From positions 1 through 64,000 of the forward strand of contig NZ_UEYQ01000009.1 in assembly GCF_900492205.1 (NCBI RefSeq): DNA of 64,000 nt. Direction: 5' to 3'. Positions 1-64,000 of this stretch are shown one piece after another. The first letter of the stretch is position 1; the number at the start of each line of letters is the position of its first letter. The notes under the pieces were generated by a model. The model ran no database searches. It saw nothing but the letters and a program-made list of their open reading frames with translations, and had not been told where the DNA came from. The position numbers and the translations under genes were made by a program. The DNA comes from Ciceribacter sp. T2.26MG-112.2. Lineage in GTDB: Bacteria; Pseudomonadota; Alphaproteobacteria; Rhizobiales; Rhizobiaceae.

Positions 1-1908
1 TTCGAGACCTGGCTCGCCTCGGCCGCCGCCGGAGGAAAAGCCGGAGGACGAGCTCTTAGGCGGCTCGGGGATGGTGGAGGCGATGGTCGAGGCCATGGAG
101 CTCGTGAAGCCGCCGATGCGGCCACCGAAATCGCCGGGATGGCTGCCGTGATACCAGGCCGGCTGGTAGCTTGCGGCAGCCGCTCCGGCGGCGGCCGAGG
201 CGAGCCAGGTCTCGAAGGTGCGCGTCCAGGGTTTTTCCACGCCGAGCGCCACCGCATAGGGCAGCAATGTCTCGAAATGCTGCGGTGACATCTTTGGCGC
301 TCCCTGCATGTTGAGCCGGTCCTTCTCGGCCAGCGTCAGGTAGGTGCGCAGGCCCTCGATGCCGTCCATCAGCTTGCGGCCGGTGGGGGTTGGTGCGCCC
401 ATCAGGACGAAGAACAACCCGTTGAGCAGCACGATGCCGCCGACGCCGACCAGCGCCGGCAATTGATGGATCTCGGAAAAGTCGATGAAGATCGCCAGAA
501 GCGTGAAGGCCGCCATGCCGAGCGCGACGAAACCGATGATCGCCAGGCCGATGATCGAGATGATGCGTACGACCAGCGGCGCACCCCGCCGCGCGCCCTT
601 TCCGAGCCGGACGGCGAAGATCGCGAGAAAGATGCCGATCATGATCGGGGCGAACATCAGGCCGATCGTGTCTTCGGTCAGCGAGCCGAAGATCAGCAGG
701 GCGGCGAGCGAGGCGACGCTGAGCGCGACACCGCCGAAAATATAGCCGGTATTGGCCTGATAGTACTTGCCGCGATGTTCCTTCTCGATCGCCTTGCGGA
801 ACTTGGTTCCGACCGACTGAACCCGCTTGCCGTTCGCCTTGTCGATGGTGAGACTGTCGCCTGGCTCACCGAGCGCGGCGATCAGGCTCGCCTGCCCGGC
901 GGGCAGCTTCCCGCTAACCGGCTTTTCCGTGCGGTGGACCGTGATCGAGCGTTCCAGATCGTCGAGCACGACATAGCCCTTGACCGCGAGATCGATCAGC
1001 GAGGCTGACAGCGCCGTCCAGCCCTCGCCGGAAAAGCCTTTGTTGTCGATATAGTTGACCAGCGCCGGCGAGATGCCGTCGGGTGCATCCCAGCGCGGCA
1101 CCATGACGCCCGCTTCCGGGTCGCGGCCGACCGCGATCCAGGAGCGCAGGTAGTAGAGGAAGACGAGGCCGAGGCCGCCCAGCCCTAAAATGGAGTTGAT
1201 ATTGTCGCGCAGCCACCACCAAGTGGCCCGCTCGCTCGAGGGAGCAGAGACGGCGCCCTTCGGCAGGCCGACAACGATGGTCAAGCCGTTGCCGATGCCA
1301 AGCCGCTCGGTCGTCTCGAAATAAGCTCCGTCAGGTGTCTGCTGATAACGGGCATTGGTTTCCGTCGAGCCCTGATAGCCGGTGTAGTAGGCCGTCTGGG
1401 TCGGTCTTACGCCATTCGGCAGGACAACATTGGCGGAGGCTTCGAGGATCGGAAACCGCCAGCCATTGCCGGTGACGTTCCAGTAGAGTTCGTCATGGTC
1501 GTCGAAATAGCGGATCTGCCGACCGGTCTTATAGGTGATGGTATAAGTGTAGTCGCCCGGATCGAGCAGGACCTCGGCGGAACCGGCATAGATGCGAATA
1601 CCGCCTGAAATGCTCTCGGTGTGATAGTCCTCGGGCTCGCCGTCGCGCTCGACCGAAACGAGATCGAAATCGACCTCGATGCGCCGACCTTCCGCGTCTT
1701 CGGCATAGAGCGGAAAGTCGCGGAAGATGCCGCGCTTGATTTCCTGGCCCTCGGCGCGAACGGTGATCGTTTCGGTCACGCTGAGCGTCGCATCCGGCGC
1801 GACCACGATGTCGGCGTGATAGTCGCGGATGACCTCCGCAGCCGAAGCCTGCCCGGCCGCAGCAAGAAGGACGAGGACTGCTGTCAGGAGGCCGAGCATC
1901 TTGTTCAT
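1..1908 (-). CDS. DUF2207 family membrane protein (C-terminus cut by window edge)
   Basis: The reading frame is open from an ATG at 1908 to the left edge, giving 636 codons without the stop. A signal peptide of about 23 residues (ending ASA) is followed by a beta-rich extracytoplasmic domain, a membrane segment near residues 238-256, a cytoplasmic stretch, and four or so hydrophobic segments between about 385 and 500. The visible end is rich in Ser and Gly (SSSSGFSSGGG), as is usual for DUF2207 proteins. The ATG lies 5 bases after the aroA stop, with an AGGA Shine-Dalgarno inside the end of aroA, so translational coupling is likely. DUF2207 proteins commonly occur with LemA, which lies two genes upstream here. 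Biochemical function is unknown; an envelope role is inferred. Confidence 0.85.
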   Translation of the reverse strand, partial: MNKMLGLLTAVLVLLAAAGQASAAEVIRDYHADIVVAPDATLSVTETITVRAEGQEIKRGIFRDFPLYAEDAEGRRIEVDFDLVSVERDGEPEDYHTESISGGIRIYAGSAEVLLDPGDYTYTITYKTGRQIRYFDDHDELYWNVTGNGWRFPILEASANVVLPNGVRPTQTAYYTGYQGSTETNARYQQTPDGAYFETTERLGIGNGLTIVVGLPKGAVSAPSSERATWWWLRDNINSILGLGGLGLVFLYYLRSWIAVGRDPEAGVMVPRWDAPDGISPALVNYIDNKGFSGEGWTALSASLIDLAVKGYVVLDDLERSITVHRTEKPVSGKLPAGQASLIAALGEPGDSLTIDKANGKRVQSVGTKFRKAIEKEHRGKYYQANTGYIFGGVALSVASLAALLIFGSLTEDTIGLMFAPIMIGIFLAIFAVRLGKGARRGAPLVVRIISIIGLAIIGFVALGMAAFTLLAIFIDFSEIHQLPALVGVGGIVLLNGLFFVLMGAPTPTGRKLMDGIEGLRTYLTLAEKDRLNMQGAPKMSPQHFETLLPYAVALGVEKPWTRTFETWLASAAAGAAAASYQPAWYHGSHPGDFGGRIGGFTSSMASTIASTIPEPPKSSSSGFSSGGGRGEPGLE

Positions 1909-1913
1909 CTTGG

Positions 1914-3170
1914 CTATCCTTGGCTGAACCGGACACCGAGCGAGGCCAGCGCATCCCAGTAGCCGGGATAGGTCTTGGCGACGCAGCCGGGGTCGAGAAT
2001 GGTGATGTCGTGGATCTTAAGGCCTGCCAACGCAAAGCTCATGGCGATGCGATGATCGGCGAACGTGTCGATCTCGGCGGCAAGGCTCTGGCCGGCAAGC
2101 GAGGGATCTGAATGGACGATCAGATCTTCGCCCTCCTCGACCGCAAGGCCGGGGCGGATATTGTTGAGCCCGGTCGACAGCGCGCGGATACGGTCGCATT
2201 CCTTGACCCGCAGATTGGCGATGCCGACGAAGCGCACCGGCGTCTCGTTGAAGGCGGCGAGCACGGCAATCGTCGGGATGGCGTCCTGCATCTGCGAGCC
2301 GTCGATGACGGCCGGCATGTGCGGAAAAGCGGCGATGACGTCGTGGGCCTTGGCATCCGGCTGGGTGAACTGGTCGGAGGGCGTGCCGATGTCGATCGCG
2401 CCGCCGGTCAGGACCTCGGCGCCCCAGAGATAGGTGGCGGCCGAGGCGTCGGGCTCGATGTGGAAGTCGGTCGCGGTGTAGCCGGTGGGCTCGATCTGCC
2501 AGGAGGCGGCCGTCGGCTGGGAGACCTTGGCGCCGAAGGCCCGCATGGCGGCGAGCGTCAGGTCGATATAGCCGCGCGCGCCGATATCGGCGCCGGCAAG
2601 CTCGATCGTGAAGGGCTCCGACCCGCAGGCTGCGGCCATCTGCAGCGCCGAAACATATTGGCTGGACAAGCCGGCATCGATCACGACCCGGTTGCTCTTG
2701 AACACGCCCGTCGCATCAATGGTCACCGGCGGGCAGCCGGTCGGCGCCTCGATCGTCACGCCGAGCGATTTGAGGGCCTCGACCAGCGGCTTGATCGGCC
2801 GCTTGCGCATATGCTCGTCGCCATCCACCACGTAACGGCCATGACCAAGCGCCAGCGCGGCTGTGAGAAAGCGCGTGGCGGTTCCGGCATTGCCGAGGAA
2901 GAGCGGCGCTGCGGGGGGCTTGAGTTCACCCGTGCCGGTGACGATGAAGGTGGTGGCGTCGGGCTCTTCCACGGTCACGCCCATGGCCCGCAGGGCCTCC
3001 GCCATATAACGGGTGTCGTCGCTTTTCAGCGCACCGGTCAACCGGCTCGTTCCTTTGGCCAGGCCGGCTAGAAGCAGGGCGCGATTGGTGATCGATTTGG
3101 AACCCGGCGGGCTGACGCGCCCGGAAAGCGGACGGCCCGGCGGAAGGATGGTCAGTTTTTCGGTTTTCAT
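1914..3170 (-). CDS. aroA: 3-phosphoshikimate 1-carboxyvinyltransferase (EPSP synthase-like)
   Basis: This 418-residue protein has EPSP synthase signatures: PGSKSITNRALLLAG near the N-terminus, LFLGNAGTATR around residues 90-100, LRVKECDR and FADHRIAMSFALAG near the C-terminus. The enzyme transfers enolpyruvyl from PEP to shikimate 3-phosphate in chorismate synthesis. The active-site loop is GNAGTATRF, closer to class I (GNAGTAMRP) than to the Agrobacterium CP4-type class II loop (GNAATGCR). The position equivalent to E. coli Pro101 is Phe. Rhizobia often carry a class II aroA elsewhere, beside cmk, so this may be a second paralogue. It lies between lemA and the DUF2207 gene, 34 bases after lemA and 5 before DUF2207. 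Family membership is secure; whether it is the main shikimate enzyme is not known. Confidence 0.9.
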   Translation of the reverse strand: MKTEKLTILPPGRPLSGRVSPPGSKSITNRALLLAGLAKGTSRLTGALKSDDTRYMAEALRAMGVTVEEPDATTFIVTGTGELKPPAAPLFLGNAGTATRFLTAALALGHGRYVVDGDEHMRKRPIKPLVEALKSLGVTIEAPTGCPPVTIDATGVFKSNRVVIDAGLSSQYVSALQMAAACGSEPFTIELAGADIGARGYIDLTLAAMRAFGAKVSQPTAASWQIEPTGYTATDFHIEPDASAATYLWGAEVLTGGAIDIGTPSDQFTQPDAKAHDVIAAFPHMPAVIDGSQMQDAIPTIAVLAAFNETPVRFVGIANLRVKECDRIRALSTGLNNIRPGLAVEEGEDLIVHSDPSLAGQSLAAEIDTFADHRIAMSFALAGLKIHDITILDPGCVAKTYPGYWDALASLGVRFSQG

Positions 3171-3204
3171 GCTGTGTCTCGAAGCGGACGGAACGCGACC
3201 GCGC

Positions 3205-3756
3205 TTAGAATTTCACCGTGGGGACCGCACGATCGGCGTCGTTGGCGATCTCGAAATAGCCGGCCTTGGAAAAACCGAACTGGCTGGCGACGAGGTTGGA
3301 CGGGAAGCTGTCGACCTTCACGTTCAGGTCGCGCGCTGCACCGTTATAGTAGCGTCGCGACATCTGGATTTCGCCTTCGATCGCATCGAGCGAACGATGC
3401 AGTTCCATGAAGTTCTCGTTGGCCTTGAGTTCCGGATAGGCTTCTGCCAGAGCGACGATCCTGCCGAGCGCCTGGCCGAGAAGCCCTTCCGCCGCCGCCC
3501 GGCCTGCGACATCGCCGGCCGGCACGGCCTGGGCGCGGTTCCTCAGTTCGACCACTTCCTCGAAGGTCGATTTCTCGTGGGCGGCATAGCCCTTCACGGT
3601 CTCAATGAGGTTGGGGATGAGGTCGGCGCGGCGCTTCAGCTGGACATCGATGCCGGACCAGGCTTCCTCGGTCATCTGCCTGGATTTGACCAGGCCGTTG
3701 TAGACCATCACGGCATAGAGGGCGACGATAACGAGAACAGCAAGCGTGATATACAT
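3205..3756 (-). CDS. lemA: LemA family protein
   Basis: The 183-residue protein opens with one hydrophobic helix (LAVLVIVALYAVMVYNGLV) followed by the LemA fold: QMTEEAWSGIDVQLKRRADL, LIPNLIETVKGYAAHEKSTF, and a C-terminal LNVKVDSFPSNLVASQFGF. These are the family's most conserved blocks, and the length is normal. LemA proteins are small membrane-anchored helical proteins of unknown mechanism, often encoded beside DUF2207 or TPM-domain proteins. Here aroA separates lemA from DUF2207, but all three share strand and short spacing, so one transcription unit is likely. The ATG at 3756 starts just before the membrane helix. Confidence 0.93.
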   Translation of the reverse strand: MYITLAVLVIVALYAVMVYNGLVKSRQMTEEAWSGIDVQLKRRADLIPNLIETVKGYAAHEKSTFEEVVELRNRAQAVPAGDVAGRAAAEGLLGQALGRIVALAEAYPELKANENFMELHRSLDAIEGEIQMSRRYYNGAARDLNVKVDSFPSNLVASQFGFSKAGYFEIANDADRAVPTVKF

Positions 3757-3824
3757 GGCAATGCTCCGGCCGATGCTAGGATAGGCGGACCTTAGGCGTT
3801 CGCTTAAGGAAAGTCATCAGCGGA

Positions 3825-4562
3825 TCATGGGGCCGCAGTACCTTCCTCGGGGGGTGATGTCGGCCCCTCGGCTTCGGCAAGCTCGCGCAAGGCGAGTTCC
3901 TGTCCGGGCAAGACCAGGTGCATATAGGCATGGGTCAGCATCAGCAGGACCAGATGGGCGATAGCGCCGAACGCGGCGATCTGCATCAGCCTCTGGCTGG
4001 CGGCCGGATCGGAGAAGCCATCGAGCGGCGCGGCGCTGACGATCCGCCAAAGGCCAAGGACAAGCACGCCGGAGAGGACCATGCCGGTCGGATACCATGG
4101 AAAGGCCGGGGGGGGCCGCTCCTCCTGGCCGGCGGAAAACGCCTCGATGTCCTTGAGGGTAAAGATCGTCACCCACAGATTGGCGATCGGTACGAGGAAG
4201 CCCAGGACTGCCACCCAAGGGGTATAGCGGACACTGTCCCGCCGTATGGCACGCGCCAGCTTCACGGAGAGCCAGATCCAGCGCAGGAAGAACAGGATGG
4301 TGAGGAGCTGGAGTAGGGCCAGGCAGAGGTCGAAGGGGCCCGAGACGGCGAGCACCATCTGGAAGAGCGGGCTCTCGGCACCGGTACGGAAGGCGGAGCC
4401 GGTCTTTTCGACCACATAGCTGACGAAGGCGAGATAGAGATAGAACCCTGCCGTCAGGGCCAGCATGGCGCCGCTCGCGCAGGCCGTCACGGTCCAGGCG
4501 CGGCGAGCCCATGCCAGGCCGCCGGCCAGGGACTTCGCCGGAATGATCCGGCTTTGGCTCAT
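3825..4562 (-). CDS. DUF4328-like integral membrane protein
   Basis: I place the start at the ATG at 4562, whose ATGA overlaps the glyQ stop by 4 bases; an upstream in-frame start at 4724 would run antisense-like through glyQ and gives an Arg/Pro-rich shadow sequence. The 245-residue protein has about five hydrophobic stretches. Its central block [19 protein letters not shown] resembles the DUF4328 signature (TPGW..G.FF.PI.NLWKP), with a following charged loop. The C-terminus is short, acidic and proline-containing. Function is unknown. The overlap with glyQ implies co-translation, and the gene continues the leftward cluster towards lemA. Confidence 0.75.
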
Positions 4563-5518
4563 GCGGCCTTGCCGAAATTCACCCCGCCGGCATCGGTCAG
4601 CAGGAAGGCTTCGCCGCAGGCCTTGGCCAGGGTGCGGACACGCAGGATATAGCTCTGCCGCTCGGTGACGGAAATGACGCCGCGGGCGTCCAGGAGGTTG
4701 AAGACGTGGGAGGCCTTGATGCACTGGTCATAGGCCGGGAAGACGCATTTGTGCAGGCGCTGGTTGTCGTTCTCGCCAGGAGCGCCGGCCGAAAGCAGCG
4801 CCTGACATTCCTTCTCGGCGTCGATGAAATGCCGGTGCAGCATTTCGGTATTGGCGAATTCGAAATTGTGCCGCGAATATTCCTGCTCGGCCTGCAGGAA
4901 GACCTCGCCATAGGAGATCTTCTCCTCGCCCTCGCGACCGTTGAAGTTGAGGTCGTAGACGTTGTCGACGCCCTGGACATACATGGCCAGCCGCTCGAGG
5001 CCATAGGTCAGCTCGCCTGCGACCGGCGAGCATTCGATGCCGCAAACCTGCTGGAAGTAGGTGAACTGCGAGACTTCCATGCCGTCGCACCAGCACTCCC
5101 AGCCAAGGCCCCAGGCGCCCAGCGTCGGGCTTTCCCAATCGTCCTCGACGAAGCGGATATCGTGCAGTAGCGGGTCGAGGCCGATCGCGGCGAGCGAGCC
5201 GAGATAGAGCTCCTGCAGGTTCGACGGGTTCGGCTTCAGGATGACCTGATACTGGTAGTAATGCTGAAGACGGTTCGGGTTTTCGCCGTAGCGGCCATCG
5301 GACGGGCGGCGGGACGGCTGGACATAGGCGGCCTTCCACGGCTTGGGGCCGAGCGCGCGCAGCGTGGTCGCCGGGTGGAAGGTACCGGCGCCCACTTCCA
5401 TGTCATAGGGCTGGAGAACGGCGCAGCCCTTGTCGGCCCAATAGTTGTGCAGCGTCAGGATCAGGGCCTGGAACGAGCGCTTGGGGTCCATATGCGGGGC
5501 GAGGCTGGTCTCGGTCAT
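4559..5518 (-). CDS. glyQ: Glycyl-tRNA synthetase alpha subunit
   Basis: This 319-residue protein is the catalytic alpha chain of the heterotetrameric bacterial GlyRS. Recognised blocks include [59 protein letters not shown], and [20 protein letters not shown]. The start is the ATG at 5518; the frame extends upstream to 5689 but that extension is not family-like. The beta subunit gene glyS, normally next to glyQ, is not among the genes in the 4.5 kb downstream and must lie beyond the left edge or elsewhere. The stop overlaps the start of the DUF4328-like gene (ATGA). Confidence 0.97.
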
Positions 5519-5620
5519 GGGATCTGTCGTCCGGAACTTGTCTTCGAGGATGGTCCGTCTGGTGCCATGCCGGGGGCGGACGGTCAAGTCATGCGTGACG
5601 GATGCGCTCTTGCCGCGACA

Positions 5621-5649
5621 TTGTTTGCAGCAAGGACAAATGCTATTTT
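5621..5649 (+). promoter_or_regulatory. Candidate promoter of the parDE-type module
   Basis: TTGTTT (5621-5626) and TATTTT (5644-5649) are separated by exactly 17 bases and lie 24 bases before the antitoxin ATG. A small inverted repeat, ACAAA-N7-TTTGT (5636-5652), overlaps the -10 region, as expected for autoregulation by a ribbon-helix-helix antitoxin. Matches to consensus are partial; this is inference. Confidence 0.4.
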
Positions 5650-5672
5650 TGTTCTCGCTGCGGGAGAGCCCC

Positions 5673-5948
5673 ATGACCATCAAGACCACGATCGCCCTTT
5701 CGGAAGACCATTTGCGCTACGCTGCAAAGCTGGTGGCGGAAGGACAGTATCCGTCGATCTCCAGTGTGATCGAGGCGGGCCTCGAGCAGATGAGGGCCGC
5801 CGAGAGCGAACAGGATCCAGTTTCCGCGATGGCTGACGAGATCAACCGCCGGATGGAACTGCCGCGCGACCAGTGGATTTCGATGGAGGGCGATACGATG
5901 TTCGACGATATCGAAGCCTATATTCAAACAAAGCTCGCCAAGGGTTAG
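5673..5948 (+). CDS. Type II antitoxin, ParD/CopG ribbon-helix-helix family
   Basis: The 91-residue protein begins [20 protein letters not shown], a ribbon-helix-helix DNA-binding N-terminus, followed by [16 protein letters not shown] as the second helix of the fold and an acidic C-terminal half that would wrap the toxin. The ATG at 5673 has a purine-rich GGGAGAG upstream. The stop lies 2 bases before the GTG of the toxin frame, the usual antitoxin-first layout. The partner toxin is frameshifted, so this antitoxin may be an orphan that now serves only as an autorepressor or to neutralise related toxins. Confidence 0.88.
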
Positions 5949-5950
5949 CT

Positions 5951-6266
5951 GTGCGTTACAAGGTCGATCGTCACCCTCTTGTGCGACGCGACCTGATGGA
6001 GATTACACGTCTGGTCGGCGATTATGCTGGATATGACGTATCTCGAAGCAAGATGGCCGAGTTCAGACAAGCGACCAGACAGTTCGAAGATTTTCCCCAC
6101 ATCGGCACTTTGCGCCGCGACATTCGTCCAAATCTGCGCGCCATCCCCGCCCGCGGGCAAGGGCGTCATCTGCTTCACCGTCGACGACGATCACCGAACC
6201 GTGCTGATCATTGCGATCACCTATGGCGGAGCCGACTGGTCAAGCCGCGTGGCGGAGCGGAATTAG
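5951..6266 (+). pseudogene. ParE/RelE-type toxin, broken by a single-base frameshift
   Basis: From GTG at 5951 (AAGGG ribosome site just upstream) the frame reads VRYKVDRHPLVRRDLMEI to NLRAIPA, a typical RelE/ParE N-terminus. At about 6149-6153 the family sequence jumps to the next frame, GKGVICFTVDDDHRTVLII and ITYGGADWSSRVAERN, ending at TAG 6264-6266. The span is 316 bases, one more than a multiple of three; removing one C from the CCCGCCCGC stretch restores a continuous 104-residue toxin reading IPAAGKGVI. The unshifted frame instead runs on through unrelated sequence. The gene is therefore disrupted, or there is a sequencing error in a C-rich run. Confidence 0.8.
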
Positions 6267-6295
6267 GAGCCGCGCTCGCTCCTGCTTTGGCCTTC

Positions 6296-6694
6296 TCAGA
6301 CGAACGGATTGACGATCTGCGGACCTCGATCGATGGTCAAGCCATGTTGCATGTCCTCAGTGAGGAAAATGTCGCAACCGGCCCGACAGGCCGCTGCCAG
6401 CATGAGACTGTCATAGAGAGAGAGACTATATCGTTCAACGATATCCAGTGCGAGGCCGTGCGTGTCGCGGTCCAGAGAAAGCACCTCCTCCGCGAGGAGG
6501 CAGATATCACTGATCGCCGAACGCACATCGGCGACGGTCATTCCGAGCTTGCGGAGGGCAACATTGCTGAACTCGTTCAGTGCTTGCGTCGACAGAATGA
6601 ACGGCTTCGCGAGACATTCCTGCGCTTTCACCGCGCGCGGGTCGTCGGTGAAGGCGTAGATCAGGATGTTCGTGTCGAGGAGCGGCGGCTTCAT
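6296..6694 (-). CDS. VapC-type PIN-domain toxin ribonuclease
   Basis: The 132-residue protein carries the full PIN acidic set: Asp7 in LLDTNILIYAF, Glu41 in ALNEFSNV, Asp95 in SLYDSLMLAAA and Asp114 in FLTEDMQHG. PIN toxins are metal-dependent RNases that often cut tRNA or rRNA. The length is normal. Its ATG overlaps the stop of the antitoxin gene by 4 bases (6691-6694), so the two are co-translated. It is convergent with the broken parDE-type pair, with only 29 bases between the two stops. No defect is visible, so this module looks functional. Confidence 0.93.
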   Translation of the reverse strand: MKPPLLDTNILIYAFTDDPRAVKAQECLAKPFILSTQALNEFSNVALRKLGMTVADVRSAISDICLLAEEVLSLDRDTHGLALDIVERYSLSLYDSLMLAAACRAGCDIFLTEDMQHGLTIDRGPQIVNPFV

Positions 6695-6927
6695 TTCCGT
6701 CGCTCGTTGGCCGCCTCCCGATCAAATTTCCAGTCGGCAGGCAGTTTGATCTTCGAACCGCGGATGCGCGCGAGCGCCTGCTCACGGCTGTCATCGCGTT
6801 CGATGTCGAATGTCCTGTCATCGCTCACACGAACATTGATCTCATCGCCGGCCTTTAGATCGAGAGCTTCGGCCACTGCCGACGGTATGCGGATGGCGAG
6901 GCTGTTACCCCATTTAGCGACCTGCAT
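6691..6927 (-). CDS. VapB-type antitoxin, AbrB/MazE-like
   Basis: The 78-residue protein starts MQVAKWGNSLAIRIPSAVAE, a swapped-hairpin AbrB DNA-binding domain (the WGNSLAIRIP block is diagnostic), and continues with LDLKAGDEINVRV. The C-terminal part (KIKLPADWKFDRE) is the region that would bind the PIN toxin. It is the first gene of the leftward operon and overlaps vapC by 4 bases. An inverted repeat 26 bases upstream of its ATG is a good candidate for its own operator. Confidence 0.92.
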   Translation of the reverse strand: MQVAKWGNSLAIRIPSAVAEALDLKAGDEINVRVSDDRTFDIERDDSREQALARIRGSKIKLPADWKFDREAANERRK

Positions 6928-6952
6928 CAGGACCTCCAGGATAAACCCGCAA

Positions 6953-6967
6953 CAATGTATATCATTG
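6953..6967. promoter_or_regulatory. Candidate VapB autoregulatory operator
   Basis: CAATG-TATAT-CATTG is a perfect 5-bp inverted repeat with an AT-rich centre, 26 bases upstream of the vapB ATG and overlapping where a -10 element would sit. AbrB-type antitoxins bind such palindromes in their own promoters; assignment here is inference. Confidence 0.4.
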
Positions 6968-6990
6968 CGGCCTGGCGGACAACGAGATCC

Positions 6991-7185
6991 TCACTCCTCC
7001 TCCTCGCGCTTCACCCGATACTCTCCGGTCACCTCGTCCTTGACCAGCGTGCCCATGGCGCCGGTTTGGCGCTCCCTCTCGGCAGCCTTCGATTTCGCCT
7101 GAAGCTTCTCGGCATCGGACACGAAGCGGCGATAGAGGAAATAGGCGCCGCCGATCAGAATGACGAAAAAGATGATCCGCGACAT
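6991..7185 (-). CDS. Small conserved single-span membrane protein
   Basis: A 64-residue protein with an N-terminal membrane helix (IIFFVILIGGAYFLYRRFV) followed by a charged helix (DAEKLQAKSKAAERERQ) and a short tail, LVKDEVTGEYRVKREEEE. The tail phrase LVKDEVTGEYRV is family-like for small rhizobial hypothetical proteins. The ATG lies 14 bases after the S49 peptidase stop on the same strand, so it is probably the second gene of that transcription unit. I do not know its function; a role with the neighbouring membrane-associated peptidase is only a guess. Confidence 0.7.
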   Translation of the reverse strand: MSRIIFFVILIGGAYFLYRRFVSDAEKLQAKSKAAERERQTGAMGTLVKDEVTGEYRVKREEEE

Positions 7186-7199
7186 GTTTCCTCACGCTG

Positions 7200-8066
7200 T
7201 CAGAGCCCGTAACGGCTCCACAATGCCTTTTCTTCCAGCGTCTCGGCAAGCCCCGACACGGCGGCTGCCGCCATCTGCTCCATGCCGGCGCCTTTTGCGC
7301 CGACGCCGGGCAGCTTGCGTCCGAAGAAATCCTTGGCGCCCGAGACCAGTTCCAGCTTGGCATCCCCGCCATAGCGCTTCTTGATCTCCGCGCGCATGTC
7401 GCCGAGACTGTCGACGAGGCCGAGTTCGAGGCCGCGCCGGCCGGTCCAGAACAGGCCGGAAAAAATGTCCGCATGGTCGGCCAGCGCGCTGCCGCGACGG
7501 GACTTCACCATGTCGATGAAGATCTCATGGATCTCGACCTGCAGCGACTTCAGATAGTCGATGTCGCTTTCCTTCTCCGGCTGGAACGGATCAAGGATCA
7601 CCTTGTTTTCGCCGGCGGTATAGACGCGGCGCTCGACGCCGATCTTCTTCAAGAGTTCTGGGAAGCCGAAGCCGCCGGAGACGACGCCGATCGAGCCGAC
7701 GATCGAGGTGGCATCGGCGAAGATTTCGTCTCCCGCCAAGGCGATCATGTAACCGCCGGAAGCCGCGACATCCTCGACGAAGACCAGAACGCGCTTGTTC
7801 TTTTCCTCGGCCAGCGCCCGGATGCGGTCGAAAATCATCCGCGACTGTACCGGGGAGCCGCCGGGCGAATTAATCGACAACACGACGGCGGGGCTGCCCT
7901 TCTTTGAAAATGCCTTCTCCAGTGCCGGTGCGACGCTTGCCAGGTTGAGTTGCTGCTTGAAACGGCTGCCGCCGCTCATGATCGCGCCGTGCAGGCGCAC
8001 GACCGGGATCACCAGCCCGTCATTGCGGAACCGCTTCGGTACCAAACGCTTGAGAACACCGGCCAT
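7200..8066 (-). CDS. sppA: S49 family peptidase (SppA/SohB-like)
   Basis: This 288-residue serine protease has the S49 core without the extra N-terminal domain of E. coli SppA. The nucleophile is Ser103 in VEDVAASGGYMIAL, and the general base is probably Lys155 in YTAGENKVILDPF. Their separation of 52 residues equals that of Ser147/Lys199 in Bacillus subtilis SppA. SINSPGG (residues 64-70) is the conserved oxyanion-side block. Family members degrade signal peptides or regulate membrane proteins. No N-terminal membrane anchor is evident (it starts MAGVLKRLVPKRF), so it may be peripheral. It is divergent from mntH. Confidence 0.92.
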   Translation of the reverse strand: MAGVLKRLVPKRFRNDGLVIPVVRLHGAIMSGGSRFKQQLNLASVAPALEKAFSKKGSPAVVLSINSPGGSPVQSRMIFDRIRALAEEKNKRVLVFVEDVAASGGYMIALAGDEIFADATSIVGSIGVVSGGFGFPELLKKIGVERRVYTAGENKVILDPFQPEKESDIDYLKSLQVEIHEIFIDMVKSRRGSALADHADIFSGLFWTGRRGLELGLVDSLGDMRAEIKKRYGGDAKLELVSGAKDFFGRKLPGVGAKGAGMEQMAAAAVSGLAETLEEKALWSRYGL

Positions 8067-8199
8067 TCACATCTCCTGCTGCATCTTCCTGGAACGCTGA
8101 TGTATGTATTGCGCGCGCAAACACAATGGCCTGACGCAGATCTGCGTGCGGTAGCGGCCTCAAGCCCTTGCGCTGCGGCGCAATAGAGCATAGCCTTCT

Positions 8200-8214
8200 T
8201 GCGAATTATTCGCA
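8200..8214. promoter_or_regulatory. Perfect 7-1-7 palindrome upstream of mntH (Fur-family-like operator)
   Basis: TGCGAAT-T-ATTCGCA is an exact 15-bp palindrome ending 28 bases before the mntH ATG. The 7-1-7 layout is typical of Fur-family operators; in rhizobia the Fur homologue Mur controls manganese uptake. The regulator assignment is inference. Confidence 0.55.
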
Positions 8215-8242
8215 TTAAAAAACCAGAGCAGCAAGCCGGACC

Positions 8243-9589
8243 ATGATTGACGCGCAGGACGAAGACAAGAACCTTCCCGGCTGGACCAGCGAGCGCGGGG
8301 AGCCGAGCCTGTCGGACGTGCATGCGTCAATATCGGCCAAGACCAGCAGCCCCTACTGGCGCCGCGCAATCGCCTTCCTGGGGCCGGGCTATCTTGTCGC
8401 CGTCGGCTACATGGATCCTGGCAATTGGGCCACCTCGCTCGCCGGCGGCTCGCGTTTCGGCTACGCCCTTCTGGTCACCATCCTGATCTCAAGCGTCATG
8501 GCCATTCTCCTGCAGTCCCTGGCCGCACGGCTTGCGATCGCCTCGGGACGAGACCTCGCGCAGGCCTGCCGCGATGCCTATCCAAGACCGGTCAGCATAG
8601 TTCTCTGGCTGCTGGCGGAGATCGCCATCGTCGCCACCGACATCGCCGAAGTGATCGGTACCGCGATCGGCATACAGTTGATCTTTGGCATACCGCTGGA
8701 GATCGGCGTCCTCATCACGGCGGCGGATGTTTTCATAATCCTCTTGTTGCAGCGCCTTGGTTTCAGATGGGTCGAGGCCTTCGTGATCACGCTGACCGTC
8801 ATCATCGCGGCAAGCTTTGCCATCCAGCTTATGCTCGCAGATCCCGACTGGGGCGGCGTCGCTACAGGCTTCCTGCCGTCAACCCAGATCTTCCTGGACC
8901 CCGAAATGCTCTATATCGCTATAGGCATCATCGGTGCGACGGTCATGCCCCACAATCTCTACCTTCATTCGGGCATCGTCCAGACCCGGCAGATTCACTC
9001 CAGCGTCAAGGCCAAGCGCGAGGCGCTCACCTTCGCGACCTTCGATTCCACCCTGGCCTTGTTCTTCGCTTTTCTGGTCAACGCCTCGATCCTCATCCTC
9101 GCCGCCGCTGCCTTCCATGGACGCGGCCATCAGAGTGTCGCCGAGCTCGGCGATGCGCATGCGCTGCTTTCGCCTTTGCTCGGCAGCACGGTGGCGCCGA
9201 TACTGTTCGGCGTGGCACTCCTATGCAGCGGCCTGAATTCGACGGCGACGGCGACGCTGGCGGGGCAGATCGTCATGGAAGGCTTCGTCAACCTGCGGGT
9301 CAGTCCGTGGATCCGGCGGCTCATCACGCGCGGGCTTGCCATCATTCCAGCCGCCATCGTCACGATCTGGTTTGGTGAGAGAGGGACCGCCGAGTTGCTG
9401 ATTCTCAGCCAGGTCGTTCTCAGCCTTCAACTGCCCTTCGCCGTCATCCCCCTGGTGACGATGACCGCCAGCCGCGCAAAGATGGGCGTACTGGTCTCGC
9501 CTCGCTGGCTGTCCGGCCTGGCCACTTTGATCGCCGTCGTCATCATCCTGCTCAACATGAAACTCGTCATCGACTTCATCACCGCATGA
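8243..9589 (+). CDS. mntH: Nramp-family divalent metal transporter (Mn2+/Fe2+)
   Basis: A 448-residue Nramp protein with about eleven membrane segments. The metal-site motif of TM1 is [13 protein letters not shown] and that of TM6 is [15 protein letters not shown], both intact (DPGN and MPH). These proteins import Mn2+ and sometimes Fe2+ by proton symport. The start ATG at 8243 gives a 35-residue hydrophilic N-terminus before the first helix. It is divergent from the S49 peptidase gene and convergent with the TrmN6-like gene. The 7-1-7 palindrome upstream suggests metal-dependent repression. It stands alone between genes that I recall as closer neighbours in related genomes, so it may be an acquired insertion. 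Confidence 0.95.
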
Positions 9590-9608
9590 GGCACAAAGTC
9601 GCGCCAAG

Positions 9609-10394
9609 TTACTTCCGTCGATAGGCAAGGCGGCCGTTATTCAGATCATCGACGAAGGCCGAAAACTTGTGGCTTTCCGGATCGTCGTGCATCAGCAGCG
9701 GGGAACGGAGGTTGAGCCTTGCGCGCGAGCCCTTGATCGCCGTCACAAGGATGCGCACCGCATTCTCGCCCGACCGGGGATAAACCGGCGTCATCTCGAG
9801 CCCGCCAAAGCGGCGGCCGCAGGCATCGATGATCTCTCCGATCGATTGCGGACGGGCGATGAGCGACAATTGCCCACCCGGCACCATGATGGCGCCGGCC
9901 GTGCGGATCCAGCTGTCGAACAGTCCTTCGGTCATTGCATGGGCCTCGGCCTTCAGCGCATCCGGGGTCCTGCGATCACCGGCATCGTTGAAGGGCGGAT
10001 TCATGATCACATGGTCGAACACATCATCGGCAAGGCCGGCGGCGACGCGGGCCCGGCCCGTCAATGTGACGTCCGCCTCGACAAGGGACACGCGCCGCGC
10101 AAGTGCTGCATTTTCTTGAAGCGCCAGGCTTTTGGCCGCATAGGCGATCATCTCGGGCGAGCGCTCGACCAGGGTGACTTCCGCCTTTTCCAGCCGGGCG
10201 GCAACCGCCAGGCCGGCGGCGCCGGCGCCGGCGCCGAGATCTGCGACACTGACGCGGCCCGTGGCGTCGACCAGCGAGGCCAGCAACATGGCATCCATGC
10301 CTGCGCGATGCCCCCTGCCCTTGGGCTGGACCAGGTGGAAGCGACCACGGTGAAAGGCGTCGACGGTTTCAATGGCGGGATCGGCGGCGGGCAC
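9609..10394 (-). CDS. TrmN6-like N6-adenine methyltransferase
   Basis: The 261-residue protein is a class I SAM-dependent methyltransferase. Motif I is VADLGAGAGAAGLAVAAR; the catalytic motif is IMNPPFN (NPPF/Y type, as in N6-adenine enzymes). An N-terminal FHLVQPKGRGHRAGMDAMLL block matches the YfiC/TrmN6 family, whose E. coli member methylates A37 of tRNA1(Val). The last third (VYPRSGENAVRILVTAIKG) is the usual family ending. It lies 3 bases after the DUF2007 gene on the same strand. The exact RNA target cannot be told from sequence. Confidence 0.85.
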   Translation of the reverse strand: MPAADPAIETVDAFHRGRFHLVQPKGRGHRAGMDAMLLASLVDATGRVSVADLGAGAGAAGLAVAARLEKAEVTLVERSPEMIAYAAKSLALQENAALARRVSLVEADVTLTGRARVAAGLADDVFDHVIMNPPFNDAGDRRTPDALKAEAHAMTEGLFDSWIRTAGAIMVPGGQLSLIARPQSIGEIIDACGRRFGGLEMTPVYPRSGENAVRILVTAIKGSRARLNLRSPLLMHDDPESHKFSAFVDDLNNGRLAYRRK

Positions 10395-10397
10395 GGA

Positions 10398-10628
10398 TCA
10401 GTCCTCGATATCGCGCAGTTCGTCGCCCAGGCCCGCGTCGGTGAGGATGCGGCGCGCCTCCTCCGCCCGGTCACTTTCGACCAGCAGGCGGCGCGGCAGC
10501 ATGCCGAGCGAGCCTTCGAGAATGCTCATCGCCTGATCGGCGATCATGCAGGAAATCCCGGCGTCTTTCATCAGGCTTTGGGCAAAGGACAGGAGAACGG
10601 CATCGTTGGTGCGGATAATCTCGTGCAT
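10398..10628 (-). CDS. DUF2007 domain protein
   Basis: A 76-residue protein starting MHEIIRTNDAVLLSFAQSLM and containing GISCMIADQAMSILEGSLG and RLLVESDRAEEARRIL, the ferredoxin-like pattern of DUF2007 (annotated elsewhere as putative signal-transducing proteins). No catalytic residues are evident. It is immediately upstream of the TrmN6-like gene (3-base gap) and divergent from the polyprenyl synthase gene. Function unknown. Confidence 0.85.
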   Translation of the reverse strand: MHEIIRTNDAVLLSFAQSLMKDAGISCMIADQAMSILEGSLGMLPRRLLVESDRAEEARRILTDAGLGDELRDIED

Positions 10629-10735
10629 TGCGCCTCAAAACCCTCGCTAAAAAGGCCTAGGCGGCCGATTCGGGCTTGCCCATCATGCGACCGCTTTTTA
10701 TTGTCGCGCCGAGAATGCAATAGGAGTCCGGTGCG

Positions 10736-11752
10736 TTGGGCGTAGTCATACCGCTTGAGGAAAGCAAAAACAAACAGGCATCCATCCAGCCTCTGGTGGA
10801 CCTGACCAAGCCGGGCATGGAAAGGGTCAACCAGCTCATCCTTTCGAAGGCCGGCTCCGACGTGCAGATGATCCCGGAAGTGGCCAATCACCTGATCTCG
10901 TCCGGCGGCAAGCGGCTTCGCCCGATGCTGACGCTCGCGTCTGCGGCGCTGTTCGACTATCGCGGCGAAGGCGACGTGAAACTGGCGACCAGCGTCGAGT
11001 TCATGCACACCGCGACCCTGCTGCACGACGACGTGGTCGACGAGAGCGATCTTCGGCGCGGCAAGTCGACCGCCCGGATGATCTGGGGCAACCAGGCGAG
11101 CGTTCTGGTCGGTGACTTCCTGCTCGGCCAGGCCTTCCGCATGATGGTCGAGGTCGGATCGCTGGAAGCGCTCGACGTGCTCTCGGCCGCCGCCTCGGTG
11201 ATCGCGGAGGGCGAAGTGCTGCAGCTTTCGGTCGCCAAGAACATGGAGACGACCGAGGACGACTATCTTTCGGTGATCCGCGCCAAGACGGCAGCGCTGT
11301 TTGCCGCCGCGGCCGAAGTCGGGCCGATTATCGCCGGCGCCGACAAGGCCGGCCGAAATGCGCTGAAATCCTACGGCATGAACCTTGGCCTTGCCTTCCA
11401 GCTGGTCGACGATGCGCTCGACTACGGCGGCAAGGCGGCCGATCTGGGCAAGAATGTCGGCGACGATTTTCGCGAAGGCAAGATCACCCTTCCCGTCATC
11501 CTCGCCTATCGGCGCGGCACGAAGGAAGAGCGTGAATTCTGGCGCGATGCGATCGAGAAGGGACAGAACGACGATGCGCGGCTGGAAAAGGCGCTCGGCC
11601 TGATCACCAAATACGGGGCGCTCAACGATACGATCGCCCGCGCCCTGCATTACGGCACGATTGCTCGCGACGCACTGGCACCCCTGCCGGAGACGGAATG
11701 GAAGTCGGCGCTGATGGATGTCATCGACTTCTGCATCGCCCGCGTCAACTGA
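10736..11752 (+). CDS. ispB: Long-chain polyprenyl diphosphate synthase (probable quinone side chain)
   Basis: The 338-residue trans-prenyltransferase has both Asp-rich motifs: LLHDDVVDESDLRRG (first) and FQLVDDALDYGG (second), plus the GGKRLRPML substrate-binding block. It starts at TTG 10736 with AGGAG nine bases upstream; no suitable ATG is in frame before the conserved sequence. Small residues before the first Asp-rich motif fit a long-chain product. Rhizobia make ubiquinone-10, so decaprenyl diphosphate synthase is the likely role. It is upstream of the TPR-LysM gene and ispE, which share its strand and make isoprenoid context plausible. Confidence 0.93.
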   Translation: MGVVIPLEESKNKQASIQPLVDLTKPGMERVNQLILSKAGSDVQMIPEVANHLISSGGKRLRPMLTLASAALFDYRGEGDVKLATSVEFMHTATLLHDDVVDESDLRRGKSTARMIWGNQASVLVGDFLLGQAFRMMVEVGSLEALDVLSAAASVIAEGEVLQLSVAKNMETTEDDYLSVIRAKTAALFAAAAEVGPIIAGADKAGRNALKSYGMNLGLAFQLVDDALDYGGKAADLGKNVGDDFREGKITLPVILAYRRGTKEEREFWRDAIEKGQNDDARLEKALGLITKYGALNDTIARALHYGTIARDALAPLPETEWKSALMDVIDFCIARVN

Positions 11753-11875
11753 GACGGGCGGGGTGTCTCCTTGCGAGGCTGCTTCAAAAAAGCCATTCTG
11801 TGCAGGTTACATTCCCGCATTCTGGGGTATCAACAGCCCGTGGCGGCTGGTCATCGATTCTTGAAAGGCTCTTTC

Positions 11876-13885
11876 ATGCGGCAAAGACTTGCCATCCGTC
11901 TGCTCGCCGGTACGGCGCTCGCCTTCCTAGTTGGCGTTCTTCCCACCAGCCTCGTTCATGCCCAGACCGCCGATGAGGCGAAGCCCGCGCAAGTCGAGAG
12001 CTTCGACGTCGAAAGCGTAGACAGTTTTTCCGGAGCCTTGCTGGCCGCACGCACGGCCGATGCCGACCGCGACTACGAGAATGCCATCGCGCTCTACAAG
12101 AAGGCGCTGTCCTACTCGCCCAATGAACTCGACATCCAGGAACGGCTGATGATCGCGCTGTTCATGAACGGCGATTTCGACGAAGGCGTGGCTCTGGCCG
12201 AGGAGCTGAAGAGCGACGAAGCTGTCGAACGTGTCACTGCTGTCGCCCGCGCTCTGGAAGCGATGCGCAAGGGCGATTTCGCCGGAGCAGAGAAGATCCT
12301 CAACTACAGTGGGCCAAACGACCTTGACCGGCTGATGAACCAGCTTCTCGTCGCCTGGACCAAGGCTGGCGCCGGTCAGGGCAAGGAAGCGCTGACCCTG
12401 GTCGAGGGGCTCGAGGGTCCGGACTGGTACGGGATTTTCCAGAACTACAATGCCGGCGCCATCGCTGCGATGATCGGCGACGCCGATGCGGCCCGACGCA
12501 ATTTCACCGACGCCCTGACCGACAAGTCCGGGGCAGCCACGGCACCCGATACCTTTACCCGCGCCGTCATTTCGCTCGCCACGCTCGAGGCCCGCGAGGG
12601 CAACAAGCAGAAGGCGCTCGACGCGATTTCGCTCGGCGACGAAATGATCTCCAATTTCGCGCCGTTCAAGGCGCTGCGCGAACGGGTCGATGCCGGGGAA
12701 AAACCGGAATTGCTGGCGCCAACGGCTGCCCAAGGCGCTGCCGGCGTGCTGTTCTCGATCGGCGGCGCGCTCAACCGCGATGGCGCGGAAGACACGGTCA
12801 TGCTCTATCTGCAACTGGCCCGCGCGCTCGACCCGACCAGCGCCGACACGCTGATCCTGCTCGGCGGCATTGCCGAAAATGCCAAGCAGACGGAGCGTGC
12901 CATCCAGTTCTACAGCCAGGTGCCGCCCACTTCGCCGATGCGCCGTCTTTCCGAGTTGCAGCTGGGTCTTACGCTGGCTCAGACGGGCAAGGTCGATGAG
13001 GCACGCCAGCATCTGAAGTCGCTGATCGATTCCGATCCGTCCGACATTCGCAGCTATCTCGCCTTCGGCAGCGTCCTGTCGGATGCCAAGGACTATCCCG
13101 CCATGGCGGAGAACTACGACAAGGCCGTCGAAATCATCGGCCCGAACCCGGCCAAGGGCTATTGGTCTATCTTCTTCCAGCGCGGCATCGCCTATGAGCG
13201 GCTGAAGAAATGGGACCAGGCGGAGCCGAATTTCCGCAAGGCGCTGGAGCTCAATCCGGACCAGCCGCAGGTTCTCAACTATCTCGGCTATTCCTGGGTC
13301 GATATGAACCGCAATCTGGAGGAAGGCCTCGACATGATCCGCAAGGCGGTCGAGCTTCGCCCGGACGACGGCTACATCGTCGATTCGCTCGGCTGGGCCT
13401 ATTATCGCCTCGGCCGGTTCGACGAAGCGGTGCGGGAACTGGAACGGGCGATCGAGCTCAGGGCCGGAGATGCGACCATCAACGACCATCTGGGCGACGC
13501 CTATTGGCGCGTCGGGCGCAAGCTGGAAGCCACCTACCAGTGGAAGCGGGCGCTGATTTCCAAGCCGGACCTGGCGGAAATCCCGAAGATCGAAGCAAAG
13601 CTCAAGGATGGCCTGCCGGAGACGGCGCCGGAAGTCGCCGCAAAGGGCGGAGAGGCGGCCAAGCCGCCTGTGATGACCGACGCGGAAAAGGGAACGACCG
13701 CCGCGGCCGCCGAAGGCGACAGCTATACCGTCAAGTCCGGCGATTCGCTGTGGAACATCGCCACGGAGGCTTTCGGCGACGGCCAGCGCTTCATCGACCT
13801 GATCAATGCCAATCCGAGCCTGAAGCGCAATCCCGACCGGATCTTTCCCGGCCAGCAGTTGAAGATGCCGACGGCGGGCGACTGA
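11876..13885 (+). CDS. Secreted TPR-repeat protein with C-terminal LysM domain
   Basis: From ATG 11876 (GAAAGG ribosome site) the product is 669 residues. It opens with a signal peptide (RLAIRLLAGTALAFLVGVL ... VHAQ). Many tetratricopeptide repeats follow; the clearest are in the second half, for example ALELNPDQPQVLNYLGYSW and AVELRPDDGYIVDSLGWAYY. After an Ala/Glu linker the last 50 residues form a LysM peptidoglycan-binding domain (YTVKSGDSLWNIATEAFG ... RIFPGQQLKMP). The combination suggests a periplasmic scaffold tethered to the cell wall. The stop is 5 bases before ispE. TPRs next to LysM are not rare, but the placement between ispB and ispE gives no clear clue to its client. Confidence 0.88.
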   Translation: MRQRLAIRLLAGTALAFLVGVLPTSLVHAQTADEAKPAQVESFDVESVDSFSGALLAARTADADRDYENAIALYKKALSYSPNELDIQERLMIALFMNGDFDEGVALAEELKSDEAVERVTAVARALEAMRKGDFAGAEKILNYSGPNDLDRLMNQLLVAWTKAGAGQGKEALTLVEGLEGPDWYGIFQNYNAGAIAAMIGDADAARRNFTDALTDKSGAATAPDTFTRAVISLATLEAREGNKQKALDAISLGDEMISNFAPFKALRERVDAGEKPELLAPTAAQGAAGVLFSIGGALNRDGAEDTVMLYLQLARALDPTSADTLILLGGIAENAKQTERAIQFYSQVPPTSPMRRLSELQLGLTLAQTGKVDEARQHLKSLIDSDPSDIRSYLAFGSVLSDAKDYPAMAENYDKAVEIIGPNPAKGYWSIFFQRGIAYERLKKWDQAEPNFRKALELNPDQPQVLNYLGYSWVDMNRNLEEGLDMIRKAVELRPDDGYIVDSLGWAYYRLGRFDEAVRELERAIELRAGDATINDHLGDAYWRVGRKLEATYQWKRALISKPDLAEIPKIEAKLKDGLPETAPEVAAKGGEAAKPPVMTDAEKGTTAAAAEGDSYTVKSGDSLWNIATEAFGDGQRFIDLINANPSLKRNPDRIFPGQQLKMPTAGD

Positions 13886-13890
13886 ACGCC

Positions 13891-14781
13891 ATGTCGGGCG
13901 AGACGATGATCGAGGCGGCGCCGGCGAAGATCAATCTGGCGCTGCACGTCACCGGGCAGCGGGCCGATGGATACCATCTGCTCGACAGCATCGTCGCCTT
14001 TGCCGGCCATGGTGACCGGCTGACTTTTTCAGCAGCGGAACGCGATTCGTTCAACCTTGGCGGCCGCTTCGGCCCGCTGCTTTCGGCCGAAGCCGAGGGC
14101 AAGGACGGCAATCTCGTCCTGAAGGCCCGCGACCTGCTGCGGGAAGCGCTCGCGGCCGAGGGCCAGTCAGCCGGACCGGTTGCCATCATGCTTGAAAAGA
14201 ACCTGCCCGTCGCTTCGGGGATCGGCGGCGGATCGGCCGACGCGGCGGCGACCCTTCGCGGTCTCCTGCGGCTCTGGGGAGGCACGCTCTCTTCAGACGT
14301 GCTTTCCACGACCGGGCTGAAGCTCGGGGCCGACGTGCCGATGTGCCTGGAAAGCCGGCCGCTCAGGGCGCGCGGCATCGGCGAGCAGATCGACAGGCTG
14401 GACACCATGCCGCGCTTTGCCCTAGTGCTCGCCAATCCGCTGAAGGCGGTATCGACCCCGGAGATATTCCGCCGCCTGACGCACAAGGATCATCCTCCGA
14501 TCGGAACGCTGCCGCGTTCCGCCGAGCCGGCTGAGTGGCTCGCCTTCCTGTCCGGGCTGCGCAACGATCTGGAGCCTCCGGCCCGCGCGCTGCTGCCTGA
14601 AATCGCGGAAATTTCCGGCCAGTTGCACGATGTCGGCGCCCGACTGGTGCGGATGTCCGGATCGGGCGCCACCTGCTTCGGCATTTTCGATGATGTAGAA
14701 GCGGCCGGCGCTGCGGCTGGCGAACTCGCCCGGCGGCGCCCCGACTGGTATGTCCAGGCGAGCGAAACCCAAGGCGGCTGA
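13891..14781 (+). CDS. ispE: 4-diphosphocytidyl-2-C-methyl-D-erythritol kinase
   Basis: This 296-residue GHMP kinase acts in the MEP isoprenoid pathway. APAKINLALHVTGQRADGYH is the substrate-binding start, LPVASGIGGGSADAAATLR the ATP loop, and VRMSGSGATCFGIFD the third GHMP motif; all are intact. I use the ATG at 13891; the ATG at 13906 (MIEAAPAKINL) is an equally good alternative. It follows the TPR-LysM gene by 5 bases and is probably co-transcribed with it. It supplies the pathway that feeds the polyprenyl synthase two genes upstream. Confidence 0.96.
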   Translation: MSGETMIEAAPAKINLALHVTGQRADGYHLLDSIVAFAGHGDRLTFSAAERDSFNLGGRFGPLLSAEAEGKDGNLVLKARDLLREALAAEGQSAGPVAIMLEKNLPVASGIGGGSADAAATLRGLLRLWGGTLSSDVLSTTGLKLGADVPMCLESRPLRARGIGEQIDRLDTMPRFALVLANPLKAVSTPEIFRRLTHKDHPPIGTLPRSAEPAEWLAFLSGLRNDLEPPARALLPEIAEISGQLHDVGARLVRMSGSGATCFGIFDDVEAAGAAAGELARRRPDWYVQASETQGG

Positions 14782-14853
14782 ACGGCGACGACAGGCGGAC
14801 TCACCGCTCGGCAAGCGTTGCGGCGATGAGCGCAGTTGCGATGCCTTGCAGCG

Positions 14854-15375
14854 TCAATGCCGGCCTTGCCGTGCGACCCAGGCCGGCACGATCTCGCAGG
14901 AGAGCCGTCGCGGCTTTATCCCCGGCACCAACTGGTCCAGGCGCATGCCCTGCTTTGCCAAAGCAATGGCCTGGCGCTTGGGAAGCAGCAGGCCGTCCTC
15001 CAGCGGCGGCCTGGATCTGCCGATCCGTTGAAGGAAGGGCCGCCTGTGGCCGCGCGACGGGGAAAGGCGGGCCGCCGACGTGTGGATGCTGACATATTCC
15101 CCGATCGCGTCGATCCAGCCGCTGAGCGGCCGTGCCCCGGGCTCGACCAAGAGCAGCCAGTCGCCGCGCGCCGCGCCCAGCACATCCCTGATGTCCCATC
15201 GCGTATAGAAGCGGCAGCCGGCCGCGTCCGCGACACGCGAAGAGCCATCCGACGAACCGTGATCGAGTACGACCACGTCGCTCACCAGGCCCTCCACCGC
15301 GCCGGCCACCAGGACTGAGAGCGTCTGGGCAAGCTCCGGCTCCTGATCCCTGCATTCCATCATCACTGTCAACAT
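14854..15375 (-). CDS. Short family 2-like glycosyltransferase
   Basis: A 173-residue protein with a GT-A N-terminus: TVMMECRDQEPELAQTLSVL and DVVVLDHGSSDGSSRVADAAG, the nucleotide-binding start of family 2 enzymes. It is shorter than typical (about 230 or more), and the place where a DxD metal motif is expected reads LLLVEPGARPLSGW, without the Asp pair. Activity is therefore uncertain; it could be a degenerate or specialised member. It is convergent with ispE and divergent from the radical SAM gene. Confidence 0.7.
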   Translation of the reverse strand: MLTVMMECRDQEPELAQTLSVLVAGAVEGLVSDVVVLDHGSSDGSSRVADAAGCRFYTRWDIRDVLGAARGDWLLLVEPGARPLSGWIDAIGEYVSIHTSAARLSPSRGHRRPFLQRIGRSRPPLEDGLLLPKRQAIALAKQGMRLDQLVPGIKPRRLSCEIVPAWVARQGRH

Positions 15376-15505
15376 TGCTCATCTTTATCGCATTGCACAA
15401 ACGATTGCCACCGGCTCCTTCTGCATTTTGTTCTTGCATTGTTCTCTTTTCCGCGGTAGGAATTTAATCATCGAACCGGGGATATCCACCCCGCGAGGAG
15501 CAAAC

Positions 15506-16663
15506 ATGAACGAGCTGTCCCTTGTGGCGCAGGCTGCCTTCCAGCCTGCCAATACGGCCGATATTGCCGATGCAGTGGTTGCCGCCTCGGGTCTGCGGAT
15601 CGAGGTCGACCGGCGGCGCGGACGCGGTGCGGGGATGAACCCGTCCGGCCGTTTCGAGCCGCATGAGCGCGTCGCCTTCGACGACGGATGGGAAAGCCTG
15701 GAGGACATGCCGCCCTTCCGCACCGAAGTGCAGGTCGAGCGGCCACGCAGCGTCATCACCCGCAACGACTCGCCCGACATTCCGTTCGACCGCTCGATCA
15801 ATCCCTATCGCGGCTGCGAGCACGGCTGCATCTATTGCTTCGCGCGGCCGACCCACAGCTATATGGGGCTGTCCGCCGGTCTCGACTTCGAGGCCAAACT
15901 GTTCGCCAAGCCGGATGCGCCGAAGCTTCTGGAACGGGAGCTCGCCAAGCCGGGCTACAAGCCGCGCACCATCGCCATCGGCACCAATACCGACCCCTAC
16001 CAGCCGATCGAGCGGGAATGGCGCATCATGCGGCAGATCCTCGAGGTTTTGAATAAGGCCAATCATCCTGTGGCGATTGTCACCAAGTCGGCGCTGATCC
16101 TGCGGGACCTCGACATCCTGTCCTCGATGGCATCGCGCGGCCTGGCCAAGGTGGCGATCTCGGTCACCACGCTCGACCGCAAGCTCGCCCGCAGCATGGA
16201 GCCGCGCGCCTCGACCCCATCCAGGCGGCTGGAGGCGATCAGGGCGCTTTCGGGCGCCGGGGTGCCGACCGGCGTTCTGGTGGCTCCGGTCATTCCGGCG
16301 CTCAACGACCATGAAATCGAGCGCATCCTGGATTCGGCCAAGGCGGCAGGGGCCAACGAGGCGGGTTACGTGCTGCTGCGCCTGCCGCTGGAAGTGAGCC
16401 CGCTGTTTCGCGATTGGCTGCTGCAGCATTATCCGGACCGCTATCGCCACGTCATGTCGCTGGTGCGCTCGATGCGTGGCGGCAAGGACTATGACGCCGA
16501 ATTCGGCAAGCGAATGAAGGGCGCCGGTCCCTATGCCTGGCAGATCAGCCGGCGCTTCGAGATGACGACCAAACGCCTCGGCATGGTTCGCCGCGGCATG
16601 CATCTGCGCGACGACCTGTTCGTGCCGCCGGACGGCAGCGGCGTGCAGTTGTCGCTGCTGTGA
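15506..16663 (+). CDS. PA0069-family radical SAM protein
   Basis: The 385-residue protein binds an iron-sulfur cluster through CEHGCIYC (C-x3-C-x2-C) in the block INPYRGCEHGCIYCFARPTH. Further marks are TIAIGTNTDPYQPIEREW and VAISVTTLDRKLARSMEP, shared with the PA0069 and SplB-like subgroup. ATG 15506 follows a GCGAGGAG ribosome site; the upstream frame extension is not conserved-looking. The biological substrate of this family is not established. It stands alone between the divergent glycosyltransferase gene and rnhB. Confidence 0.92.
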   Translation: MNELSLVAQAAFQPANTADIADAVVAASGLRIEVDRRRGRGAGMNPSGRFEPHERVAFDDGWESLEDMPPFRTEVQVERPRSVITRNDSPDIPFDRSINPYRGCEHGCIYCFARPTHSYMGLSAGLDFEAKLFAKPDAPKLLERELAKPGYKPRTIAIGTNTDPYQPIEREWRIMRQILEVLNKANHPVAIVTKSALILRDLDILSSMASRGLAKVAISVTTLDRKLARSMEPRASTPSRRLEAIRALSGAGVPTGVLVAPVIPALNDHEIERILDSAKAAGANEAGYVLLRLPLEVSPLFRDWLLQHYPDRYRHVMSLVRSMRGGKDYDAEFGKRMKGAGPYAWQISRRFEMTTKRLGMVRRGMHLRDDLFVPPDGSGVQLSLL

Positions 16664-16900
16664 CAGCCATCGGGATGCGGCGGCGGGCGCGCCCTTCCGA
16701 TCGGTGATTTTTTGCGGGCGGGCTTGTTTCTCGCTCGCGCCTTATGGGGCGCTTGGCCGCCCCCTCGCCTTTTCCGGTGCGGTCCGCCGCCTCGTGCCGG
16801 AAGAAAAGTCCCTGGCTGCCGCTTCGGCGGTTCGCTTCCCCTGCGCGCCGTCGATGCCGGGGACTTGCAGGAGATCGGGTGCGCGTGCGATTTCTGCCGC

Positions 16901-17572
16901 ATGAAATCTCGCACGCCACCCGATTCTCCGAGTTTTTTTGCCGACCTGCCCGCCGGACCCGATTTCGAGTTCGAGAGACTGGCGGCGCGGCGCGGCTGGT
17001 TTCCGGTGGCCGGCACGGACGAGGCTGGGCGAGGACCGCTCGCCGGCCCGGTCGTGGCGGCGGCGGTCATTCTGGACGAGGGCAATATTCCCGCCGGCCT
17101 CAACGATTCGAAGAAGCTGACCGCGGCGCACCGGGAGCGCCTGTTCGACGAGATCCTTGCCGTGGCCACAGTTTCGATCGCCTCGTCATCGCCCCGCCAC
17201 ATCGATGCGCGCGATATTCGCAAGGCCAGCCTCGACGCGATGCGTCGGGCCGTAGCCGGGCTTGCGCTTTCACCGCTGCATGTGCTCGCCGACGGCCGGG
17301 ATGTGCCGGATGGGCTGATCTGCACGGGCAAGGCCGTGGTCAAGGGCGATTCGCGCTCGCTGTCGATCGCCGCCGCCTCGATCATCGCCAAGGTGACGCG
17401 CGACCGGATGATGACGCGTGCCGGGCTTTCCTTTCCCGCCTACGGCTTCGACAGCCATGCCGGTTACGGCACCGAGCGCCACCGCACCGCGATCGCGATC
17501 CACGGGCCCTGCCTTCTTCACCGGATGAGTTTCAGGCCCTTGCGCCGCGATGGCGAAGAGATTTGCGAATAG
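16901..17572 (+). CDS. rnhB: Ribonuclease HII
   Basis: The 223-residue enzyme removes ribonucleotides from DNA. The signature [20 protein letters not shown] holds the first two catalytic acids (Asp-Glu), with a further Asp in [10 protein letters not shown] and another in [11 protein letters not shown] take ATG 16901 ([10 protein letters not shown]); the frame is open back to 16712, but that part is an Arg/Pro/Gly-rich translation of high-GC DNA. The GAG-rich GCAGGAG lies about 25 bases upstream, so the ribosome site for 16901 is weak and the start is less certain than the gene. Confidence 0.94.
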
Positions 17573-17723
17573 GCCATTGCCGCCCCGGGCGGGGCGGAGC
17601 CGGCCCGGTCGGGCCACCACCCGCCTGTCGCCGCGCCTTGCCGATCGATGCCGCCCAAGGCCTGCCAGGTGGACGGCCATCGGGACGAAGGAACCCTTGC
17701 TCGCCGGGCACAAGCAAAGAAAA

Positions 17724-17745
17724 AGCCGGGCGTCTCCACCCGGCT
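17724..17745 (-). terminator. Rho-independent terminator of the F0 operon
   Basis: A perfect 7-bp stem, AGCCGGG/CCCGGCT, with an 8-base loop, is followed on the minus strand by TTTTCTTT. It lies 27 bases after the atpF stop. Confidence 0.85.
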
Positions 17746-17772
17746 CCTTCCAATTCACAATATTCGGCAAGC

Positions 17773-18264
17773 TCAGTTGAGACGTGCCTTGACCTCGCCA
17801 AGCGACCCCTTGAACAGGCTGTCCTGCACGGCGGCATCGGTCTTCTTGGCCAGTACCGCTTCGGCTGCGGCAATCGCCAAGTCGACGGCCGCCGAGCGCA
17901 CGGCGTTGACGGCTTCCGTCTCGGCCTGCTTGATCTTCTGCTCGGAGAGCGCATTGCGGCGCGCCACGAACTCCTCGGTCTTCTGCTTGGCTTCCGCCGT
18001 CAGCATGGCTGCCTCGCGTTCAGCGGCGGCAACGATGCCGGCGGCTTCCGCCTCGGCTTCCTTACGCTTGCGCTGGTATTCGGCCAGGACGTGCTGGGCT
18101 TCCTCGCGCAGGCGCTTGGCTTCGGCCAGCTCGTCACGGATCTTGTCGGCGCGGGCGTCAAGCGACTTCGCCATCATGGCCGGAACCTTGAGATAGACGA
18201 CCAGAGCCAGGAACAGGACCAGACCGACGAAGGCGAAGAATGTTGCGTCGAAGTGCATGATCAA
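17773..18264 (-). CDS. atpF: F0F1 ATP synthase subunit b
   Basis: A 163-residue peripheral-stalk subunit with one N-terminal membrane helix ([19 protein letters not shown]) followed by a long charged coiled coil rich in Ala, Glu, Lys and Arg ([20 protein letters not shown]). It is the last gene of the leftward F0 cluster and overlaps the b' gene by 4 bases (ATGA). A strong terminator follows. The F1 genes are not in the window, which is the usual split arrangement in rhizobia. Confidence 0.95.
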
Positions 18265-18920
18265 GCCCCCTGCTTTGCGGCGGCGCCGCTGACGGCAGCC
18301 TTGATGTCGGCGGCTGTCGCCTTGGCGCCGATCAGCTGCTCGACGATGGAGCCGACCGTATCCACGGCGATGGTGTCGACCTCGGCGAAGGCCTTCGCCT
18401 TGATCTCGGCGATGCGGGCCTCGGCGGCTGCGACCTTGCCGGCGAGTTCCGCCTCGATGGCGGTCCGCTCGGCGTCGGCCTTGGCCTTGGCGCTGTCGCG
18501 CGCGGTTGCGGCGATCTGCCCGGCCTTGGCCCTGGCAGCGGCAAGCTCGCGCTCGTATGTTTCAATCGCGGTATCGGCTTCGCCCTTCAGCCGGGCGGCC
18601 TCGTCGAGATCCTGGGCAATCCGGTCGTGCCGGTTTTCCAGGATGCCACCGACGCGCGGCACGATGACCTTCTGCATGAGCACGTAGAAAAGACCGAACG
18701 TGATCACCAGCCACAGCAGCTGGGAGGCGTAGGTCGACTGGTCGAACGGCGGGAAAACGCCACCGCCATGCCCCGCGTCTTGGGCAACGCCGGTCTCGGT
18801 ATGAACTTCGCCGTGTGCGGGTGCTTCTTCCGTATGAACCTGGCCCTGTGCAGGGGCTGCTTCCGCGGGAGTCTGGCCCGGCGCCGGGTTTTCCTGCGCA
18901 TAGGCGGGGGTCACGAACAT
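18261..18920 (-). CDS. atpF': F0F1 ATP synthase subunit b' (second b subunit)
   Basis: A 219-residue protein. From ATG 18920 (GGAGGTGAGC ribosome site) it begins [15 protein letters not shown], a Pro/Ala/Glu/His-rich leader of about 60 residues, then [20 protein letters not shown] and a membrane helix, then an alanine-rich coiled coil ([18 protein letters not shown]). Two different b subunits are typical of photosynthetic and many alphaproteobacterial ATP synthases. The leader repeats [14 protein letters not shown], a histidine-containing stretch of unknown purpose. It overlaps atpF by 4 bases. Confidence 0.94.
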
Positions 18921-19001
18921 GCTCACCTCCAGGTGTATTCTCAAATGCGAAGGATCACGGCCGCCTCAGGGGCGCGCCGTGACCCAGAAACCTGGCCGAT
19001 A

Positions 19002-19229
19002 TCAGACGGCGAACAGGAGGAGGAGAGCGATGAGCAGCGAGAAGATGCCCAGAGCTTCCGTAACGGCGAAGCCGAATACCAGACGGCCGAACTGGCTGTC
19101 AGCGGCAGACGGGTTGCGCAGTGCGCCGGACAGGTAGTTGCCGAAGATGTTGCCGAGGCCCAGAGCCGTGCCGGCCATGCCAAAGCAAGCCAAACCTGCG
19201 CCGATGTACTTTGCTGCTTCCGCTTCCAT
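19002..19229 (-). CDS. atpE: F0F1 ATP synthase subunit c
   Basis: A 75-residue two-helix hairpin. Helix 1 is [19 protein letters not shown], with the tight-packing Gly/Ala pattern; the loop is RNPSAADSQ; helix 2 contains the proton-binding Glu in [23 protein letters not shown] 19229 has GGAG eight bases upstream. It lies between atpB and the b' gene, with gaps of about 70-80 bases. Nothing unusual is visible. Confidence 0.97.
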
Positions 19230-19298
19230 GAATGAACTCCTTCGAGATGTTTGTTGCGGCAGATGACTGACACCGAATGGCGTCAATGTCGGTGATCC

Positions 19299-20051
19299 TT
19301 AGTGCCCGCCCGGGTGTATGGCGTCGTTGAGGTACATGCAAGTCAGTACCGCGAAGACATAAGCCTGCAGGAAGGCGACGAGGAACTCGAGACCCGTCAG
19401 AGCGACGGTCATGATCAGGGGCAGAATGGCGCCGCCAATGCCCAGCGCGCCCATGGTTCCAAGCGAGGCGACGAAGCCCGCGAACACCTTGAGCGTGATG
19501 TGTCCGGCCAGCATGTTGGCGAACAGACGAATGGAAAGCGAGATCGGGCGCGACAGGAAGGAAATCACTTCGATCGGCACGACGAGCAAGAGCAGCGCCG
19601 CCGGCACACCCGAGGGCACGAACAGCTTGAGGAAGCCGAAGCCGTGCTTGAGGAAGCCGTAAACCAGAACGGTGCCGATGACGAAGATCGCCAGCGCGAA
19701 GGTGACGATGATCTGGCTGGTGATGGTGAAGAAGTAGGGCACCATGCCGAGCAGGTTGGCGGTCAGCACGAACATGAACAGCGAGAAGACCATGGGGAAG
19801 AACTTCATGCCATGGCTGCCGGCGCCTTCGCGCAGCATAGAGGCAATGAACTCATAGGACATCTCGGCGACCGACTGGGCGCGGGTCGGGATCAGACCGC
19901 GGCTCGAGGTCGAGAAATAGAGGAAGGCGGACGCGCAGGCGACCGTCGCGACCATGAACAGCGAAGCATTGGTGAACGAAAAATCAATCCCGCCGATCTC
20001 GATCGGAACAATCTTCTGGATCTGGAACTGATGAGTCGGATCGTTTGCCAC
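19299..20051 (-). CDS. atpB: F0F1 ATP synthase subunit a
   Basis: The 250-residue protein has about six membrane helices. The essential proton-channel Arg is in the block [20 protein letters not shown], the strongest family signature, and the C-terminus [20 protein letters not shown] is also typical. It follows atpI by 69 bases and precedes atpE by 69 bases. Confidence 0.97.
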
Positions 20052-20120
20052 CGTCTGGTCTCTTTCGCTTTTAGCCCGCCCATGGGGGCGTTCTGACTGT
20101 TTCGCACGTCGCAGCCCTGA

Positions 20121-20483
20121 TCAGCCGGCGTCGCGCTCATTCTCCGCTTCCGTGCCGCGGTCCGCCGGGTGGGGCGATGCCACCTTACCCGCAGCCCTCA
20201 GCACGTTCAAAACACCGGCACAGAACCCGAGCAACAGAAGCACGATCATGCCCCAGGGCGCAGTACCGACAAAACGGTCGAAAAGATAGCCCAGGATCGC
20301 ACCGACGACGACGGCGGAGATGAATTCGCTCGAGAGCTTCATGGCCTGTGCATAACCCTTGCGGTTTTGCTCGGCCCGCTCGTCGGCGGCCTTCTCGCCC
20401 CTCGTCTCGACGCCCTTGACCGCCAGTTCGGCAGCCAGGCGCCTGCGACGCTCTTCCAGACCCTCTTTACGGTTTTCCGTCAT
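20121..20483 (-). CDS. atpI: F0F1 ATP synthase assembly protein AtpI
   Basis: A 120-residue protein starting at ATG 20483 (MTENRKEGLEERRRRLAAEL). A basic-acidic N-terminal half precedes two membrane helices: FISAVVVGAILGYLFDRFVG and WGMIVLLLLGFCAGVLNVLR. This is the AtpI/AtpR pattern; the family helps c-ring assembly or Mg2+ supply. It is the first gene of the F0 operon, with a promoter about 106 bases upstream. The frame extends upstream to 20633, but that part is not family-like. Confidence 0.9.
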   Translation of the reverse strand: MTENRKEGLEERRRRLAAELAVKGVETRGEKAADERAEQNRKGYAQAMKLSSEFISAVVVGAILGYLFDRFVGTAPWGMIVLLLLGFCAGVLNVLRAAGKVASPHPADRGTEAENERDAG

Positions 20484-20588
20484 GTTCGCCTCGCTATCCG
20501 TTCTGCGTTTCTCCGGACCGATCCGGCCCGACAGCAATGTAGATACGGCAGGATTTGAACCCTTCCAGCCCGTCTTGAAGTCGCGCGC

Positions 20589-20617
20589 ACCATAATTTTG
20601 AGAGCCCCTATAGTCAA
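20589..20617 (-). promoter_or_regulatory. Candidate housekeeping promoter of the F0 operon
   Basis: On the minus strand TTGACT (20617-20612) and TATGGT (20594-20589) are separated by exactly 17 bases. This fits the alphaproteobacterial sigma-70 pattern and places the start of transcription about 100 bases before the atpI ATG. Confidence 0.6.
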
Positions 20618-20754
20618 GGCATACCAAGGGCAAGTTTCACCACAAATTAACCGGGGAAAATCATATACTTAAGTTGAAACTGCCGATTTTTGGGGGCCAC
20701 TTGGCGGCAAAACCCCGCCAATGGTCGCAGGCAATGCGGTCTTTTGGCTGGGGA

Positions 20755-21927
20755 TCAGCTCCAGCCGCCGCCATAGGTGCGATAGAAGACGTGCAGGCCG
20801 ATCCGGCCGACCTTCTTCATCGTGCGGGCCCAGCCCGGACGGACGTAGACGGCATGATAATGGGTGGATGAGCCCACTTCCTTCAGCCAGATCTTGCCGG
20901 CAGTGACGGCAAGCGCCACTTCGCGGGCGACCTTCCAGTGATGCTGGGAGTTCACCCGGTCCTTGATATTGTCGCAGGCGAAGGAGAACTGGCAGCGGTT
21001 GCGCCAAGCCTCGTTCTGGTAGACGACGCCGCAGATTGTCGCGGGATAGGCCGGATTGCGGACGCGGTTGAGGATGACCTGGGCGACCGCCGCCTGGCCC
21101 TTGACCGATTCGCCGCGCGCTTCGAAGTAGATACCGGACGCCAGGCACTGCTGCTCGCTGGCGGAAAACACCGAGGGCGGGAGGACGCTGGCTGCCCACG
21201 CGTGGTCTTGCGGCCCGATCTTCGGCACGAACCGACCCGCCTCCGGCTTCTTCGTCAAAAGTGCGTCGAACGGCGAAACGCTGGCGAAATCCGGTTCGGG
21301 CGGCGCATAGGCCGTCGCCAGCACGTCGGCGTGGCGATTGGTGACGAGCGAGGCGAGCATGGGCGGCACGCCGATGTCGGCCGCCGGTTCCTGTTTCTTG
21401 AAATAGAAGGCCGCGAGTTCGACCGGCTTGGCCTTGGAACGGACGAAAGCGGTCAGCTCGGTGGCTTTCCTCTTCGGCGTCAAAAGAGAGGATGTGCGCT
21501 TCAGGACCGAGCCAGCGGTGAAGGCCTTGGGCGGCTGCATCGCCTCGACGGCGATCACCCTGCCCTTCTTCAGGCTGCGGGTCACCCGGTCTTCGTCCGG
21601 CAGCGGGTCGGCTTCGGTCTTGCCGCCGTCAAAGGCGATCTTGCGGCCGTCGGGAAGCAGGATGCCGCTGTCCTTGTTGAGCGCGGACGAGGCCTGGTTG
21701 TCGGCAAAGGCGAGTTGCGCCTGATGGATAGACCCGACGGGCGATGTGGTCAGCACCATGCGCCAGTTGCTGCTGCCCCGGTCGGTGCCGGTAATCAGCC
21801 CGGCGAGGTCGGCCTGGGCGGCGATCGAGGGAAAGGCGAGCCATGACACGAGGCCAAAGACCACGGGCGAAGTCCACTTCTCCACACGGGCGGCGGACAG
21901 CTTCAGCAAACGGCTTCTCGAACGCAA
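20755..21927 (-). CDS. SleB-type cell wall hydrolase
   Basis: The 390-residue protein has an N-terminal hydrophobic segment (VVFGLVSWLAFPSIAAQAD) that works as a signal or anchor, a long low-complexity middle, and a C-terminal SleB/Hydrolase_2 domain from about residue 258. The catalytic Glu is in CLASGIYFEARGESVKGQAA, followed by VAQVILNRVRNPAYPATICG, and the end STHYHAVYVRPGW is typical. These enzymes are lytic transglycosylase-like amidases acting on peptidoglycan. In non-sporulating rhizobia they act in growth or envelope remodelling. It is upstream of the atpI promoter on the same strand but with no sign of co-transcription. Confidence 0.9.
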   Translation of the reverse strand: MRSRSRLLKLSAARVEKWTSPVVFGLVSWLAFPSIAAQADLAGLITGTDRGSSNWRMVLTTSPVGSIHQAQLAFADNQASSALNKDSGILLPDGRKIAFDGGKTEADPLPDEDRVTRSLKKGRVIAVEAMQPPKAFTAGSVLKRTSSLLTPKRKATELTAFVRSKAKPVELAAFYFKKQEPAADIGVPPMLASLVTNRHADVLATAYAPPEPDFASVSPFDALLTKKPEAGRFVPKIGPQDHAWAASVLPPSVFSASEQQCLASGIYFEARGESVKGQAAVAQVILNRVRNPAYPATICGVVYQNEAWRNRCQFSFACDNIKDRVNSQHHWKVAREVALAVTAGKIWLKEVGSSTHYHAVYVRPGWARTMKKVGRIGLHVFYRTYGGGWS

Positions 21928-22029
21928 ACCGGTACTCCATACGTTACCACGGCTATATTAGAGAAATATCCGGCATTAACCTTGATGCTTGGTTAATGGG
22001 CGTGTCAAGCGTGACGCGGCAGGCACAAA

Positions 22030-22054
22030 AAAGCCGCCGGGACACGGCGGCTTT
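22030..22054 (-). terminator. Rho-independent terminator after kup
   Basis: A perfect 9-bp stem, AAAGCCGCC/GGCGGCTTT, with a 7-base loop, is followed on the minus strand by a run of T (TTTTTTGTGC). It lies 23 bases beyond the kup stop. Confidence 0.9.
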
Positions 22055-22077
22055 CGGATCATTGCGGGGCAATGCCG

Positions 22078-23979
22078 CTAGATAATGACATGAGAGCCCA
22101 GCTCGACCACCCGATTGGCCGGCAGGCGGAAATAGTCCGACGGGTCGGTCGCGGTGTTGGCGAGCGTGATGTAGAGGCGATCCTGCCAGTAGGGCATGCC
22201 GGATTTCGCATCCGGAACCAGCTTGCGCCGGCCGAGATAGAAGGAGGTCGACATGATGTCGAACTTCAGGCCGCCGCGCCGCAGGTTGGCCAGCGCCTTC
22301 GAGACATTCTGGTTTTCCATGAAGCCGAAGCGGATCTCGACACGCGAGAAGCGATCGGACAGCTGCTCCACTAGGAAGCGCTCCTCCTCGGTCGCCCTTG
22401 GCCGGTTCACCGTCTTGATGGTGAGGATGATGTTGCGCTGGTGGATGACATGGTTGTGCTTGAGATTGTGCAGGAGAGCCGCTGGCGCGGTCTGCGGATC
22501 GCTGGTGAGGAAGATCGCCGTTCCGGCCACACTGACGGGCGCGTGCTCGCTCTTCTTCTCGATCGAGGCGATGAACGAGCCAAGCGGCACGTCGGCATGG
22601 CGGGTCTTGGCAAACAGGATCGCCGTGCCGCGGCGCCATGTCCACATCACCACGGTGAAGCCGCCGGCGAACAGGACCGGCACATAGCCGCCGTCGTGCA
22701 CCTTGAGCATGTTCGCGCCGAGGAAGACGAGTTCGAGGACGAAGAGCGGCAGCAGCAGGACGATCGACGTGGTGGCACTCCAGTTCCACCGGGTGCGAAC
22801 GAAGCTGAAGGCCATGATGGTGGTCACCACCATCGCCCCCGTCACCGAAATGCCATAGGCGGTCGCCAGTGCCTCGGAACTCTGGAACAGAACGACGAGC
22901 GCGAGGACACCCAGAAGCAGGAGCGCATTCACCGTCGGCAGGTAGATCTGCCCGGTATGGGTTTCCGAGGTAAAGAGGATCTGCATGCGCGGCAGGAAGC
23001 CGAGATGGATCGCCTGGCGCACCAGCGAGAACGCGCCGGTGATCACCGCCTGGCTGGCGATGATGGTGGCGGCCGTCGCCAGGATGACGACCGGCAGCAG
23101 CGCCCATTCCGGAAACATCAGGAAAAACGGATCGGACGCGGCTTCCGGATGCTTCATCACCAGGGCACCCTGCCCGAGATAGTTGAGCACCAGGGCCGGA
23201 AAGACCAGCATGAACCACGCCCACTGGATCGGCCTGCGGCCGAAATGACCGAGGTCGGCATAGAGCGCCTCGGCCCCGGTCACGGTCAGGAAGACGGCGC
23301 CGAGCACGACGATCCCGAGGAAGCCCTCGCGCAGGAGGAAAGTCACCGCATGCCACGGATTGAAAGCGGCAAGGATGCCGAAGTCGTCGGCGATATGGAC
23401 GATGCCGCCGATGGCCATGACCGCGAACCATACGGCCGTGATCGGTCCGAAGAACTTGGCGACGGCGCCCGTTCCGTGCGACTGGACCGCGAAGATTCCG
23501 ATCAGGATGCCGGCGGAGATCGGCACGATGAAGCGTTCGAGGTCGGGCGTCACGAGCTTCAAGCCTTCGACCGCCGAGAGAACGGAGAGAGCCGGGGTAA
23601 TCATCGAATCCCCGAGGAACAGCGCGGCACCGACAAGCCCGAGGATCATCAGCACCGAGCCATGACCTCCGACCTTCTTCGACAGAAGTGCCAGAAGCGA
23701 CAGCGTTCCGCCTTCACCGTCATTGTCGGCCCTGAGCAGGAAGAGCACGTATTTGAGCGTCACGATGATGGTGAGCGTCCAGATGATGAGCGAGATCAGG
23801 CCGATGATCTCCTCGCGTTCGATGCCCCCTTCGGCGATCGGCTTCAACGCTTCGCGGAAGGCGTAAAGCGGGCTCGTGCCGATATCGCCATAGACGACGC
23901 CGACCGAGCCGAGGCCGAGCCAGAACAGAGTGCGGAAGTCCTTGGGCGCTGCCGGTACTTCGCTGATTTCCTGGGTCAT
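22078..23979 (-). CDS. kup: Low-affinity potassium transporter Kup
   Basis: The 633-residue protein is a KUP/HAK/KT potassium importer with about twelve membrane helices followed by a cytoplasmic C-terminal domain. The N-terminal motif [20 protein letters not shown] is the family hallmark. It lies 16 bases after corA on the same strand, so a corA-kup unit for K+ and Mg2+ uptake is likely. A strong terminator follows. Length and motifs are normal. Rhizobia often have more than one kup copy. Confidence 0.96.
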
Positions 23980-23995
23980 GGGGACACCTGGCTTC

Positions 23996-24973
23996 TCAGA
24001 GCCAGCCTTTCCAGCGGAAGAAGAGGAATGGAATGATCGCCGACAGCAGCATGGCGACGAGCGCCAGCGCGTAACCGAACGGCCAGTGGAGTTCCGGCAT
24101 GAACTGGAAGTTCATCCCGTAGATCGAGGCGACCAGGGTCGGCGGCAGGAACACGACAGAGGCGATCGAGAATATCTTGATGATGGCGTTCTGCTCGACG
24201 CTGATCAGGCCGAGCGAGGCGTCGAGCAGGAAGGTGATATTGTTCGATACGAAGCCGGCATGCTCGGACAGCGACTGGATGTCATGGGCGACGATGCGGC
24301 ACAGTTCATCCGCCTCCCGGTCCTTGCGGACCAGCGGCTGCGAGCGCAGGAAGGTGACCAGGCGCGACAGCGACATCAGGCTGTCGCGCGTCTTGCTCAC
24401 CAGGCGATGATGACTGGCAATGTCGATCAGCTTGTCCTCAAGGAAGCGCGGCGGCCGGCGCTTGGCCGCTTTTCGGTCGACGAAGACCTCGGCCGACAGC
24501 GCATCAAGGCGCGCCAAGCCGATCTCCAGCACTTCCGCCGTTCGATCGACGACGGTCTCGAGCAGGCGTCCCAACATTTCCGCGCCGGTCTGGTAGCAGC
24601 CGGGAACCCGCAAGAGCGCCGCGCTGAACAAGGCGAAGGCACGCGGTTCGGCGTATCGGATGGTGATGAGACGGTTGCCGCTAAGAATGAAGGCGACGTC
24701 GGTGAGTTCCGGCAGGTCGGTCTCGACATGATAGACCAGGGAACTGGTCATGAAGACGACGCTGTCTTCGACATAAAGCCGACTCGACGGCTCGATATCC
24801 TTGAGATCCTCGCGCGTCGGCAGGGGCACGCCGAGCAGTCGCTCGGCCAGCGCCTCCTCGCCCCGGTCCGGATTGACGAGGTCGAGCCACAGGATGGCGG
24901 GGTCGAGACTGGTTCGCGGATCGCTCGCAGAGATGATCTCCGCCGTGCCGTCGGGTCGATACGCCCTGATCAA
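23996..24973 (-). CDS. corA: CorA-family magnesium transporter
   Basis: I read this from TTG at 24973 (MIRAYRPDG), which gives 325 residues, close to the usual 316; the frame continues upstream to 25210 but the extra sequence is not family-like and crosses the hsp20 control region. The cytoplasmic funnel is followed by two C-terminal helices with the signature [15 protein letters not shown] (GMN selectivity motif) and a basic end, FFRWKGWL. CorA channels carry Mg2+, sometimes Co2+ or Ni2+. It precedes kup by 16 bases and is divergent from hsp20. Confidence 0.93.
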
Positions 24974-25151
24974 ATTCGAAACACTCTCATGGCACGCCGT
25001 TTCCCGGCGGAAGCTGATCACTGGAGGGCGACCAAACACCTCGCCGGAGAAAAATGCAAGAGCCTTGGTGCGGCAAGCGTCCGGCCACCCCCGGGGCTCC
25101 CTTTTACCCAGAGTCGAACCGCGCGCAACTCGCTCCCACCAAACGCCAAAG

Positions 25152-25165
25152 TTGACTTGCATCAA
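25152..25165 (+). promoter_or_regulatory. FNR/FixK-type box in front of hsp20
   Basis: TTGAC-TTGC-ATCAA matches the consensus TTGAT-N4-ATCAA of FNR, FnrN and FixK, and is followed by GG as is common. A -10-like TACTAT (25187-25192) lies downstream so that the box would be centred close to -41.5, the class II activation position. Confidence 0.7.
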
Positions 25166-25237
25166 GGCGCGGCAGTCGCTTTGCCCTACTATCGCCTCTG
25201 TTCCGACCATCGGAATGTTAACTTCGTGGAGGAAATC

Positions 25238-25708
25238 ATGGCAGACAAGTCACCAAGTATTCTTCCGAGCCTCTGGTCCGACAATCCCTTCGCCGATTTG
25301 CGCAAGGAAATGGATCAGGTCGTCGAAAACTTCTTCGGCAAGAACAAGTTGCTCTCAGCATCCGAAGGCGAAGGTTTTCTGGCGCCATCGATCGACGTCG
25401 TCGAGAAGGACGACAATATCGTGCTGACCGCCGAACTTCCCGGCATTGCCGAAAACGACATCGACATCTCCATTCAGAACGGCGTGCTGTGCCTGAAGGG
25501 CGAGAAGAAGATGGAAAAGAAGGACGACAAGGACAATTACCATGTCGTCGAACGGCGCTATGGCAGCTTCCAGCGGTCGATGCGCCTGCCTTCGAGTGTC
25601 GACGAGGCTGCGGTCGCCGCCAAGTTCGACAAAGGCGTGCTGACCGTCACCATGCCCAAGAAGCCGAACACGGCTCCGGCCGAACGCAAGATCGCGATCG
25701 AAAAATAA
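25238..25708 (+). CDS. Hsp20/alpha-crystallin family small heat-shock protein
   Basis: The 156-residue protein has an N-terminal arm (SLWSDNPFADLRKEMDQVVE), an alpha-crystallin domain from about residue 47 (APSIDVVEKDDNIVLTAELPG) to about 140, including the GVLTVTMPK (GVL) signature, and a C-terminal tail with the IAI-like motif (RKIAIEK). It is a holdase chaperone. ATG 25238 follows GGAGGAAATC. The FNR/FixK-type box upstream suggests induction at low oxygen rather than, or as well as, by heat. It is divergent from corA. Confidence 0.96.
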   Translation: MADKSPSILPSLWSDNPFADLRKEMDQVVENFFGKNKLLSASEGEGFLAPSIDVVEKDDNIVLTAELPGIAENDIDISIQNGVLCLKGEKKMEKKDDKDNYHVVERRYGSFQRSMRLPSSVDEAAVAAKFDKGVLTVTMPKKPNTAPAERKIAIEK

Positions 25709-25725
25709 CAACAGGTCGCGCTATC

Positions 25726-25754
25726 CCGCCGCCCCTGTTCGCCTGGGGCGGCGG
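25726..25754. terminator. Terminator hairpin between convergent hsp20 and mrp
   Basis: A perfect 10-bp stem, CCGCCGCCCC/GGGGCGGCGG, with a 9-base loop, lies between the two stops. The T-rich tail on the plus strand (TTGATTT) is moderate. It may serve both converging genes. Confidence 0.7.
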
Positions 25755-25779
25755 TTGATTTCCCGCTGCCCGGTCATTC

Positions 25780-26931
25780 CTACTCGAAGACGATCGAAGG
25801 CGCGGTGCGGCCGGAGCGGGCCTGAACCTCGTTCCACACCTTCTCGGCAATCTCGCGATAGACTTTGGCCTGAGGACCCTCCGGATCGGAGACGACAACC
25901 GGCGTTCCGGCATCCGACGTCTCGCGAATGGCGATCGTCAACGGCACTTCACCGAGGAAGGGCACACCGATCTTGTCGGCCTCGGCCCGCGCCCCGCCAT
26001 GGCCGAAGATGTCGTAGCGGTTTCCGGTATCGGGGGCGATGAAATAGCTCATGTTCTCGACGATGCCGAGAACAGGAACCTCGACCTTGTTGAACATGTT
26101 GAGGCCCTTGCGGGCGTCGATCAGGGCCAGGTCCTGCGGGGTGGAGACGATCACGGCGCCCGACAGCGGCACCTGCTGGGCCATGGTCAATTGTGCGTCG
26201 CCGGTGCCCGGCGGCATGTCGACCACCAGCACGTCGAGGTCGCCCCAGGCGACTTCGCGCAGCATCTGCATCAGCGCCGACTGCACCATCGGTCCGCGCC
26301 AGATCATCGCCGTGCCCTCATCGACCAGGAAGCCCATGGACATGACCTTGATACCGTAATTTTCCATCGGCACGATGATGCGGTTCTCGATCTGCTGCGG
26401 ACGGCCGGTGATCCCCATAAGCCGCGGCAGGGAGGGGCCGTAGACATCGGCATCCAGGATGCCGACCTTGAGGCCGTTGGCCTTCATCGCCAAAGCGAGG
26501 TTCACCGCCGTCGTCGACTTGCCGACGCCGCCCTTGCCGGAGGCGACCGCGATGATCGCGCCGATGCCGGGAATGGTCTGCCTGGCCGGGCGCTGGCCGG
26601 ACGGCGCCTGGGCCTGGGCATGCGAATGGGCGTGGCCGTGCGCGGCAGGCTGCGGCCTGGCTGCGGGTGCCGCGCCCGCCTTGCGCTCGGCGGTCAGGCT
26701 GACCAGCGCGCCCTTGACGCCGGGCATTGCCTTGACCGCGCGTTCGGCAGCCTGGCGCAGCGGTTCGAGTTCGTCGGCGCGCTCGGCGGGCACGGTGATG
26801 GAGAAATACACCTTGCCGTCCGAGATGAAGACGTCGGAAACCATGCCGAGAGCGACCACGTCGCGTTCGAAACCCGGACCTCGAACGGTCTTCAGCGTCT
26901 CCAGAACCTCATCTCTCGTGACTGCGCGCAT
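25780..26931 (-). CDS. mrp: Mrp/NBP35-family ATPase (iron-sulfur carrier type), CxxC absent
   Basis: The 383-residue protein has an N-terminal MIP18-like domain (residues 1-85), a His/Ala/Gln-rich linker (residues 97-116), and a P-loop ATPase with deviant Walker A ASGKGGVGKSTTAVNLALAM. Mrp/ApbC proteins carry [4Fe-4S] clusters to target enzymes, usually bridging them through a C-terminal C-P-x-C. Here the equivalent sequence is ENMSYFIAPDTGNRYDIFGH: Ala299 and Thr302 replace both cysteines. Either the cluster is held differently or the protein has another role. It is convergent with hsp20. Confidence 0.93.
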   Translation of the reverse strand: MRAVTRDEVLETLKTVRGPGFERDVVALGMVSDVFISDGKVYFSITVPAERADELEPLRQAAERAVKAMPGVKGALVSLTAERKAGAAPAARPQPAAHGHAHSHAQAQAPSGQRPARQTIPGIGAIIAVASGKGGVGKSTTAVNLALAMKANGLKVGILDADVYGPSLPRLMGITGRPQQIENRIIVPMENYGIKVMSMGFLVDEGTAMIWRGPMVQSALMQMLREVAWGDLDVLVVDMPPGTGDAQLTMAQQVPLSGAVIVSTPQDLALIDARKGLNMFNKVEVPVLGIVENMSYFIAPDTGNRYDIFGHGGARAEADKIGVPFLGEVPLTIAIRETSDAGTPVVVSDPEGPQAKVYREIAEKVWNEVQARSGRTAPSIVFE

Positions 26932-27423
26932 TCCACCCTCTCAGCGTTCCGCTCCGAAGGGAGCCGGCTGTGCCCTAGATAGTGGACCGGACCCGGTTCG
27001 CCAACCGGAAAAGCACGCGCATGGGCAGGCCAACCTGCGGCGGAAGGTCCGGGCGGCAGGTTGCGGGCTGAAGAAAACCGAAAGTTGTTGAAAAAAGAAG
27101 ACCGCCGCCAAATCATGCCCGGAGTGGCGGGCATTCTTGACGACGGCTTCCCTTGCCGCACCCTTTTCAGGTGACTTGCAACGTCCCCTCTGGACTTGCT
27201 TCTATCCATGCAGAAAGCGTGCCAGTCTGGTGATGCCGCCTATTCATGCCGGATTTCAAGGAGATAACGGGATGGATGGATCAAGTGCCATGGCAGGCTG
27301 CGGCCGGCCTGCCCGTGTTTTGTGCGGACCAATCGCGGCAAGAACAAATTTGAGGCAGTCCATACCGGCCGGCGGAATAGGGAGCGAAGATCCGAACGCC
27401 GGAGTAAGCCGGGCGGACCCACC
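26932..27423. other. Intergenic region upstream of mrp and downstream of luxR
   Basis: About 490 bases with no gene that I can support. The left part must hold the mrp promoter, but no clear hexamer pair was recognised. A possible small plus-strand frame starts at ATG 27272, with a good AAGGAG ribosome site eight bases upstream, and runs 79 codons to 27511, but it overlaps the end of the luxR-type gene antisense and has no recognisable content. Confidence 0.5.
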
Positions 27424-28161
27424 CTACTTGATCAGTCCGAGCCTCAGCGCCTTGGCGACCGCCTGCGTGCGGTTCACGGTGTCGAGCTTCTTGGTGGCGC
27501 GGTTGAGGTAATGGTTGATGGTGTGCTCGGACAGGCCGAGAATCTCGGCGATCTCGACGCTGGTCTTGCCGGCGGCCGTCCAGTTCAGGCAGTCGATCTC
27601 CCGCTCGGTCAGCATGTCCGTCGCGCGGTTGTCGAGTTCGCGGATCTCGGCCAGTCGATTGTAGACATGAACCGAGAGATACATCAGCTCGATCATCTCG
27701 GCGGCCGTGAACTCGGGCCTGTCACCAGCGAACGACACCGCACCGCGCATTCCGGAAGCGTCATGGACGGGAAAATAGGCGCCGCGCGGCATGCGGTAGC
27801 GCTCGAACATCGACTTCGAGATATCCGTCGTGCGCGCGTCGCGCTGCTTGGCGACATGGTCGATATTGAAGGTGAACGGCGCGGTGGCGAGCCGCAGGCG
27901 CGTCAGGATCGGGCTCGAGGCCAGCAGCGCGGTCTGGTCGTATTCGGAGATGAGGTCGGCCGGCCAATTGGTGATGATGGAATTGCTCGACAGATCAAGC
28001 GATGTCGCCGCCGGCAGGTTCAGCACCATGAACGCGCGCGCACCATAGTGCTCCGTCAACCGCTTCATGAAACGGAAGACATCGAACTGGGTCTTGAATC
28101 CGGCGATCTCGGCGACGTAGTCCGCGATACGGTCGGCGCCGTCAGTGTGCATCACATTCAT
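27424..28161 (-). CDS. LuxR-type regulator with autoinducer-binding-like domain (solo)
   Basis: The 245-residue protein pairs an N-terminal autoinducer-binding-like domain (about residues 10-165) with a C-terminal LuxR helix-turn-helix (about 180-245; DMLTEREIDCLNWTAAGKTS and EIAEILGLSEHTINHYLNRA). Conserved ligand-pocket residues Trp66 and Tyr74 are present (WPADLISEY), but the Asp-Pro pair that holds the acyl-homoserine-lactone amide reads Ser83-Pro84. No luxI-type synthase is nearby. ATG 28161 is chosen because upstream sequence is not family-like. It may sense another ligand, or work without one. VisN/VisR-type rhizobial regulators are distant alternatives. Confidence 0.85.
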   Translation of the reverse strand: MNVMHTDGADRIADYVAEIAGFKTQFDVFRFMKRLTEHYGARAFMVLNLPAATSLDLSSNSIITNWPADLISEYDQTALLASSPILTRLRLATAPFTFNIDHVAKQRDARTTDISKSMFERYRMPRGAYFPVHDASGMRGAVSFAGDRPEFTAAEMIELMYLSVHVYNRLAEIRELDNRATDMLTEREIDCLNWTAAGKTSVEIAEILGLSEHTINHYLNRATKKLDTVNRTQAVAKALRLGLIK

Positions 28162-28552
28162 TGTACAGTTTCTTCGCAAGGCCCCAGAATCAACAGGCGA
28201 CAATCCCAGGCTGCACAAGATCCCGGCCTCCGGTGGAACCAAAGGCGGATTTTTTGCGCAGCTTGTCCGCCCCCCTAGAAACGCACCCGACCACGCATGA
28301 CAATCGTCAATTATGTTCTTCCCCACACCGCTTCTGATTGATGCGACCAGTCGTTTTGACACGGAATGGAAGGTTTGTATCGACTGCGCCAGACCAGCCT
28401 GACGGATTGCCTACGAATCCAGCCTGCCGACGCAGTGGACAATAGCCGCAGAAATGGATCGCAGTCCAGCAACTAACTTTATTTTACGGTAAACCCCTGT
28501 CAATACGGGGTCCGAAAACCATTTGCATCGACACGCCCATGGGAGAAGACAA
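28162..28552. other. Divergent control region between luxR-type and SMP-30 genes
   Basis: About 390 bases upstream of both divergent genes. It is less GC-rich than the coding DNA, with an AT-rich patch near 28470-28495 (ACTTTATTTTACGG). I see no long inverted repeat and no clear lux-box. It must contain both promoters, but I could not place them. Confidence 0.5.
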
Positions 28553-29440
28553 GTGACGTCACACCATCCGTTTGGAGGGAAGGTCCTCGACGAGACGAAG
28601 CTGGCACTCGGAGAGGGCCCGCTTTACGATCCCGAACTCGACTGCCTCTGGTGGTTCGATATTCTCGGCCAGAGCCTGCGGCAGCGGGACTTCGCCACCG
28701 GGTCAGTCATCACGCAGGCCCTGCCCTTCATGGGCAGCGTGATCGCCCGGATCGATGGTCACCGCCATCTCGTCGCGTCCGACCAGGGCCTGTTCCTGCG
28801 CGAGGTGGCCTCCGGTGCATTCAGCCCCTATTGCGAACTGGAGCCGTCGAGCCTCGGCAATCGTTCCAATGACGGGCGCGTGCATCCTTCCGGCGCACTG
28901 TGGATCGGCACGATGGGCAAGGATGCCGCAACCGGCGCCGGCGCGATCTACCATGTCGCCAACCAGACCGTGACCAAGCTTTTCGACAAGGTCAGCATTG
29001 CCAATTCGATCTGCTTCTCGCCCGACGGGGCCACCGGCTATTTCGTCGATTCCAAGGTCAACACGCTGATGCGTGTTCCATTGGACGCCGCGACCGGCCT
29101 TCCGACCGGCGATGCCAGCCTGTTCATCGATGGGCGTGACCGGCCGGGCGTGTTCGACGGCTCGGTCTGCGACGCCAGGGGCGATATCTGGAATGCGCGC
29201 TGGGGCGGCGGCGGGGTGGACCGATATGATCCGCAGGGCCGCCACCTGGCCCGCTACGACCTGCCGGCGCAGCGCGTGACCTGCCCGGCCTTCATCGGAC
29301 GCAATGCCGATCGGCTGATCGTCACCTCCTGCTGGGAGGGCCTCGACGACACCGGACGCGCTGCCGATCCTCTGGCGGGCGCAACGTTCGAGTTGGGCGC
29401 AACCGTCGAAGGCCGCATCGAGCCCGCCTTCAAGCTCTGA
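28553..29440 (+). CDS. SMP-30/gluconolactonase family sugar lactonase
   Basis: I use GTG at 28553 (GGGAGA ribosome site), giving 295 residues; an upstream TTG at 28523 adds ten unlikely residues. This is a six-bladed beta-propeller lactonase. Probable metal ligands are Glu21 (LGEGPLYDP), Asn151 (IANSICFSPDG) and Asp202 (VFDGSVCDARG), with substrate contacts near NRSNDGRVHPSG. Such enzymes open sugar lactones in oxidative sugar catabolism (for example arabinose, galactose or glucuronate routes). No sugar genes adjoin, so the substrate is open. It is divergent from the LuxR-type solo, which might control it. Confidence 0.9.
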   Translation: MTSHHPFGGKVLDETKLALGEGPLYDPELDCLWWFDILGQSLRQRDFATGSVITQALPFMGSVIARIDGHRHLVASDQGLFLREVASGAFSPYCELEPSSLGNRSNDGRVHPSGALWIGTMGKDAATGAGAIYHVANQTVTKLFDKVSIANSICFSPDGATGYFVDSKVNTLMRVPLDAATGLPTGDASLFIDGRDRPGVFDGSVCDARGDIWNARWGGGGVDRYDPQGRHLARYDLPAQRVTCPAFIGRNADRLIVTSCWEGLDDTGRAADPLAGATFELGATVEGRIEPAFKL

Positions 29441-29449
29441 TGAATTCGA

Positions 29450-29468
29450 GCCGGCGGTATCCGCCGGC
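29450..29468 (+). terminator. Terminator-like hairpin after the SMP-30 gene
   Basis: A perfect 8-bp stem, GCCGGCGG/CCGCCGGC, with a 3-base loop, starts 9 bases after the stop. The following CCCCTTGTC is only weakly T-rich. Confidence 0.55.
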
Positions 29469-29661
29469 CCCTTGTCGCAGATCTACCCCGACACGCAAAA
29501 TTGTTCCCTGCCAGGATGAAAATATTACCGGCAAGAGCGTGGGAACGAATAGGGACGACACGCATTTTCCTCTCGAACCGGCGTGATCGGCTCCGCCCAT
29601 CCCAAGGGCCAAGCCGATCGCGTCTTTCGCAAGACCATCTCAGAGGAAAGGTAGGTCCACC

Positions 29662-30270
29662 ATGAAAAAGACCCTCAACGCTTTCGCCGCCGCTGTTCTG
29701 CTCGGCTCGACCGCAATCGCTCCGCTCGCCTATGCCCAGGATGCGACCGCCCCGGCAGCAGGTACCGAGGCTCCGGCCGCTACCGGCACCGAGGCTCCGG
29801 TCGTCGCTCCGATGACCGACACGGCGCCGAATGCTGCCGCAACGACGCCGTCCGATCCGGCCGCCGCCAACTCCAACATGGCTGCCACGACCGATACCTA
29901 TCTGACCGAGCAGAGCGAAAGCCAGCTCAGCGCCAACAACTTCATCGGTCAGTCGGTCTATACCTCGGGCGATGAATCGATCGGCGAGATCAACGACCTG
30001 ATCATTGAAGAAAAGGGCGGCATCGTCGCTGCAGTGATCGGTGTCGGCGGCTTCCTCGGCATCGGCGAAAAGGATGTCGCCGTTCCGATGAGCAAGATCA
30101 CGGTCACCCGTGACGCAGACGATGCTGACGAACTTCGCCTGACGACCATGGAAACCGCCGAAACGCTGAAGGGCGCTCCGGAGTTCAAGAAGCTCGACGC
30201 CCAGGCTGACGCGGGTTCGACCATGACCCCGACCGACAACACCACCACCTCGTCGACGGTTACCAAGTAA
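29662..30270 (+). CDS. Secreted PRC-barrel domain protein
   Basis: The 202-residue protein begins with a clear signal peptide (KKTLNAFAAAVLLGSTAIAP ... AYAQ). An Ala/Thr/Pro-rich linker (about residues 27-80) precedes a PRC-barrel domain (about 90-170): NFIGQSVYTSGDESIGEIND, LIIEEKGGIVAAVIGVGGFLG. The tail is Thr-rich. PRC-barrel proteins of this exported type are common in rhizobia and are often stress-induced; function is unknown. ATG 29662 follows GAGGAAAGG. A strong terminator follows the gene, so it is monocistronic. Confidence 0.93.
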   Translation: MKKTLNAFAAAVLLGSTAIAPLAYAQDATAPAAGTEAPAATGTEAPVVAPMTDTAPNAAATTPSDPAAANSNMAATTDTYLTEQSESQLSANNFIGQSVYTSGDESIGEINDLIIEEKGGIVAAVIGVGGFLGIGEKDVAVPMSKITVTRDADDADELRLTTMETAETLKGAPEFKKLDAQADAGSTMTPTDNTTTSSTVTK

Positions 30271-30300
30271 CCTGGAACGAGGGACGTGTTGATCCCTTCG

Positions 30301-30324
30301 AGGGCGATGCTTCGGCATCGCCCT
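30301..30324 (+). terminator. Rho-independent terminator after the PRC-barrel gene
   Basis: A perfect 10-bp stem, AGGGCGATGC/GCATCGCCCT, with a TTCG tetraloop and a following TTTTGC. It is 30 bases after the stop. Confidence 0.92.
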
Positions 30325-30365
30325 TTTTGCTTGTCTGGAACGGGGCCTGAGGCGCCTGTATCGTT

Positions 30366-31760
30366 TCAGGCGCTGGCTCGCTCGACGAGAGCGAATTCAT
30401 GGTGGTGCGTATCGAGATAACGCAGCGTTGCTGCGGCGTCCGCCGGCCTGCCGAAATAGTAGCCCTGCCCCATGCCGCAGCCCAGACGGCGCAGCTTTTC
30501 GGCTTCGGATGCGGTTTCGATGCCCTCTGCCACCACTTCGAGATCGAGCCCTTCACACATGGTGACGATCGCCTTGATGATGTGCTCCGACGTGCGGTCG
30601 GTGCTGATCGCCGAGACGAAGGCGCGGTCGATCTTGACCTTGTCGAACGTGAAGTCGCGCAGACGGCCGAGACTGGACTGGCCGGTGCCGAAGTCGTCTA
30701 GGGAAATGCGGATGCCCGCCTGGCGCAGATCGTTGATGATGCGGCGTGCCGTGTCGGCCGAGGTCATTACCGCGGTCTCGGTGATCTCCAGTTCGAGGCG
30801 GCGCGGATCGAAACCGACGGCCGACAGGATCGACAGCGTGTTGGAGGCCGTGCGCGGGTCCATCAGCTGGGCCGAGGACAGGTTGAACGACAGGAAGAGT
30901 TCGCGCGGCCAGGCGAGCGTCGCCTCCGCCGCCTTGCGCAACAGGGTCTCCGACAGCATGTCGATGAAGCCCCGCTCCTCGGCGAGCGGCACGAAAATGG
31001 CGGGCGAGACGAAGCCGAGATCCGGGTCGTTCCAGCGGGCCAGCGCCTCGAAGCCGAGGACGCGATTGTCGGCGAGCGAGACGATCGGCTGGAAATGAAC
31101 GTCGACATTATCAGTGATGATGGCATTGCGCAGCGCCTGCTCGAGCTGCGTGGCGCGCTTCATTTCCTGCGCGATCTCGCGCGAATAGACGGTGATCTGG
31201 CCGCGGCCGCGGCGCTTGGACCGGTAGAGCGCCGTTTCGGCGCTCTTCATCAGCTCTTCGAAATCGGCGCCGGCGAACGGATAGACGGCGAAACCAAGCG
31301 AAGCGGAGAGACGGACATTGCGATCGCCCAGATCATAGGGCGCCGACAGCACATCCTTGATCATCTGGCCGGTGCGCTCCGCACCAAGCCGCTCGAACAC
31401 CAGCGGCAGGATGATGGCGAATTCGTCGCCGTCGTGACGGGTGACGGTGGCGCCATCGGGAACGCAGGCCTTCAGCCGATGCGCCACCTGGCAAAGGATC
31501 TCGTCGCCGGCGACCGAGCCGAACAGATCGTTGATGGGCTTGAAGCCGTCGAGATTGACTATGGCGACCGTGAAGGGCGCAGGATCGGCCGCGCGCTCGC
31601 CGGCCAGCAGTCGAACCTTGTCGCGCAGCCGGTACCGGTTGCCGAGGCCGGTCAGCTGATCGGTATAGGCCATCGCCTGAAGCTCGTTCTGGCTCACCTG
31701 AGGCAATGTTGGTCCGGCAGGGCCCATCGGCGCATCCTGGAAAGAATCCTCTTCACTCAT
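30366..31760 (-). CDS. GGDEF-EAL protein (probable c-di-GMP phosphodiesterase)
   Basis: The 464-residue protein has no membrane segment. The GGDEF domain (about residues 28-190) starts YTDQLTGLGNRYRLRDKVRL but its active-site loop reads RHDGDEF: the first Gly is Asp, and no RxxD inhibitory site precedes it. The EAL domain (about 210-455) has an intact EALARWND, NLSSAQL, EITETAVM, DDFGTGQSSL and EGIET. The likely activity is c-di-GMP hydrolysis, with GGDEF as a GTP-sensing or structural module. It is on the same strand as, and downstream of, the PAS-receiver gene (about 95-base gap), so the two may be linked. Confidence 0.92.
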   Translation of the reverse strand: MSEEDSFQDAPMGPAGPTLPQVSQNELQAMAYTDQLTGLGNRYRLRDKVRLLAGERAADPAPFTVAIVNLDGFKPINDLFGSVAGDEILCQVAHRLKACVPDGATVTRHDGDEFAIILPLVFERLGAERTGQMIKDVLSAPYDLGDRNVRLSASLGFAVYPFAGADFEELMKSAETALYRSKRRGRGQITVYSREIAQEMKRATQLEQALRNAIITDNVDVHFQPIVSLADNRVLGFEALARWNDPDLGFVSPAIFVPLAEERGFIDMLSETLLRKAAEATLAWPRELFLSFNLSSAQLMDPRTASNTLSILSAVGFDPRRLELEITETAVMTSADTARRIINDLRQAGIRISLDDFGTGQSSLGRLRDFTFDKVKIDRAFVSAISTDRTSEHIIKAIVTMCEGLDLEVVAEGIETASEAEKLRRLGCGMGQGYYFGRPADAAATLRYLDTHHHEFALVERASA

Positions 31761-31854
31761 TCGTGAGGATGAAAGCCAAACATTAAAAAATAATAGAGTT
31801 TCCGCAGAGTTGCGTCGCCCACCCGACCCATTATTTGGGGGGTTGACAGCACGC

Positions 31855-33510
31855 TCAAAGGGCAGCGGCGCCCTTTTTGGCCGGAATGGCGCGGGTCAGC
31901 ATCACCTCGACGGCATCCGGGCTCAGCGGCTTCAGGATCACGTCGTTCATTCCCGCTGCGAAACACTCGTCACGATCACGCTCGAAAGCCTGAACCAGGA
32001 CGCCGATCACCGGCGTGGTGCGCCCTGTGCCGCGTTCCATCTCGCGGATGCGACGGCATGCCTCGAAGCCGTTGACGACCGGGAGCGTGACGTCCATCAG
32101 CACGATGTCGGGCTTCAACTCGTCGCACAGTCGCACGACTTCCTCGCCGTCGGCGGCGATCCGATAGGCATAGCCCAGCCCCTCGAGGATCTGCGCGAAG
32201 ACGATCTGGTTGATGTCGTTATCCTCGGCGACCAGGACGAACGGCGCCGCCTGATGCTCGAGGGGAGGATTGCGTTCGGCTTCCGCGGCATTGATCTGCC
32301 AATCATCGGCAGCTCCCTCCGGCTCCAGCCCGGCCAGCTTTTCCATCACGTGAAAGGCGAGTTCGGTATCGAGCTGGAAGCCGTCCAGCGTGATGGTGCC
32401 GATGCCGTAGGCGTCTGCCACTTCCAGGCATTTGACGTCCATCTGCGTGTCGACCAGGATCAGATCGATCCTGACGCCGACCGAGCGGGCGACGCTGAGA
32501 AAGGCTTCCTGCTCGGCCGCATCGCGCACGCAGCAGGCGTCGAGCCCGAGGCGCTGCAGCGTCTTGAGGCTCTTTGCCTCGAAATCGGTGTCGCCGGTGA
32601 CGAGCAGGGCCTTGCGACCCTGGGGGGCGGCATTGTGCTCGGCACGCGTACGGGCGTCTTCCGGCGGATAGGTTGTTCCTGAAACCGACGAGAGCGTCGC
32701 ATGGTCTCCGTCATCGGCTGGAGCCTGCGCCATGTCGTCGAAGCTGGTGACGACGAAATAGCGGCCGGGCTTGCCGACGCGCAGACTGCGCAGGACGACC
32801 CGCCGCACCATGCCCGCGCCGGGCTGAAGCTCGACCGCCGTCGCCGAAGGCGTCCCGGTCTCCAGGACATGCCGGGAAACGCTGGTCAGCCGCTCGGCAA
32901 TATCGTCGGCAAATGCGCCTGCCAGTGGTCCCGCCAACACGCTTTCGGCCGAAATATCCATGAAGCGGCAGAAGGCCTTGTTGACCGCGACCATGCCGAG
33001 ACTGCGATCCTGGACGAAGACCGGCTGTGCCAGGTTGTCGAGGATCTCCTCGGTCAGTTGCACGCGCTCGATGTCGGCGCGCCATTGCTCCTCGCGCTTC
33101 TTCTGCTCGGTGATATCGGTGATGACGCAGATACCGTGACCGGAGGCGAGCCTGCGCTTGGTGAGCCGGGTCCAGCGGCTCTGGCCATCGCATTGCTGGA
33201 CTTCGGAGCGTTCGCGCCAATGGGCGGAAATATGCTCGGCGATCCACTCGTCCCTGCTCTGCGCCGCATCGTCGCGACCGGCCGTCGCCGCGCCGCGCCA
33301 GCCGGCGTCATAGAGTGCCCCGAGATAGTCGCGCAGCCGCGTGCCGGGCGTAAAATACTGCGGGGGAACGGGGAAGTAGTTGCGGATCAGGCGGCTTGCA
33401 TAGATCAACTCATCGTTGCGATCGTAGACGATGAAAGCCACGGCCAAGGCTTCCGAGACGGCGTCGAGCATGGTCGTCTGCAACGATGCATCCGATACCC
33501 CGCTCACCAT
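31855..33510 (-). CDS. PAS and receiver-domain protein without histidine kinase
   Basis: The 551-residue protein has an N-terminal PAS-like domain (about residues 12-135, ending VITDITEQKKREEQWR), a second PAS (about 150-260), a receiver-like domain (about 298-395, with LILVDTQMD) and a C-terminal receiver (about 423-545). In the last, the acid pocket is Glu429/Asp430, the phosphoacceptor Asp473 (PDIVLMDVTLPVVNG) and Lys527 are intact, but the switch Thr is Leu505. No HisKA or HATPase domain is present. It would receive phosphate from another kinase and couple to PAS sensing. The following EAL protein is a plausible partner. Confidence 0.88.
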   Translation of the reverse strand: MVSGVSDASLQTTMLDAVSEALAVAFIVYDRNDELIYASRLIRNYFPVPPQYFTPGTRLRDYLGALYDAGWRGAATAGRDDAAQSRDEWIAEHISAHWRERSEVQQCDGQSRWTRLTKRRLASGHGICVITDITEQKKREEQWRADIERVQLTEEILDNLAQPVFVQDRSLGMVAVNKAFCRFMDISAESVLAGPLAGAFADDIAERLTSVSRHVLETGTPSATAVELQPGAGMVRRVVLRSLRVGKPGRYFVVTSFDDMAQAPADDGDHATLSSVSGTTYPPEDARTRAEHNAAPQGRKALLVTGDTDFEAKSLKTLQRLGLDACCVRDAAEQEAFLSVARSVGVRIDLILVDTQMDVKCLEVADAYGIGTITLDGFQLDTELAFHVMEKLAGLEPEGAADDWQINAAEAERNPPLEHQAAPFVLVAEDNDINQIVFAQILEGLGYAYRIAADGEEVVRLCDELKPDIVLMDVTLPVVNGFEACRRIREMERGTGRTTPVIGVLVQAFERDRDECFAAGMNDVILKPLSPDAVEVMLTRAIPAKKGAAAL

Positions 33511-33862
33511 CCATCATCCCCTTTTGGCCTGTCGTCACCAATACTGGTGCTACGCATCTACGATGTCGCTTCGAAAAATGCCGGGGTGCTGGGCGACCCG
33601 GCCGAAGCTACTATGTTTTACGCAACGCAACCGGACATGCCGAAGGAAGCCTTGAATTGGCGTGGGGCGGAATGAAGGACGTTTCGGCACCGCCCCTCCC
33701 CCTGCTGGCTAGGCAGCATTGCCGGAGAACATTTCAAGTCTGCGTTGAAACTATCGGCTCAAGCTTAAGGCGATCTTAATGGCGCATGCCAGTTGTCCCG
33801 CTTTCGCGCAACCGGTGCAGTTACCGCTTCCCTCGCAGCGCCGAATCCTCGAAAATGGTCAA
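33511..33862. other. Divergent region between the PAS-receiver gene and mutL
   Basis: About 350 bases. The only structured element seen is an inverted repeat CACCA-ATAC-TGGTG (33536-33549), 26 bases upstream of the PAS-receiver start, a possible operator. The frame of mutL is open upstream to 33779 but that part does not look like MutL. No small gene is supported. Confidence 0.5.
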
Positions 33863-35713
33863 ATGACCATCAAGCAACTCTCCGAAACACTCATCAACCA
33901 GATCGCCGCCGGCGAGGTCATCGAACGACCCGCGAGCGCGGCGAAGGAATTGATCGAGAACGCCATCGACGCAGGCGCCACGCGCATCGAGATCGCCACG
34001 GCCGGCGGCGGCAAGAGCCTGCTCAGGGTCGCCGACAACGGCTCTGGCATGGAGGCGGAGGATCTCGAGCTTGCCATCCGCCGCCACTGCACCTCGAAGA
34101 TCAGCGACACGCTGTTCGACATCCGCTCGCTCGGCTTTCGCGGCGAGGCGCTGCCGTCGATCGGCTCGGTCGCCAGGCTCAGCATCGCCAGCCGAAGGGC
34201 CGGCAGTTCGGAAGGAGCCGAGATCGTGGTCGCCGGCGGCAAGGTCTCCCCCGTTCGGCCGGCCGCCGCCAATCCGGGCACGACGGTCGAAGTGCGCGAC
34301 CTGTTCTTCGCCACCCCGGCCCGGCTGAAATTTCTCAAGACCGAAAAGGCCGAGGCTGCCGCGATCACCGAAGTGGTGAAGCGCATGGCGATCGCCTTTC
34401 CGGCGATCCGCTTCGTGCTGTCGGGCAGCGACCGCTCGACGCTGGAACTGCCGGCGACCGGCGACGATCATCTGGCGCGCATAGCCCAGGTGCTCGGCGC
34501 AGAGTTCCGCGACAATGCGATCGCGCTCGATGCGGAACGCGAGGATGTGCACCTTGGCGGCTTTGCCGGCCTGCCGACCTTCCATCGCGGCAATTCCGCC
34601 CATCAATATGCCTTCGTCAACGGTCGGCCGGTGCAGGACAAGCAGATCCTCTCGGCGATCCGCGGCGCCTATGCCGAGACCATGCCGCAGGGCCGCTATC
34701 CGGTCGCGGTGCTGGCGCTGACACTCGATCCGGCGCTGGTCGACGTCAATGTGCATCCGGCAAAATCGGATGTGCGGTTCCGCGATCCGGGTCTCGTGCG
34801 CGGCCTGATCGTCGGCGCCATCCGCGAGGCTTTGAAGCGCGAAGGCGACCGTGCCTCGACCACCGGGGCGGAGGGAATGCTGCGCGCCTTCAGGCCCGGT
34901 TTCCGCCCGACGGCTGCCGCGACATCCGGCGGCAATTGGAGTTTCCAGTCGTCGCCCTACCGGCCCTTCGCCGCCCCCCATTCACAGGAGACGGGCAATA
35001 CCGACTATCGACCGGGATTCGGCGAGGCGGCGCAGGCGTCCTTCGGCGAAACGGCGATGCCTGCGGCCCGCAGCGAAGGTCCTGGCGCTGGGCAAGCGCC
35101 GGGGGCACCGGGGGCGTCGGCGGAACCGGTCGCCTACCCGCTCGGGGCCGCCCGCGCCCAGGTCCATGCCAATTACATCGTCTCGCAGACCAGGGACGGG
35201 CTCGTGATCGTCGACCAGCACGCCGCCCATGAGCGGCTGGTGTTCGAGCAGATGCGCAAGGCGCTTTCCGGCCGGCGCCTGCCGTCGCAGGGCCTGCTGA
35301 TCCCGGAAATCGTCGACCTGCCGGAGGAAGACTGCGACCGCCTCATGGTGCATGCCACGTCGCTCGAACAACTGGGGCTCGCCATCGAGCGGTTCGGGCC
35401 CGGCGCGATCGCGGTGCGCGAGACCCCGGCCATGCTGGGCGAGATGGACGTGCCGGGCCTGATCCGCGAACTCGCCGACGAGATTGCCGAGTGGGACACG
35501 GCGCTGGGGCTTTCCGGCAAGCTGGAGCATGTCGCCGCCACCATGGCCTGTCATGGATCGGTGCGCTCCGGGCGGCAACTGCGCGTCGAGGAGATGAACG
35601 CGCTTCTGCGGCAGATGGAGGAGACGCCGGGCTCGGGCCAGTGCAATCACGGCCGGCCGACTTATGTCGAACTCAAGCTCTCCGACATCGAGCGGCTGTT
35701 CGGGCGAAGCTGA
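33863..35713 (+). CDS. mutL: DNA mismatch repair protein MutL
   Basis: The 616-residue protein starts at ATG 33863 ([20 protein letters not shown]). The GHKL ATPase motifs are intact: [20 protein letters not shown] (catalytic Glu), VADNGSGM, and [15 protein letters not shown] proline/glycine/alanine-rich linker (about residues 330-425) joins the C-terminal dimerisation domain (from about [20 protein letters not shown]). The C-terminal domain has no DQHA(x)2E(x)4E-type endonuclease set beyond [12 protein letters not shown], where [12 protein letters not shown] does match the start of that motif (D-Q-H-A-A-H-E-R). Endonuclease activity is therefore possible. It precedes DUF2093 on the same strand. 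Confidence 0.95.
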
Positions 35714-35778
35714 AAAGGCTGGAAATCGCGACGATGGCGCGCTATGGCAGTTTCGTTACACGCAGGAGACCTCGCCAG

Positions 35779-36006
35779 ATGAACCGTTTCGAAGGCGGAA
35801 GCCGGGAAGCCAAGATCCGCTACCTCGACGCGGACTTCCAGATCCTGTCGCCGGGCTCCTACGTCACCTGCGCGATCACCGGCCAGCCGATCATGATCGA
35901 CGAGCTGAAATACTGGAGCGTCGCGCGGCAGGAACCTTACATCGACGCCGCCGCCTCTCTCGAAGCGGAAAAGCGGGCCGGCGCCCTTCCCAACCAGAAG
36001 CGCTGA
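35779..36006 (+). CDS. DUF2093 domain protein
   Basis: A 75-residue protein starting at ATG 35779 (MNRFEGGSREAKIRYLDADF), with AGGAG at 35764. It contains FQILSPGSYVTCAITGQPIM and LKYWSVARQEPYIDAAAS, diagnostic of DUF2093, a short family of alphaproteobacteria. Cys and Gly near CAITGQ suggest a small zinc-ribbon-like fold, but only one Cys is seen. Function unknown. It lies 65 bases after mutL and ends 16 bases from the convergent lpxK stop. Confidence 0.9.
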   Translation: MNRFEGGSREAKIRYLDADFQILSPGSYVTCAITGQPIMIDELKYWSVARQEPYIDAAASLEAEKRAGALPNQKR

Positions 36007-36022
36007 TCGGGCAAATTTTCCC

Positions 36023-37060
36023 TCAGCGCGCAGGCCCCTTCAGCCGCCGCGCCCGGCAGGCCTCGACGGCACGATCGACGATGAAGCCCGGCGCCTGGGG
36101 ATCGTCGAAGGCCATCTCCACATCGACGACGCTCACCCGCCGCCGCAATTCCTCCGAACGTCCATGACCACCGATCAGCCGCACCATGTCCTTGGCAGTG
36201 GTCGCAAGGATCAGGCCACTTGCCTCGGCATGGGCGATCAGGTCGTCGATCTCATCGTCGCTCAGATGGTGATGGTCGGGAAAGTCGCGCGTCGCGGCAA
36301 TCTTGGCGCCGATCGATTCCAGCGTGCGGTAGAATTTTCCCGGATCGGCAATGCCGGCAAAGGCGAGCACGCGGCGGCCGGCAAGTCCGGCATCGCCTTG
36401 CGGCCGAAGCTTGGCCACCATGACCTGCTTGCCCGCCCTTGCCGCCTGACGCACGAGCCGGTCGGCGGCATTGCCGTCGCCGACCTTGAGGATGGCGTCG
36501 AGATGCCGCATCTGCACGGCGATCGGGGCACGCACGGGGCCGCCCGGCACGATATGGCCGTTGCCGACGCCGCGACCGGTATCGATCACCACCAGGGCGA
36601 AATCGACGGCCAGCCGTGCGCTTTGAAAGCCATCGTCCATAATGATGAGGTCGACGCCTTCCTTGACCAGGCGTTCGGCACCGGCGACCCGGCGTCTTGA
36701 GATAACGGTCCGCGCCTCGCGCGCGAGCAGCAGCGGCTCGTCTCCGACATCGACGGCGCGGTGGTGCTCGGGATCGACCACGGTGGTGATGTCGAGCGAA
36801 CCGCCATAGCCACGACTGAGAAAGCCGGGTTTCAGCCCTTTCGCCTTGGCGGCGCGGGCGATCGTCAAGGCGGTCGGGGTCTTGCCGGCGCCGCCGACGG
36901 TAAAGTTGCCGACGCAGATCACCGGGACCGGCGGCGCATGGCGGCGCTTTCGCCCCATCCGATAGCCCGCGATCCGGCCGTAAAGGAAGGAAAGCGGCGC
37001 CAGGCTCCAGGCACGCCAGTCGGGCTCCATCCACCAGAACGGCGGCGCTTCCGATACCAT
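36023..37060 (-). CDS. lpxK: Tetraacyldisaccharide 4'-kinase
   Basis: The 345-residue enzyme phosphorylates the 4' position of lipid A disaccharide at the inner membrane. Walker A is in the block [20 protein letters not shown]; an N-terminal hydrophobic helix (about residues 15-33) anchors the protein. LIIMDDGFQ, the family's second conserved block, is present. It is the third gene of the leftward waaA - HAD - lpxK group, 114 bases after the HAD gene. Confidence 0.96.
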
Positions 37061-37174
37061 GTCTTACCGTTTTCCTTTATCCGCGGGCTTTGTGCCACGG
37101 CTTTGCACTTGCGGCAACAGAGCCAGACCGCATGGCCTTCGTCAAGTCGAGCGTGCCATTCCGGGACAGGTCGG

Positions 37175-37906
37175 TCAGCTGAGGGCAGCCTCGAGCTCGG
37201 TGATGTCGTTGAGAAGAATGTCGCAGGCCTCTTCGAGCGACTGGCGCGACCCGGTGCCGGAAAGCACCGCGACTTTGAGGCCCACCCCGGCATTGCGGCC
37301 CATGTGAAGGTCGTGATTGTTGTCGCCGACCACTGCCACCTGATGCGGCGCAAGCCCGGTCTCGGCACAGAAGCCCAAGACCATGCCAGGGCCGGGCTTG
37401 GAGCCGTGGCCGCTGTCATAGCCGGCGACGAAATCGACATAGTCGCCAATGCCGAAGCGCTGGACCGTAACCCGGATCGATCGCTCATTGTCGCTGGAGG
37501 CGATGCCGATTCTCAGGCCCCGCCGGCGCAGCCGGGCGAACAATGGCTCGAGTTCGGTCACCGGGACGGAAAGCTCGGCGGCACCGGCAAAAAGATCATC
37601 GATGAGGGGCACGAGTGCTTCCAGGTCGAAGGGCGCCCCGGCGGCGATCAGCCCCTCGCCGATCTCGCGGCTGTTGCCGGCTGCCAGCAGGCTATCGGGC
37701 ACGAGATGGCCGGACACCGGGTCCATGCCGCAGGCGACCAGCAGCCGGTCGGCAAGTTCGCTATCGCCGACAGCGGCGATCTGGGCCAGCTTGCGATTGA
37801 CCGGCGCCCAGCTCGCGTCGAAATCGAGAAGGGTGCCGTCCTTGTCGAAAAGGATGCCGGCAATGTCCGAGGGCGAAGTCATGACGCGGTGGTCCTCCGA
37901 CATCAT
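37175..37906 (-). CDS. HAD-superfamily phosphatase (Gph-like)
   Basis: The 243-residue protein has the HAD motifs: nucleophile Asp21 and Asp23 in GILFDKDGTLLDFD, a Ser in IGIASSDNERS, a Lys in GHGSKPGPGMV and the acid pair in VAVVGDNNHDLHMG. An alpha-helical cap follows motif I. It resembles phosphoglycolate phosphatases, but the substrate cannot be told. Its ATG at 37906 shares one base with the waaA stop (TGATG), so it is translationally coupled to waaA. Placement inside a lipid A/Kdo cluster suggests, but does not prove, a role with sugar phosphates there. Confidence 0.9.
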   Translation of the reverse strand: MMSEDHRVMTSPSDIAGILFDKDGTLLDFDASWAPVNRKLAQIAAVGDSELADRLLVACGMDPVSGHLVPDSLLAAGNSREIGEGLIAAGAPFDLEALVPLIDDLFAGAAELSVPVTELEPLFARLRRRGLRIGIASSDNERSIRVTVQRFGIGDYVDFVAGYDSGHGSKPGPGMVLGFCAETGLAPHQVAVVGDNNHDLHMGRNAGVGLKVAVLSGTGSRQSLEEACDILLNDITELEAALS

Positions 37907-39231
37907 CAGGCGCGGCCGGCCGCGCGCGGCTCGAGCCGGGCCTGGACGGTCAGCGGATTGATATAGGGCTCCAGGCCCTTGACCGTCGCCATCAGCGCAC
38001 CGCGCATCTCCTGGATACTCTCCATGCCGGCATCGATCATCTTGTGACGGGCGAGGTCATTGGTCGTCAGGAAGTGCACGGCTTTGGCCAGCATTTCGGC
38101 GTCGCGGACGATGCGCGCACTGCCGTTGCGCACCAGGCGCTGGTAACTCTCGCGGAAATTTCCGACCTTGGGTCCGGACAGGACGGCGCAACCCAGCATC
38201 GCGGGTTCCAGCGGATTCTGCCCACCCTCTCCGGTGAGCGAACGCCCGACGAAAGCGATCTCGGTCAGGCGGAGGTAAAGGCCCATCTCACCGATCGTGT
38301 CGCCCAAGAACACGTCGATATCCGGGGTAATGACGTCCTCGCGGGTGCGACGCGCGACTTTCAGCCCCTTTTCGATCATCATCGCCTCGATCTCGTCAGC
38401 GCGCTCGGGATGGCGCGGAACGACGATCGACAAGAGGCCGGTATGGGCTTTCAGCGCACGATGGACCATACAGCCGATCTTCTCCTCGCCTTCGAAGGTG
38501 GAGATCGCCGCCCAAGTCTTGCGCGGGCCGATCTGCTGACGGTAGCGCTCCAGCACCGCCTCGTCGCAGGGCGGCGCATCACCGTCGACCTTGATATTGC
38601 CGGAGACGTTGACCGGCCAGGCACCGAGGTCGCGGAACCGCTCAGCGTCGAGATCGGATTGGGCGATCACCAGCGCCAGCTTGGAGAACAGCGCCTCGGC
38701 GATCGACGCATGGCGCCGCCAGCGGTCGAAGGAACGATCGGAGATCCGTGCATTGACGAGGATTTGCGGGATGTGACGCTTGTGCAGTTCCATCAGCGTG
38801 GTCGGCCAGATTTCCGATTCCACCGAGATCGCCACATCCGGCCGCCAATAGGCGAGGAAGCGCCGCACTGCCGGCTTCACGTCGAGCGGCACATATTGAT
38901 GCAGGATCTCGCCGTCGAGACGGAAGCGGGCGAGCTCGGCCGAGGTGACGGTACCGGTGGTCAACAATACGTTGATGTCGCGGCGACGCAGTTCCCGCAT
39001 CAGGGGGACGATGGCGAGCGTCTCGCCGACGCTGGCAGCGTGCATCCAGACCAGCGGGCCGGCAGGCCTGTCGATCGACGGGTAGCCGTAGCGCTCCAGG
39101 CGGCGGGCACGATCTTCCTTGCCCTTGGCGGCGCGCAAGGCAAGCAAAGGCCCCGTCAGCGGATAGGCGGCAATGCCTGCCCAGCCGTAGGAGGCTATGA
39201 TCAACGATGCAAGACCATCGCTCATCGCCAT
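37906..39231 (-). CDS. waaA: 3-deoxy-D-manno-octulosonic acid (Kdo) transferase
   Basis: The 441-residue GT30 enzyme adds Kdo to lipid A precursor. The conserved Glu of the N-terminal domain is Glu70 in LVWMHAASVGETLAIVPLM. Further blocks are SVESEIWPTTLMEL, GNIKVDGDAP, SIVVRHPE-type VVPRHPERADEIE, and GGQNPLEPAMLG. The start is ATG 39231 or 39225 (MAMSDG); neither has a strong ribosome site. It heads the group waaA - HAD - lpxK, consistent with lipid A completion. Confidence 0.95.
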   Translation of the reverse strand: MAMSDGLASLIIASYGWAGIAAYPLTGPLLALRAAKGKEDRARRLERYGYPSIDRPAGPLVWMHAASVGETLAIVPLMRELRRRDINVLLTTGTVTSAELARFRLDGEILHQYVPLDVKPAVRRFLAYWRPDVAISVESEIWPTTLMELHKRHIPQILVNARISDRSFDRWRRHASIAEALFSKLALVIAQSDLDAERFRDLGAWPVNVSGNIKVDGDAPPCDEAVLERYRQQIGPRKTWAAISTFEGEEKIGCMVHRALKAHTGLLSIVVPRHPERADEIEAMMIEKGLKVARRTREDVITPDIDVFLGDTIGEMGLYLRLTEIAFVGRSLTGEGGQNPLEPAMLGCAVLSGPKVGNFRESYQRLVRNGSARIVRDAEMLAKAVHFLTTNDLARHKMIDAGMESIQEMRGALMATVKGLEPYINPLTVQARLEPRAAGRA

Positions 39232-39382
39232 TGTGCGGGACCGTTTCTGTTCATCATGGACGCCATTTCGCCCTTTCCGGGGTGTGGCTACGCAATAGTC
39301 AGATGCTTCAAAACTACGTTTTAAAAGTGACAGGCGGCAACGGCGCGGGACTTCGTCCACAGGCCGTTGCCGAAAAAAGTCT

Positions 39383-39631
39383 TCAGCTCTCGATGGTCTT
39401 GCCGCCCGGGGTGAGCAGGCGGTGCATGTGCACGATGAAATAGCGCATATGGGCATTGTCGACCGTCTGCTGCGCCTTGGCCTTCCAGGCGGCGAGCGCG
39501 CTTGCATAGTCGGGGAACATGCCGACGATGTCGAGCGCATTCAGGTCGCGGAACTGAACGTCTTCCAGGCTCGACAATTCGCCTCCGAAGACGAGGTGAA
39601 GAAGCTGCTTCTTATCGCTGGATTCCGTCAT
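39383..39631 (-). CDS. DUF4170 domain protein
   Basis: An 82-residue soluble protein (MTESSDKKQLLHLVFGGELS) with LDIVGMFPDYASALAAWKAK and a C-terminal RYFIVHMHRLLTP. These are the conserved blocks of DUF4170, a short family found next to waaA and CysQ-type genes in rhizobia. Function unknown; the fixed location suggests a link to Kdo/lipid A metabolism. It is 61 bases after the CysQ-like gene on the same strand. Confidence 0.88.
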   Translation of the reverse strand: MTESSDKKQLLHLVFGGELSSLEDVQFRDLNALDIVGMFPDYASALAAWKAKAQQTVDNAHMRYFIVHMHRLLTPGGKTIES

Positions 39632-39692
39632 TCTCGGTTTCTCTCAATTCGGATTATCTCCCACCTTCCTCTGCTCGATTTCGCGCAAAAGG

Positions 39693-40502
39693 TCAACCGC
39701 GCGGCAGGAGAAGCAGGTGTTTCAGCAGGTCCGGCAATTCGCCGTCGGTGGCGGCGCAAAGCTCGCCATGGCTCACCTCAGCCCGATTGTAGCAAAGCCG
39801 TTCGCCGGCAAGGTCGACAAGCCGGCCGCCGGCCCGTTCGAGGATGAGGTCGGCGGCGGCGAGATCCCAGTCATGGGAATTGCGCTTGACCAGCGTGGCG
39901 TCGATCCGGCCCTCGGCGACCATGGCCAGCCGATAGGCGAGCGAGGGAATGTGCTCGACCCGCTCGATGCGGGCGCGGATCACAGCATCGAAGGCGGAGA
40001 CGATGTCCTGCGGGGTGGCAACGCGCAGGCGTTCATCCGGCCGATGCGGCGCCACGGTGATCGGCCGGCCGTTCTTCAATGCCGGGCCATCGCCGCAGGC
40101 GGCAAATTCCTCGTCGAGCGCGGGCGCCACCAGAACGCCGGCCACCGGCCTGCCCTGATGCACCACCGCGACGCTGACGCACCAGGTCCTGCGGCCGTTG
40201 ATGAAGGCCCGCGTGCCGTCGATCGGGTCGACGACGAAGAGCGTCTCGCAGTCCAGCCGCGCCGGGTCGTCGTCGGTCTCTTCCGACAGCCAGCCATAGG
40301 TCGGGCGAGCCGTGCGCAACTGATCCTCGAGACAGCGGTTAGCGGCATAGTCGGCGGCGCTGACCGGCGAATGGCCCTCGTTCTTCCACCAGACTTCCGG
40401 CGACTGGCCGAAATAGCTGAGCGCCACCGCGCCGGCCTCACGTGCGGCCGTGGCGATCAGCGTCATGTCCGCCTGCCAGTCGAAAGTCTTCTTGCCCGTC
40501 AT
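39693..40502 (-). CDS. cysQ: 3'(2'),5'-bisphosphate nucleotidase / inositol monophosphatase family
   Basis: From ATG 40502 (GAGGCGGAC ribosome site) the product is 269 residues. The metal-dependent phosphatase motifs are GWLSEETDDD, VVDPIDGTRAFINGRRTW and HDWDLAAADLILERAGG, all intact. The family dephosphorylates PAP or inositol phosphates; CysQ is the best fit, though the exact substrate is not certain. It is followed by DUF4170 and waaA on the same strand and preceded by pmbA. Confidence 0.88.
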   Translation of the reverse strand: MTGKKTFDWQADMTLIATAAREAGAVALSYFGQSPEVWWKNEGHSPVSAADYAANRCLEDQLRTARPTYGWLSEETDDDPARLDCETLFVVDPIDGTRAFINGRRTWCVSVAVVHQGRPVAGVLVAPALDEEFAACGDGPALKNGRPITVAPHRPDERLRVATPQDIVSAFDAVIRARIERVEHIPSLAYRLAMVAEGRIDATLVKRNSHDWDLAAADLILERAGGRLVDLAGERLCYNRAEVSHGELCAATDGELPDLLKHLLLLPRG

Positions 40503-40541
40503 GTCCGCCTCTTTCGGCCCGCCGCTTCGCTCGCCCACCCG

Positions 40542-41888
40542 TCAGCGTCCGGCAAGGGTCATGCCCTCGATGGCGATCGTCGGGGCGGCGACGCCGAACT
40601 TGCGGTCGATGTCGCTTGCCGGCGTGACGCGCATGAACATGTCCTTGAGGTTCGAGGCGATCGTCACCTCGGAGACCGGAAAAGTGAGTTCGCCATTCTC
40701 GATCCAGAACCCGGTCGCGCCGCGGCTGTATTCGCCGGTGATCATGTCGACGCCCTGGCCGATCAGTTCGGTGACGTAAAAGCCGTTGCCGACCTGGCGG
40801 ATCAGATCCTCGGCCGAGATCGTTCCGGGCTCGAGCGCCAAGTTGGTGGAGGTGGGCGAAACCGAGGTGCCGCCGCGCGCGCCGCGGCCATTGGTGTGCA
40901 GACCGAGTTCGCGGGCGGCCGAGGACGAGAGGAACCAGTGCTTCAGCACGCCGTCCTCGATCATCGTCAGCTTCTCGCCGCGCACGCCTTCGCCGTCGAA
41001 CGGCCGCGAGGCGGAGCCGCGAATTTTCAGCGGATCATCGGTAATGTTCAGTCCGGCTTTAAGCACCTGCTCGCCCATGCGGTCGCGCAGGAAAGACGTC
41101 TTGCGGGCCACCGAGGCGCCATTGATGGCACCGGCGATGTGGCCGACGAAGCCGCGCGCGACGCGCGGATCGAAGACGACGGTGACGTCCTTGTCGGTCG
41201 GCACCTGGCGCGGGTTGATCCGCCTGACGACGCGCTCGCCGGCGCGGCGGCCGATGGCTTCCGGCGTATCGAGTTCGGCGAAATAGAGGCGGCTGTCGAA
41301 ATCGTGGTCGCGCTCCATGCGCGTACCCTCGCCGGCGATCACGCCGACCGAACGGCTGAAGCGCGAGGCCATGTAGCTGCCGGAAAAGCCGTGCGAGGTG
41401 ACGAGCACTATGCCGCCCATGCCGGCGGAGGCGCCGGCGCCTGCCGAATTGCTGACGCCGTCCACCCCAAGGGCTGCGGCTTCCATCGCAAGGGCCGCCT
41501 CGCGCAGCATGTCGCTCGACACTTCAGTCGGGTCGAACAGATCGAGATCGATGACCGAGCGGGCGAGATCGGATGCGTCGGCAAGGCCCGCATAGGGATC
41601 CTCCGGCGAGACCTTCGCCATCGCGACGGCGCGTTCGGCCAGAACCTTGAGATCGAAGCCGGGATTGGCCGAAACGCTGGCGACCTGCTTGCCGATGAAG
41701 ACCCTCAGCGAAAAATCGTCACCCTCGGAGGCATCGGTCTGCTCGACCTTGCCGAGACGGACGCTGACCGAGGTCGAGCGGGAACGGACGACCACGGCGT
41801 CGGCGCTTTCGGCGCCGGCTTTGAGCGCAAGCGCGACGAGTTCCTCGGCACGGGAGAGGAGGCTGGCGGAATCGATCTGGCTGGACAT
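40542..41888 (-). CDS. pmbA: TldD/PmbA family metalloprotease subunit
   Basis: The 448-residue protein starts at ATG 41888 (AAAGG upstream). It has the PmbA/TldE features ESADAVVVRSRSTSVSVRLG, FVTSHGFSG-type VLVTSHGFSGSYMAS, and PGTISAEDLIRQVGNGFYVT. In E. coli TldD holds the zinc-binding HExxxH and TldE/PmbA lacks it; no HExxxH is seen here, fitting PmbA. The pair matures peptides such as microcin B17 and CcdA. tldD is not in the window. It is divergent from the CPA2 antiporter and upstream of the CysQ-like gene. Confidence 0.94.
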   Translation of the reverse strand: MSSQIDSASLLSRAEELVALALKAGAESADAVVVRSRSTSVSVRLGKVEQTDASEGDDFSLRVFIGKQVASVSANPGFDLKVLAERAVAMAKVSPEDPYAGLADASDLARSVIDLDLFDPTEVSSDMLREAALAMEAAALGVDGVSNSAGAGASAGMGGIVLVTSHGFSGSYMASRFSRSVGVIAGEGTRMERDHDFDSRLYFAELDTPEAIGRRAGERVVRRINPRQVPTDKDVTVVFDPRVARGFVGHIAGAINGASVARKTSFLRDRMGEQVLKAGLNITDDPLKIRGSASRPFDGEGVRGEKLTMIEDGVLKHWFLSSSAARELGLHTNGRGARGGTSVSPTSTNLALEPGTISAEDLIRQVGNGFYVTELIGQGVDMITGEYSRGATGFWIENGELTFPVSEVTIASNLKDMFMRVTPASDIDRKFGVAAPTIAIEGMTLAGR

Positions 41889-41996
41889 GATTTGGCCTTT
41901 CATTCCCGCTCCATTTATTGTGCATTACGAAAGGCATCAAGGGTCGCCCGGTGATTCACCGGCCATAGGCGATCACAAACGCAGGAGAGCCACAGA

Positions 41997-43808
41997 TTGT
42001 CGACCGGAGCCGAGGCGCTTTTCGCCGAAACGCTGCTGTTGCTCGGCGGCGCCATCGTCGCGGCACCGGTCTTCCGCAAGCTCGGACTGAGCACGGTGCT
42101 CGGCTATCTGGCCGCCGGCGTCGTGATCGGTCCGATCGCCCATCTCATTACCGGCAGCGGAGACATTCTCGCCGTGGCCGAGCTCGGGGTGGTGTTCCTG
42201 CTGTTCATCATCGGGCTGGAACTGAAGCCGACGCGGCTCTGGCACATGCGCCATGACATATTCGGGCTGGGCACCGGACAGGTGGTGCTGACCGGCCTGG
42301 TACTGACCGGCGCCTGCGTCATGGCAGGCATCACGGATTGGCGCGGAGGGTTGGTGGCCGGCTTCGGCCTTGCGCTGTCATCGACCGCTTTCGCGCTGCA
42401 GATCCTCAACGACAACAATGAATTGAACAGCCGGCACGGACAGCGCGCCTTTTCGATCCTGCTCTTGCAGGACATCGCGATCGTCCCCCTGCTTGCCATG
42501 GTGTCGATCCTTGGCGGAAACACCGAAGGAGACGGTCAATCCGCGCTCGTCGACATTGCCATATCGATCGCCGCCATCCTGGCGACGATCATGGCCGGGC
42601 GTTTCCTGTTGACCCCGCTGTTCCAGGTGATCGCCCGCACCGGCGCGCGCGAGGTGATGATTGCCGCTGCCCTCTTCGTCGTCCTCGGGTCGGCCATGCT
42701 GATGCACGCGGTCGGCCTGTCCATGGCCATGGGCGCCTTCCTCTCAGGGGTAATGCTGGCGGAATCCTCCTACCGGCACGAGCTCGAGGCCGACATCGAA
42801 CCATTCCGCGGCCTGTTGCTGGCACTGTTCTTCATGGCGGTCGGGCTTTCCATGCAACTCGACGTCATCTGGAACAATCTCGCCGTCGTCCTGATCGCCG
42901 TCCCGGCCCTGATGGCGATCAAGGCGAGCATTCTCTACGGCCTCTGTCGGACAACGGGCTCCGGCCACGACGATGCGATACGCATTGCGCTGCTGCTGCC
43001 GCAGGGTGGCGAGTTCGGTTTCGTGCTGTTCACCACGGCCGCCGTCGGCGGACTGATCAGCACCGCCACCTCGTCGCTGCTGATTGCCATCGTCACGCTT
43101 TCCATGGCGTTGATGCCGTTCGGCTCGATCATCACCCGCCGCCTGATCAGCGAGGAGACGCGCGAGGAGATCGAGGAGGATTTCGAGGGCGCCGGCTCCG
43201 ATGTGCTGATCATCGGCTTCTCCCGCTTTGCCCAGATCGCCGCTCAGATCCTGCTCGCCAGCGGCCGCGACGTGACCATCATCGACGATTCGGCGGATCG
43301 CATCCGCCAGGCCGCATCCTTCGGCTTCCGCATCTATTTCGGCGACGGCGGACGTCTCGACGTGCTGCGCGCCGCGGGTATCGAACGGGCGAAGGTCATC
43401 GCGGTCTGCACCCAGAAACGCGAGATCACCGACCGGATCGTCGACATGATCCGGGCCGAATATCCCGATGCGCGGCTGTTCGTGCGGGCTTACGACCGGG
43501 TCCACAGCATTTCGCTCAGAAAGCGCGACGTCGAATACGAGCTGCGCGAGACGCTGGAGTCCGGGCTTTTGTTCGGCCGTCGGACGATCGAGGCCCTGGG
43601 CGTCAGCGAGGACGAGGCCTATGCGATCGGCGAGGACATTCGCCGCCGCGACGAGGAGCGGCTGAAGATCCAGGTTGCGGAAGGCCTGCACGCCGGCCGC
43701 CACATGCTGCATAACCGCCCGGTCCGCCCCGAGCCGCTGGTCAAGCCGAAACGGGCAACGGCCCTTTCCGAGCCCGACCCCGTCGATGCCGACCAGGACG
43801 GCGCCTGA
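41997..43808 (+). CDS. CPA2-family cation:proton antiporter (KefB/KefC-like)
   Basis: The 603-residue protein starts at TTG 41997 with GCAGGAG ten bases upstream. About twelve membrane helices (to about residue 375) carry GLELKPTRLWHMR and FGLALSSTAFALQIL. A TrkA-N NAD-binding domain (about 401-520) begins GSDVLIIGFSRFAQIAAQIL; a charged tail follows. KefB/KefC proteins release K+ in exchange for H+ under electrophile stress, but GSH gating cannot be told here. No KefF/KefG partner adjoins. Confidence 0.92.
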   Translation: MSTGAEALFAETLLLLGGAIVAAPVFRKLGLSTVLGYLAAGVVIGPIAHLITGSGDILAVAELGVVFLLFIIGLELKPTRLWHMRHDIFGLGTGQVVLTGLVLTGACVMAGITDWRGGLVAGFGLALSSTAFALQILNDNNELNSRHGQRAFSILLLQDIAIVPLLAMVSILGGNTEGDGQSALVDIAISIAAILATIMAGRFLLTPLFQVIARTGAREVMIAAALFVVLGSAMLMHAVGLSMAMGAFLSGVMLAESSYRHELEADIEPFRGLLLALFFMAVGLSMQLDVIWNNLAVVLIAVPALMAIKASILYGLCRTTGSGHDDAIRIALLLPQGGEFGFVLFTTAAVGGLISTATSSLLIAIVTLSMALMPFGSIITRRLISEETREEIEEDFEGAGSDVLIIGFSRFAQIAAQILLASGRDVTIIDDSADRIRQAASFGFRIYFGDGGRLDVLRAAGIERAKVIAVCTQKREITDRIVDMIRAEYPDARLFVRAYDRVHSISLRKRDVEYELRETLESGLLFGRRTIEALGVSEDEAYAIGEDIRRRDEERLKIQVAEGLHAGRHMLHNRPVRPEPLVKPKRATALSEPDPVDADQDGA

Positions 43809-43816
43809 GGCGAGCT

Positions 43817-44713
43817 TCAGCGGCGGATGAAATCCTCGATCCGCAGTTCCAGTTCGCGCTTGAACTGGTCCTTCAGCACCTCGTTGGCCTCGATGATCTG
43901 GCGGGCTTTCAGAAAATCCAGCACCCGGAAGGCATTGACGTCGGGACGCAGGAAAATGTCCGGCTGCTTGAGCTTCATCTTCAGCGCGATGTTCGCCTGC
44001 ATCAGCAGCTGCGTCGCGCCGAACAGGCTGTCGATCCGGTTTGGCACATAGCTGCCGGCACTGTCCGGCCCGCCGATCACATCGACGCCGACGACGATGT
44101 CGGCGACATCGGCGAGGTGGTCATAGGGCACCGGATTGAAGATGCCGCCGTCGATCATCAGCCGGCCGTCGCGCTGGATCGGCATGAACAGCGCCGGAAT
44201 GGCGGCGGATGCCGCGAGCGCCTCGTAGAGATCGCCGGTCTCGCAGACCACTTCGCACTGGCCGTAATAATCCGTCGTGATCACCTTGAACGGGATCGCC
44301 AGCCCGGCGAAATCGCCCGGAATCTCTTTGGGCAGAAAGGCCCGCAGGATGCGCTCGAGGTTGAACTGGCCGAGCTTGAAGCCGCCCAGTGCATCGCGCA
44401 TGGTAGACGGCCCGAGATTCCACAGGCGATTGGCAACGTTTGCGCGGTGGCCGATGGTGTCGATGGCGTAGTCACGGATCTCCCGGCCCGTCATGCCGGC
44501 GGCCATGCCGGCCCCGAGAATGGCCCCCATCGACGATCCGGCGATCGCCGCCGGCTTGATGCCCAGTTCATCGAAGGCCTCGATCACCGGGATCTGGGCG
44601 AAGCCGCGCGCCCCGCCGGCGCCGAGCGCCAGGCCGATACGCGGCCCGCCGGAAGAGCGGGCAAGCGGCGGAGGCGCAAGGGTCAGGGCATTCTCTTCTA
44701 ACTTGGCTGACAT
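43817..44713 (-). CDS. Patatin-like phospholipase / RssA-type protein
   Basis: The 298-residue protein has the patatin catalytic set: oxyanion GAGGARG (residues 31-37), nucleophile Ser61 in AIAGSSMGAILG (G-x-S-x-G) and Asp188 in RLMIDGGIFNPVP. It resembles NTE/RssA-type esterases. No signal peptide or membrane helix is evident. It lies 8 bases from the convergent antiporter stop and 23 bases downstream of rsmD, on the same strand as rsmD. Confidence 0.92.
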   Translation of the reverse strand: MSAKLEENALTLAPPPLARSSGGPRIGLALGAGGARGFAQIPVIEAFDELGIKPAAIAGSSMGAILGAGMAAGMTGREIRDYAIDTIGHRANVANRLWNLGPSTMRDALGGFKLGQFNLERILRAFLPKEIPGDFAGLAIPFKVITTDYYGQCEVVCETGDLYEALAASAAIPALFMPIQRDGRLMIDGGIFNPVPYDHLADVADIVVGVDVIGGPDSAGSYVPNRIDSLFGATQLLMQANIALKMKLKQPDIFLRPDVNAFRVLDFLKARQIIEANEVLKDQFKRELELRIEDFIRR

Positions 44714-44736
44714 GGAGGGCTCTTGCGCGAGGGACG

Positions 44737-45297
44737 TCAGGCAGGCCTATAGGAAAAGAAGTACATTTTCGTGTCACCGAAGCTGCGGTCCTCGATGAAC
44801 TTGAACACCGGGTCCACCATGACCTCGACATCGGCCCGCTCTTCGAGGATCGTAACGGCGCCAGGCTTCAGCCAGCCACCGGCATGGGCGGCAAAGAGCG
44901 CCTTCTCGCCAAGCCCCTTGCCGTAGGGCGGGTCGGCAAACACCAGGTCGAACGGTTCGATATTGGAGGCCGGGCCGAGATCCGTCGCATCCCGGCGCAG
45001 GATGCGAGCGCGGCCATGCAGGCCGAGCGCGTCGATGTTTTCCCATAGCAGGCTGCGGCCCTCGACGCTGTTTTCGACGAACAGGGCGGACTTGGCGCCG
45101 CGCGACAGCGCCTCTATGCCGACAGCCCCCGTGCCGGCGAAGAGATCGAGCATACGGGTGGCATCGAGCACGCCCGGATGGGCATGCGCAAGAATGTTGA
45201 ACAGGCTCTCGCGCGTCCGGTCGGTGGTCGGCCGGATGGTGTTGGATTTCGGCGCGGCCAGGACACGGCCGCGAAACTCACCGCCGACGATCCGCAT
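44737..45297 (-). CDS. rsmD: 16S rRNA (guanine(966)-N2)-methyltransferase
   Basis: The 186-residue protein starts MRIVGGEFRGRVLAAP, then RPTTDRTRESLFNIL, motif I MLDLFAGTGAVGIEALSRG, and the catalytic FADPPYGKG (D-P-P-Y, typical of N2-guanine enzymes). It methylates G966 of 16S rRNA. Its start is 6 bases after the pseudouridine synthase stop, so the two are one unit. All features are normal. Confidence 0.96.
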   Translation of the reverse strand: MRIVGGEFRGRVLAAPKSNTIRPTTDRTRESLFNILAHAHPGVLDATRMLDLFAGTGAVGIEALSRGAKSALFVENSVEGRSLLWENIDALGLHGRARILRRDATDLGPASNIEPFDLVFADPPYGKGLGEKALFAAHAGGWLKPGAVTILEERADVEVMVDPVFKFIEDRSFGDTKMYFFSYRPA

Positions 45298-45303
45298 CGC
45301 CGC

Positions 45304-47340
45304 TTACCTCTTGCCCTTTGCAGGACCGCGGCTGCCCGAAGGCTTGCCGCCACCGGGACGGCCGCCGGGCTTGCCGGAAAACGGCTTGGACCCGCCGGGT
45401 TTTGCGCCGGGCTTGGCGCCGAAGGGCTTGCTGCCCCTGGGCTTGTCGCCAAACGGACGGTCGCCTGCCGGGCGGTTGTCGCTGCGAGGCGCGCGCGGCT
45501 TGTCGCCAAAGGGTCGGTCGCCACGCGTGCGGTCGTCACGCGCGCGTGCCTCGTAGGGGCGACCCTCGCGGGGGCCGTCGCCGCGCGGGCGGTCGCTGCG
45601 CGGACGCTCGTCATTGCTGCGCGGGCCTCGCGGCTTGTCGCCAAAGGGTCGGTCGCCACGCGGGCGGTCGTCACGCGCGCGTGCCTCGTAGGGGCGACCC
45701 TCGCGGGGGCCGTCGCCGCGCGGGCGGTCGCTGCGAGGACGGTCGCCGGTGCGCGCCGGACGCTCGGACCGGTCACCGCGATCGGGACGGTCGCCAAAGC
45801 CGCGCTTGCCGCCGAAACCTTCGTCATTGCGGCGCGCCGGCTCCTCCGCGCGGATCCATTCGCCCTCTTCGTCGCGGGTGCGGCTGACCAGCACGCGCGG
45901 ACCGGGATCGGGACGGCCGAAATCGGACTTGCCCTTGCGGTCCGGATCGAAACGGTTGGACGATTTGGTCGGCTTGCCGTCCTTGGTCCGGCCATAGCGA
46001 TTGTCGGTGCCGCCGTCGGGGCGGGCACGGGCCGGACGCTTTTCGGCCGCGGCTGCCTCGCCAGCCTTCTTTTCCGACACAGGACGGGCGCCGGGCGCCA
46101 TCCAGACATTGGCGGTGCGCGAAGATCCCGGCGTGCGGCGCTGCGGCTTGTCGGCGAAATCGCCGCGGCTGTCGCTGCGATCGGAACGCGGGCCGGAGGC
46201 ACGCTTGTCGCCGAAGCCACCCTTGCCGCGATCGTCGCCGGCGCGCTTGCCCTGCGGCTTGCCGCGCGGTTCGTCGCGACGCGTGTCGAGACGGCCGAGC
46301 GCCTGCTCGCGGCGGTCTTCGGGCTTTCCCTCACGCCGGCCTTCGGCGCGCGGCTTTTCCTCGCGCGCCCATTCGGACTTCGCCGGCCGCGCCTTGGCGG
46401 GAGCGGCCTCCTCTTCCTCATCGACGCCGCCATGGTCGAAGATCGGCGCATCGAAATTGGCTTTCGCCTCGTCGATCAGGCGGGGTCCGAGCTGGTCGCG
46501 CAGCATGCGGCCGCGCACCTCGACGACCTTGCCCTCCGGCAGGTCGCCGAGCTGGAAGGGGCCGTAGGAAATGCGGATCAGGCGGTTGACCTCGAGACCG
46601 AGCGCGCCGAGCACGTTCTTGATCTCGCGGTTCTTGCCTTCGCGCAGGCCCATGGTGATCCAGACATTGTGACCCTGCTTGCGGTCGAGCGTCGCGTCGA
46701 TCGCGCCGTAGAGTACGCCGTCGACGGCAATGCCTTCCTTCAGCTTGTCGAGCGCCGGCTGGTCGATCTCGCCATGGGCGCGCACGCGGTAACGGCGCAG
46801 CCAGCCGGTGGTCGGCAGTTCGAGCACGCGGGCCAGGCCGCCGTCATTGGTGAGCAGCAGCAAACCCTCGGTGTTGATGTCGAGGCGGCCGATGGACATG
46901 ACGCGCGGCAGTTCTTCCGGCAGGTTTTCGAACACCGTCGGGCGGCCTTCAGGATCGGAATTGGTGGTCACCAGGCCGGCTGGCTTGTGAAAGAGCCAGA
47001 GACGTGTGCGCTCGATGCCGCGGATCGGCTGGCCGTCGACCTCGATCGTATCGGCAAAGGTCGCGTTGACGACGGGCGTATCGAGCACCTTGCCGTTGAG
47101 CGTGACGCGGCCTTCCATGACCATGCGCTCGATGTCGCGCCGCGAGGCGACGCCGGCGCGGGCGAGCAGCTTGGAAATGCGCTCCGGCTTTACGCCATCT
47201 TCCGCGGCGATCGCGGCCTGCGGCTTGGCTGCCTTTGGCGCAGGCTTGTCGGATGCCGTGCTCGGCTTGCGGGTGAGCGGCTTGCCGCCGCGGTCGGACG
47301 TTTTCGGTCCGGGGCGCCTGGACTTGTCTTTGAATGTCAT
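45304..47340 (-). CDS. rluB: RluB/RsuA-type pseudouridine synthase with a very long disordered tail
   Basis: The 678-residue protein is more than twice the family length (about 290). After a basic leader (residues 1-50), an S4 domain (about 52-98) and an RluB/RsuA catalytic domain (to about 295) are complete; the nucleophile is Asp154 in MSIGRLDINTEGLLLLTNDG. From about residue 300 the sequence is low-complexity, rich in Arg, Gly, Asp, Pro, Lys, with units such as GDRPFGDKPRGPRS and GRPYEARARDDRPRGD. The DNA there contains an almost perfect 135-bp tandem repeat. The tail may bind RNA. Family target (23S U2605) is inferred. Confidence 0.93.
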   Translation of the reverse strand: MTFKDKSRRPGPKTSDRGGKPLTRKPSTASDKPAPKAAKPQAAIAAEDGVKPERISKLLARAGVASRRDIERMVMEGRVTLNGKVLDTPVVNATFADTIEVDGQPIRGIERTRLWLFHKPAGLVTTNSDPEGRPTVFENLPEELPRVMSIGRLDINTEGLLLLTNDGGLARVLELPTTGWLRRYRVRAHGEIDQPALDKLKEGIAVDGVLYGAIDATLDRKQGHNVWITMGLREGKNREIKNVLGALGLEVNRLIRISYGPFQLGDLPEGKVVEVRGRMLRDQLGPRLIDEAKANFDAPIFDHGGVDEEEEAAPAKARPAKSEWAREEKPRAEGRREGKPEDRREQALGRLDTRRDEPRGKPQGKRAGDDRGKGGFGDKRASGPRSDRSDSRGDFADKPQRRTPGSSRTANVWMAPGARPVSEKKAGEAAAAEKRPARARPDGGTDNRYGRTKDGKPTKSSNRFDPDRKGKSDFGRPDPGPRVLVSRTRDEEGEWIRAEEPARRNDEGFGGKRGFGDRPDRGDRSERPARTGDRPRSDRPRGDGPREGRPYEARARDDRPRGDRPFGDKPRGPRSNDERPRSDRPRGDGPREGRPYEARARDDRTRGDRPFGDKPRAPRSDNRPAGDRPFGDKPRGSKPFGAKPGAKPGGSKPFSGKPGGRPGGGKPSGSRGPAKGKR
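45496..45739. repeat. Two 109-bp near-identical repeats with 135-bp period inside the pseudouridine synthase tail
   Basis: The stretch starting CGGCTTGTCGCCAAAGGGTC at 45496 recurs at 45631. The copies agree over about 109 bases with one visible mismatch (CGTGCGG against CGGGCGG near 45530 and 45664). The period is 135 bases or 45 codons, so the frame is kept. Recent duplication or slippage is likely. Confidence 0.9.
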
Positions 47341-47404
47341 TTGCTGTTTGCCTGTGGTTTGGGCTGTCCTAGCAGGTCAGGGCGCCTTGGTTAAGAGGAA
47401 AGTT

Positions 47405-47860
47405 GTGGACGTGGCGCAGACGGACGGATTCATGGTTGCGGCGCTCGATGAGGCGAAGATGGCCGGCGAACGCGGCGAGGTGCCGATCGGCGCGGTCGTG
47501 GTGGCGGATGGCCGGATCGTCGCGCGGGCCGGAAACGAGACGCGGGCGCAAAACGACGTTACCGCGCACGCCGAAATCCTGGCGATCCGCCGTGCTGCCG
47601 AGGCAATCGGCGACGAGAGGCTTGCTGGCGCCGATCTCTATGTCACGCTCGAACCCTGCACCATGTGTGCGGCCGCCATTTCCTTCGCCCGCATCCGCCG
47701 TCTCTATTATGGCGCGGAAGATCCGAAGGGCGGCGGGGTGGACAACGGCGTGCGCTTCTACGCCCAGCCGACCTGCCATCACGCGCCCGAAGTCTATTCA
47801 GGGATCGGGGAAACGGAATCCGCCACCTTGCTGCGGAATTTCTTCCAGAACAGGCGGTGA
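47405..47860 (+). CDS. tadA: tRNA adenosine(34) deaminase
   Basis: The enzyme converts A34 to inosine in tRNA-Arg(ACG). The zinc site is DVTAHAEILAIRRAA (HAE with the catalytic Glu) and LEPCTMCAAAISFARI (PCxxC). I use GTG 47405, five bases after AGAGGA, giving 151 residues; GTG 47411 and ATG 47432 are alternatives. The frame is open far upstream but that part is antisense to the pseudouridine synthase. It is divergent from that gene, separated by 64 bases. Confidence 0.95.
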   Translation: MDVAQTDGFMVAALDEAKMAGERGEVPIGAVVVADGRIVARAGNETRAQNDVTAHAEILAIRRAAEAIGDERLAGADLYVTLEPCTMCAAAISFARIRRLYYGAEDPKGGGVDNGVRFYAQPTCHHAPEVYSGIGETESATLLRNFFQNRR

Positions 47861-47867
47861 AGGGGGC

Positions 47868-48668
47868 TCAGGCCGCGAGCGGGTCGAGCTCCCGGCCGTC
47901 GAAGACGATGCGATCGCGACCGGCCGCTTTGGCCTGGTAGAGATATTCGTCCGCCCGACGGAAGACGTCGACCGGATCGAAGCCATCGATGATGGAAGCC
48001 ACACCGATGCTCACGCTGATCGGCACAGGGCAACCATCCACCACGAGATCGACGTCCGCCACAGCCTGGCGCAGGGCGTCAGCGACGGCGCGCGCCCGCG
48101 TCACGTCGGCCGGCTGCAGGAATATGACGAACTCCTCACCGCCGATCCGTCCCCACACATCTGGGCCGGTTGTCGCGTGCGCGATTGAGGACGCGATCCG
48201 GCGCAGGGCCTCGTCGCCGACGAGATGGCCGAAGGCATCGTTGATGCGCTTGAAATGATCGGCGTCGGCCACGAGCAGGGCGGCCGGACCGCGGTGTGCG
48301 GGGCCAAGCTGACCCAGTGCGGCAAACAGCGCTTCCCGGTTGAGGCCACCGGTCAGCGCATCACGCCGCGCCTTGAAGCGCAGGTCCTCATGCAGGCGCC
48401 GAAGTTCGCCATGCATATCCTCCAGTTCGACATGCATGCGCGCCAGTTCATCGCGCTGACGCAGGATGACGTCCTTCTGGTGGAACTGCCAGAGACTCGC
48501 CGGTCCACCGATCACCATGGGGCAGAGTACGCTCATCCAGAAGCCGGGCCCATCCGGATGGCCACCCAGCAAGGGCACGAGAAGCAGTACGATGGACACG
48601 GAAACGACCACGGAGGCCGCCATGGCCACCGCCGACTTGATCCATGTAATTCTACTGATGCCGAACAT
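47868..48668 (-). CDS. Membrane-bound diguanylate cyclase
   Basis: The 266-residue protein has two N-terminal membrane helices (about residues 10-34 and 42-60), a coiled coil (ELARMHVELEDMHGELRRLH) and a C-terminal GGDEF domain with an intact RIGGEEFVIF active site near residue 173. The RxxD inhibitory site is absent: the equivalent place reads TGPD. Unrestrained c-di-GMP synthesis limited by the sensor part is therefore possible. The short periplasmic loop offers little sensing surface. It is convergent with tadA. Confidence 0.93.
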   Translation of the reverse strand: MFGISRITWIKSAVAMAASVVVSVSIVLLLVPLLGGHPDGPGFWMSVLCPMVIGGPASLWQFHQKDVILRQRDELARMHVELEDMHGELRRLHEDLRFKARRDALTGGLNREALFAALGQLGPAHRGPAALLVADADHFKRINDAFGHLVGDEALRRIASSIAHATTGPDVWGRIGGEEFVIFLQPADVTRARAVADALRQAVADVDLVVDGCPVPISVSIGVASIIDGFDPVDVFRRADEYLYQAKAAGRDRIVFDGRELDPLAA

Positions 48669-48744
48669 GGCGGCACGCTAGCCGATCGCCAGTTAACGTA
48701 ACGTGATGCTGGGCTCCGGCGCGGGTCAGGAGACGCGCGGGCGC

Positions 48745-49224
48745 TCACCCCGCCGCGAATTCCTTCAGCTTGTCGCCGGCGAGACGGTAGCGGATCCACT
48801 CGGTCTGCGGCTCGGCGCCGATCGCGTCGTAGACGCGGATCGCCGGCTCGTTCCAGTCGAGTACGCTCCATTCGAACCGGCCGCAGCCCTTTTCGACGGC
48901 GCGCCGGGCCAGATGGCGCAGCAGAAGCTTGCCGGCCCCGGACCCGCGATAGTCGGGCGAGACGTAGAGGTCCTCGAGGTAGAGCCCGTTCTTCGCCTGC
49001 CAGGTCGAATAATTGTAGAACCAGACCGCGAAACCCGCCGGCACGCCATCGGCCTCGAGGATCGCCGCCTCGGTGACGGCGCCGGCGCCGAACAGCGAGG
49101 TCTTGAGACTGTCCTCCGTCGCCTCGACCTCATGGCCGGCCTTCTCGAACACTGCGAGCTCGGTGATGAAACGCAGGATGGTGGCGACATCGTCGGGCGT
49201 CGCATTACGGATAGTGAAGTTCAT
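48745..49224 (-). CDS. GNAT family N-acetyltransferase (SSAT-like)
   Basis: From ATG 49224 (GAGGAAATC ribosome site) the product is 159 residues. It starts MNFTIRNATPDDVATILRFI and carries the acetyl-CoA block LYVSPDYRGSGAGKLLLRHL. WSVLDWNEPAIRVYDAIGAE is typical of the diamine/thialysine acetyltransferase subgroup (SSAT-like). The exact substrate is open. It follows the lipoprotein gene on the same strand, but a terminator hairpin separates them. Confidence 0.9.
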   Translation of the reverse strand: MNFTIRNATPDDVATILRFITELAVFEKAGHEVEATEDSLKTSLFGAGAVTEAAILEADGVPAGFAVWFYNYSTWQAKNGLYLEDLYVSPDYRGSGAGKLLLRHLARRAVEKGCGRFEWSVLDWNEPAIRVYDAIGAEPQTEWIRYRLAGDKLKEFAAG

Positions 49225-49252
49225 CGGGATTTCCTCGAAACATGCGGGCATG

Positions 49253-49282
49253 AAAAAGGGCAGGCCGCTTGCGCCCTGCCCT
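49253..49282 (-). terminator. Rho-independent terminator after the lipoprotein gene
   Basis: An 8-bp stem AGGGCAGG/CCTGCCCT (49257-49264 and 49275-49282) is followed on the minus strand by TTTTT. It lies 29 bases beyond the stop of the lipoprotein gene. Confidence 0.8.
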
Positions 49283-49310
49283 GTCCACGGAAAGATGAAA
49301 GCCTGTCGGC

Positions 49311-49937
49311 TTACTGGAACGGCTGCCACCAGTGCCTGTTCTGGTTGGCGGCCTTGGCCATCTTCTTGCGGCGCTTTTCCTTCTTGGATTCCGGCTCGCC
49401 GAGATCGGTCAAGGCTGCTTCGTCGGCCTTGCGGTATTCGGCCGGCGGATCGGAAAGGTAGCGGCGCTGGTCGAGATAGGCGCCCTTCTGCAACTGGCGT
49501 GCGTCGCGGAAGGCCTGCCACTTTTGCGTTTCGGTCATCGTGCCGTTGGTGCCGTAGCCGGCGAGCAGCGGTGAGCGGTAGCGCGGATTGTCGGCATTGG
49601 CGTCAGCCTCGGCGACGAGACGCTCACGCGCCTCTTCCGGGCTTTCCAGCCATTCCGGATTGTCCTTGCCGGCCAGCGACTGCTGCGGCGCGGCGAGCTC
49701 CGCCTTGGCGGTTTCCGGCGGCATGACCAGAGCCGGGCGCGGATTGTACTTGGTGCCCTTGTTCTTGTTCGGGTCCGAGCCGATCGACACGGCCGAGCCG
49801 ACGTCGTCGACCAATTGCTCCATGGCGGTCTTGTCGGTGCCGTAGGTGGGGCTGCCGACGCAGCCGGTCAGTGCGGAGCATGCGAGCAAAAGGCCGGCCA
49901 TACCGACGCCAACTCTGAACAATTCTGCCGATTTCAT
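49311..49937 (-). CDS. Predicted outer-membrane or periplasmic lipoprotein
   Basis: The 208-residue protein starts at ATG 49937 with a lipoprotein signal: VGMAGLLLACSALTGC, with the lipobox L-T-G-C at about residues 23-26. The mature part is hydrophilic, with PALVMPPETAKAELAAPQQS and WQAFRDARQLQKGAYLDQRR, and ends in a lysine-rich stretch then HWWQPFQ. I do not recognise a domain. It follows ileS on the same strand, with an 11-bp inverted repeat between the two genes. Function unknown. Confidence 0.85.
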   Translation of the reverse strand: MKSAELFRVGVGMAGLLLACSALTGCVGSPTYGTDKTAMEQLVDDVGSAVSIGSDPNKNKGTKYNPRPALVMPPETAKAELAAPQQSLAGKDNPEWLESPEEARERLVAEADANADNPRYRSPLLAGYGTNGTMTETQKWQAFRDARQLQKGAYLDQRRYLSDPPAEYRKADEAALTDLGEPESKKEKRRKKMAKAANQNRHWWQPFQ

Positions 49938-50027
49938 GAATGCCTTCGAGCCTCGCCGCTGGTTATGCTTTCGCCGACTGTCTTCCTTACTCGCCTGAGC
50001 GAAGAATTCGGCCAATTTCAGGCACAT

Positions 50028-50065
50028 TTACCGGATGACCGCCAAAAGCGCAAATCATCCGGTAA
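50028..50065. repeat. Perfect 11-bp inverted repeat just after ileS
   Basis: TTACCGGATGA (50028-50038) and TCATCCGGTAA (50055-50065) pair perfectly around a 16-base loop, 7 bases beyond the ileS stop. No T run follows on either strand, so it is not a classical terminator; it may stabilise the ileS 3' end or act with Rho. Confidence 0.75.
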
Positions 50066-50072
50066 CATTTCG

Positions 50073-53042
50073 TTAATGGCGGGCGGCCAGTTCGCGCAAG
50101 GCCTGGGCATCACGCGCCGAGACGTCCGGATAGTCCGGGTCGGAACCGACATCGCTGGTGATCTTCCACGAGCGGGCGCATTTCGTGCCTTCGGCAAGCT
50201 TCGGCTCGACCGCGACCCTGGTGCCGTCATCGAGACGGAAGGCCTCGACCGGGCCCTCTCCGCCGACGACTGCGATGCCCGAAGTGATGCAGATCTCGGC
50301 AAAGTCGAGACCGTCGAGCGCGGCCAGCAGCTCCGGATCGCCGACATGCACGACGGGGGCCGCTTCAAGCGACGAGCCGATACGCTTGTCCTTGCGCTCG
50401 ACTTCGAGCGCGCCGGTGACGGCACGGCGCACCGTGCGGACCTTTTTCCACTTTTCGGCCAACTCATTGTTCGACCAATCGGCCGGGATGGCCGGGAACT
50501 GTTCGAGATGGACCGACTCGGCATTCGGATCGCGCGACAGCCAGGCTTCCTCGGTGGTGAACGGCATCATCGGCGCGAACCACAGGACGAGGCAGTCGAA
50601 AAGCTTGCGGATGACGAACAGCGCGGACCGGCGCTTCAGGCTCGACGGCGCGTCGCAATAGAGCGTGTCCTTGCGGATGTCGAAGTAGAAGGCCGACAGC
50701 TCGACATTGGCGAAATCGGTCAGAGCGCGGGTGATGCGCTTGAAGTCGAAATCGTCATAGGCCTTGCGCACCACCTGGTCGAGTTCGGCCAGGCGATGCA
50801 GCATGAGCTTTTCGAGTTCCGGCAGATCTGCATAGGAAATCTCCTCGCCGGTGTCGTGGGCGAGCGTGCCGAGCATCCAGCGGATCGTGTTGCGGATCTT
50901 GCGGTAGGCGTCGATATTGGTCTGGATGATGGTCTTGCCGACGCGAAGGTCTTCCGCGTAGTCCGACGACATGACCCAGAGGCGCAGGATGTCGGCGCCG
51001 GCATCCTTCATGATGTCCTGGGGCGCGGTAACATTGCCCTTGGACTTCGACATCTTCTCGCCCTTCTCGTCCATGATGAAACCATGGGTGACGACGGCGT
51101 TATAGGGTGCCCGGCCACGCGTGGCGCAGCTTTCCAGGAGCGAGGAATGGAACCAGCCGCGATGCTGGTCCGAGCCTTCGAGATAGACGTCGGCCGGCCA
51201 TTTCAGGTCCGGGCGGTCTTCGAGCGTGAAGGTGTGGGTCGAGCCTGAATCGAACCAGACGTCGAGAATGTCGGTGACCATCAGCCACTTTTCGGCGTCA
51301 TGGGCATTGCCGAGGAAGCGTTCCTTGGCGCCTTCGGCGAACCAGGCGTCCGCCCCTTCCTTCTCGAAGGCCTCGAGGATGCGTTTGTTGACCTCTTCAT
51401 CCTGCAGCACATTGCCGGCGGCATCGGCGAAGACGCAGATGGGCACGCCCCAGGCGCGCTGACGCGACAGCACCCAGTCCGGGCGGCCTTCGATCATGGC
51501 GCGCAGGCGGTTCTGCCCAGCGGCCGGCACGAAACGCGTGTCGTCGATGGCCGAGAGGGCGCGAGAGCGCAGGGTCGTCCCGTCGCCGAGGTCCTTGTCC
51601 ATGTAGACGAACCATTGCGGCGTGTTGCGGAAGATGACCGGCTTCTTGGAGCGCCAGGAATGCGGATAGTCATGCTTGACGCGGCCGCGGGCAAACAGGT
51701 TGTTCGCCGCGATCAGGGCATCCATGACGCGCTTGTTGGCATCGCCCTTCTTGCCGTTGTCGTCAATGACGCGAGCGGGACCGCCCTCGGCTGACGGACC
51801 GAAGCCCGGCGCATCCTCGGTGTAGAAACCGGCGTCGTCGACGGTGAAGGGGATCTTGGACGAGATGCCGCGCGCCTCGAGTTCGCGGGCATGGTGCATC
51901 CAGATGTCAAAGTCCTCGCGGCCATGGCCGGGCGCGGTGTGCACGAAGCCGGTACCGGCGTCGTCGGTGACGTGGTCGCCGTCGAGCAGAGGAACGTCGA
52001 ATGTGTAGCCCAAGTCGGCCAACGGGTGGGCGCAACGTAGACCTGCCAATACCTGGCTTGGCACATCGTACAATCGTTCGGCTTCCACCTTCGCCTTCGC
52101 GAAGCACTCCTTCGCAAGATTGTCGGCGAAAATCACACGTTCGCCCGGTCGAGGACCAAATGAGTTTTCAGCAGCTGTTATCTTGTAGAGCCCGTATCGA
52201 ACACGCGATGAGAACGAGATCGCCCGGTTACCTGGTATCGTCCAAGGAGTAGTCGTCCAGATCACCACGAAGTCGCCAGGGAATACATGATGCATCTCTT
52301 CATCGGTCGGGGGACTAGAGAGTTCAATCCCACCCCACGCCGGTCCGGCCCCACCCACCAGATACTTGACCGGGAACTTCACCCAGATCGTGTCGCTCTC
52401 GACCTCGTGATACTCCACCTCGGCTTCCGCCAGCGCGGTGCGCTCGACGACCGACCACATGATCGGCTTGGAGCCGCGATAGAGCTGGCCGGACATGGCG
52501 AGCTTCAGGAGTTCGCCGGCGATGCGGCTTTCGGCGTGGAAGTTCATGGTGGTGTAGGGGCGGTCGAAATCGCCCTCGATGCCGAGACGGCGGAATTCTT
52601 CCGACTGGATGTCGATCCAGCCTTGGGCGAATTCGCGGCATTCCTTGCGGAATTCGTTGACCGGGACTTCGTTCTTGTCCTTGCCCCTGGCGCGATAGGC
52701 TTCCTCGATCTTCCATTCGATCGGCAGGCCGTGGCAATCCCAGCCGGGCACATAGTTGGCATCATAGCCGCGCATCTGGAACGAGCGGGTGATGACGTCC
52801 TTCAGCACCTTGTTCAGCGCATGGCCGATGTGGATGTTGCCGTTGGCATAGGGAGGGCCGTCATGCAGGACGAATTTCTCGCGGCCGGCAGCGGAAGCGC
52901 GAAGTCTCTTGTAGAGCTCCATGTCCTTCCACTTCCTTGCCATTTCCGGCTCCTTCTGCGGCAGTCCGGCGCGCATCGGGAATTCGGTCTGGGGCAGGTA
53001 GAGGGTGGAGGAATAGTCTACTTTTTCAGTGGTATCGGTCAT
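50073..53042 (-). CDS. ileS: Isoleucyl-tRNA synthetase
   Basis: The 989-residue class I enzyme starts at ATG 53042 ([20 protein letters not shown]); an upstream in-frame start at 53081 is possible. HIGH is at residues 71-74 ([14 protein letters not shown]), KMSKS near 662 ([10 protein letters not shown]), and the CP1 editing block [16 protein letters not shown] near 255. Codon use changes sharply between about 51985 and 52365 (residues 226-352): AGT, ATA, GTA, TCA, CGA and CCA appear often there and rarely elsewhere in the gene. The frame and key editing residues stay intact, so a functional mosaic gene is likely. Confidence 0.96.
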
Positions 53043-53272
53043 GATCTTGCCATCGAGGGGCGCCCGGAACGGGTCGCGCATTGGTCGTGTAAATCGCGGT
53101 GACGGAGAGCGTTCAGATAAACGCCGAAAACCCGGACCCTCCGGCAGCTTTCACAGCGCGCGGAAGGCCGGGCCCATAATTCGAAGGGATATGGTCAGCC
53201 GAACCCTGGTCATTGTGGGCGTTGTTTAAGGGGTTTTGCGGCGAAAAGGAAGAGGTGCGGCGCGGCAAATGA

Positions 53273-53716
53273 TCAGGCGGTGCGCTGGGTGAGGCCGAAG
53301 ACATTGGCCTTGAGGAACCAGCGGGCGGCAAGCATGCCCGTCACCAGGGCGGCGAGGAAGATATAGGCCTCGCGGTGCCCAAGGCCGAGCGCGGGAATGG
53401 AGCCGCCTGGGCAAAAGCCGGCAATGCCCCAGCCGATGCCGAACAGGACCGAGCCGCCGATCAGCCGCGCATCGATGCGGCCCTTGGCCGGGATGTGGAA
53501 GGCCTTTTCGAACACCGGCTGCTTGCGGCGGCGCTGGATCAGCACATAGCCCGGCGCTGTGACCAGAAGAGCGCCGGCCATGACGAAGGCGAGGCTCGGA
53601 TCCCAGGTGCCGGCGATGTCGAAGAAGTTCATGACCTTGGCGGGGTCGGCCATGCCGGCCAGAATGATGCCGATGCCGAAGATCGCGCCGATGGCGACTG
53701 CGCTCAGATATTTCAT
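53273..53716 (-). CDS. DUF6691/YeeE-type membrane protein (second half of a YeeE/YedE pair)
   Basis: A 147-residue protein with about four membrane helices, starting at ATG 53716. The blocks GIILAGMADPAKVMNFFDI and GIAGFCPGGSIPALGLG (with the Cys expected for sulfur handling) identify the smaller partner of split YeeE/YedE transporters. These move thiosulfate or other sulfur species. Its gene follows the other half by 13 bases. The rhizobial regulator BigR, usual in such clusters, is not present here. Confidence 0.88.
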   Translation of the reverse strand: MKYLSAVAIGAIFGIGIILAGMADPAKVMNFFDIAGTWDPSLAFVMAGALLVTAPGYVLIQRRRKQPVFEKAFHIPAKGRIDARLIGGSVLFGIGWGIAGFCPGGSIPALGLGHREAYIFLAALVTGMLAARWFLKANVFGLTQRTA

Positions 53717-53729
53717 CGTCGGGCTCCTT

Positions 53730-54146
53730 CTAGAACACGTGGCGGACGAGGAAGACGGTGGCGAAGGCGCCGGCCATGAAGCTTGCGGTCGCGGCGATCG
53801 AACGCGGCGAAAGGCGCGCCATGCCGCACACGCCATGGCCGGAGGTGCAACCCGAGCCGAAGGTAACGCCGAGGCCGGTGACGAGGCCGCCGACGATCAG
53901 GGCCGAGAGCGGGATCGGCACGGAAAAGCTCGCCTCGTAACCGGAGAGAGCCAGCAGTGCCGGGGCGCCGATGGCGCCGACGAGAAAGGCCGCCCGCCAG
54001 GCCCAGTCGCTCGCCAGCGGCGGAAAGACGCCGATGACGATCGCCGACATGCCGGCAATCCGCCCCCAGAACGCCATCAGCAGGACGGCAGCAAGGCCGA
54101 TGAGCAGGCCTCCGGCAAAGGAGAGAAGCGGCGTGAATTCGGTCAT
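53730..54146 (-). CDS. YeeE/YedE family sulfur-compound transporter (first half of pair)
   Basis: A 138-residue membrane protein with about four helices and the cysteine-bearing signature FGSGCTSGHGVCGMARL near the middle, which is the substrate site of YeeE (TsuA) type thiosulfate transporters. Two half-size proteins encoded 13 bases apart together equal one full-size YeeE. The pair lies between ileS and ribF, genes that I recall as adjacent in relatives, so an insertion is possible. Substrate (thiosulfate, sulfite or sulfide-derived) is not certain. Confidence 0.9.
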   Translation of the reverse strand: MTEFTPLLSFAGGLLIGLAAVLLMAFWGRIAGMSAIVIGVFPPLASDWAWRAAFLVGAIGAPALLALSGYEASFSVPIPLSALIVGGLVTGLGVTFGSGCTSGHGVCGMARLSPRSIAATASFMAGAFATVFLVRHVF

Positions 54147-54319
54147 GGGATTTCCTGATTAGGACGAGTCTCTGCCAAAGGAGGAGGTCGGAGCGGGAGG
54201 CAGTCTACCGCGGCGCGCGCGCGAGACATAGCAATGACGTTATGTTTGCCAGAGCGAAGGGGAAATGCTTTTGCGCGATTAAGCCGCGTGGCGAACAATG
54301 GCGGCGGAACTGGGCCTCG

Positions 54320-55300
54320 TCAGAACGCGATCTTCGCATCCAGTTCGCCGAGCGGCTGGACGCCGGAAAGAAGCGCCCTCGCCTCTTCCTCGTCCTTGCG
54401 GATCTGCGCGACCAGCGGTTCCAGCCCGCTGAACTTCAGCTCGTCGCGCAGGTGGCCGAAGAAGGACACGCGACAGTGCTCGCCATAGAGATCGCCGGAG
54501 AAGTCGAAGACGAAGGTTTCCAGCAGGGGCGCACCATCGTCGGTGACGGTCGGACGGTAGCCGAAGCTCGCGACGCCATCGTGCAGGCTGCCGTCCGGCC
54601 GGCGCAGGCGCACCGCGTAGATGCCGGGCTTCAGCTCCGCTTCCGGCGCAAGCGCCATATTGGCCGTCGGATAGCCCAGCGTGCGGCCGAGCTGCTGGCC
54701 CTTGATGACCTCGGCCTCGACGGTGAAGCGATAACCGAGCAGGCCGGCGGCTTCGGACACGTTGCCCTCGGCAAGCAGCCGGCGGATGCGGCTCGACGAG
54801 ACGACCTCGGCACCCTCGTCGCGGAAGGCGTCGACCAGCGTCACGCCGAAGCCGTTGCGCTTGCCGGCCTCCATCAGGAAGGCGGGGCCGCCCTCGCGGC
54901 CCTTGCCGAAATGAAAGTCGAAGCCGGTCACGACCTCGGTGGCGCCGAGCCACTCGACCAGGATCGAGCGGACGAACTCCTCGGCCGAGCGGGAGGCGAA
55001 TTCGCGGTCGAAGGGATATTCGATGACCGAGTGGAAACCCATGGCCTCGAGCACCTGGGCGCGAACCGGCGCCGGCGACAGCCGGAAGACCGGCTTGTCG
55101 GGATTGAAGACTGTGCGTGGATGCGGCTCAAAGGTCAGCACCAGGGCGGGAACGCCACGCGACTTCGCCAGTTTCAGCGCCCGGTTGAGCACGGTCTGGT
55201 GGCCGCGATGCACGCCGTCGAAATTGCCGATGGCGATCACCCCGCCTTTCAGCTTTTCCGGCAGCGGCTTCTTCTTCTCGTTGCGATGAAAGACGGTCAT
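54320..55300 (-). CDS. ribF: Bifunctional riboflavin kinase / FAD synthetase
   Basis: The 326-residue enzyme makes FMN and then FAD. The N-terminal nucleotidyltransferase half has VIAIGNFDGVHRGHQTVL and TFEPHPRTVF, with SSSRIRRLLAEGNV; the C-terminal kinase half has GRTLGYPTANMAL and GVASFGYRPTVTDDGAP, with a C-terminal LLETFVFDFSGDLYG. All family motifs are intact. It follows the TIGR01459 HAD gene by 14 bases and is upstream of the YeeE pair. No FMN riboswitch was seen. Confidence 0.96.
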   Translation of the reverse strand: MTVFHRNEKKKPLPEKLKGGVIAIGNFDGVHRGHQTVLNRALKLAKSRGVPALVLTFEPHPRTVFNPDKPVFRLSPAPVRAQVLEAMGFHSVIEYPFDREFASRSAEEFVRSILVEWLGATEVVTGFDFHFGKGREGGPAFLMEAGKRNGFGVTLVDAFRDEGAEVVSSSRIRRLLAEGNVSEAAGLLGYRFTVEAEVIKGQQLGRTLGYPTANMALAPEAELKPGIYAVRLRRPDGSLHDGVASFGYRPTVTDDGAPLLETFVFDFSGDLYGEHCRVSFFGHLRDELKFSGLEPLVAQIRKDEEEARALLSGVQPLGELDAKIAF

Positions 55301-55314
55301 GGCCAGTCCTCGTC

Positions 55315-56163
55315 TCAGGCGAGCCTCTGCATCCAGTAGTTCGGAGCGGCATTCTCGCGCTTCAGCCAGGCATTGAGGATCGCCTCGTCCGGCTTGCCGT
55401 TGACGGTGTATTCGGCGGCATGGATGCCGCCGGAAATGTAGAGAAGGTCGAGCCCGGCATCCAGCGCTCCGCGCACGTCGGTCGGCATGCCGTCGCCGAT
55501 CGCCAGCACGCGGCTCTTGTCGACCGGGCCCTTGTGGGCTTCGGCGGCGGCGAGCGAGGCCTCGTAGATCGGGCTGTGCGGCTTGCCGGCGATGCGGGTC
55601 GCGCCGCCGATCTGCTCGTAATAGGCGGCGACCGCACCGGCGCAGGGGATGATGCGATGGCCGCGCTCGACGACGAGGTCGGGATTGGCGCAGATCAGCG
55701 GCGCCTGACGGGCGGCAAAGGCCGCCAGCATGTCGTGATAATCCTCCGGCACTTGCGTCTCGTCATCGAAGAAGCCGGTGCAGACGATCGCCTCGGCCTC
55801 CTCGGCGGGCACGCGAACGACGTCGAGGTCGTCGAGCAGGTTGAGGTCACGATCGGGACCGAGGAAGAAGATCTTCTTCGGGCCGGCGGCGATCAGCGTG
55901 CGGGTCACGTCGCCCGAGGTGACAATCTTATCATAGGCCGTGTCGGCGACGCCGATCATCCGCAACTGGTTGATGACGTCCTGCGAACGGCGCGGCGAAT
56001 TGGTGATGAGAACCACTGAGACGCCGGCGGCGCGGGCCGCCGTCAGCACTTCCGAGGCTGCAGGAAAGGCGTCGATACCGTTGTGCAGCACGCCCCATAC
56101 GTCACAGAGGATGACGTCGTAACGCTCGGTGACATCGCTCAAGGTGGAAATGCGCTCGGCCAT
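55315..56163 (-). CDS. TIGR01459-type HAD hydrolase (NagD-like)
   Basis: The 282-residue protein starts at ATG 56163 (CAGGAACA ribosome site). HAD motif I is VILCDVWGVLHNGIDAFPAA (nucleophile Asp, then W in place of the second Asp as in this subfamily: D-V-W-G), followed by VSVVLITNSPRRS, GKPHSPIYEASL and AIGDGMPTDVRGAL. It belongs to the class IIA (NagD/Pho2-like) group. Substrate is unknown. It precedes ribF by 14 bases on the same strand, which may link it to flavin or nucleotide metabolism. Confidence 0.92.
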   Translation of the reverse strand: MAERISTLSDVTERYDVILCDVWGVLHNGIDAFPAASEVLTAARAAGVSVVLITNSPRRSQDVINQLRMIGVADTAYDKIVTSGDVTRTLIAAGPKKIFFLGPDRDLNLLDDLDVVRVPAEEAEAIVCTGFFDDETQVPEDYHDMLAAFAARQAPLICANPDLVVERGHRIIPCAGAVAAYYEQIGGATRIAGKPHSPIYEASLAAAEAHKGPVDKSRVLAIGDGMPTDVRGALDAGLDLLYISGGIHAAEYTVNGKPDEAILNAWLKRENAAPNYWMQRLA

Positions 56164-56268
56164 TCGCTGTTCCTGACTGTAAAAATGCACGGGCTGACAT
56201 TGCAAAGGAATGCCCCGATGGCAAGGCCCTTTGCCGGCACGGATGGAAATTTGCCGGGATGCCCGCGC

Positions 56269-57657
56269 TCAGAGTGCCAACCGCCAGAGCAGGCCGAGCG
56301 CGGCAGCCGTCAGCAGGGTGCGGCCCATGCCCTGCTTGAGAACGAAGATCATCACCGCCGACAGGAAGGCCAGGACCAGGGCGGCCGGATCAAGCGTGGT
56401 CGGGTCGGGCAGCGGCAGGGAGACGGAGAAGGCGGGGGCTGCTCCACCCGGAGCCTCGGCCGCGACCGGCCAGATGGACCACTGCCCGACCTCCGCGAAC
56501 AGCACGTGCAGGGCAAACCAGACCGCAAGGTTTAGGATGACGCCGACCACGGCGGCGGTGATCGCCGAAAGCGCTGCGGTAATCATGCGATTGCCGCGCA
56601 GCCGCTCGACATAGGGCGCGCCGGCGAAGATCCAGACGAAGCTCGGGACGAAGGTCGCCCAGGCCGCGAGCAGCCCGCCGAGCACACCACCGAGGAAAGG
56701 CGGCAGACCGCCGGCATCGCGGAAGCCGGCGAGAAAACCGACATAGGACAACACCAGCACGAGCGGCCCGGGCGTGGTTTCGGCCAACGCCAGGCCGTCG
56801 AGCATCTCGCCGGGTTTCAGCCAATGATACTGATCGACCGCCACCTGCGCGACATAGGCGAGAACGGCATAGGCGCCGCCGAAGGTGACGAGCGCCATGC
56901 GGGAGAAGAAGGCGAAGACCTCGGCAAGACCGCCCTCGCCGGCAAGCAGCCAGAGCGGAAGGATCGGCGCCTGCCAGACGATCAGCCAGAAGGCGAGCGT
57001 GGCGAGCGAGCGGCCGAGGCGGCGCGGTTCCGCCCGGTCCGGCTCGCCAGGATCGGAGGCATGGGTGTCGTCGCGCGCAACCGCCCGTGCCTCGGCCAGA
57101 CCGGCAAGCCCGGCCGCCAACACGACGAGTGGAAAAGGCAGAGCGAAAGCGAACAGGGCGAGGAAGGCGGCAAGGGCAATGAGACGATGGAAGCGCGTCT
57201 TCAAGGCGCGGCGGCCGATCCTGACCACCGCCTCGACGACGATCGCCAGGATCGCCGCCTTCAGCCCGAAGAACAGGCCGGCGACCCAGCCGACGTCGTG
57301 ATAATAGGCATAGAGCGTCGACAGGCCGAGAATGACGGCAAGCCCCGGCAGGACGAAGAGCAGGCCGGCCGCCATTCCGCCGCGAACGCCGTGCGTCAGC
57401 CAGCCGATATAGGTCGCAAGCTGTTGGGCTTCCGGGCCGGGCAGCAGCATGCAGAAATTGAGCGCGTGCAAGAACCGGTCTTCGGACACCCAGCGCTTTT
57501 CCTCGACGCAGATGCGGTGCATCAGGGCGATCTGGGCTGCCGGGCCGCCGAAGCTCATGAGGCCGATATGGGCAAAGGCGCGCACCAGTTCGGAGAACGC
57601 CCCTTGTGCCTTATCTTCCGTGAGTCCGCGCAATCGCTCTGTCACATGTTCTGTCAT
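56269..57657 (-). CDS. chrA: ChrA-family chromate transporter (two-domain form)
   Basis: The 462-residue protein is a full-length two-domain CHR transporter. The first domain has LMSFGGPAAQIALMHR, FCMLLPGPEAQQLATYIGWL and the second LVTFGGAYAVLAYVAQ with ALAETTPGPLVLVLSYVGFL. Each half has about six helices. ChrA pumps chromate out in exchange for, or with, protons. No chrB regulator is next to it. It lies between the HAD gene and groESL and transcribes away from groES. The single-gene setting suggests an acquired or housekeeping-like resistance gene. Confidence 0.93.
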   Translation of the reverse strand: MTEHVTERLRGLTEDKAQGAFSELVRAFAHIGLMSFGGPAAQIALMHRICVEEKRWVSEDRFLHALNFCMLLPGPEAQQLATYIGWLTHGVRGGMAAGLLFVLPGLAVILGLSTLYAYYHDVGWVAGLFFGLKAAILAIVVEAVVRIGRRALKTRFHRLIALAAFLALFAFALPFPLVVLAAGLAGLAEARAVARDDTHASDPGEPDRAEPRRLGRSLATLAFWLIVWQAPILPLWLLAGEGGLAEVFAFFSRMALVTFGGAYAVLAYVAQVAVDQYHWLKPGEMLDGLALAETTPGPLVLVLSYVGFLAGFRDAGGLPPFLGGVLGGLLAAWATFVPSFVWIFAGAPYVERLRGNRMITAALSAITAAVVGVILNLAVWFALHVLFAEVGQWSIWPVAAEAPGGAAPAFSVSLPLPDPTTLDPAALVLAFLSAVMIFVLKQGMGRTLLTAAALGLLWRLAL

Positions 57658-57704
57658 GCGGCCGTGTTAACGATGGCGCATGAAATATTTTCGACAGGCC
57701 GTGC

Positions 57705-57733
57705 TTGACTCGCTCATGGCCCGTCCTTATCTC
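57705..57733 (+). promoter_or_regulatory. Promoter of groESL
   Basis: TTGACT (57705-57710) and TATCTC (57728-57733) are separated by exactly 17 bases, directly upstream of the CIRCE element. Initiation would fall at about 57740, at the edge of CIRCE, the usual arrangement for HrcA repression. Confidence 0.75.
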
Positions 57734-57740
57734 CAGCTCG

Positions 57741-57767
57741 CTAGCACTCACCAGAGGGGAGTGCTAA
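57741..57767. promoter_or_regulatory. CIRCE element (HrcA operator)
   Basis: CTAGCACTC-N9-GAGTGCTAA matches the CIRCE consensus TTAGCACTC-N9-GAGTGCTAA except for one base at the outer left. It lies 58 bases upstream of the groES ATG. HrcA is a heat-labile repressor. Confidence 0.97.
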
Positions 57768-57825
57768 CAATATCCACGCGGATCCTTCGTGATCCGCTCA
57801 TGTCATTTGATCGAGGGATTAGACA

Positions 57826-58122
57826 ATGGCAAGCACCAATTTCCGTCCGCTTCACGACCGCGTCGTCGTGCGCCGTATCGAGGCCGAAGAAAAGACCAAG
57901 GGCGGCATCATCATTCCCGACACCGCCAAGGAAAAGCCGGCTGAAGGCGAAATCGTCGCTGTCGGCTCGGGCGTCCGCGACGACCACGGCAAGGTCGTTC
58001 CGCTCGACGTCAAGGTCGGCGACCGCGTCCTGTTCGGCAAGTGGTCGGGCACCGAAGTCAAGCTCGACGGCGTAGACCTTCTGATCATGAAGGAAGCCGA
58101 CATCATGGGCGTCATCGGCTGA
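57826..58122 (+). CDS. groES: Co-chaperonin GroES
   Basis: The 98-residue protein starts [20 protein letters not shown] and has the mobile loop [16 protein letters not shown] and C-terminal [14 protein letters not shown]. It forms the heptameric lid of the GroEL folding chamber. ATG 57826 is preceded by a weak ribosome site. It is first in the groES-groEL operon under CIRCE control, 60 bases before groEL. Confidence 0.98.
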
Positions 58123-58170
58123 TAAAGCCGGTTACCTCTTCCCAAAATCAACAATTCACCAATGGGCTAA

Positions 58171-59938
<1,768 letters not shown>

Positions 59939-59979
59939 AAAAGCCTGTCATACTGATCCAACCGGTTCAGTCTTCTTGG

Positions 59980-60003
59980 AAGGGCGGTCTTCGGACCGCC
60001 CTT
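59980..60003 (+). terminator. Rho-independent terminator of groESL
   Basis: A perfect 10-bp stem, AAGGGCGGTC/GACCGCCCTT, with a TTCG tetraloop, is followed by TCTGTTTG. It is 150 bases after the groEL stop, beyond the duplicated gene end. Confidence 0.9.
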
Positions 60004-60693
60004 TCTGTTTGTGCCAGGAGACAGTTTTCGCAACCCCAAATCACCTCCGCCCATCCGTTCGTACGCACATTCGGAGATGATAATGAAACTTCCGATTTAC
60101 TCCGGCACGGCAACGGCTATGCTCCATTTTGCTTAGATCCAGGCTTGGCGGCGGAAGACGAGGAAAGTCCAGGGTGTCGCAAAATTGCGTCGACCCGGCG
60201 ATTTTTAGAACTTACAGGTCAAAATGAGGCGTTCTCACTTTTTGGCAAGCGTGCTATCTGCAATGATTGCCCCTAGTTCCATAGGGGGAGGATCGGTTCG
60301 CAGGTCAGATATTCGCGGTATTCAAAAAACATTCTGGAACGCTAAAAATCGCATTGCGGACCGCGTGAAATATTTATAACGGTTCGGCGGATGATTGAAA
60401 TGCCAGGGTGAACGCTACGGGGGTGGCACCACCAATGGTAAACGGCCAGCGAGCCGGACATCAATGGGGAATGGGGTGGTTGTAACCTATGCGCGAAGCG
60501 CCTACTCTACAGCATACGTTAGTATATAGTTAACTGTACTTGGCGCCCTATCCGATGGCGTGCGTCCACGGCGCGTTTGAGGCCTCGACCGGATCGCCGA
60601 GCAAGTGGAGACGACGGCCGCCGTCCGGCGACCGGGAATAAACGCATTCAAGAGCGACGACACGTATATGTCGGGACATGCCGGGGGACCGCC
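60004..60693. other. Long intergenic region between groESL and the PAS-like hypothetical gene
   Basis: About 690 bases, less GC-rich than the coding DNA. I see no supported gene. Small features only: an 8-bp palindrome AGTTAACT near 60527, and a GGTGG/CCACC hairpin near 60425. A small RNA cannot be excluded, but nothing specific supports it. The plus-strand frame of the following gene remains open back to 60577. Confidence 0.5.
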
Positions 60694-61140
60694 TTGTTTA
60701 AGATTGCCAGAGCCAGTCTTGCAGCATCGTTCAGCGCGGGATTTCCCGAAGCTGATGACAGCATCAGCGATATTTGCACCCAGTTGACCGTTTCGGAGGG
60801 CTGGGTCGGCGACCTCTCCAACGGCGTCATCAAGCTTGGCGAACGCGCGACCCTGCTGCACGGGCTGAAGAACCCGGAATGCGGCCTGCTGAGCATGATG
60901 CGCTGCTACGACGCCAATGATCGGGCCCATATCCTCGAACTGTTCGAGCAGGCTGCGACCTCGTCGTCGCATTTCTGCTATTCGACGACGATCGCCCTGC
61001 CGAACGGCCACCGCCAGCCGGTGTTCTGCATCGGCGAATCGGACGGGCTCGAGGAGACAAGCGCCGGCAGCATGCTCGGCATCTTCGTCTTTCCGCGTTT
61101 CAAGCTGGCGGCCGCTTCGCCGCTGCGCGCCCTTTCCTGA
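60694..61140 (+). CDS. Hypothetical protein, possible PAS-like fold
   Basis: I start at TTG 60694 (MFKIARASLAASFSAGFPEA), giving 148 residues; the frame is open back to an ATG at 60577, which would add 39 mostly Arg-rich residues of low plausibility. The body has ERATLLHGLKNPECGLLSMM, DRAHILELFEQAATSSSHFC and SAGSMLGIFVFPRFKL, which loosely recalls a PAS domain, but I cannot name a family. Codon position bias supports the plus strand over the antisense frame. Monocistronic, with a gap of 200 bases before doxX. Confidence 0.6.
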   Translation: MFKIARASLAASFSAGFPEADDSISDICTQLTVSEGWVGDLSNGVIKLGERATLLHGLKNPECGLLSMMRCYDANDRAHILELFEQAATSSSHFCYSTTIALPNGHRQPVFCIGESDGLEETSAGSMLGIFVFPRFKLAAASPLRALS

Positions 61141-61217
61141 CATCCCCCATCGGCATCAGCTTTCCTTGACCCGTGGCCGGCGGTTCTGCCGGCGGCGCGG
61201 CAGCATCGTTTCATTTT

Positions 61218-61231
61218 ACTGAACGATCAGT
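61218..61231. promoter_or_regulatory. Candidate TetR-type operator upstream of doxX
   Basis: ACTGA-ACGA-TCAGT is a perfect inverted repeat in the context TTTTACTGAACGATCAGTCAA, 109 bases before the doxX ATG. The sequence style is that of TetR-family operators. No tetR-type gene is in the vicinity, so the regulator would act in trans. Confidence 0.5.
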
Positions 61232-61340
61232 CAAGGTTCGTCCATCTATCGCGGACGCACAAGAGGTGAGACAAGGCTCCCAGGAAATTCAAACCGCAGG
61301 GCTTGGGACCGACCCGCAAGCCCTCTCCCAGGAGCAAACC

Positions 61341-61784
61341 ATGTCCAACAGCAACAATGCCCTCATCCTTATCGCCCGCGTGCTTCTCTCCTTCATCTTC
61401 ATCTATTCCGGCTATGGCAAACTGATCGACCCGGCCGGTACCGCCGGCATGATCACCGGCGCCGGCCTGCCCGCCGCCACCGCGCTCGCCTATCTCGCCG
61501 GCCTGTTCGAGCTGGCCGCCGGCCTGTTCGTCCTCGTCGGCTTCCAGACCAAGATCACCGGCTGGCTGCTCGCCCTGTTCTGCGTGTTCACCGGCGTCGT
61601 CTTCCACGGCTCGGCCATCAACGTGCCGGACTTCCCGGCTGCCGCAAACGGCTGGCTGAGCGTGCTCAACCAGATCATGATGATGAAAAACATCACGCTG
61701 GCCGGCGCTTACATCCTGCTCGCCGCCTTCGGCCCGGGCGCCTATTCGCTCGACGCCCGCCGCGGTGTGGCCGTCGCCGCCTGA
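61341..61784 (+). CDS. DoxX family membrane protein
   Basis: The 147-residue protein has four membrane helices: LILIARVLLSFIFIYSGYGK with the DoxX start, TALAYLAGLFELAAGLFVLV, ITGWLLALFCVFTGVVFHG, and ITLAGAYILLAAFGPGAYSL. ATG 61341 follows a good AGGAG site. DoxX/DoxD-like proteins are linked to oxidoreductase partners or redox stress; function is unsettled. It has its own terminator downstream and a candidate TetR-type operator upstream. Confidence 0.92.
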   Translation: MSNSNNALILIARVLLSFIFIYSGYGKLIDPAGTAGMITGAGLPAATALAYLAGLFELAAGLFVLVGFQTKITGWLLALFCVFTGVVFHGSAINVPDFPAAANGWLSVLNQIMMMKNITLAGAYILLAAFGPGAYSLDARRGVAVAA

Positions 61785-61808
61785 ACGAACTCAGTTCCCT
61801 GCCCCAGA

Positions 61809-61837
61809 ACCGCCGGAGCGATCCGGCGGTTTTTTTT
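61809..61837 (+). terminator. Rho-independent terminator after doxX
   Basis: A perfect 9-bp stem, ACCGCCGGA/TCCGGCGGT, with a GCGA loop and a run of eight T including the last stem base. It is 25 bases after the doxX stop. A near-copy lies at 62032-62057. Confidence 0.95.
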
Positions 61838-61903
61838 GCTGGCAAAGATAGAGATAGCATTCCTCGGCAATTCGGTAGCCGAACCCGTGGCGCGGCTTCG
61901 CCA

Positions 61904-61951
61904 CCCCCTCATCCGGCGCTACGCGCCACCTTCTCCCCGCCGGGGAGAAGC
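61904..61951. repeat. RIME-like rhizobial intergenic palindromic element
   Basis: CCCCCTCATCCGGCGCTACG with the following CGCCACCTTCTCCCCGCCGG and GGAGAAG is the known motif of rhizobial intergenic mosaic elements. It holds two short palindromes: GGCGC-TAC-GCGCC and CTTCTCCCCG-CCGGGGAGAAG. No coding role is expected. Confidence 0.85.
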
Positions 61952-62031
61952 GGAACGGATATCGCTCGCCTTGCCAGGAACGATCATGGCGACGGTTATT
62001 TCTTGGACAGGCTGACCTCTGCCATCCGTTG

Positions 62032-62057
62032 ACCGCCGGAGCGACCCGGCGGTTTTT
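62032..62057 (+). terminator. Second copy of the doxX terminator hairpin
   Basis: ACCGCCGGA-GCGA-CCCGGCGGT followed by TTTTG repeats the doxX terminator with one stem change (T to C, making a mismatch pair). It is on the plus strand, opposite in sense to the next gene, so it is best seen as a duplicate left by a small local duplication. Confidence 0.75.
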
Positions 62058-62068
62058 GTGCGTCCCGC

Positions 62069-62668
62069 TCAGTCCCTGCGGGCCAGCCAGATGGTCGCGC
62101 CGCCGCAGTCCGGATCGTCAGTGACGTGGTCGACCACCGTGAAACCGTTCTCCCCAAGAAGCCGCCGGTATTCCTCAGGGCCAAGGCTCGCGTGATAGAG
62201 CGGCTCGCCCTCGAAGCTGCCGATCGCCACGCCTTTGCCCGGGCCCGAGGTGAACATCAGCATGGCGCCATCGGCCGCATGGGCGGCGAAGAGCGGAAAC
62301 ATAGCTCGCTGCTCGTTGGGCGTCAGATGAAAAAAGCTGTGCCAGGCGAGGAGGGCATCGAAGGTCCGGCCAAGCGCGAGACCCCGCATGTCGGCCACAC
62401 GCCAGTCGTCGAAGGGAAATCGCTCGCGGCAAAGGCCGATCAGCGTTTCGGAGGAATCGACGCCCGTGACGGCAAGGCCGCGGCGAATGAGGTCGGCCGC
62501 CATCGGTTCGCCGGAGCCGCAGCCGATGTCGAGCACGGAAGCCCCTGTCGGTAGGTTTGCCGCAAAGCGATCGAGCCAAGGCTTTTCAAACAGGTGTTTC
62601 GAGCGGATGCCGTCGAAGGCGAGGGCGTGGCGCTCGTAGAGACTGATCACCCGCTCCGCTTCGCTCAT
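62069..62668 (-). CDS. Class I SAM-dependent methyltransferase
   Basis: The 199-residue protein has motif I VLDIGCGSGEPMAADLIRRG with the acidic end of strand 2 in VTGVDSSETLIGL, then FDALLAWHSFFHLTPNEQRA and HAADGAMLMFTSGPGKG. It resembles small-molecule methyltransferases of the UbiE/Methyltransf_25 type; the substrate is unknown. It follows hisG by 7 bases on the same strand, so it may be co-transcribed with hisZ-hisG, but no histidine role is implied. Confidence 0.88.
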   Translation of the reverse strand: MSEAERVISLYERHALAFDGIRSKHLFEKPWLDRFAANLPTGASVLDIGCGSGEPMAADLIRRGLAVTGVDSSETLIGLCRERFPFDDWRVADMRGLALGRTFDALLAWHSFFHLTPNEQRAMFPLFAAHAADGAMLMFTSGPGKGVAIGSFEGEPLYHASLGPEEYRRLLGENGFTVVDHVTDDPDCGGATIWLARRD

Positions 62669-62675
62669 GGTCGCC

Positions 62676-63368
62676 TCACAGGGCCGCGCGGACCGCCGCG
62701 ACGATCTCGGCCACCCGGGGATCGCCCTCGTGCTCGGGCTTGCGGGCCCGCACGAGGCCGGCCTCGGACTTGAGGATGACGCCGTCGGACAGGATCTTCA
62801 GGTGATTGGCCCTGAGCGTCGAGCCGGTCGAGGTGATATCGACGATGATATCGGCCTGGCCGGCGGCGGGCGCCCCTTCCGTCGCGCCGAGGCTTTCGAC
62901 GATGCGGTAGAGCTGGATGCCGTGCTGGCTGGAGAAGAACTGCTGGGTGAGGCGCCAGTATTTCGTCGCGATCGCCAGACGGCGGCCGTGGCGGGCGCGG
63001 AAATCGGCGGCGACGTCGCCAAGGTCGGCCATGGTATCGACGTCGAGCCAGATTTCCGGCACGGCGACGACCACGTCGGCATGGCCGAAGCCGAGGCGGG
63101 CGCAGATCTCGACGCGCTTGTCGGCTTCCGCCAGCCCTTCGCGGATCAGGTCTTCGCCGGTCACGCCGAAGTCGACCGTGCCGGCGCCGATCTCGCGGGC
63201 GATTTCGGAGGCCGACAGGAAGGCGATCTCGATATCGTCCATGCCTTCGACGCGACCGCGATAGGAGCGGTCATTGCCGACGGCGACGATCTTCATGCCG
63301 GCGCGTTCGAAGATCGCCTGGCAATCGTCCTTCATCCGGCCCTTGGAGGGCAGCCCGATTGTGATCAT
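62676..63368 (-). CDS. hisG: ATP phosphoribosyltransferase, short form
   Basis: The 230-residue protein is the catalytic subunit of the first histidine step (PRPP + ATP). It begins [20 protein letters not shown] and has the phosphoribosyl-binding block [20 protein letters not shown]. It lacks the C-terminal regulatory domain, so it needs HisZ, which is encoded just upstream and overlaps it by 4 bases (ATGA). Arrangement and length are normal for alphaproteobacteria. Confidence 0.96.
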
Positions 63369-64000
63369 GTGCGCGCCCTTTCCGTGTCGATCCGGTCGAG
63401 CCAGAGCGAAAAGCCGACGGCCGGAATATGGTTTTCCGCACCGAGCAGGGTCAGCAGCCGGTCGAAGCGGCCGCCGCCGGCCAGCACCGCAGGCACATCC
63501 TCGACACCGATCTCGTAGACAAGGCCGGTATAATAATCGAGCGGACGGCCGAAGGCGGCACGATAATTGATCCGGGAGAGATCGAGGCCGATATTGGCAA
63601 GGGCGGCGACCCGTTCGTCAAAGCGCGACAGTGCCGGACCGAGCTTGAGGCCAGCCGCATCGGCAAAGCCGGCGAGCGCGGCTGAGGCCTCCGACAGCGG
63701 CAGTTCGAGCGAGAGAAACTCGCGCAGCAGCAGCAGGGCCGCGCCATCGAGCCGGGTCTCGGCCAGTTCCAGCTTTTCCTTCAGGCGCATGGCGATTTCG
63801 GCCGGCGAGCGGCTGGCATTGGTGGAATAGCCGGTCGCCTGCATGGTCTCGTCGATCCGGGCGATCAGCGCCCGTTCATTGCCGCTCGAGACCATTGCGA
63901 CAATGTCGGGATCAAGGCCCTGCACAGGGTTGGGGCTGGCGAGTTTCTTCAGAAGCTGGTCGATCTGTTCGGGATTGCCAAAGGCCTGAATCAGCCGCTT
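63365..64000 (-). CDS. hisZ: ATP phosphoribosyltransferase regulatory subunit (N-terminus cut by window edge)
   Basis: The frame is open from the right edge to 63365, giving 211 visible codons, so the N-terminal part lies outside the window. It is a HisRS-like protein without aminoacylation; recognised blocks are [34 protein letters not shown] and [17 protein letters not shown]. It forms the hetero-octamer with short HisG and carries the histidine feedback site. The stop overlaps hisG (ATGA). Confidence 0.94.

Follow-up and report, generated by a model that had tools for sequence, protein, structure and literature searches.

Essential translation enzymes are usually regarded as slow and uniform in their evolution, and the modular exchange of specificity domains is known from proteins of another kind, through the target-recognition domains of HsdS. 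For aminoacyl-tRNA synthetases, it has been reported in the main text of an earlier study that TyrRS, ThrRS and SerRS occur as homeoalleles, that is as two whole-gene forms with a patchy distribution within a taxon and usually with one form per genome; some of these have been exchanged by recombination in conserved flanks, and the possibility is raised there that antibiotics are the cause (PMC3191353). In a second study, segmentally variable genes have been described, whose otherwise conserved products contain a segment of high variability that was proposed to follow interactions, and ProRS is named in this context (PMC387263). The word "isoleucyl" is absent from the main text of both papers. 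Furthermore, mupirocin-insensitive, eukaryote-like IleRS enzymes have been described as whole-gene variants among bacteria (PMC4861432). Neither cassette exchange nor a hypervariable loop in IleRS is described in the titles and abstract openings surveyed here, mainly outside subscription journals and preprints.

Here we analysed the isoleucyl-tRNA synthetase gene ileS of a rhizobial soil bacterium within a window of 64,000 nucleotides, the whole stretch of DNA under study. It had originally been predicted that a codon-usage patch within this gene, at window positions 51985-52365, was acquired from a foreign ileS. Our data show that the patch is a recombined cassette and that its counterparts have been replaced repeatedly in related genomes, and they suggest that the replaced block is one of many old versions, some recurring in distant relatives, and that nature may reward difference in its loop. 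The features are as follows.

50073..53042, minus strand: ileS, isoleucyl-tRNA synthetase, 989 amino acids (from the ORF translation, PF00133, PF08264 and PDB matches)
51984..52370, minus strand: cassette exchanged by recombination, spanning residues 225 to about 353 in the CP1 editing domain (from breakpoints, trees and GC3)
52272..52370, minus strand: hypervariable surface loop, residues 225-257, the centre of exchange (10-53 amino acids in 157 relatives)
52203..52271, minus strand: conserved editing strand, residues 258-280, carrying TTTPWT
51984..52202, minus strand: the cassette's other variable part, at residues 281-353 (from the sister comparison and close pairs)
52227..52256, minus strand: editing motif [10 protein letters not shown] at residues 263-272 (from the 157-sequence alignment)
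51912..51956, minus strand: second editing motif [15 protein letters not shown] at residues 363-377, immediately beyond the cassette

Like the homeoalleles, the cassette alleles of ileS are divergent and usually present once per genome, with the same function suggested by their intact residues, and the exchanged piece conflicts with the remaining gene in phylogeny, as seen in AU tests. However, homeoalleles are whole genes in two forms, whereas ileS has many forms of a 129-codon piece while its flanks group with those of sister species; with breakpoints at codons 225 and about 353, this is not an exchange of the whole gene. ileS also resembles the segmentally variable genes in having one long variable segment, as judged from entropy and pair profiles rather than by the published numeric criteria, but differs from them in that alleles are seen to move between close species and loop families recur in several genera. 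The mupirocin-insensitive enzymes are likewise variant IleRS forms in bacteria; the ileS product studied here, in contrast, is of type 1 and varies in a cassette. With HsdS, ileS shares an interchangeable variable module between conserved flanks, although IleRS is an essential cytoplasmic enzyme and not a restriction or surface protein.

The start of ileS was taken at 53042 (MTDTTEK); a longer ORF can be read from 53081. The product contains the HIGH and KMSKS motifs of a class I synthetase, matches PF00133 (E 4.3e-132) and PF08264, and has its best PDB matches in 8c9e, 8c9f and 1ffy. It is closer to IleRS1 (8c9e, 2.8e-210) than to the mupirocin-insensitive IleRS2 (8c9d, 2.1e-69) and hence a type 1 enzyme, and with a threonine-rich motif and the pattern GTG.VHTAP.HG..D it has a CP1 editing domain. 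A search of its own genome gave a single DNA match for the patch, and there is therefore no second copy and no template copy of the variable region of the kind that marks a diversity-generating retroelement. The cassette protein was matched in 380 of 394 family genomes, nearly all with one match and five with two. Two long antisense ORFs overlap ileS on the plus strand (49815-51248, 477 amino acids; 52287-53102, 271 amino acids) and were taken as spurious.

The closest named ileS relatives are those of Rhizobium sp. EaCA-2 (L066), Ciceribacter selenitireducens (L067) and a metagenome-assembled genome (MAG) titled Arenimonas (L068). The last record (JAIBEK010000009.1, Arenimonas sp. MAG) matches the rhizobial window at 91-92% over ileS and about 10 kb around it, and is probably mislabelled or mis-binned. 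Compared with these three sisters, the flanks of ileS share 96-99% of their amino acids and 91-96% of their bases, whereas identity in residues 258-353 is only 60-66% and 59-62%, respectively; synonymous sites within the block are nearly saturated, and the sisters carry unrelated surface loops. The transition is sharp: codons 181-224 contain only one or two codon differences, and divergence runs from codon 225 to near 353 (52370 to 51984) in all three comparisons, so that the predicted coordinates were right to within a few bases. In agreement with this, blastn alignments break off at 52359-52369 and restart at 52010-52035, with a single exception within the gap, an 84-base piece shared with L068. 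The three sisters are also unlike one another in the same block. In the conserved strand 258-280 the protein agrees with those of the sisters at 91-96% of amino acid positions. Where the residue is shared, however, the codon differs in 55-74% of cases, compared with 8-21% at identical residues in the flanks; this codon turnover at identical residues means that rapid amino acid change alone is no explanation.

Among 50 ORFs of the window that were compared, ileS has the deepest local dip in identity against each of two sister genomes. That such dips are usual in class I synthetases was rejected for valS, in which 60-codon identity to the two sisters never falls below 0.83 and 0.85. The ORF with the second-deepest dip, 29257-30318, was dropped as it reads by eye like a spurious frame. 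Two further ORFs, 33779-35710 (plus strand) and 31858-33510 (minus strand), dip against genome G033 to 60-codon identities of 0.64 and 0.58, drops of 0.26 and 0.24; against genome G008, the latter drops by 0.11 and the former lies outside the twelve largest dips. Within ileS itself, residues 381-400 (51843-51902) form a second, weaker variable spot, which is locally divergent in 17 of 178 close pairs.

Comparing the phylogeny of the patch with that of its flanks had been proposed as a check, and the two gave opposite groupings. Trees of the cassette and of the flanks were built separately with a quick IQ-TREE run from 41 chosen rows out of 157, and the groups for the AU tests were picked after the identities had been seen. 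The flank tree unites the window and its three sisters in one clade (SH-aLRT 95), and the flank data reject a clade of the window with L205 and L206, both from genera other than that of the window but within its family (AU p 8e-6). The cassette tree gives the opposite: the window, L205 and L206 come together (SH-aLRT 100), and the sister clade is rejected (AU p 0.009). The flank data also reject three further groups based on loops: L066 with Mycoplana azooxidifex L117 (p 1e-6), L105 with L226, L209 and L273 (p 5e-44), and L097 with L103 and L261 (p 1e-5). The cassette tree contains some long branches, and its free search missed a better tree uniting L066 and L117. Some loop families are not clades in it (L105, for example, sits with its flank relatives), because this tree also uses residues 258-353. 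L066 pairs with L117 by its loop but with L073 in the cassette tree, and therefore the cassettes are themselves mosaic. Taken together, the sharp breakpoints, the near-saturated synonymous sites between near-identical flanks and the opposite trees make it almost certain that the patch in the window lineage is the product of recombination.

Replacement at this site is recurrent. For this analysis we used 94 distinct ileS sequences from 110 rows, leaving out 14 identical copies as well as L102 and L107, the latter two of which are included in the larger set of 157. Identity in residues 258-347 lies more than 0.12 below the rest in 46 of the 159 close pairs (flanks more than 90% identical) among the 94 sequences, whereas only 0, 1 or 2 of the 159 show this drop in 13 equally sized control windows that partly overlap. 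In the set of 157 sequences, 178 close pairs, which share sequences and are thus not independent, have both parts replaced in 56 cases, the loop alone in 80 and neither in 42; the remainder of the cassette (258-353) is never replaced without the loop, and the loop is therefore the centre of exchange. The single event implied by the prediction thus holds as a replacement, but not as a single one, since the pattern is recurrent and multi-allelic.

Outside the family, L286 and L287 show the same pattern (flank DNA identity 0.95, cassette 0.69, loop 3%), while among the 40 closest pairs listed for the other families the g155 rows, apart from L339, carry short and similar 11-residue loops. Cassette exchange as a feature of all bacteria was rejected: across four annotated E. 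coli chromosomes the length of ileS is constant, this region differs by a few amino acids at most, and no loop is replaced in these genes. A 401-base CP1 piece of E. coli (L367:2700-3100) nevertheless diverges more than a control piece of ileS across E. coli: it matched 4228 of 5375 records at 90-95% identity, compared with 777 of 5375 for the control. The source record, L367 (CP054241.1 313902-319747), belongs to the 834 kb E. coli "plasmid pBone7_3" and carries the chromosomal ribF-ileS-lspA block; its ileS is missing from the PLSDB gene table and has 32 stops in frame from the usual start.

The loop ranges from 10 to 53 amino acids in the 157 sequences and has 11 in 64 of them. At E 0.01, the 78 loops of at least 20 amino acids fall into 53 families, of which 39 are singletons and 14 have at least two members, and 70 directed loop-loop matches were obtained compared with none for one shuffled loop set. 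The window loop does not match those of its sisters, but is 82% identical to that of L205 over 28 amino acids (flanks 77% identical) and 59% identical to that of L206 over 32. Common loops are also found in far-apart hosts, as in L066 and L117 (75% over 36 amino acids) and in L097 and L261 (78% over 37), and further flank-distant hosts with a common loop are L105 with L209, L226 and L273, L070 with L139, L028 with L081, and L015 with L071. Loops common to flank sisters (L231/L235, L209/L226, L205/L206, L097/L103 and L237/L260) may have been inherited. The genome collections hold one genome per species, so that the polymorphism is inferred across species.

In 12 loop pairs from eight shared families, loop pS (0.66-0.93) exceeds 3' flank pS of the same pairs (0.41-0.60) in 12 of 12; the weaker codon bias of the loops raises pS, and import between species would give the same pattern, including the loops common to several genera, as a balanced trans-species polymorphism with allele lineages that predate their host species. 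The pN/pS ratio in these pairs is 0.18-0.37, in loops that are short (29-37 codons), whose pS is inflated by the weaker codon bias, and that are still alike enough to be paired, which biases the test towards constrained loops and places 39 of the 78, the singletons, outside it. On these sequence comparisons the matchable loops look old and under purifying selection, and no recent transfer was seen among the loop pairs compared.

The unusual codon usage of the patch is real. GC3 is 0.597 in codons 225-353 (51984-52370, minus strand) and 0.833 in the remainder of ileS. A sliding window, as had been suggested, has its minimum on the patch: the lowest 129-codon window begins at codon 223, the lowest non-overlapping one has 0.783, and none of 10,000 codon shuffles reached the observed minimum. 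Six listed rare codons occur 12 times in the 129 patch codons and 3 times in the 860 others (Fisher p 5e-9), with the codon set taken from the original prediction, where it was picked after the patch had been seen. However, the step from this bias to a foreign donor is not supported. Patch GC3 is below every same-size flank window in 37 of 94 ileS sequences and not so in 57. In the 90 alleles whose loops exceed 12 amino acids, the loop has a median GC3 deficit of 0.256, compared with 0.090 in the 67 shorter ones; for residues 258-353 the medians are 0.058 and 0.008, respectively, the p values for these differences ignoring relatedness. In all 21 long-loop rows listed, from hosts with flank GC3 of 0.66-0.88, loop GC3 is 0.02 to 0.40 below that of the host flanks; some long-loop alleles, e.g. 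L017 and L129, have ordinary GC3. Low GC3 thus tends to go with the long-loop allele class whatever the host and is mostly a property of this class, and because of this it is by itself no mark of a foreign donor; the reading of codon bias as evidence for a foreign host was dismissed on the same ground. The 90 alleles with loops of more than 12 amino acids tend to stay low in GC3 in GC-rich hosts, and the matchable ones look old.

Cassette DNA found no recent donor in the 394 family genomes, the best match being 69% over 332 of 381 bases, with shorter matches in the conserved strand of up to 88% over 65 bases; a protein search of the same genomes found two homologous loops, in G200 and G439 (L205 and L206). 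No donor was found in plasmids (28 records, best 64%) or phages (4 records, under 60%), and none was confirmed in viral contigs.

The location of the patch in the CP1 editing domain and its intact frame and motif [10 protein letters not shown] had been recognized correctly, but the suggested effects on proofreading or antibiotic sensitivity are not supported. T263-T265, H368, H373 and D377, which we take to be the key editing positions of IleRS, are invariant in all 157 sequences. In the first motif I269 and N272 are each changed in 1 of 157 and the other eight positions are invariant, and in the second, position 372 is S or G and positions 370, 375 and 376 vary in 1 to 6 of 157; extraction of ileS demanded a T-T/A-P-W-T motif, by which no locus was lost in this set. 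Mupirocin acts at the synthetic site of IleRS. An AlphaFold model of residues 195-414 has a mean pLDDT of 73, with values below 50 at 195-216 (the cut end), 231-245 and 249-251, and places the loop as a low-confidence hairpin tip between two strands; its best structure matches are IleRS 8c9f, 8c9e and 1wny, followed by LeuRS editing domains. Since the key residues are invariant and the model matches IleRS structures, it is most likely that the enzyme edits normally and that the variable part is an exposed surface.

How can this pattern be explained? On balance we lean, at somewhat better than even chance, towards an old open set of interchangeable CP1 cassettes whose diversity is kept by selection on the loop surface. 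The patch would be one allele of this set, homologous recombination via the conserved flanks would swap the cassette between species, and the exchange would centre on the hairpin loop (225-257) and often drag residues 258-353 along. That selection on the loop surface keeps the alleles diverse is, as a claim of its own, probable. Its cause is a more tentative matter; our best guess is an antagonist, such as a phage protein, a bacteriocin-like toxin or another inhibitor, which might dock on the exposed loop and which rare loops would escape. We know of no antagonist of the IleRS loop, and none that binds it was found in the titles and abstract openings surveyed, mainly outside subscription journals and preprints; selection by a loop-binding agent seems the best single account because the alleles are interchangeable, partly constrained and situated on an exposed surface. 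The stronger idea, that IleRS carries an MHC-like balanced polymorphism in which dozens of old loops are shuttled across rhizobial genera through undiscovered loop-binding antagonists, is a conjecture that we would sooner expect to fail than to hold. Neutral modular exchange, in which a permissive loop accepts harmless imports, the flanks are conserved enough for strand exchange, and drift acts among many donors, is unlikely but has points in its favour: the hairpin tip is of low model confidence, the key editing residues are preserved, 39 of the 78 long loops have no detectable relative, and the pN/pS test could see conserved loops only. However, the ratios of 0.18-0.37 indicate constraint on the testable families, control windows of ileS are almost never replaced (0-2 of 159), and no replacement of residues 258-353 was seen without that of the loop. 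It has also to be considered that the loop binds a cellular partner, a protein or tRNA feature, which differs between lineages and travels or evolves together with it; this would fit the constraint and recurrence of some loop families, but sisters whose IleRS flanks are 96-97% identical carry unrelated loops and the partner would need to change equally fast, which renders such co-adaptation quite improbable.

A single import from one foreign, lower-GC ileS would account for the low GC3 and the recombination signature; nonetheless we consider it very improbable, as low GC3 follows long-loop alleles in hosts with flank GC3 of 0.66-0.88, each of the three sisters has a different cassette at the same place, plasmids, phages and viral contigs yielded no donor, and recurrence in 46 of 159 close pairs further weakens it. 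The recombination part of the original prediction is supported, by breakpoints and opposite trees, and the foreign donor is not. A recombination-free origin through local hypermutation or very rapid change in situ is hardly credible and was rejected on account of loops common to distant genera: although divergent alleles are often private and there is no near-identical donor, the window loop is homologous to loops of two other genera and unmatched among its sisters, so that the same loop would need a convergent origin in the window lineage, the cassette and flank trees are opposite, and the genome itself has no second copy of the patch. An assembly or sequencing artefact might be invoked for a draft of 80 contigs, but the reading frame and motif are intact, and the same kind of break in independent genomes refutes this in practice.

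These findings have several implications. Local codon bias should not be read as proof of a foreign donor, and this part of ileS should be avoided when species trees of this family are built. If the cassettes do form an old, open and interchangeable set under selection on the loop surface, a loop adjoining the proofreading site of IleRS would act much as antigens or recognition modules do, through old alleles, at least some of them constrained, that cross genera. The diversity of the loop suggests that some hidden conflict or partner targets IleRS, and the exact cassettes that have been defined here may be used for swaps to find this agent.
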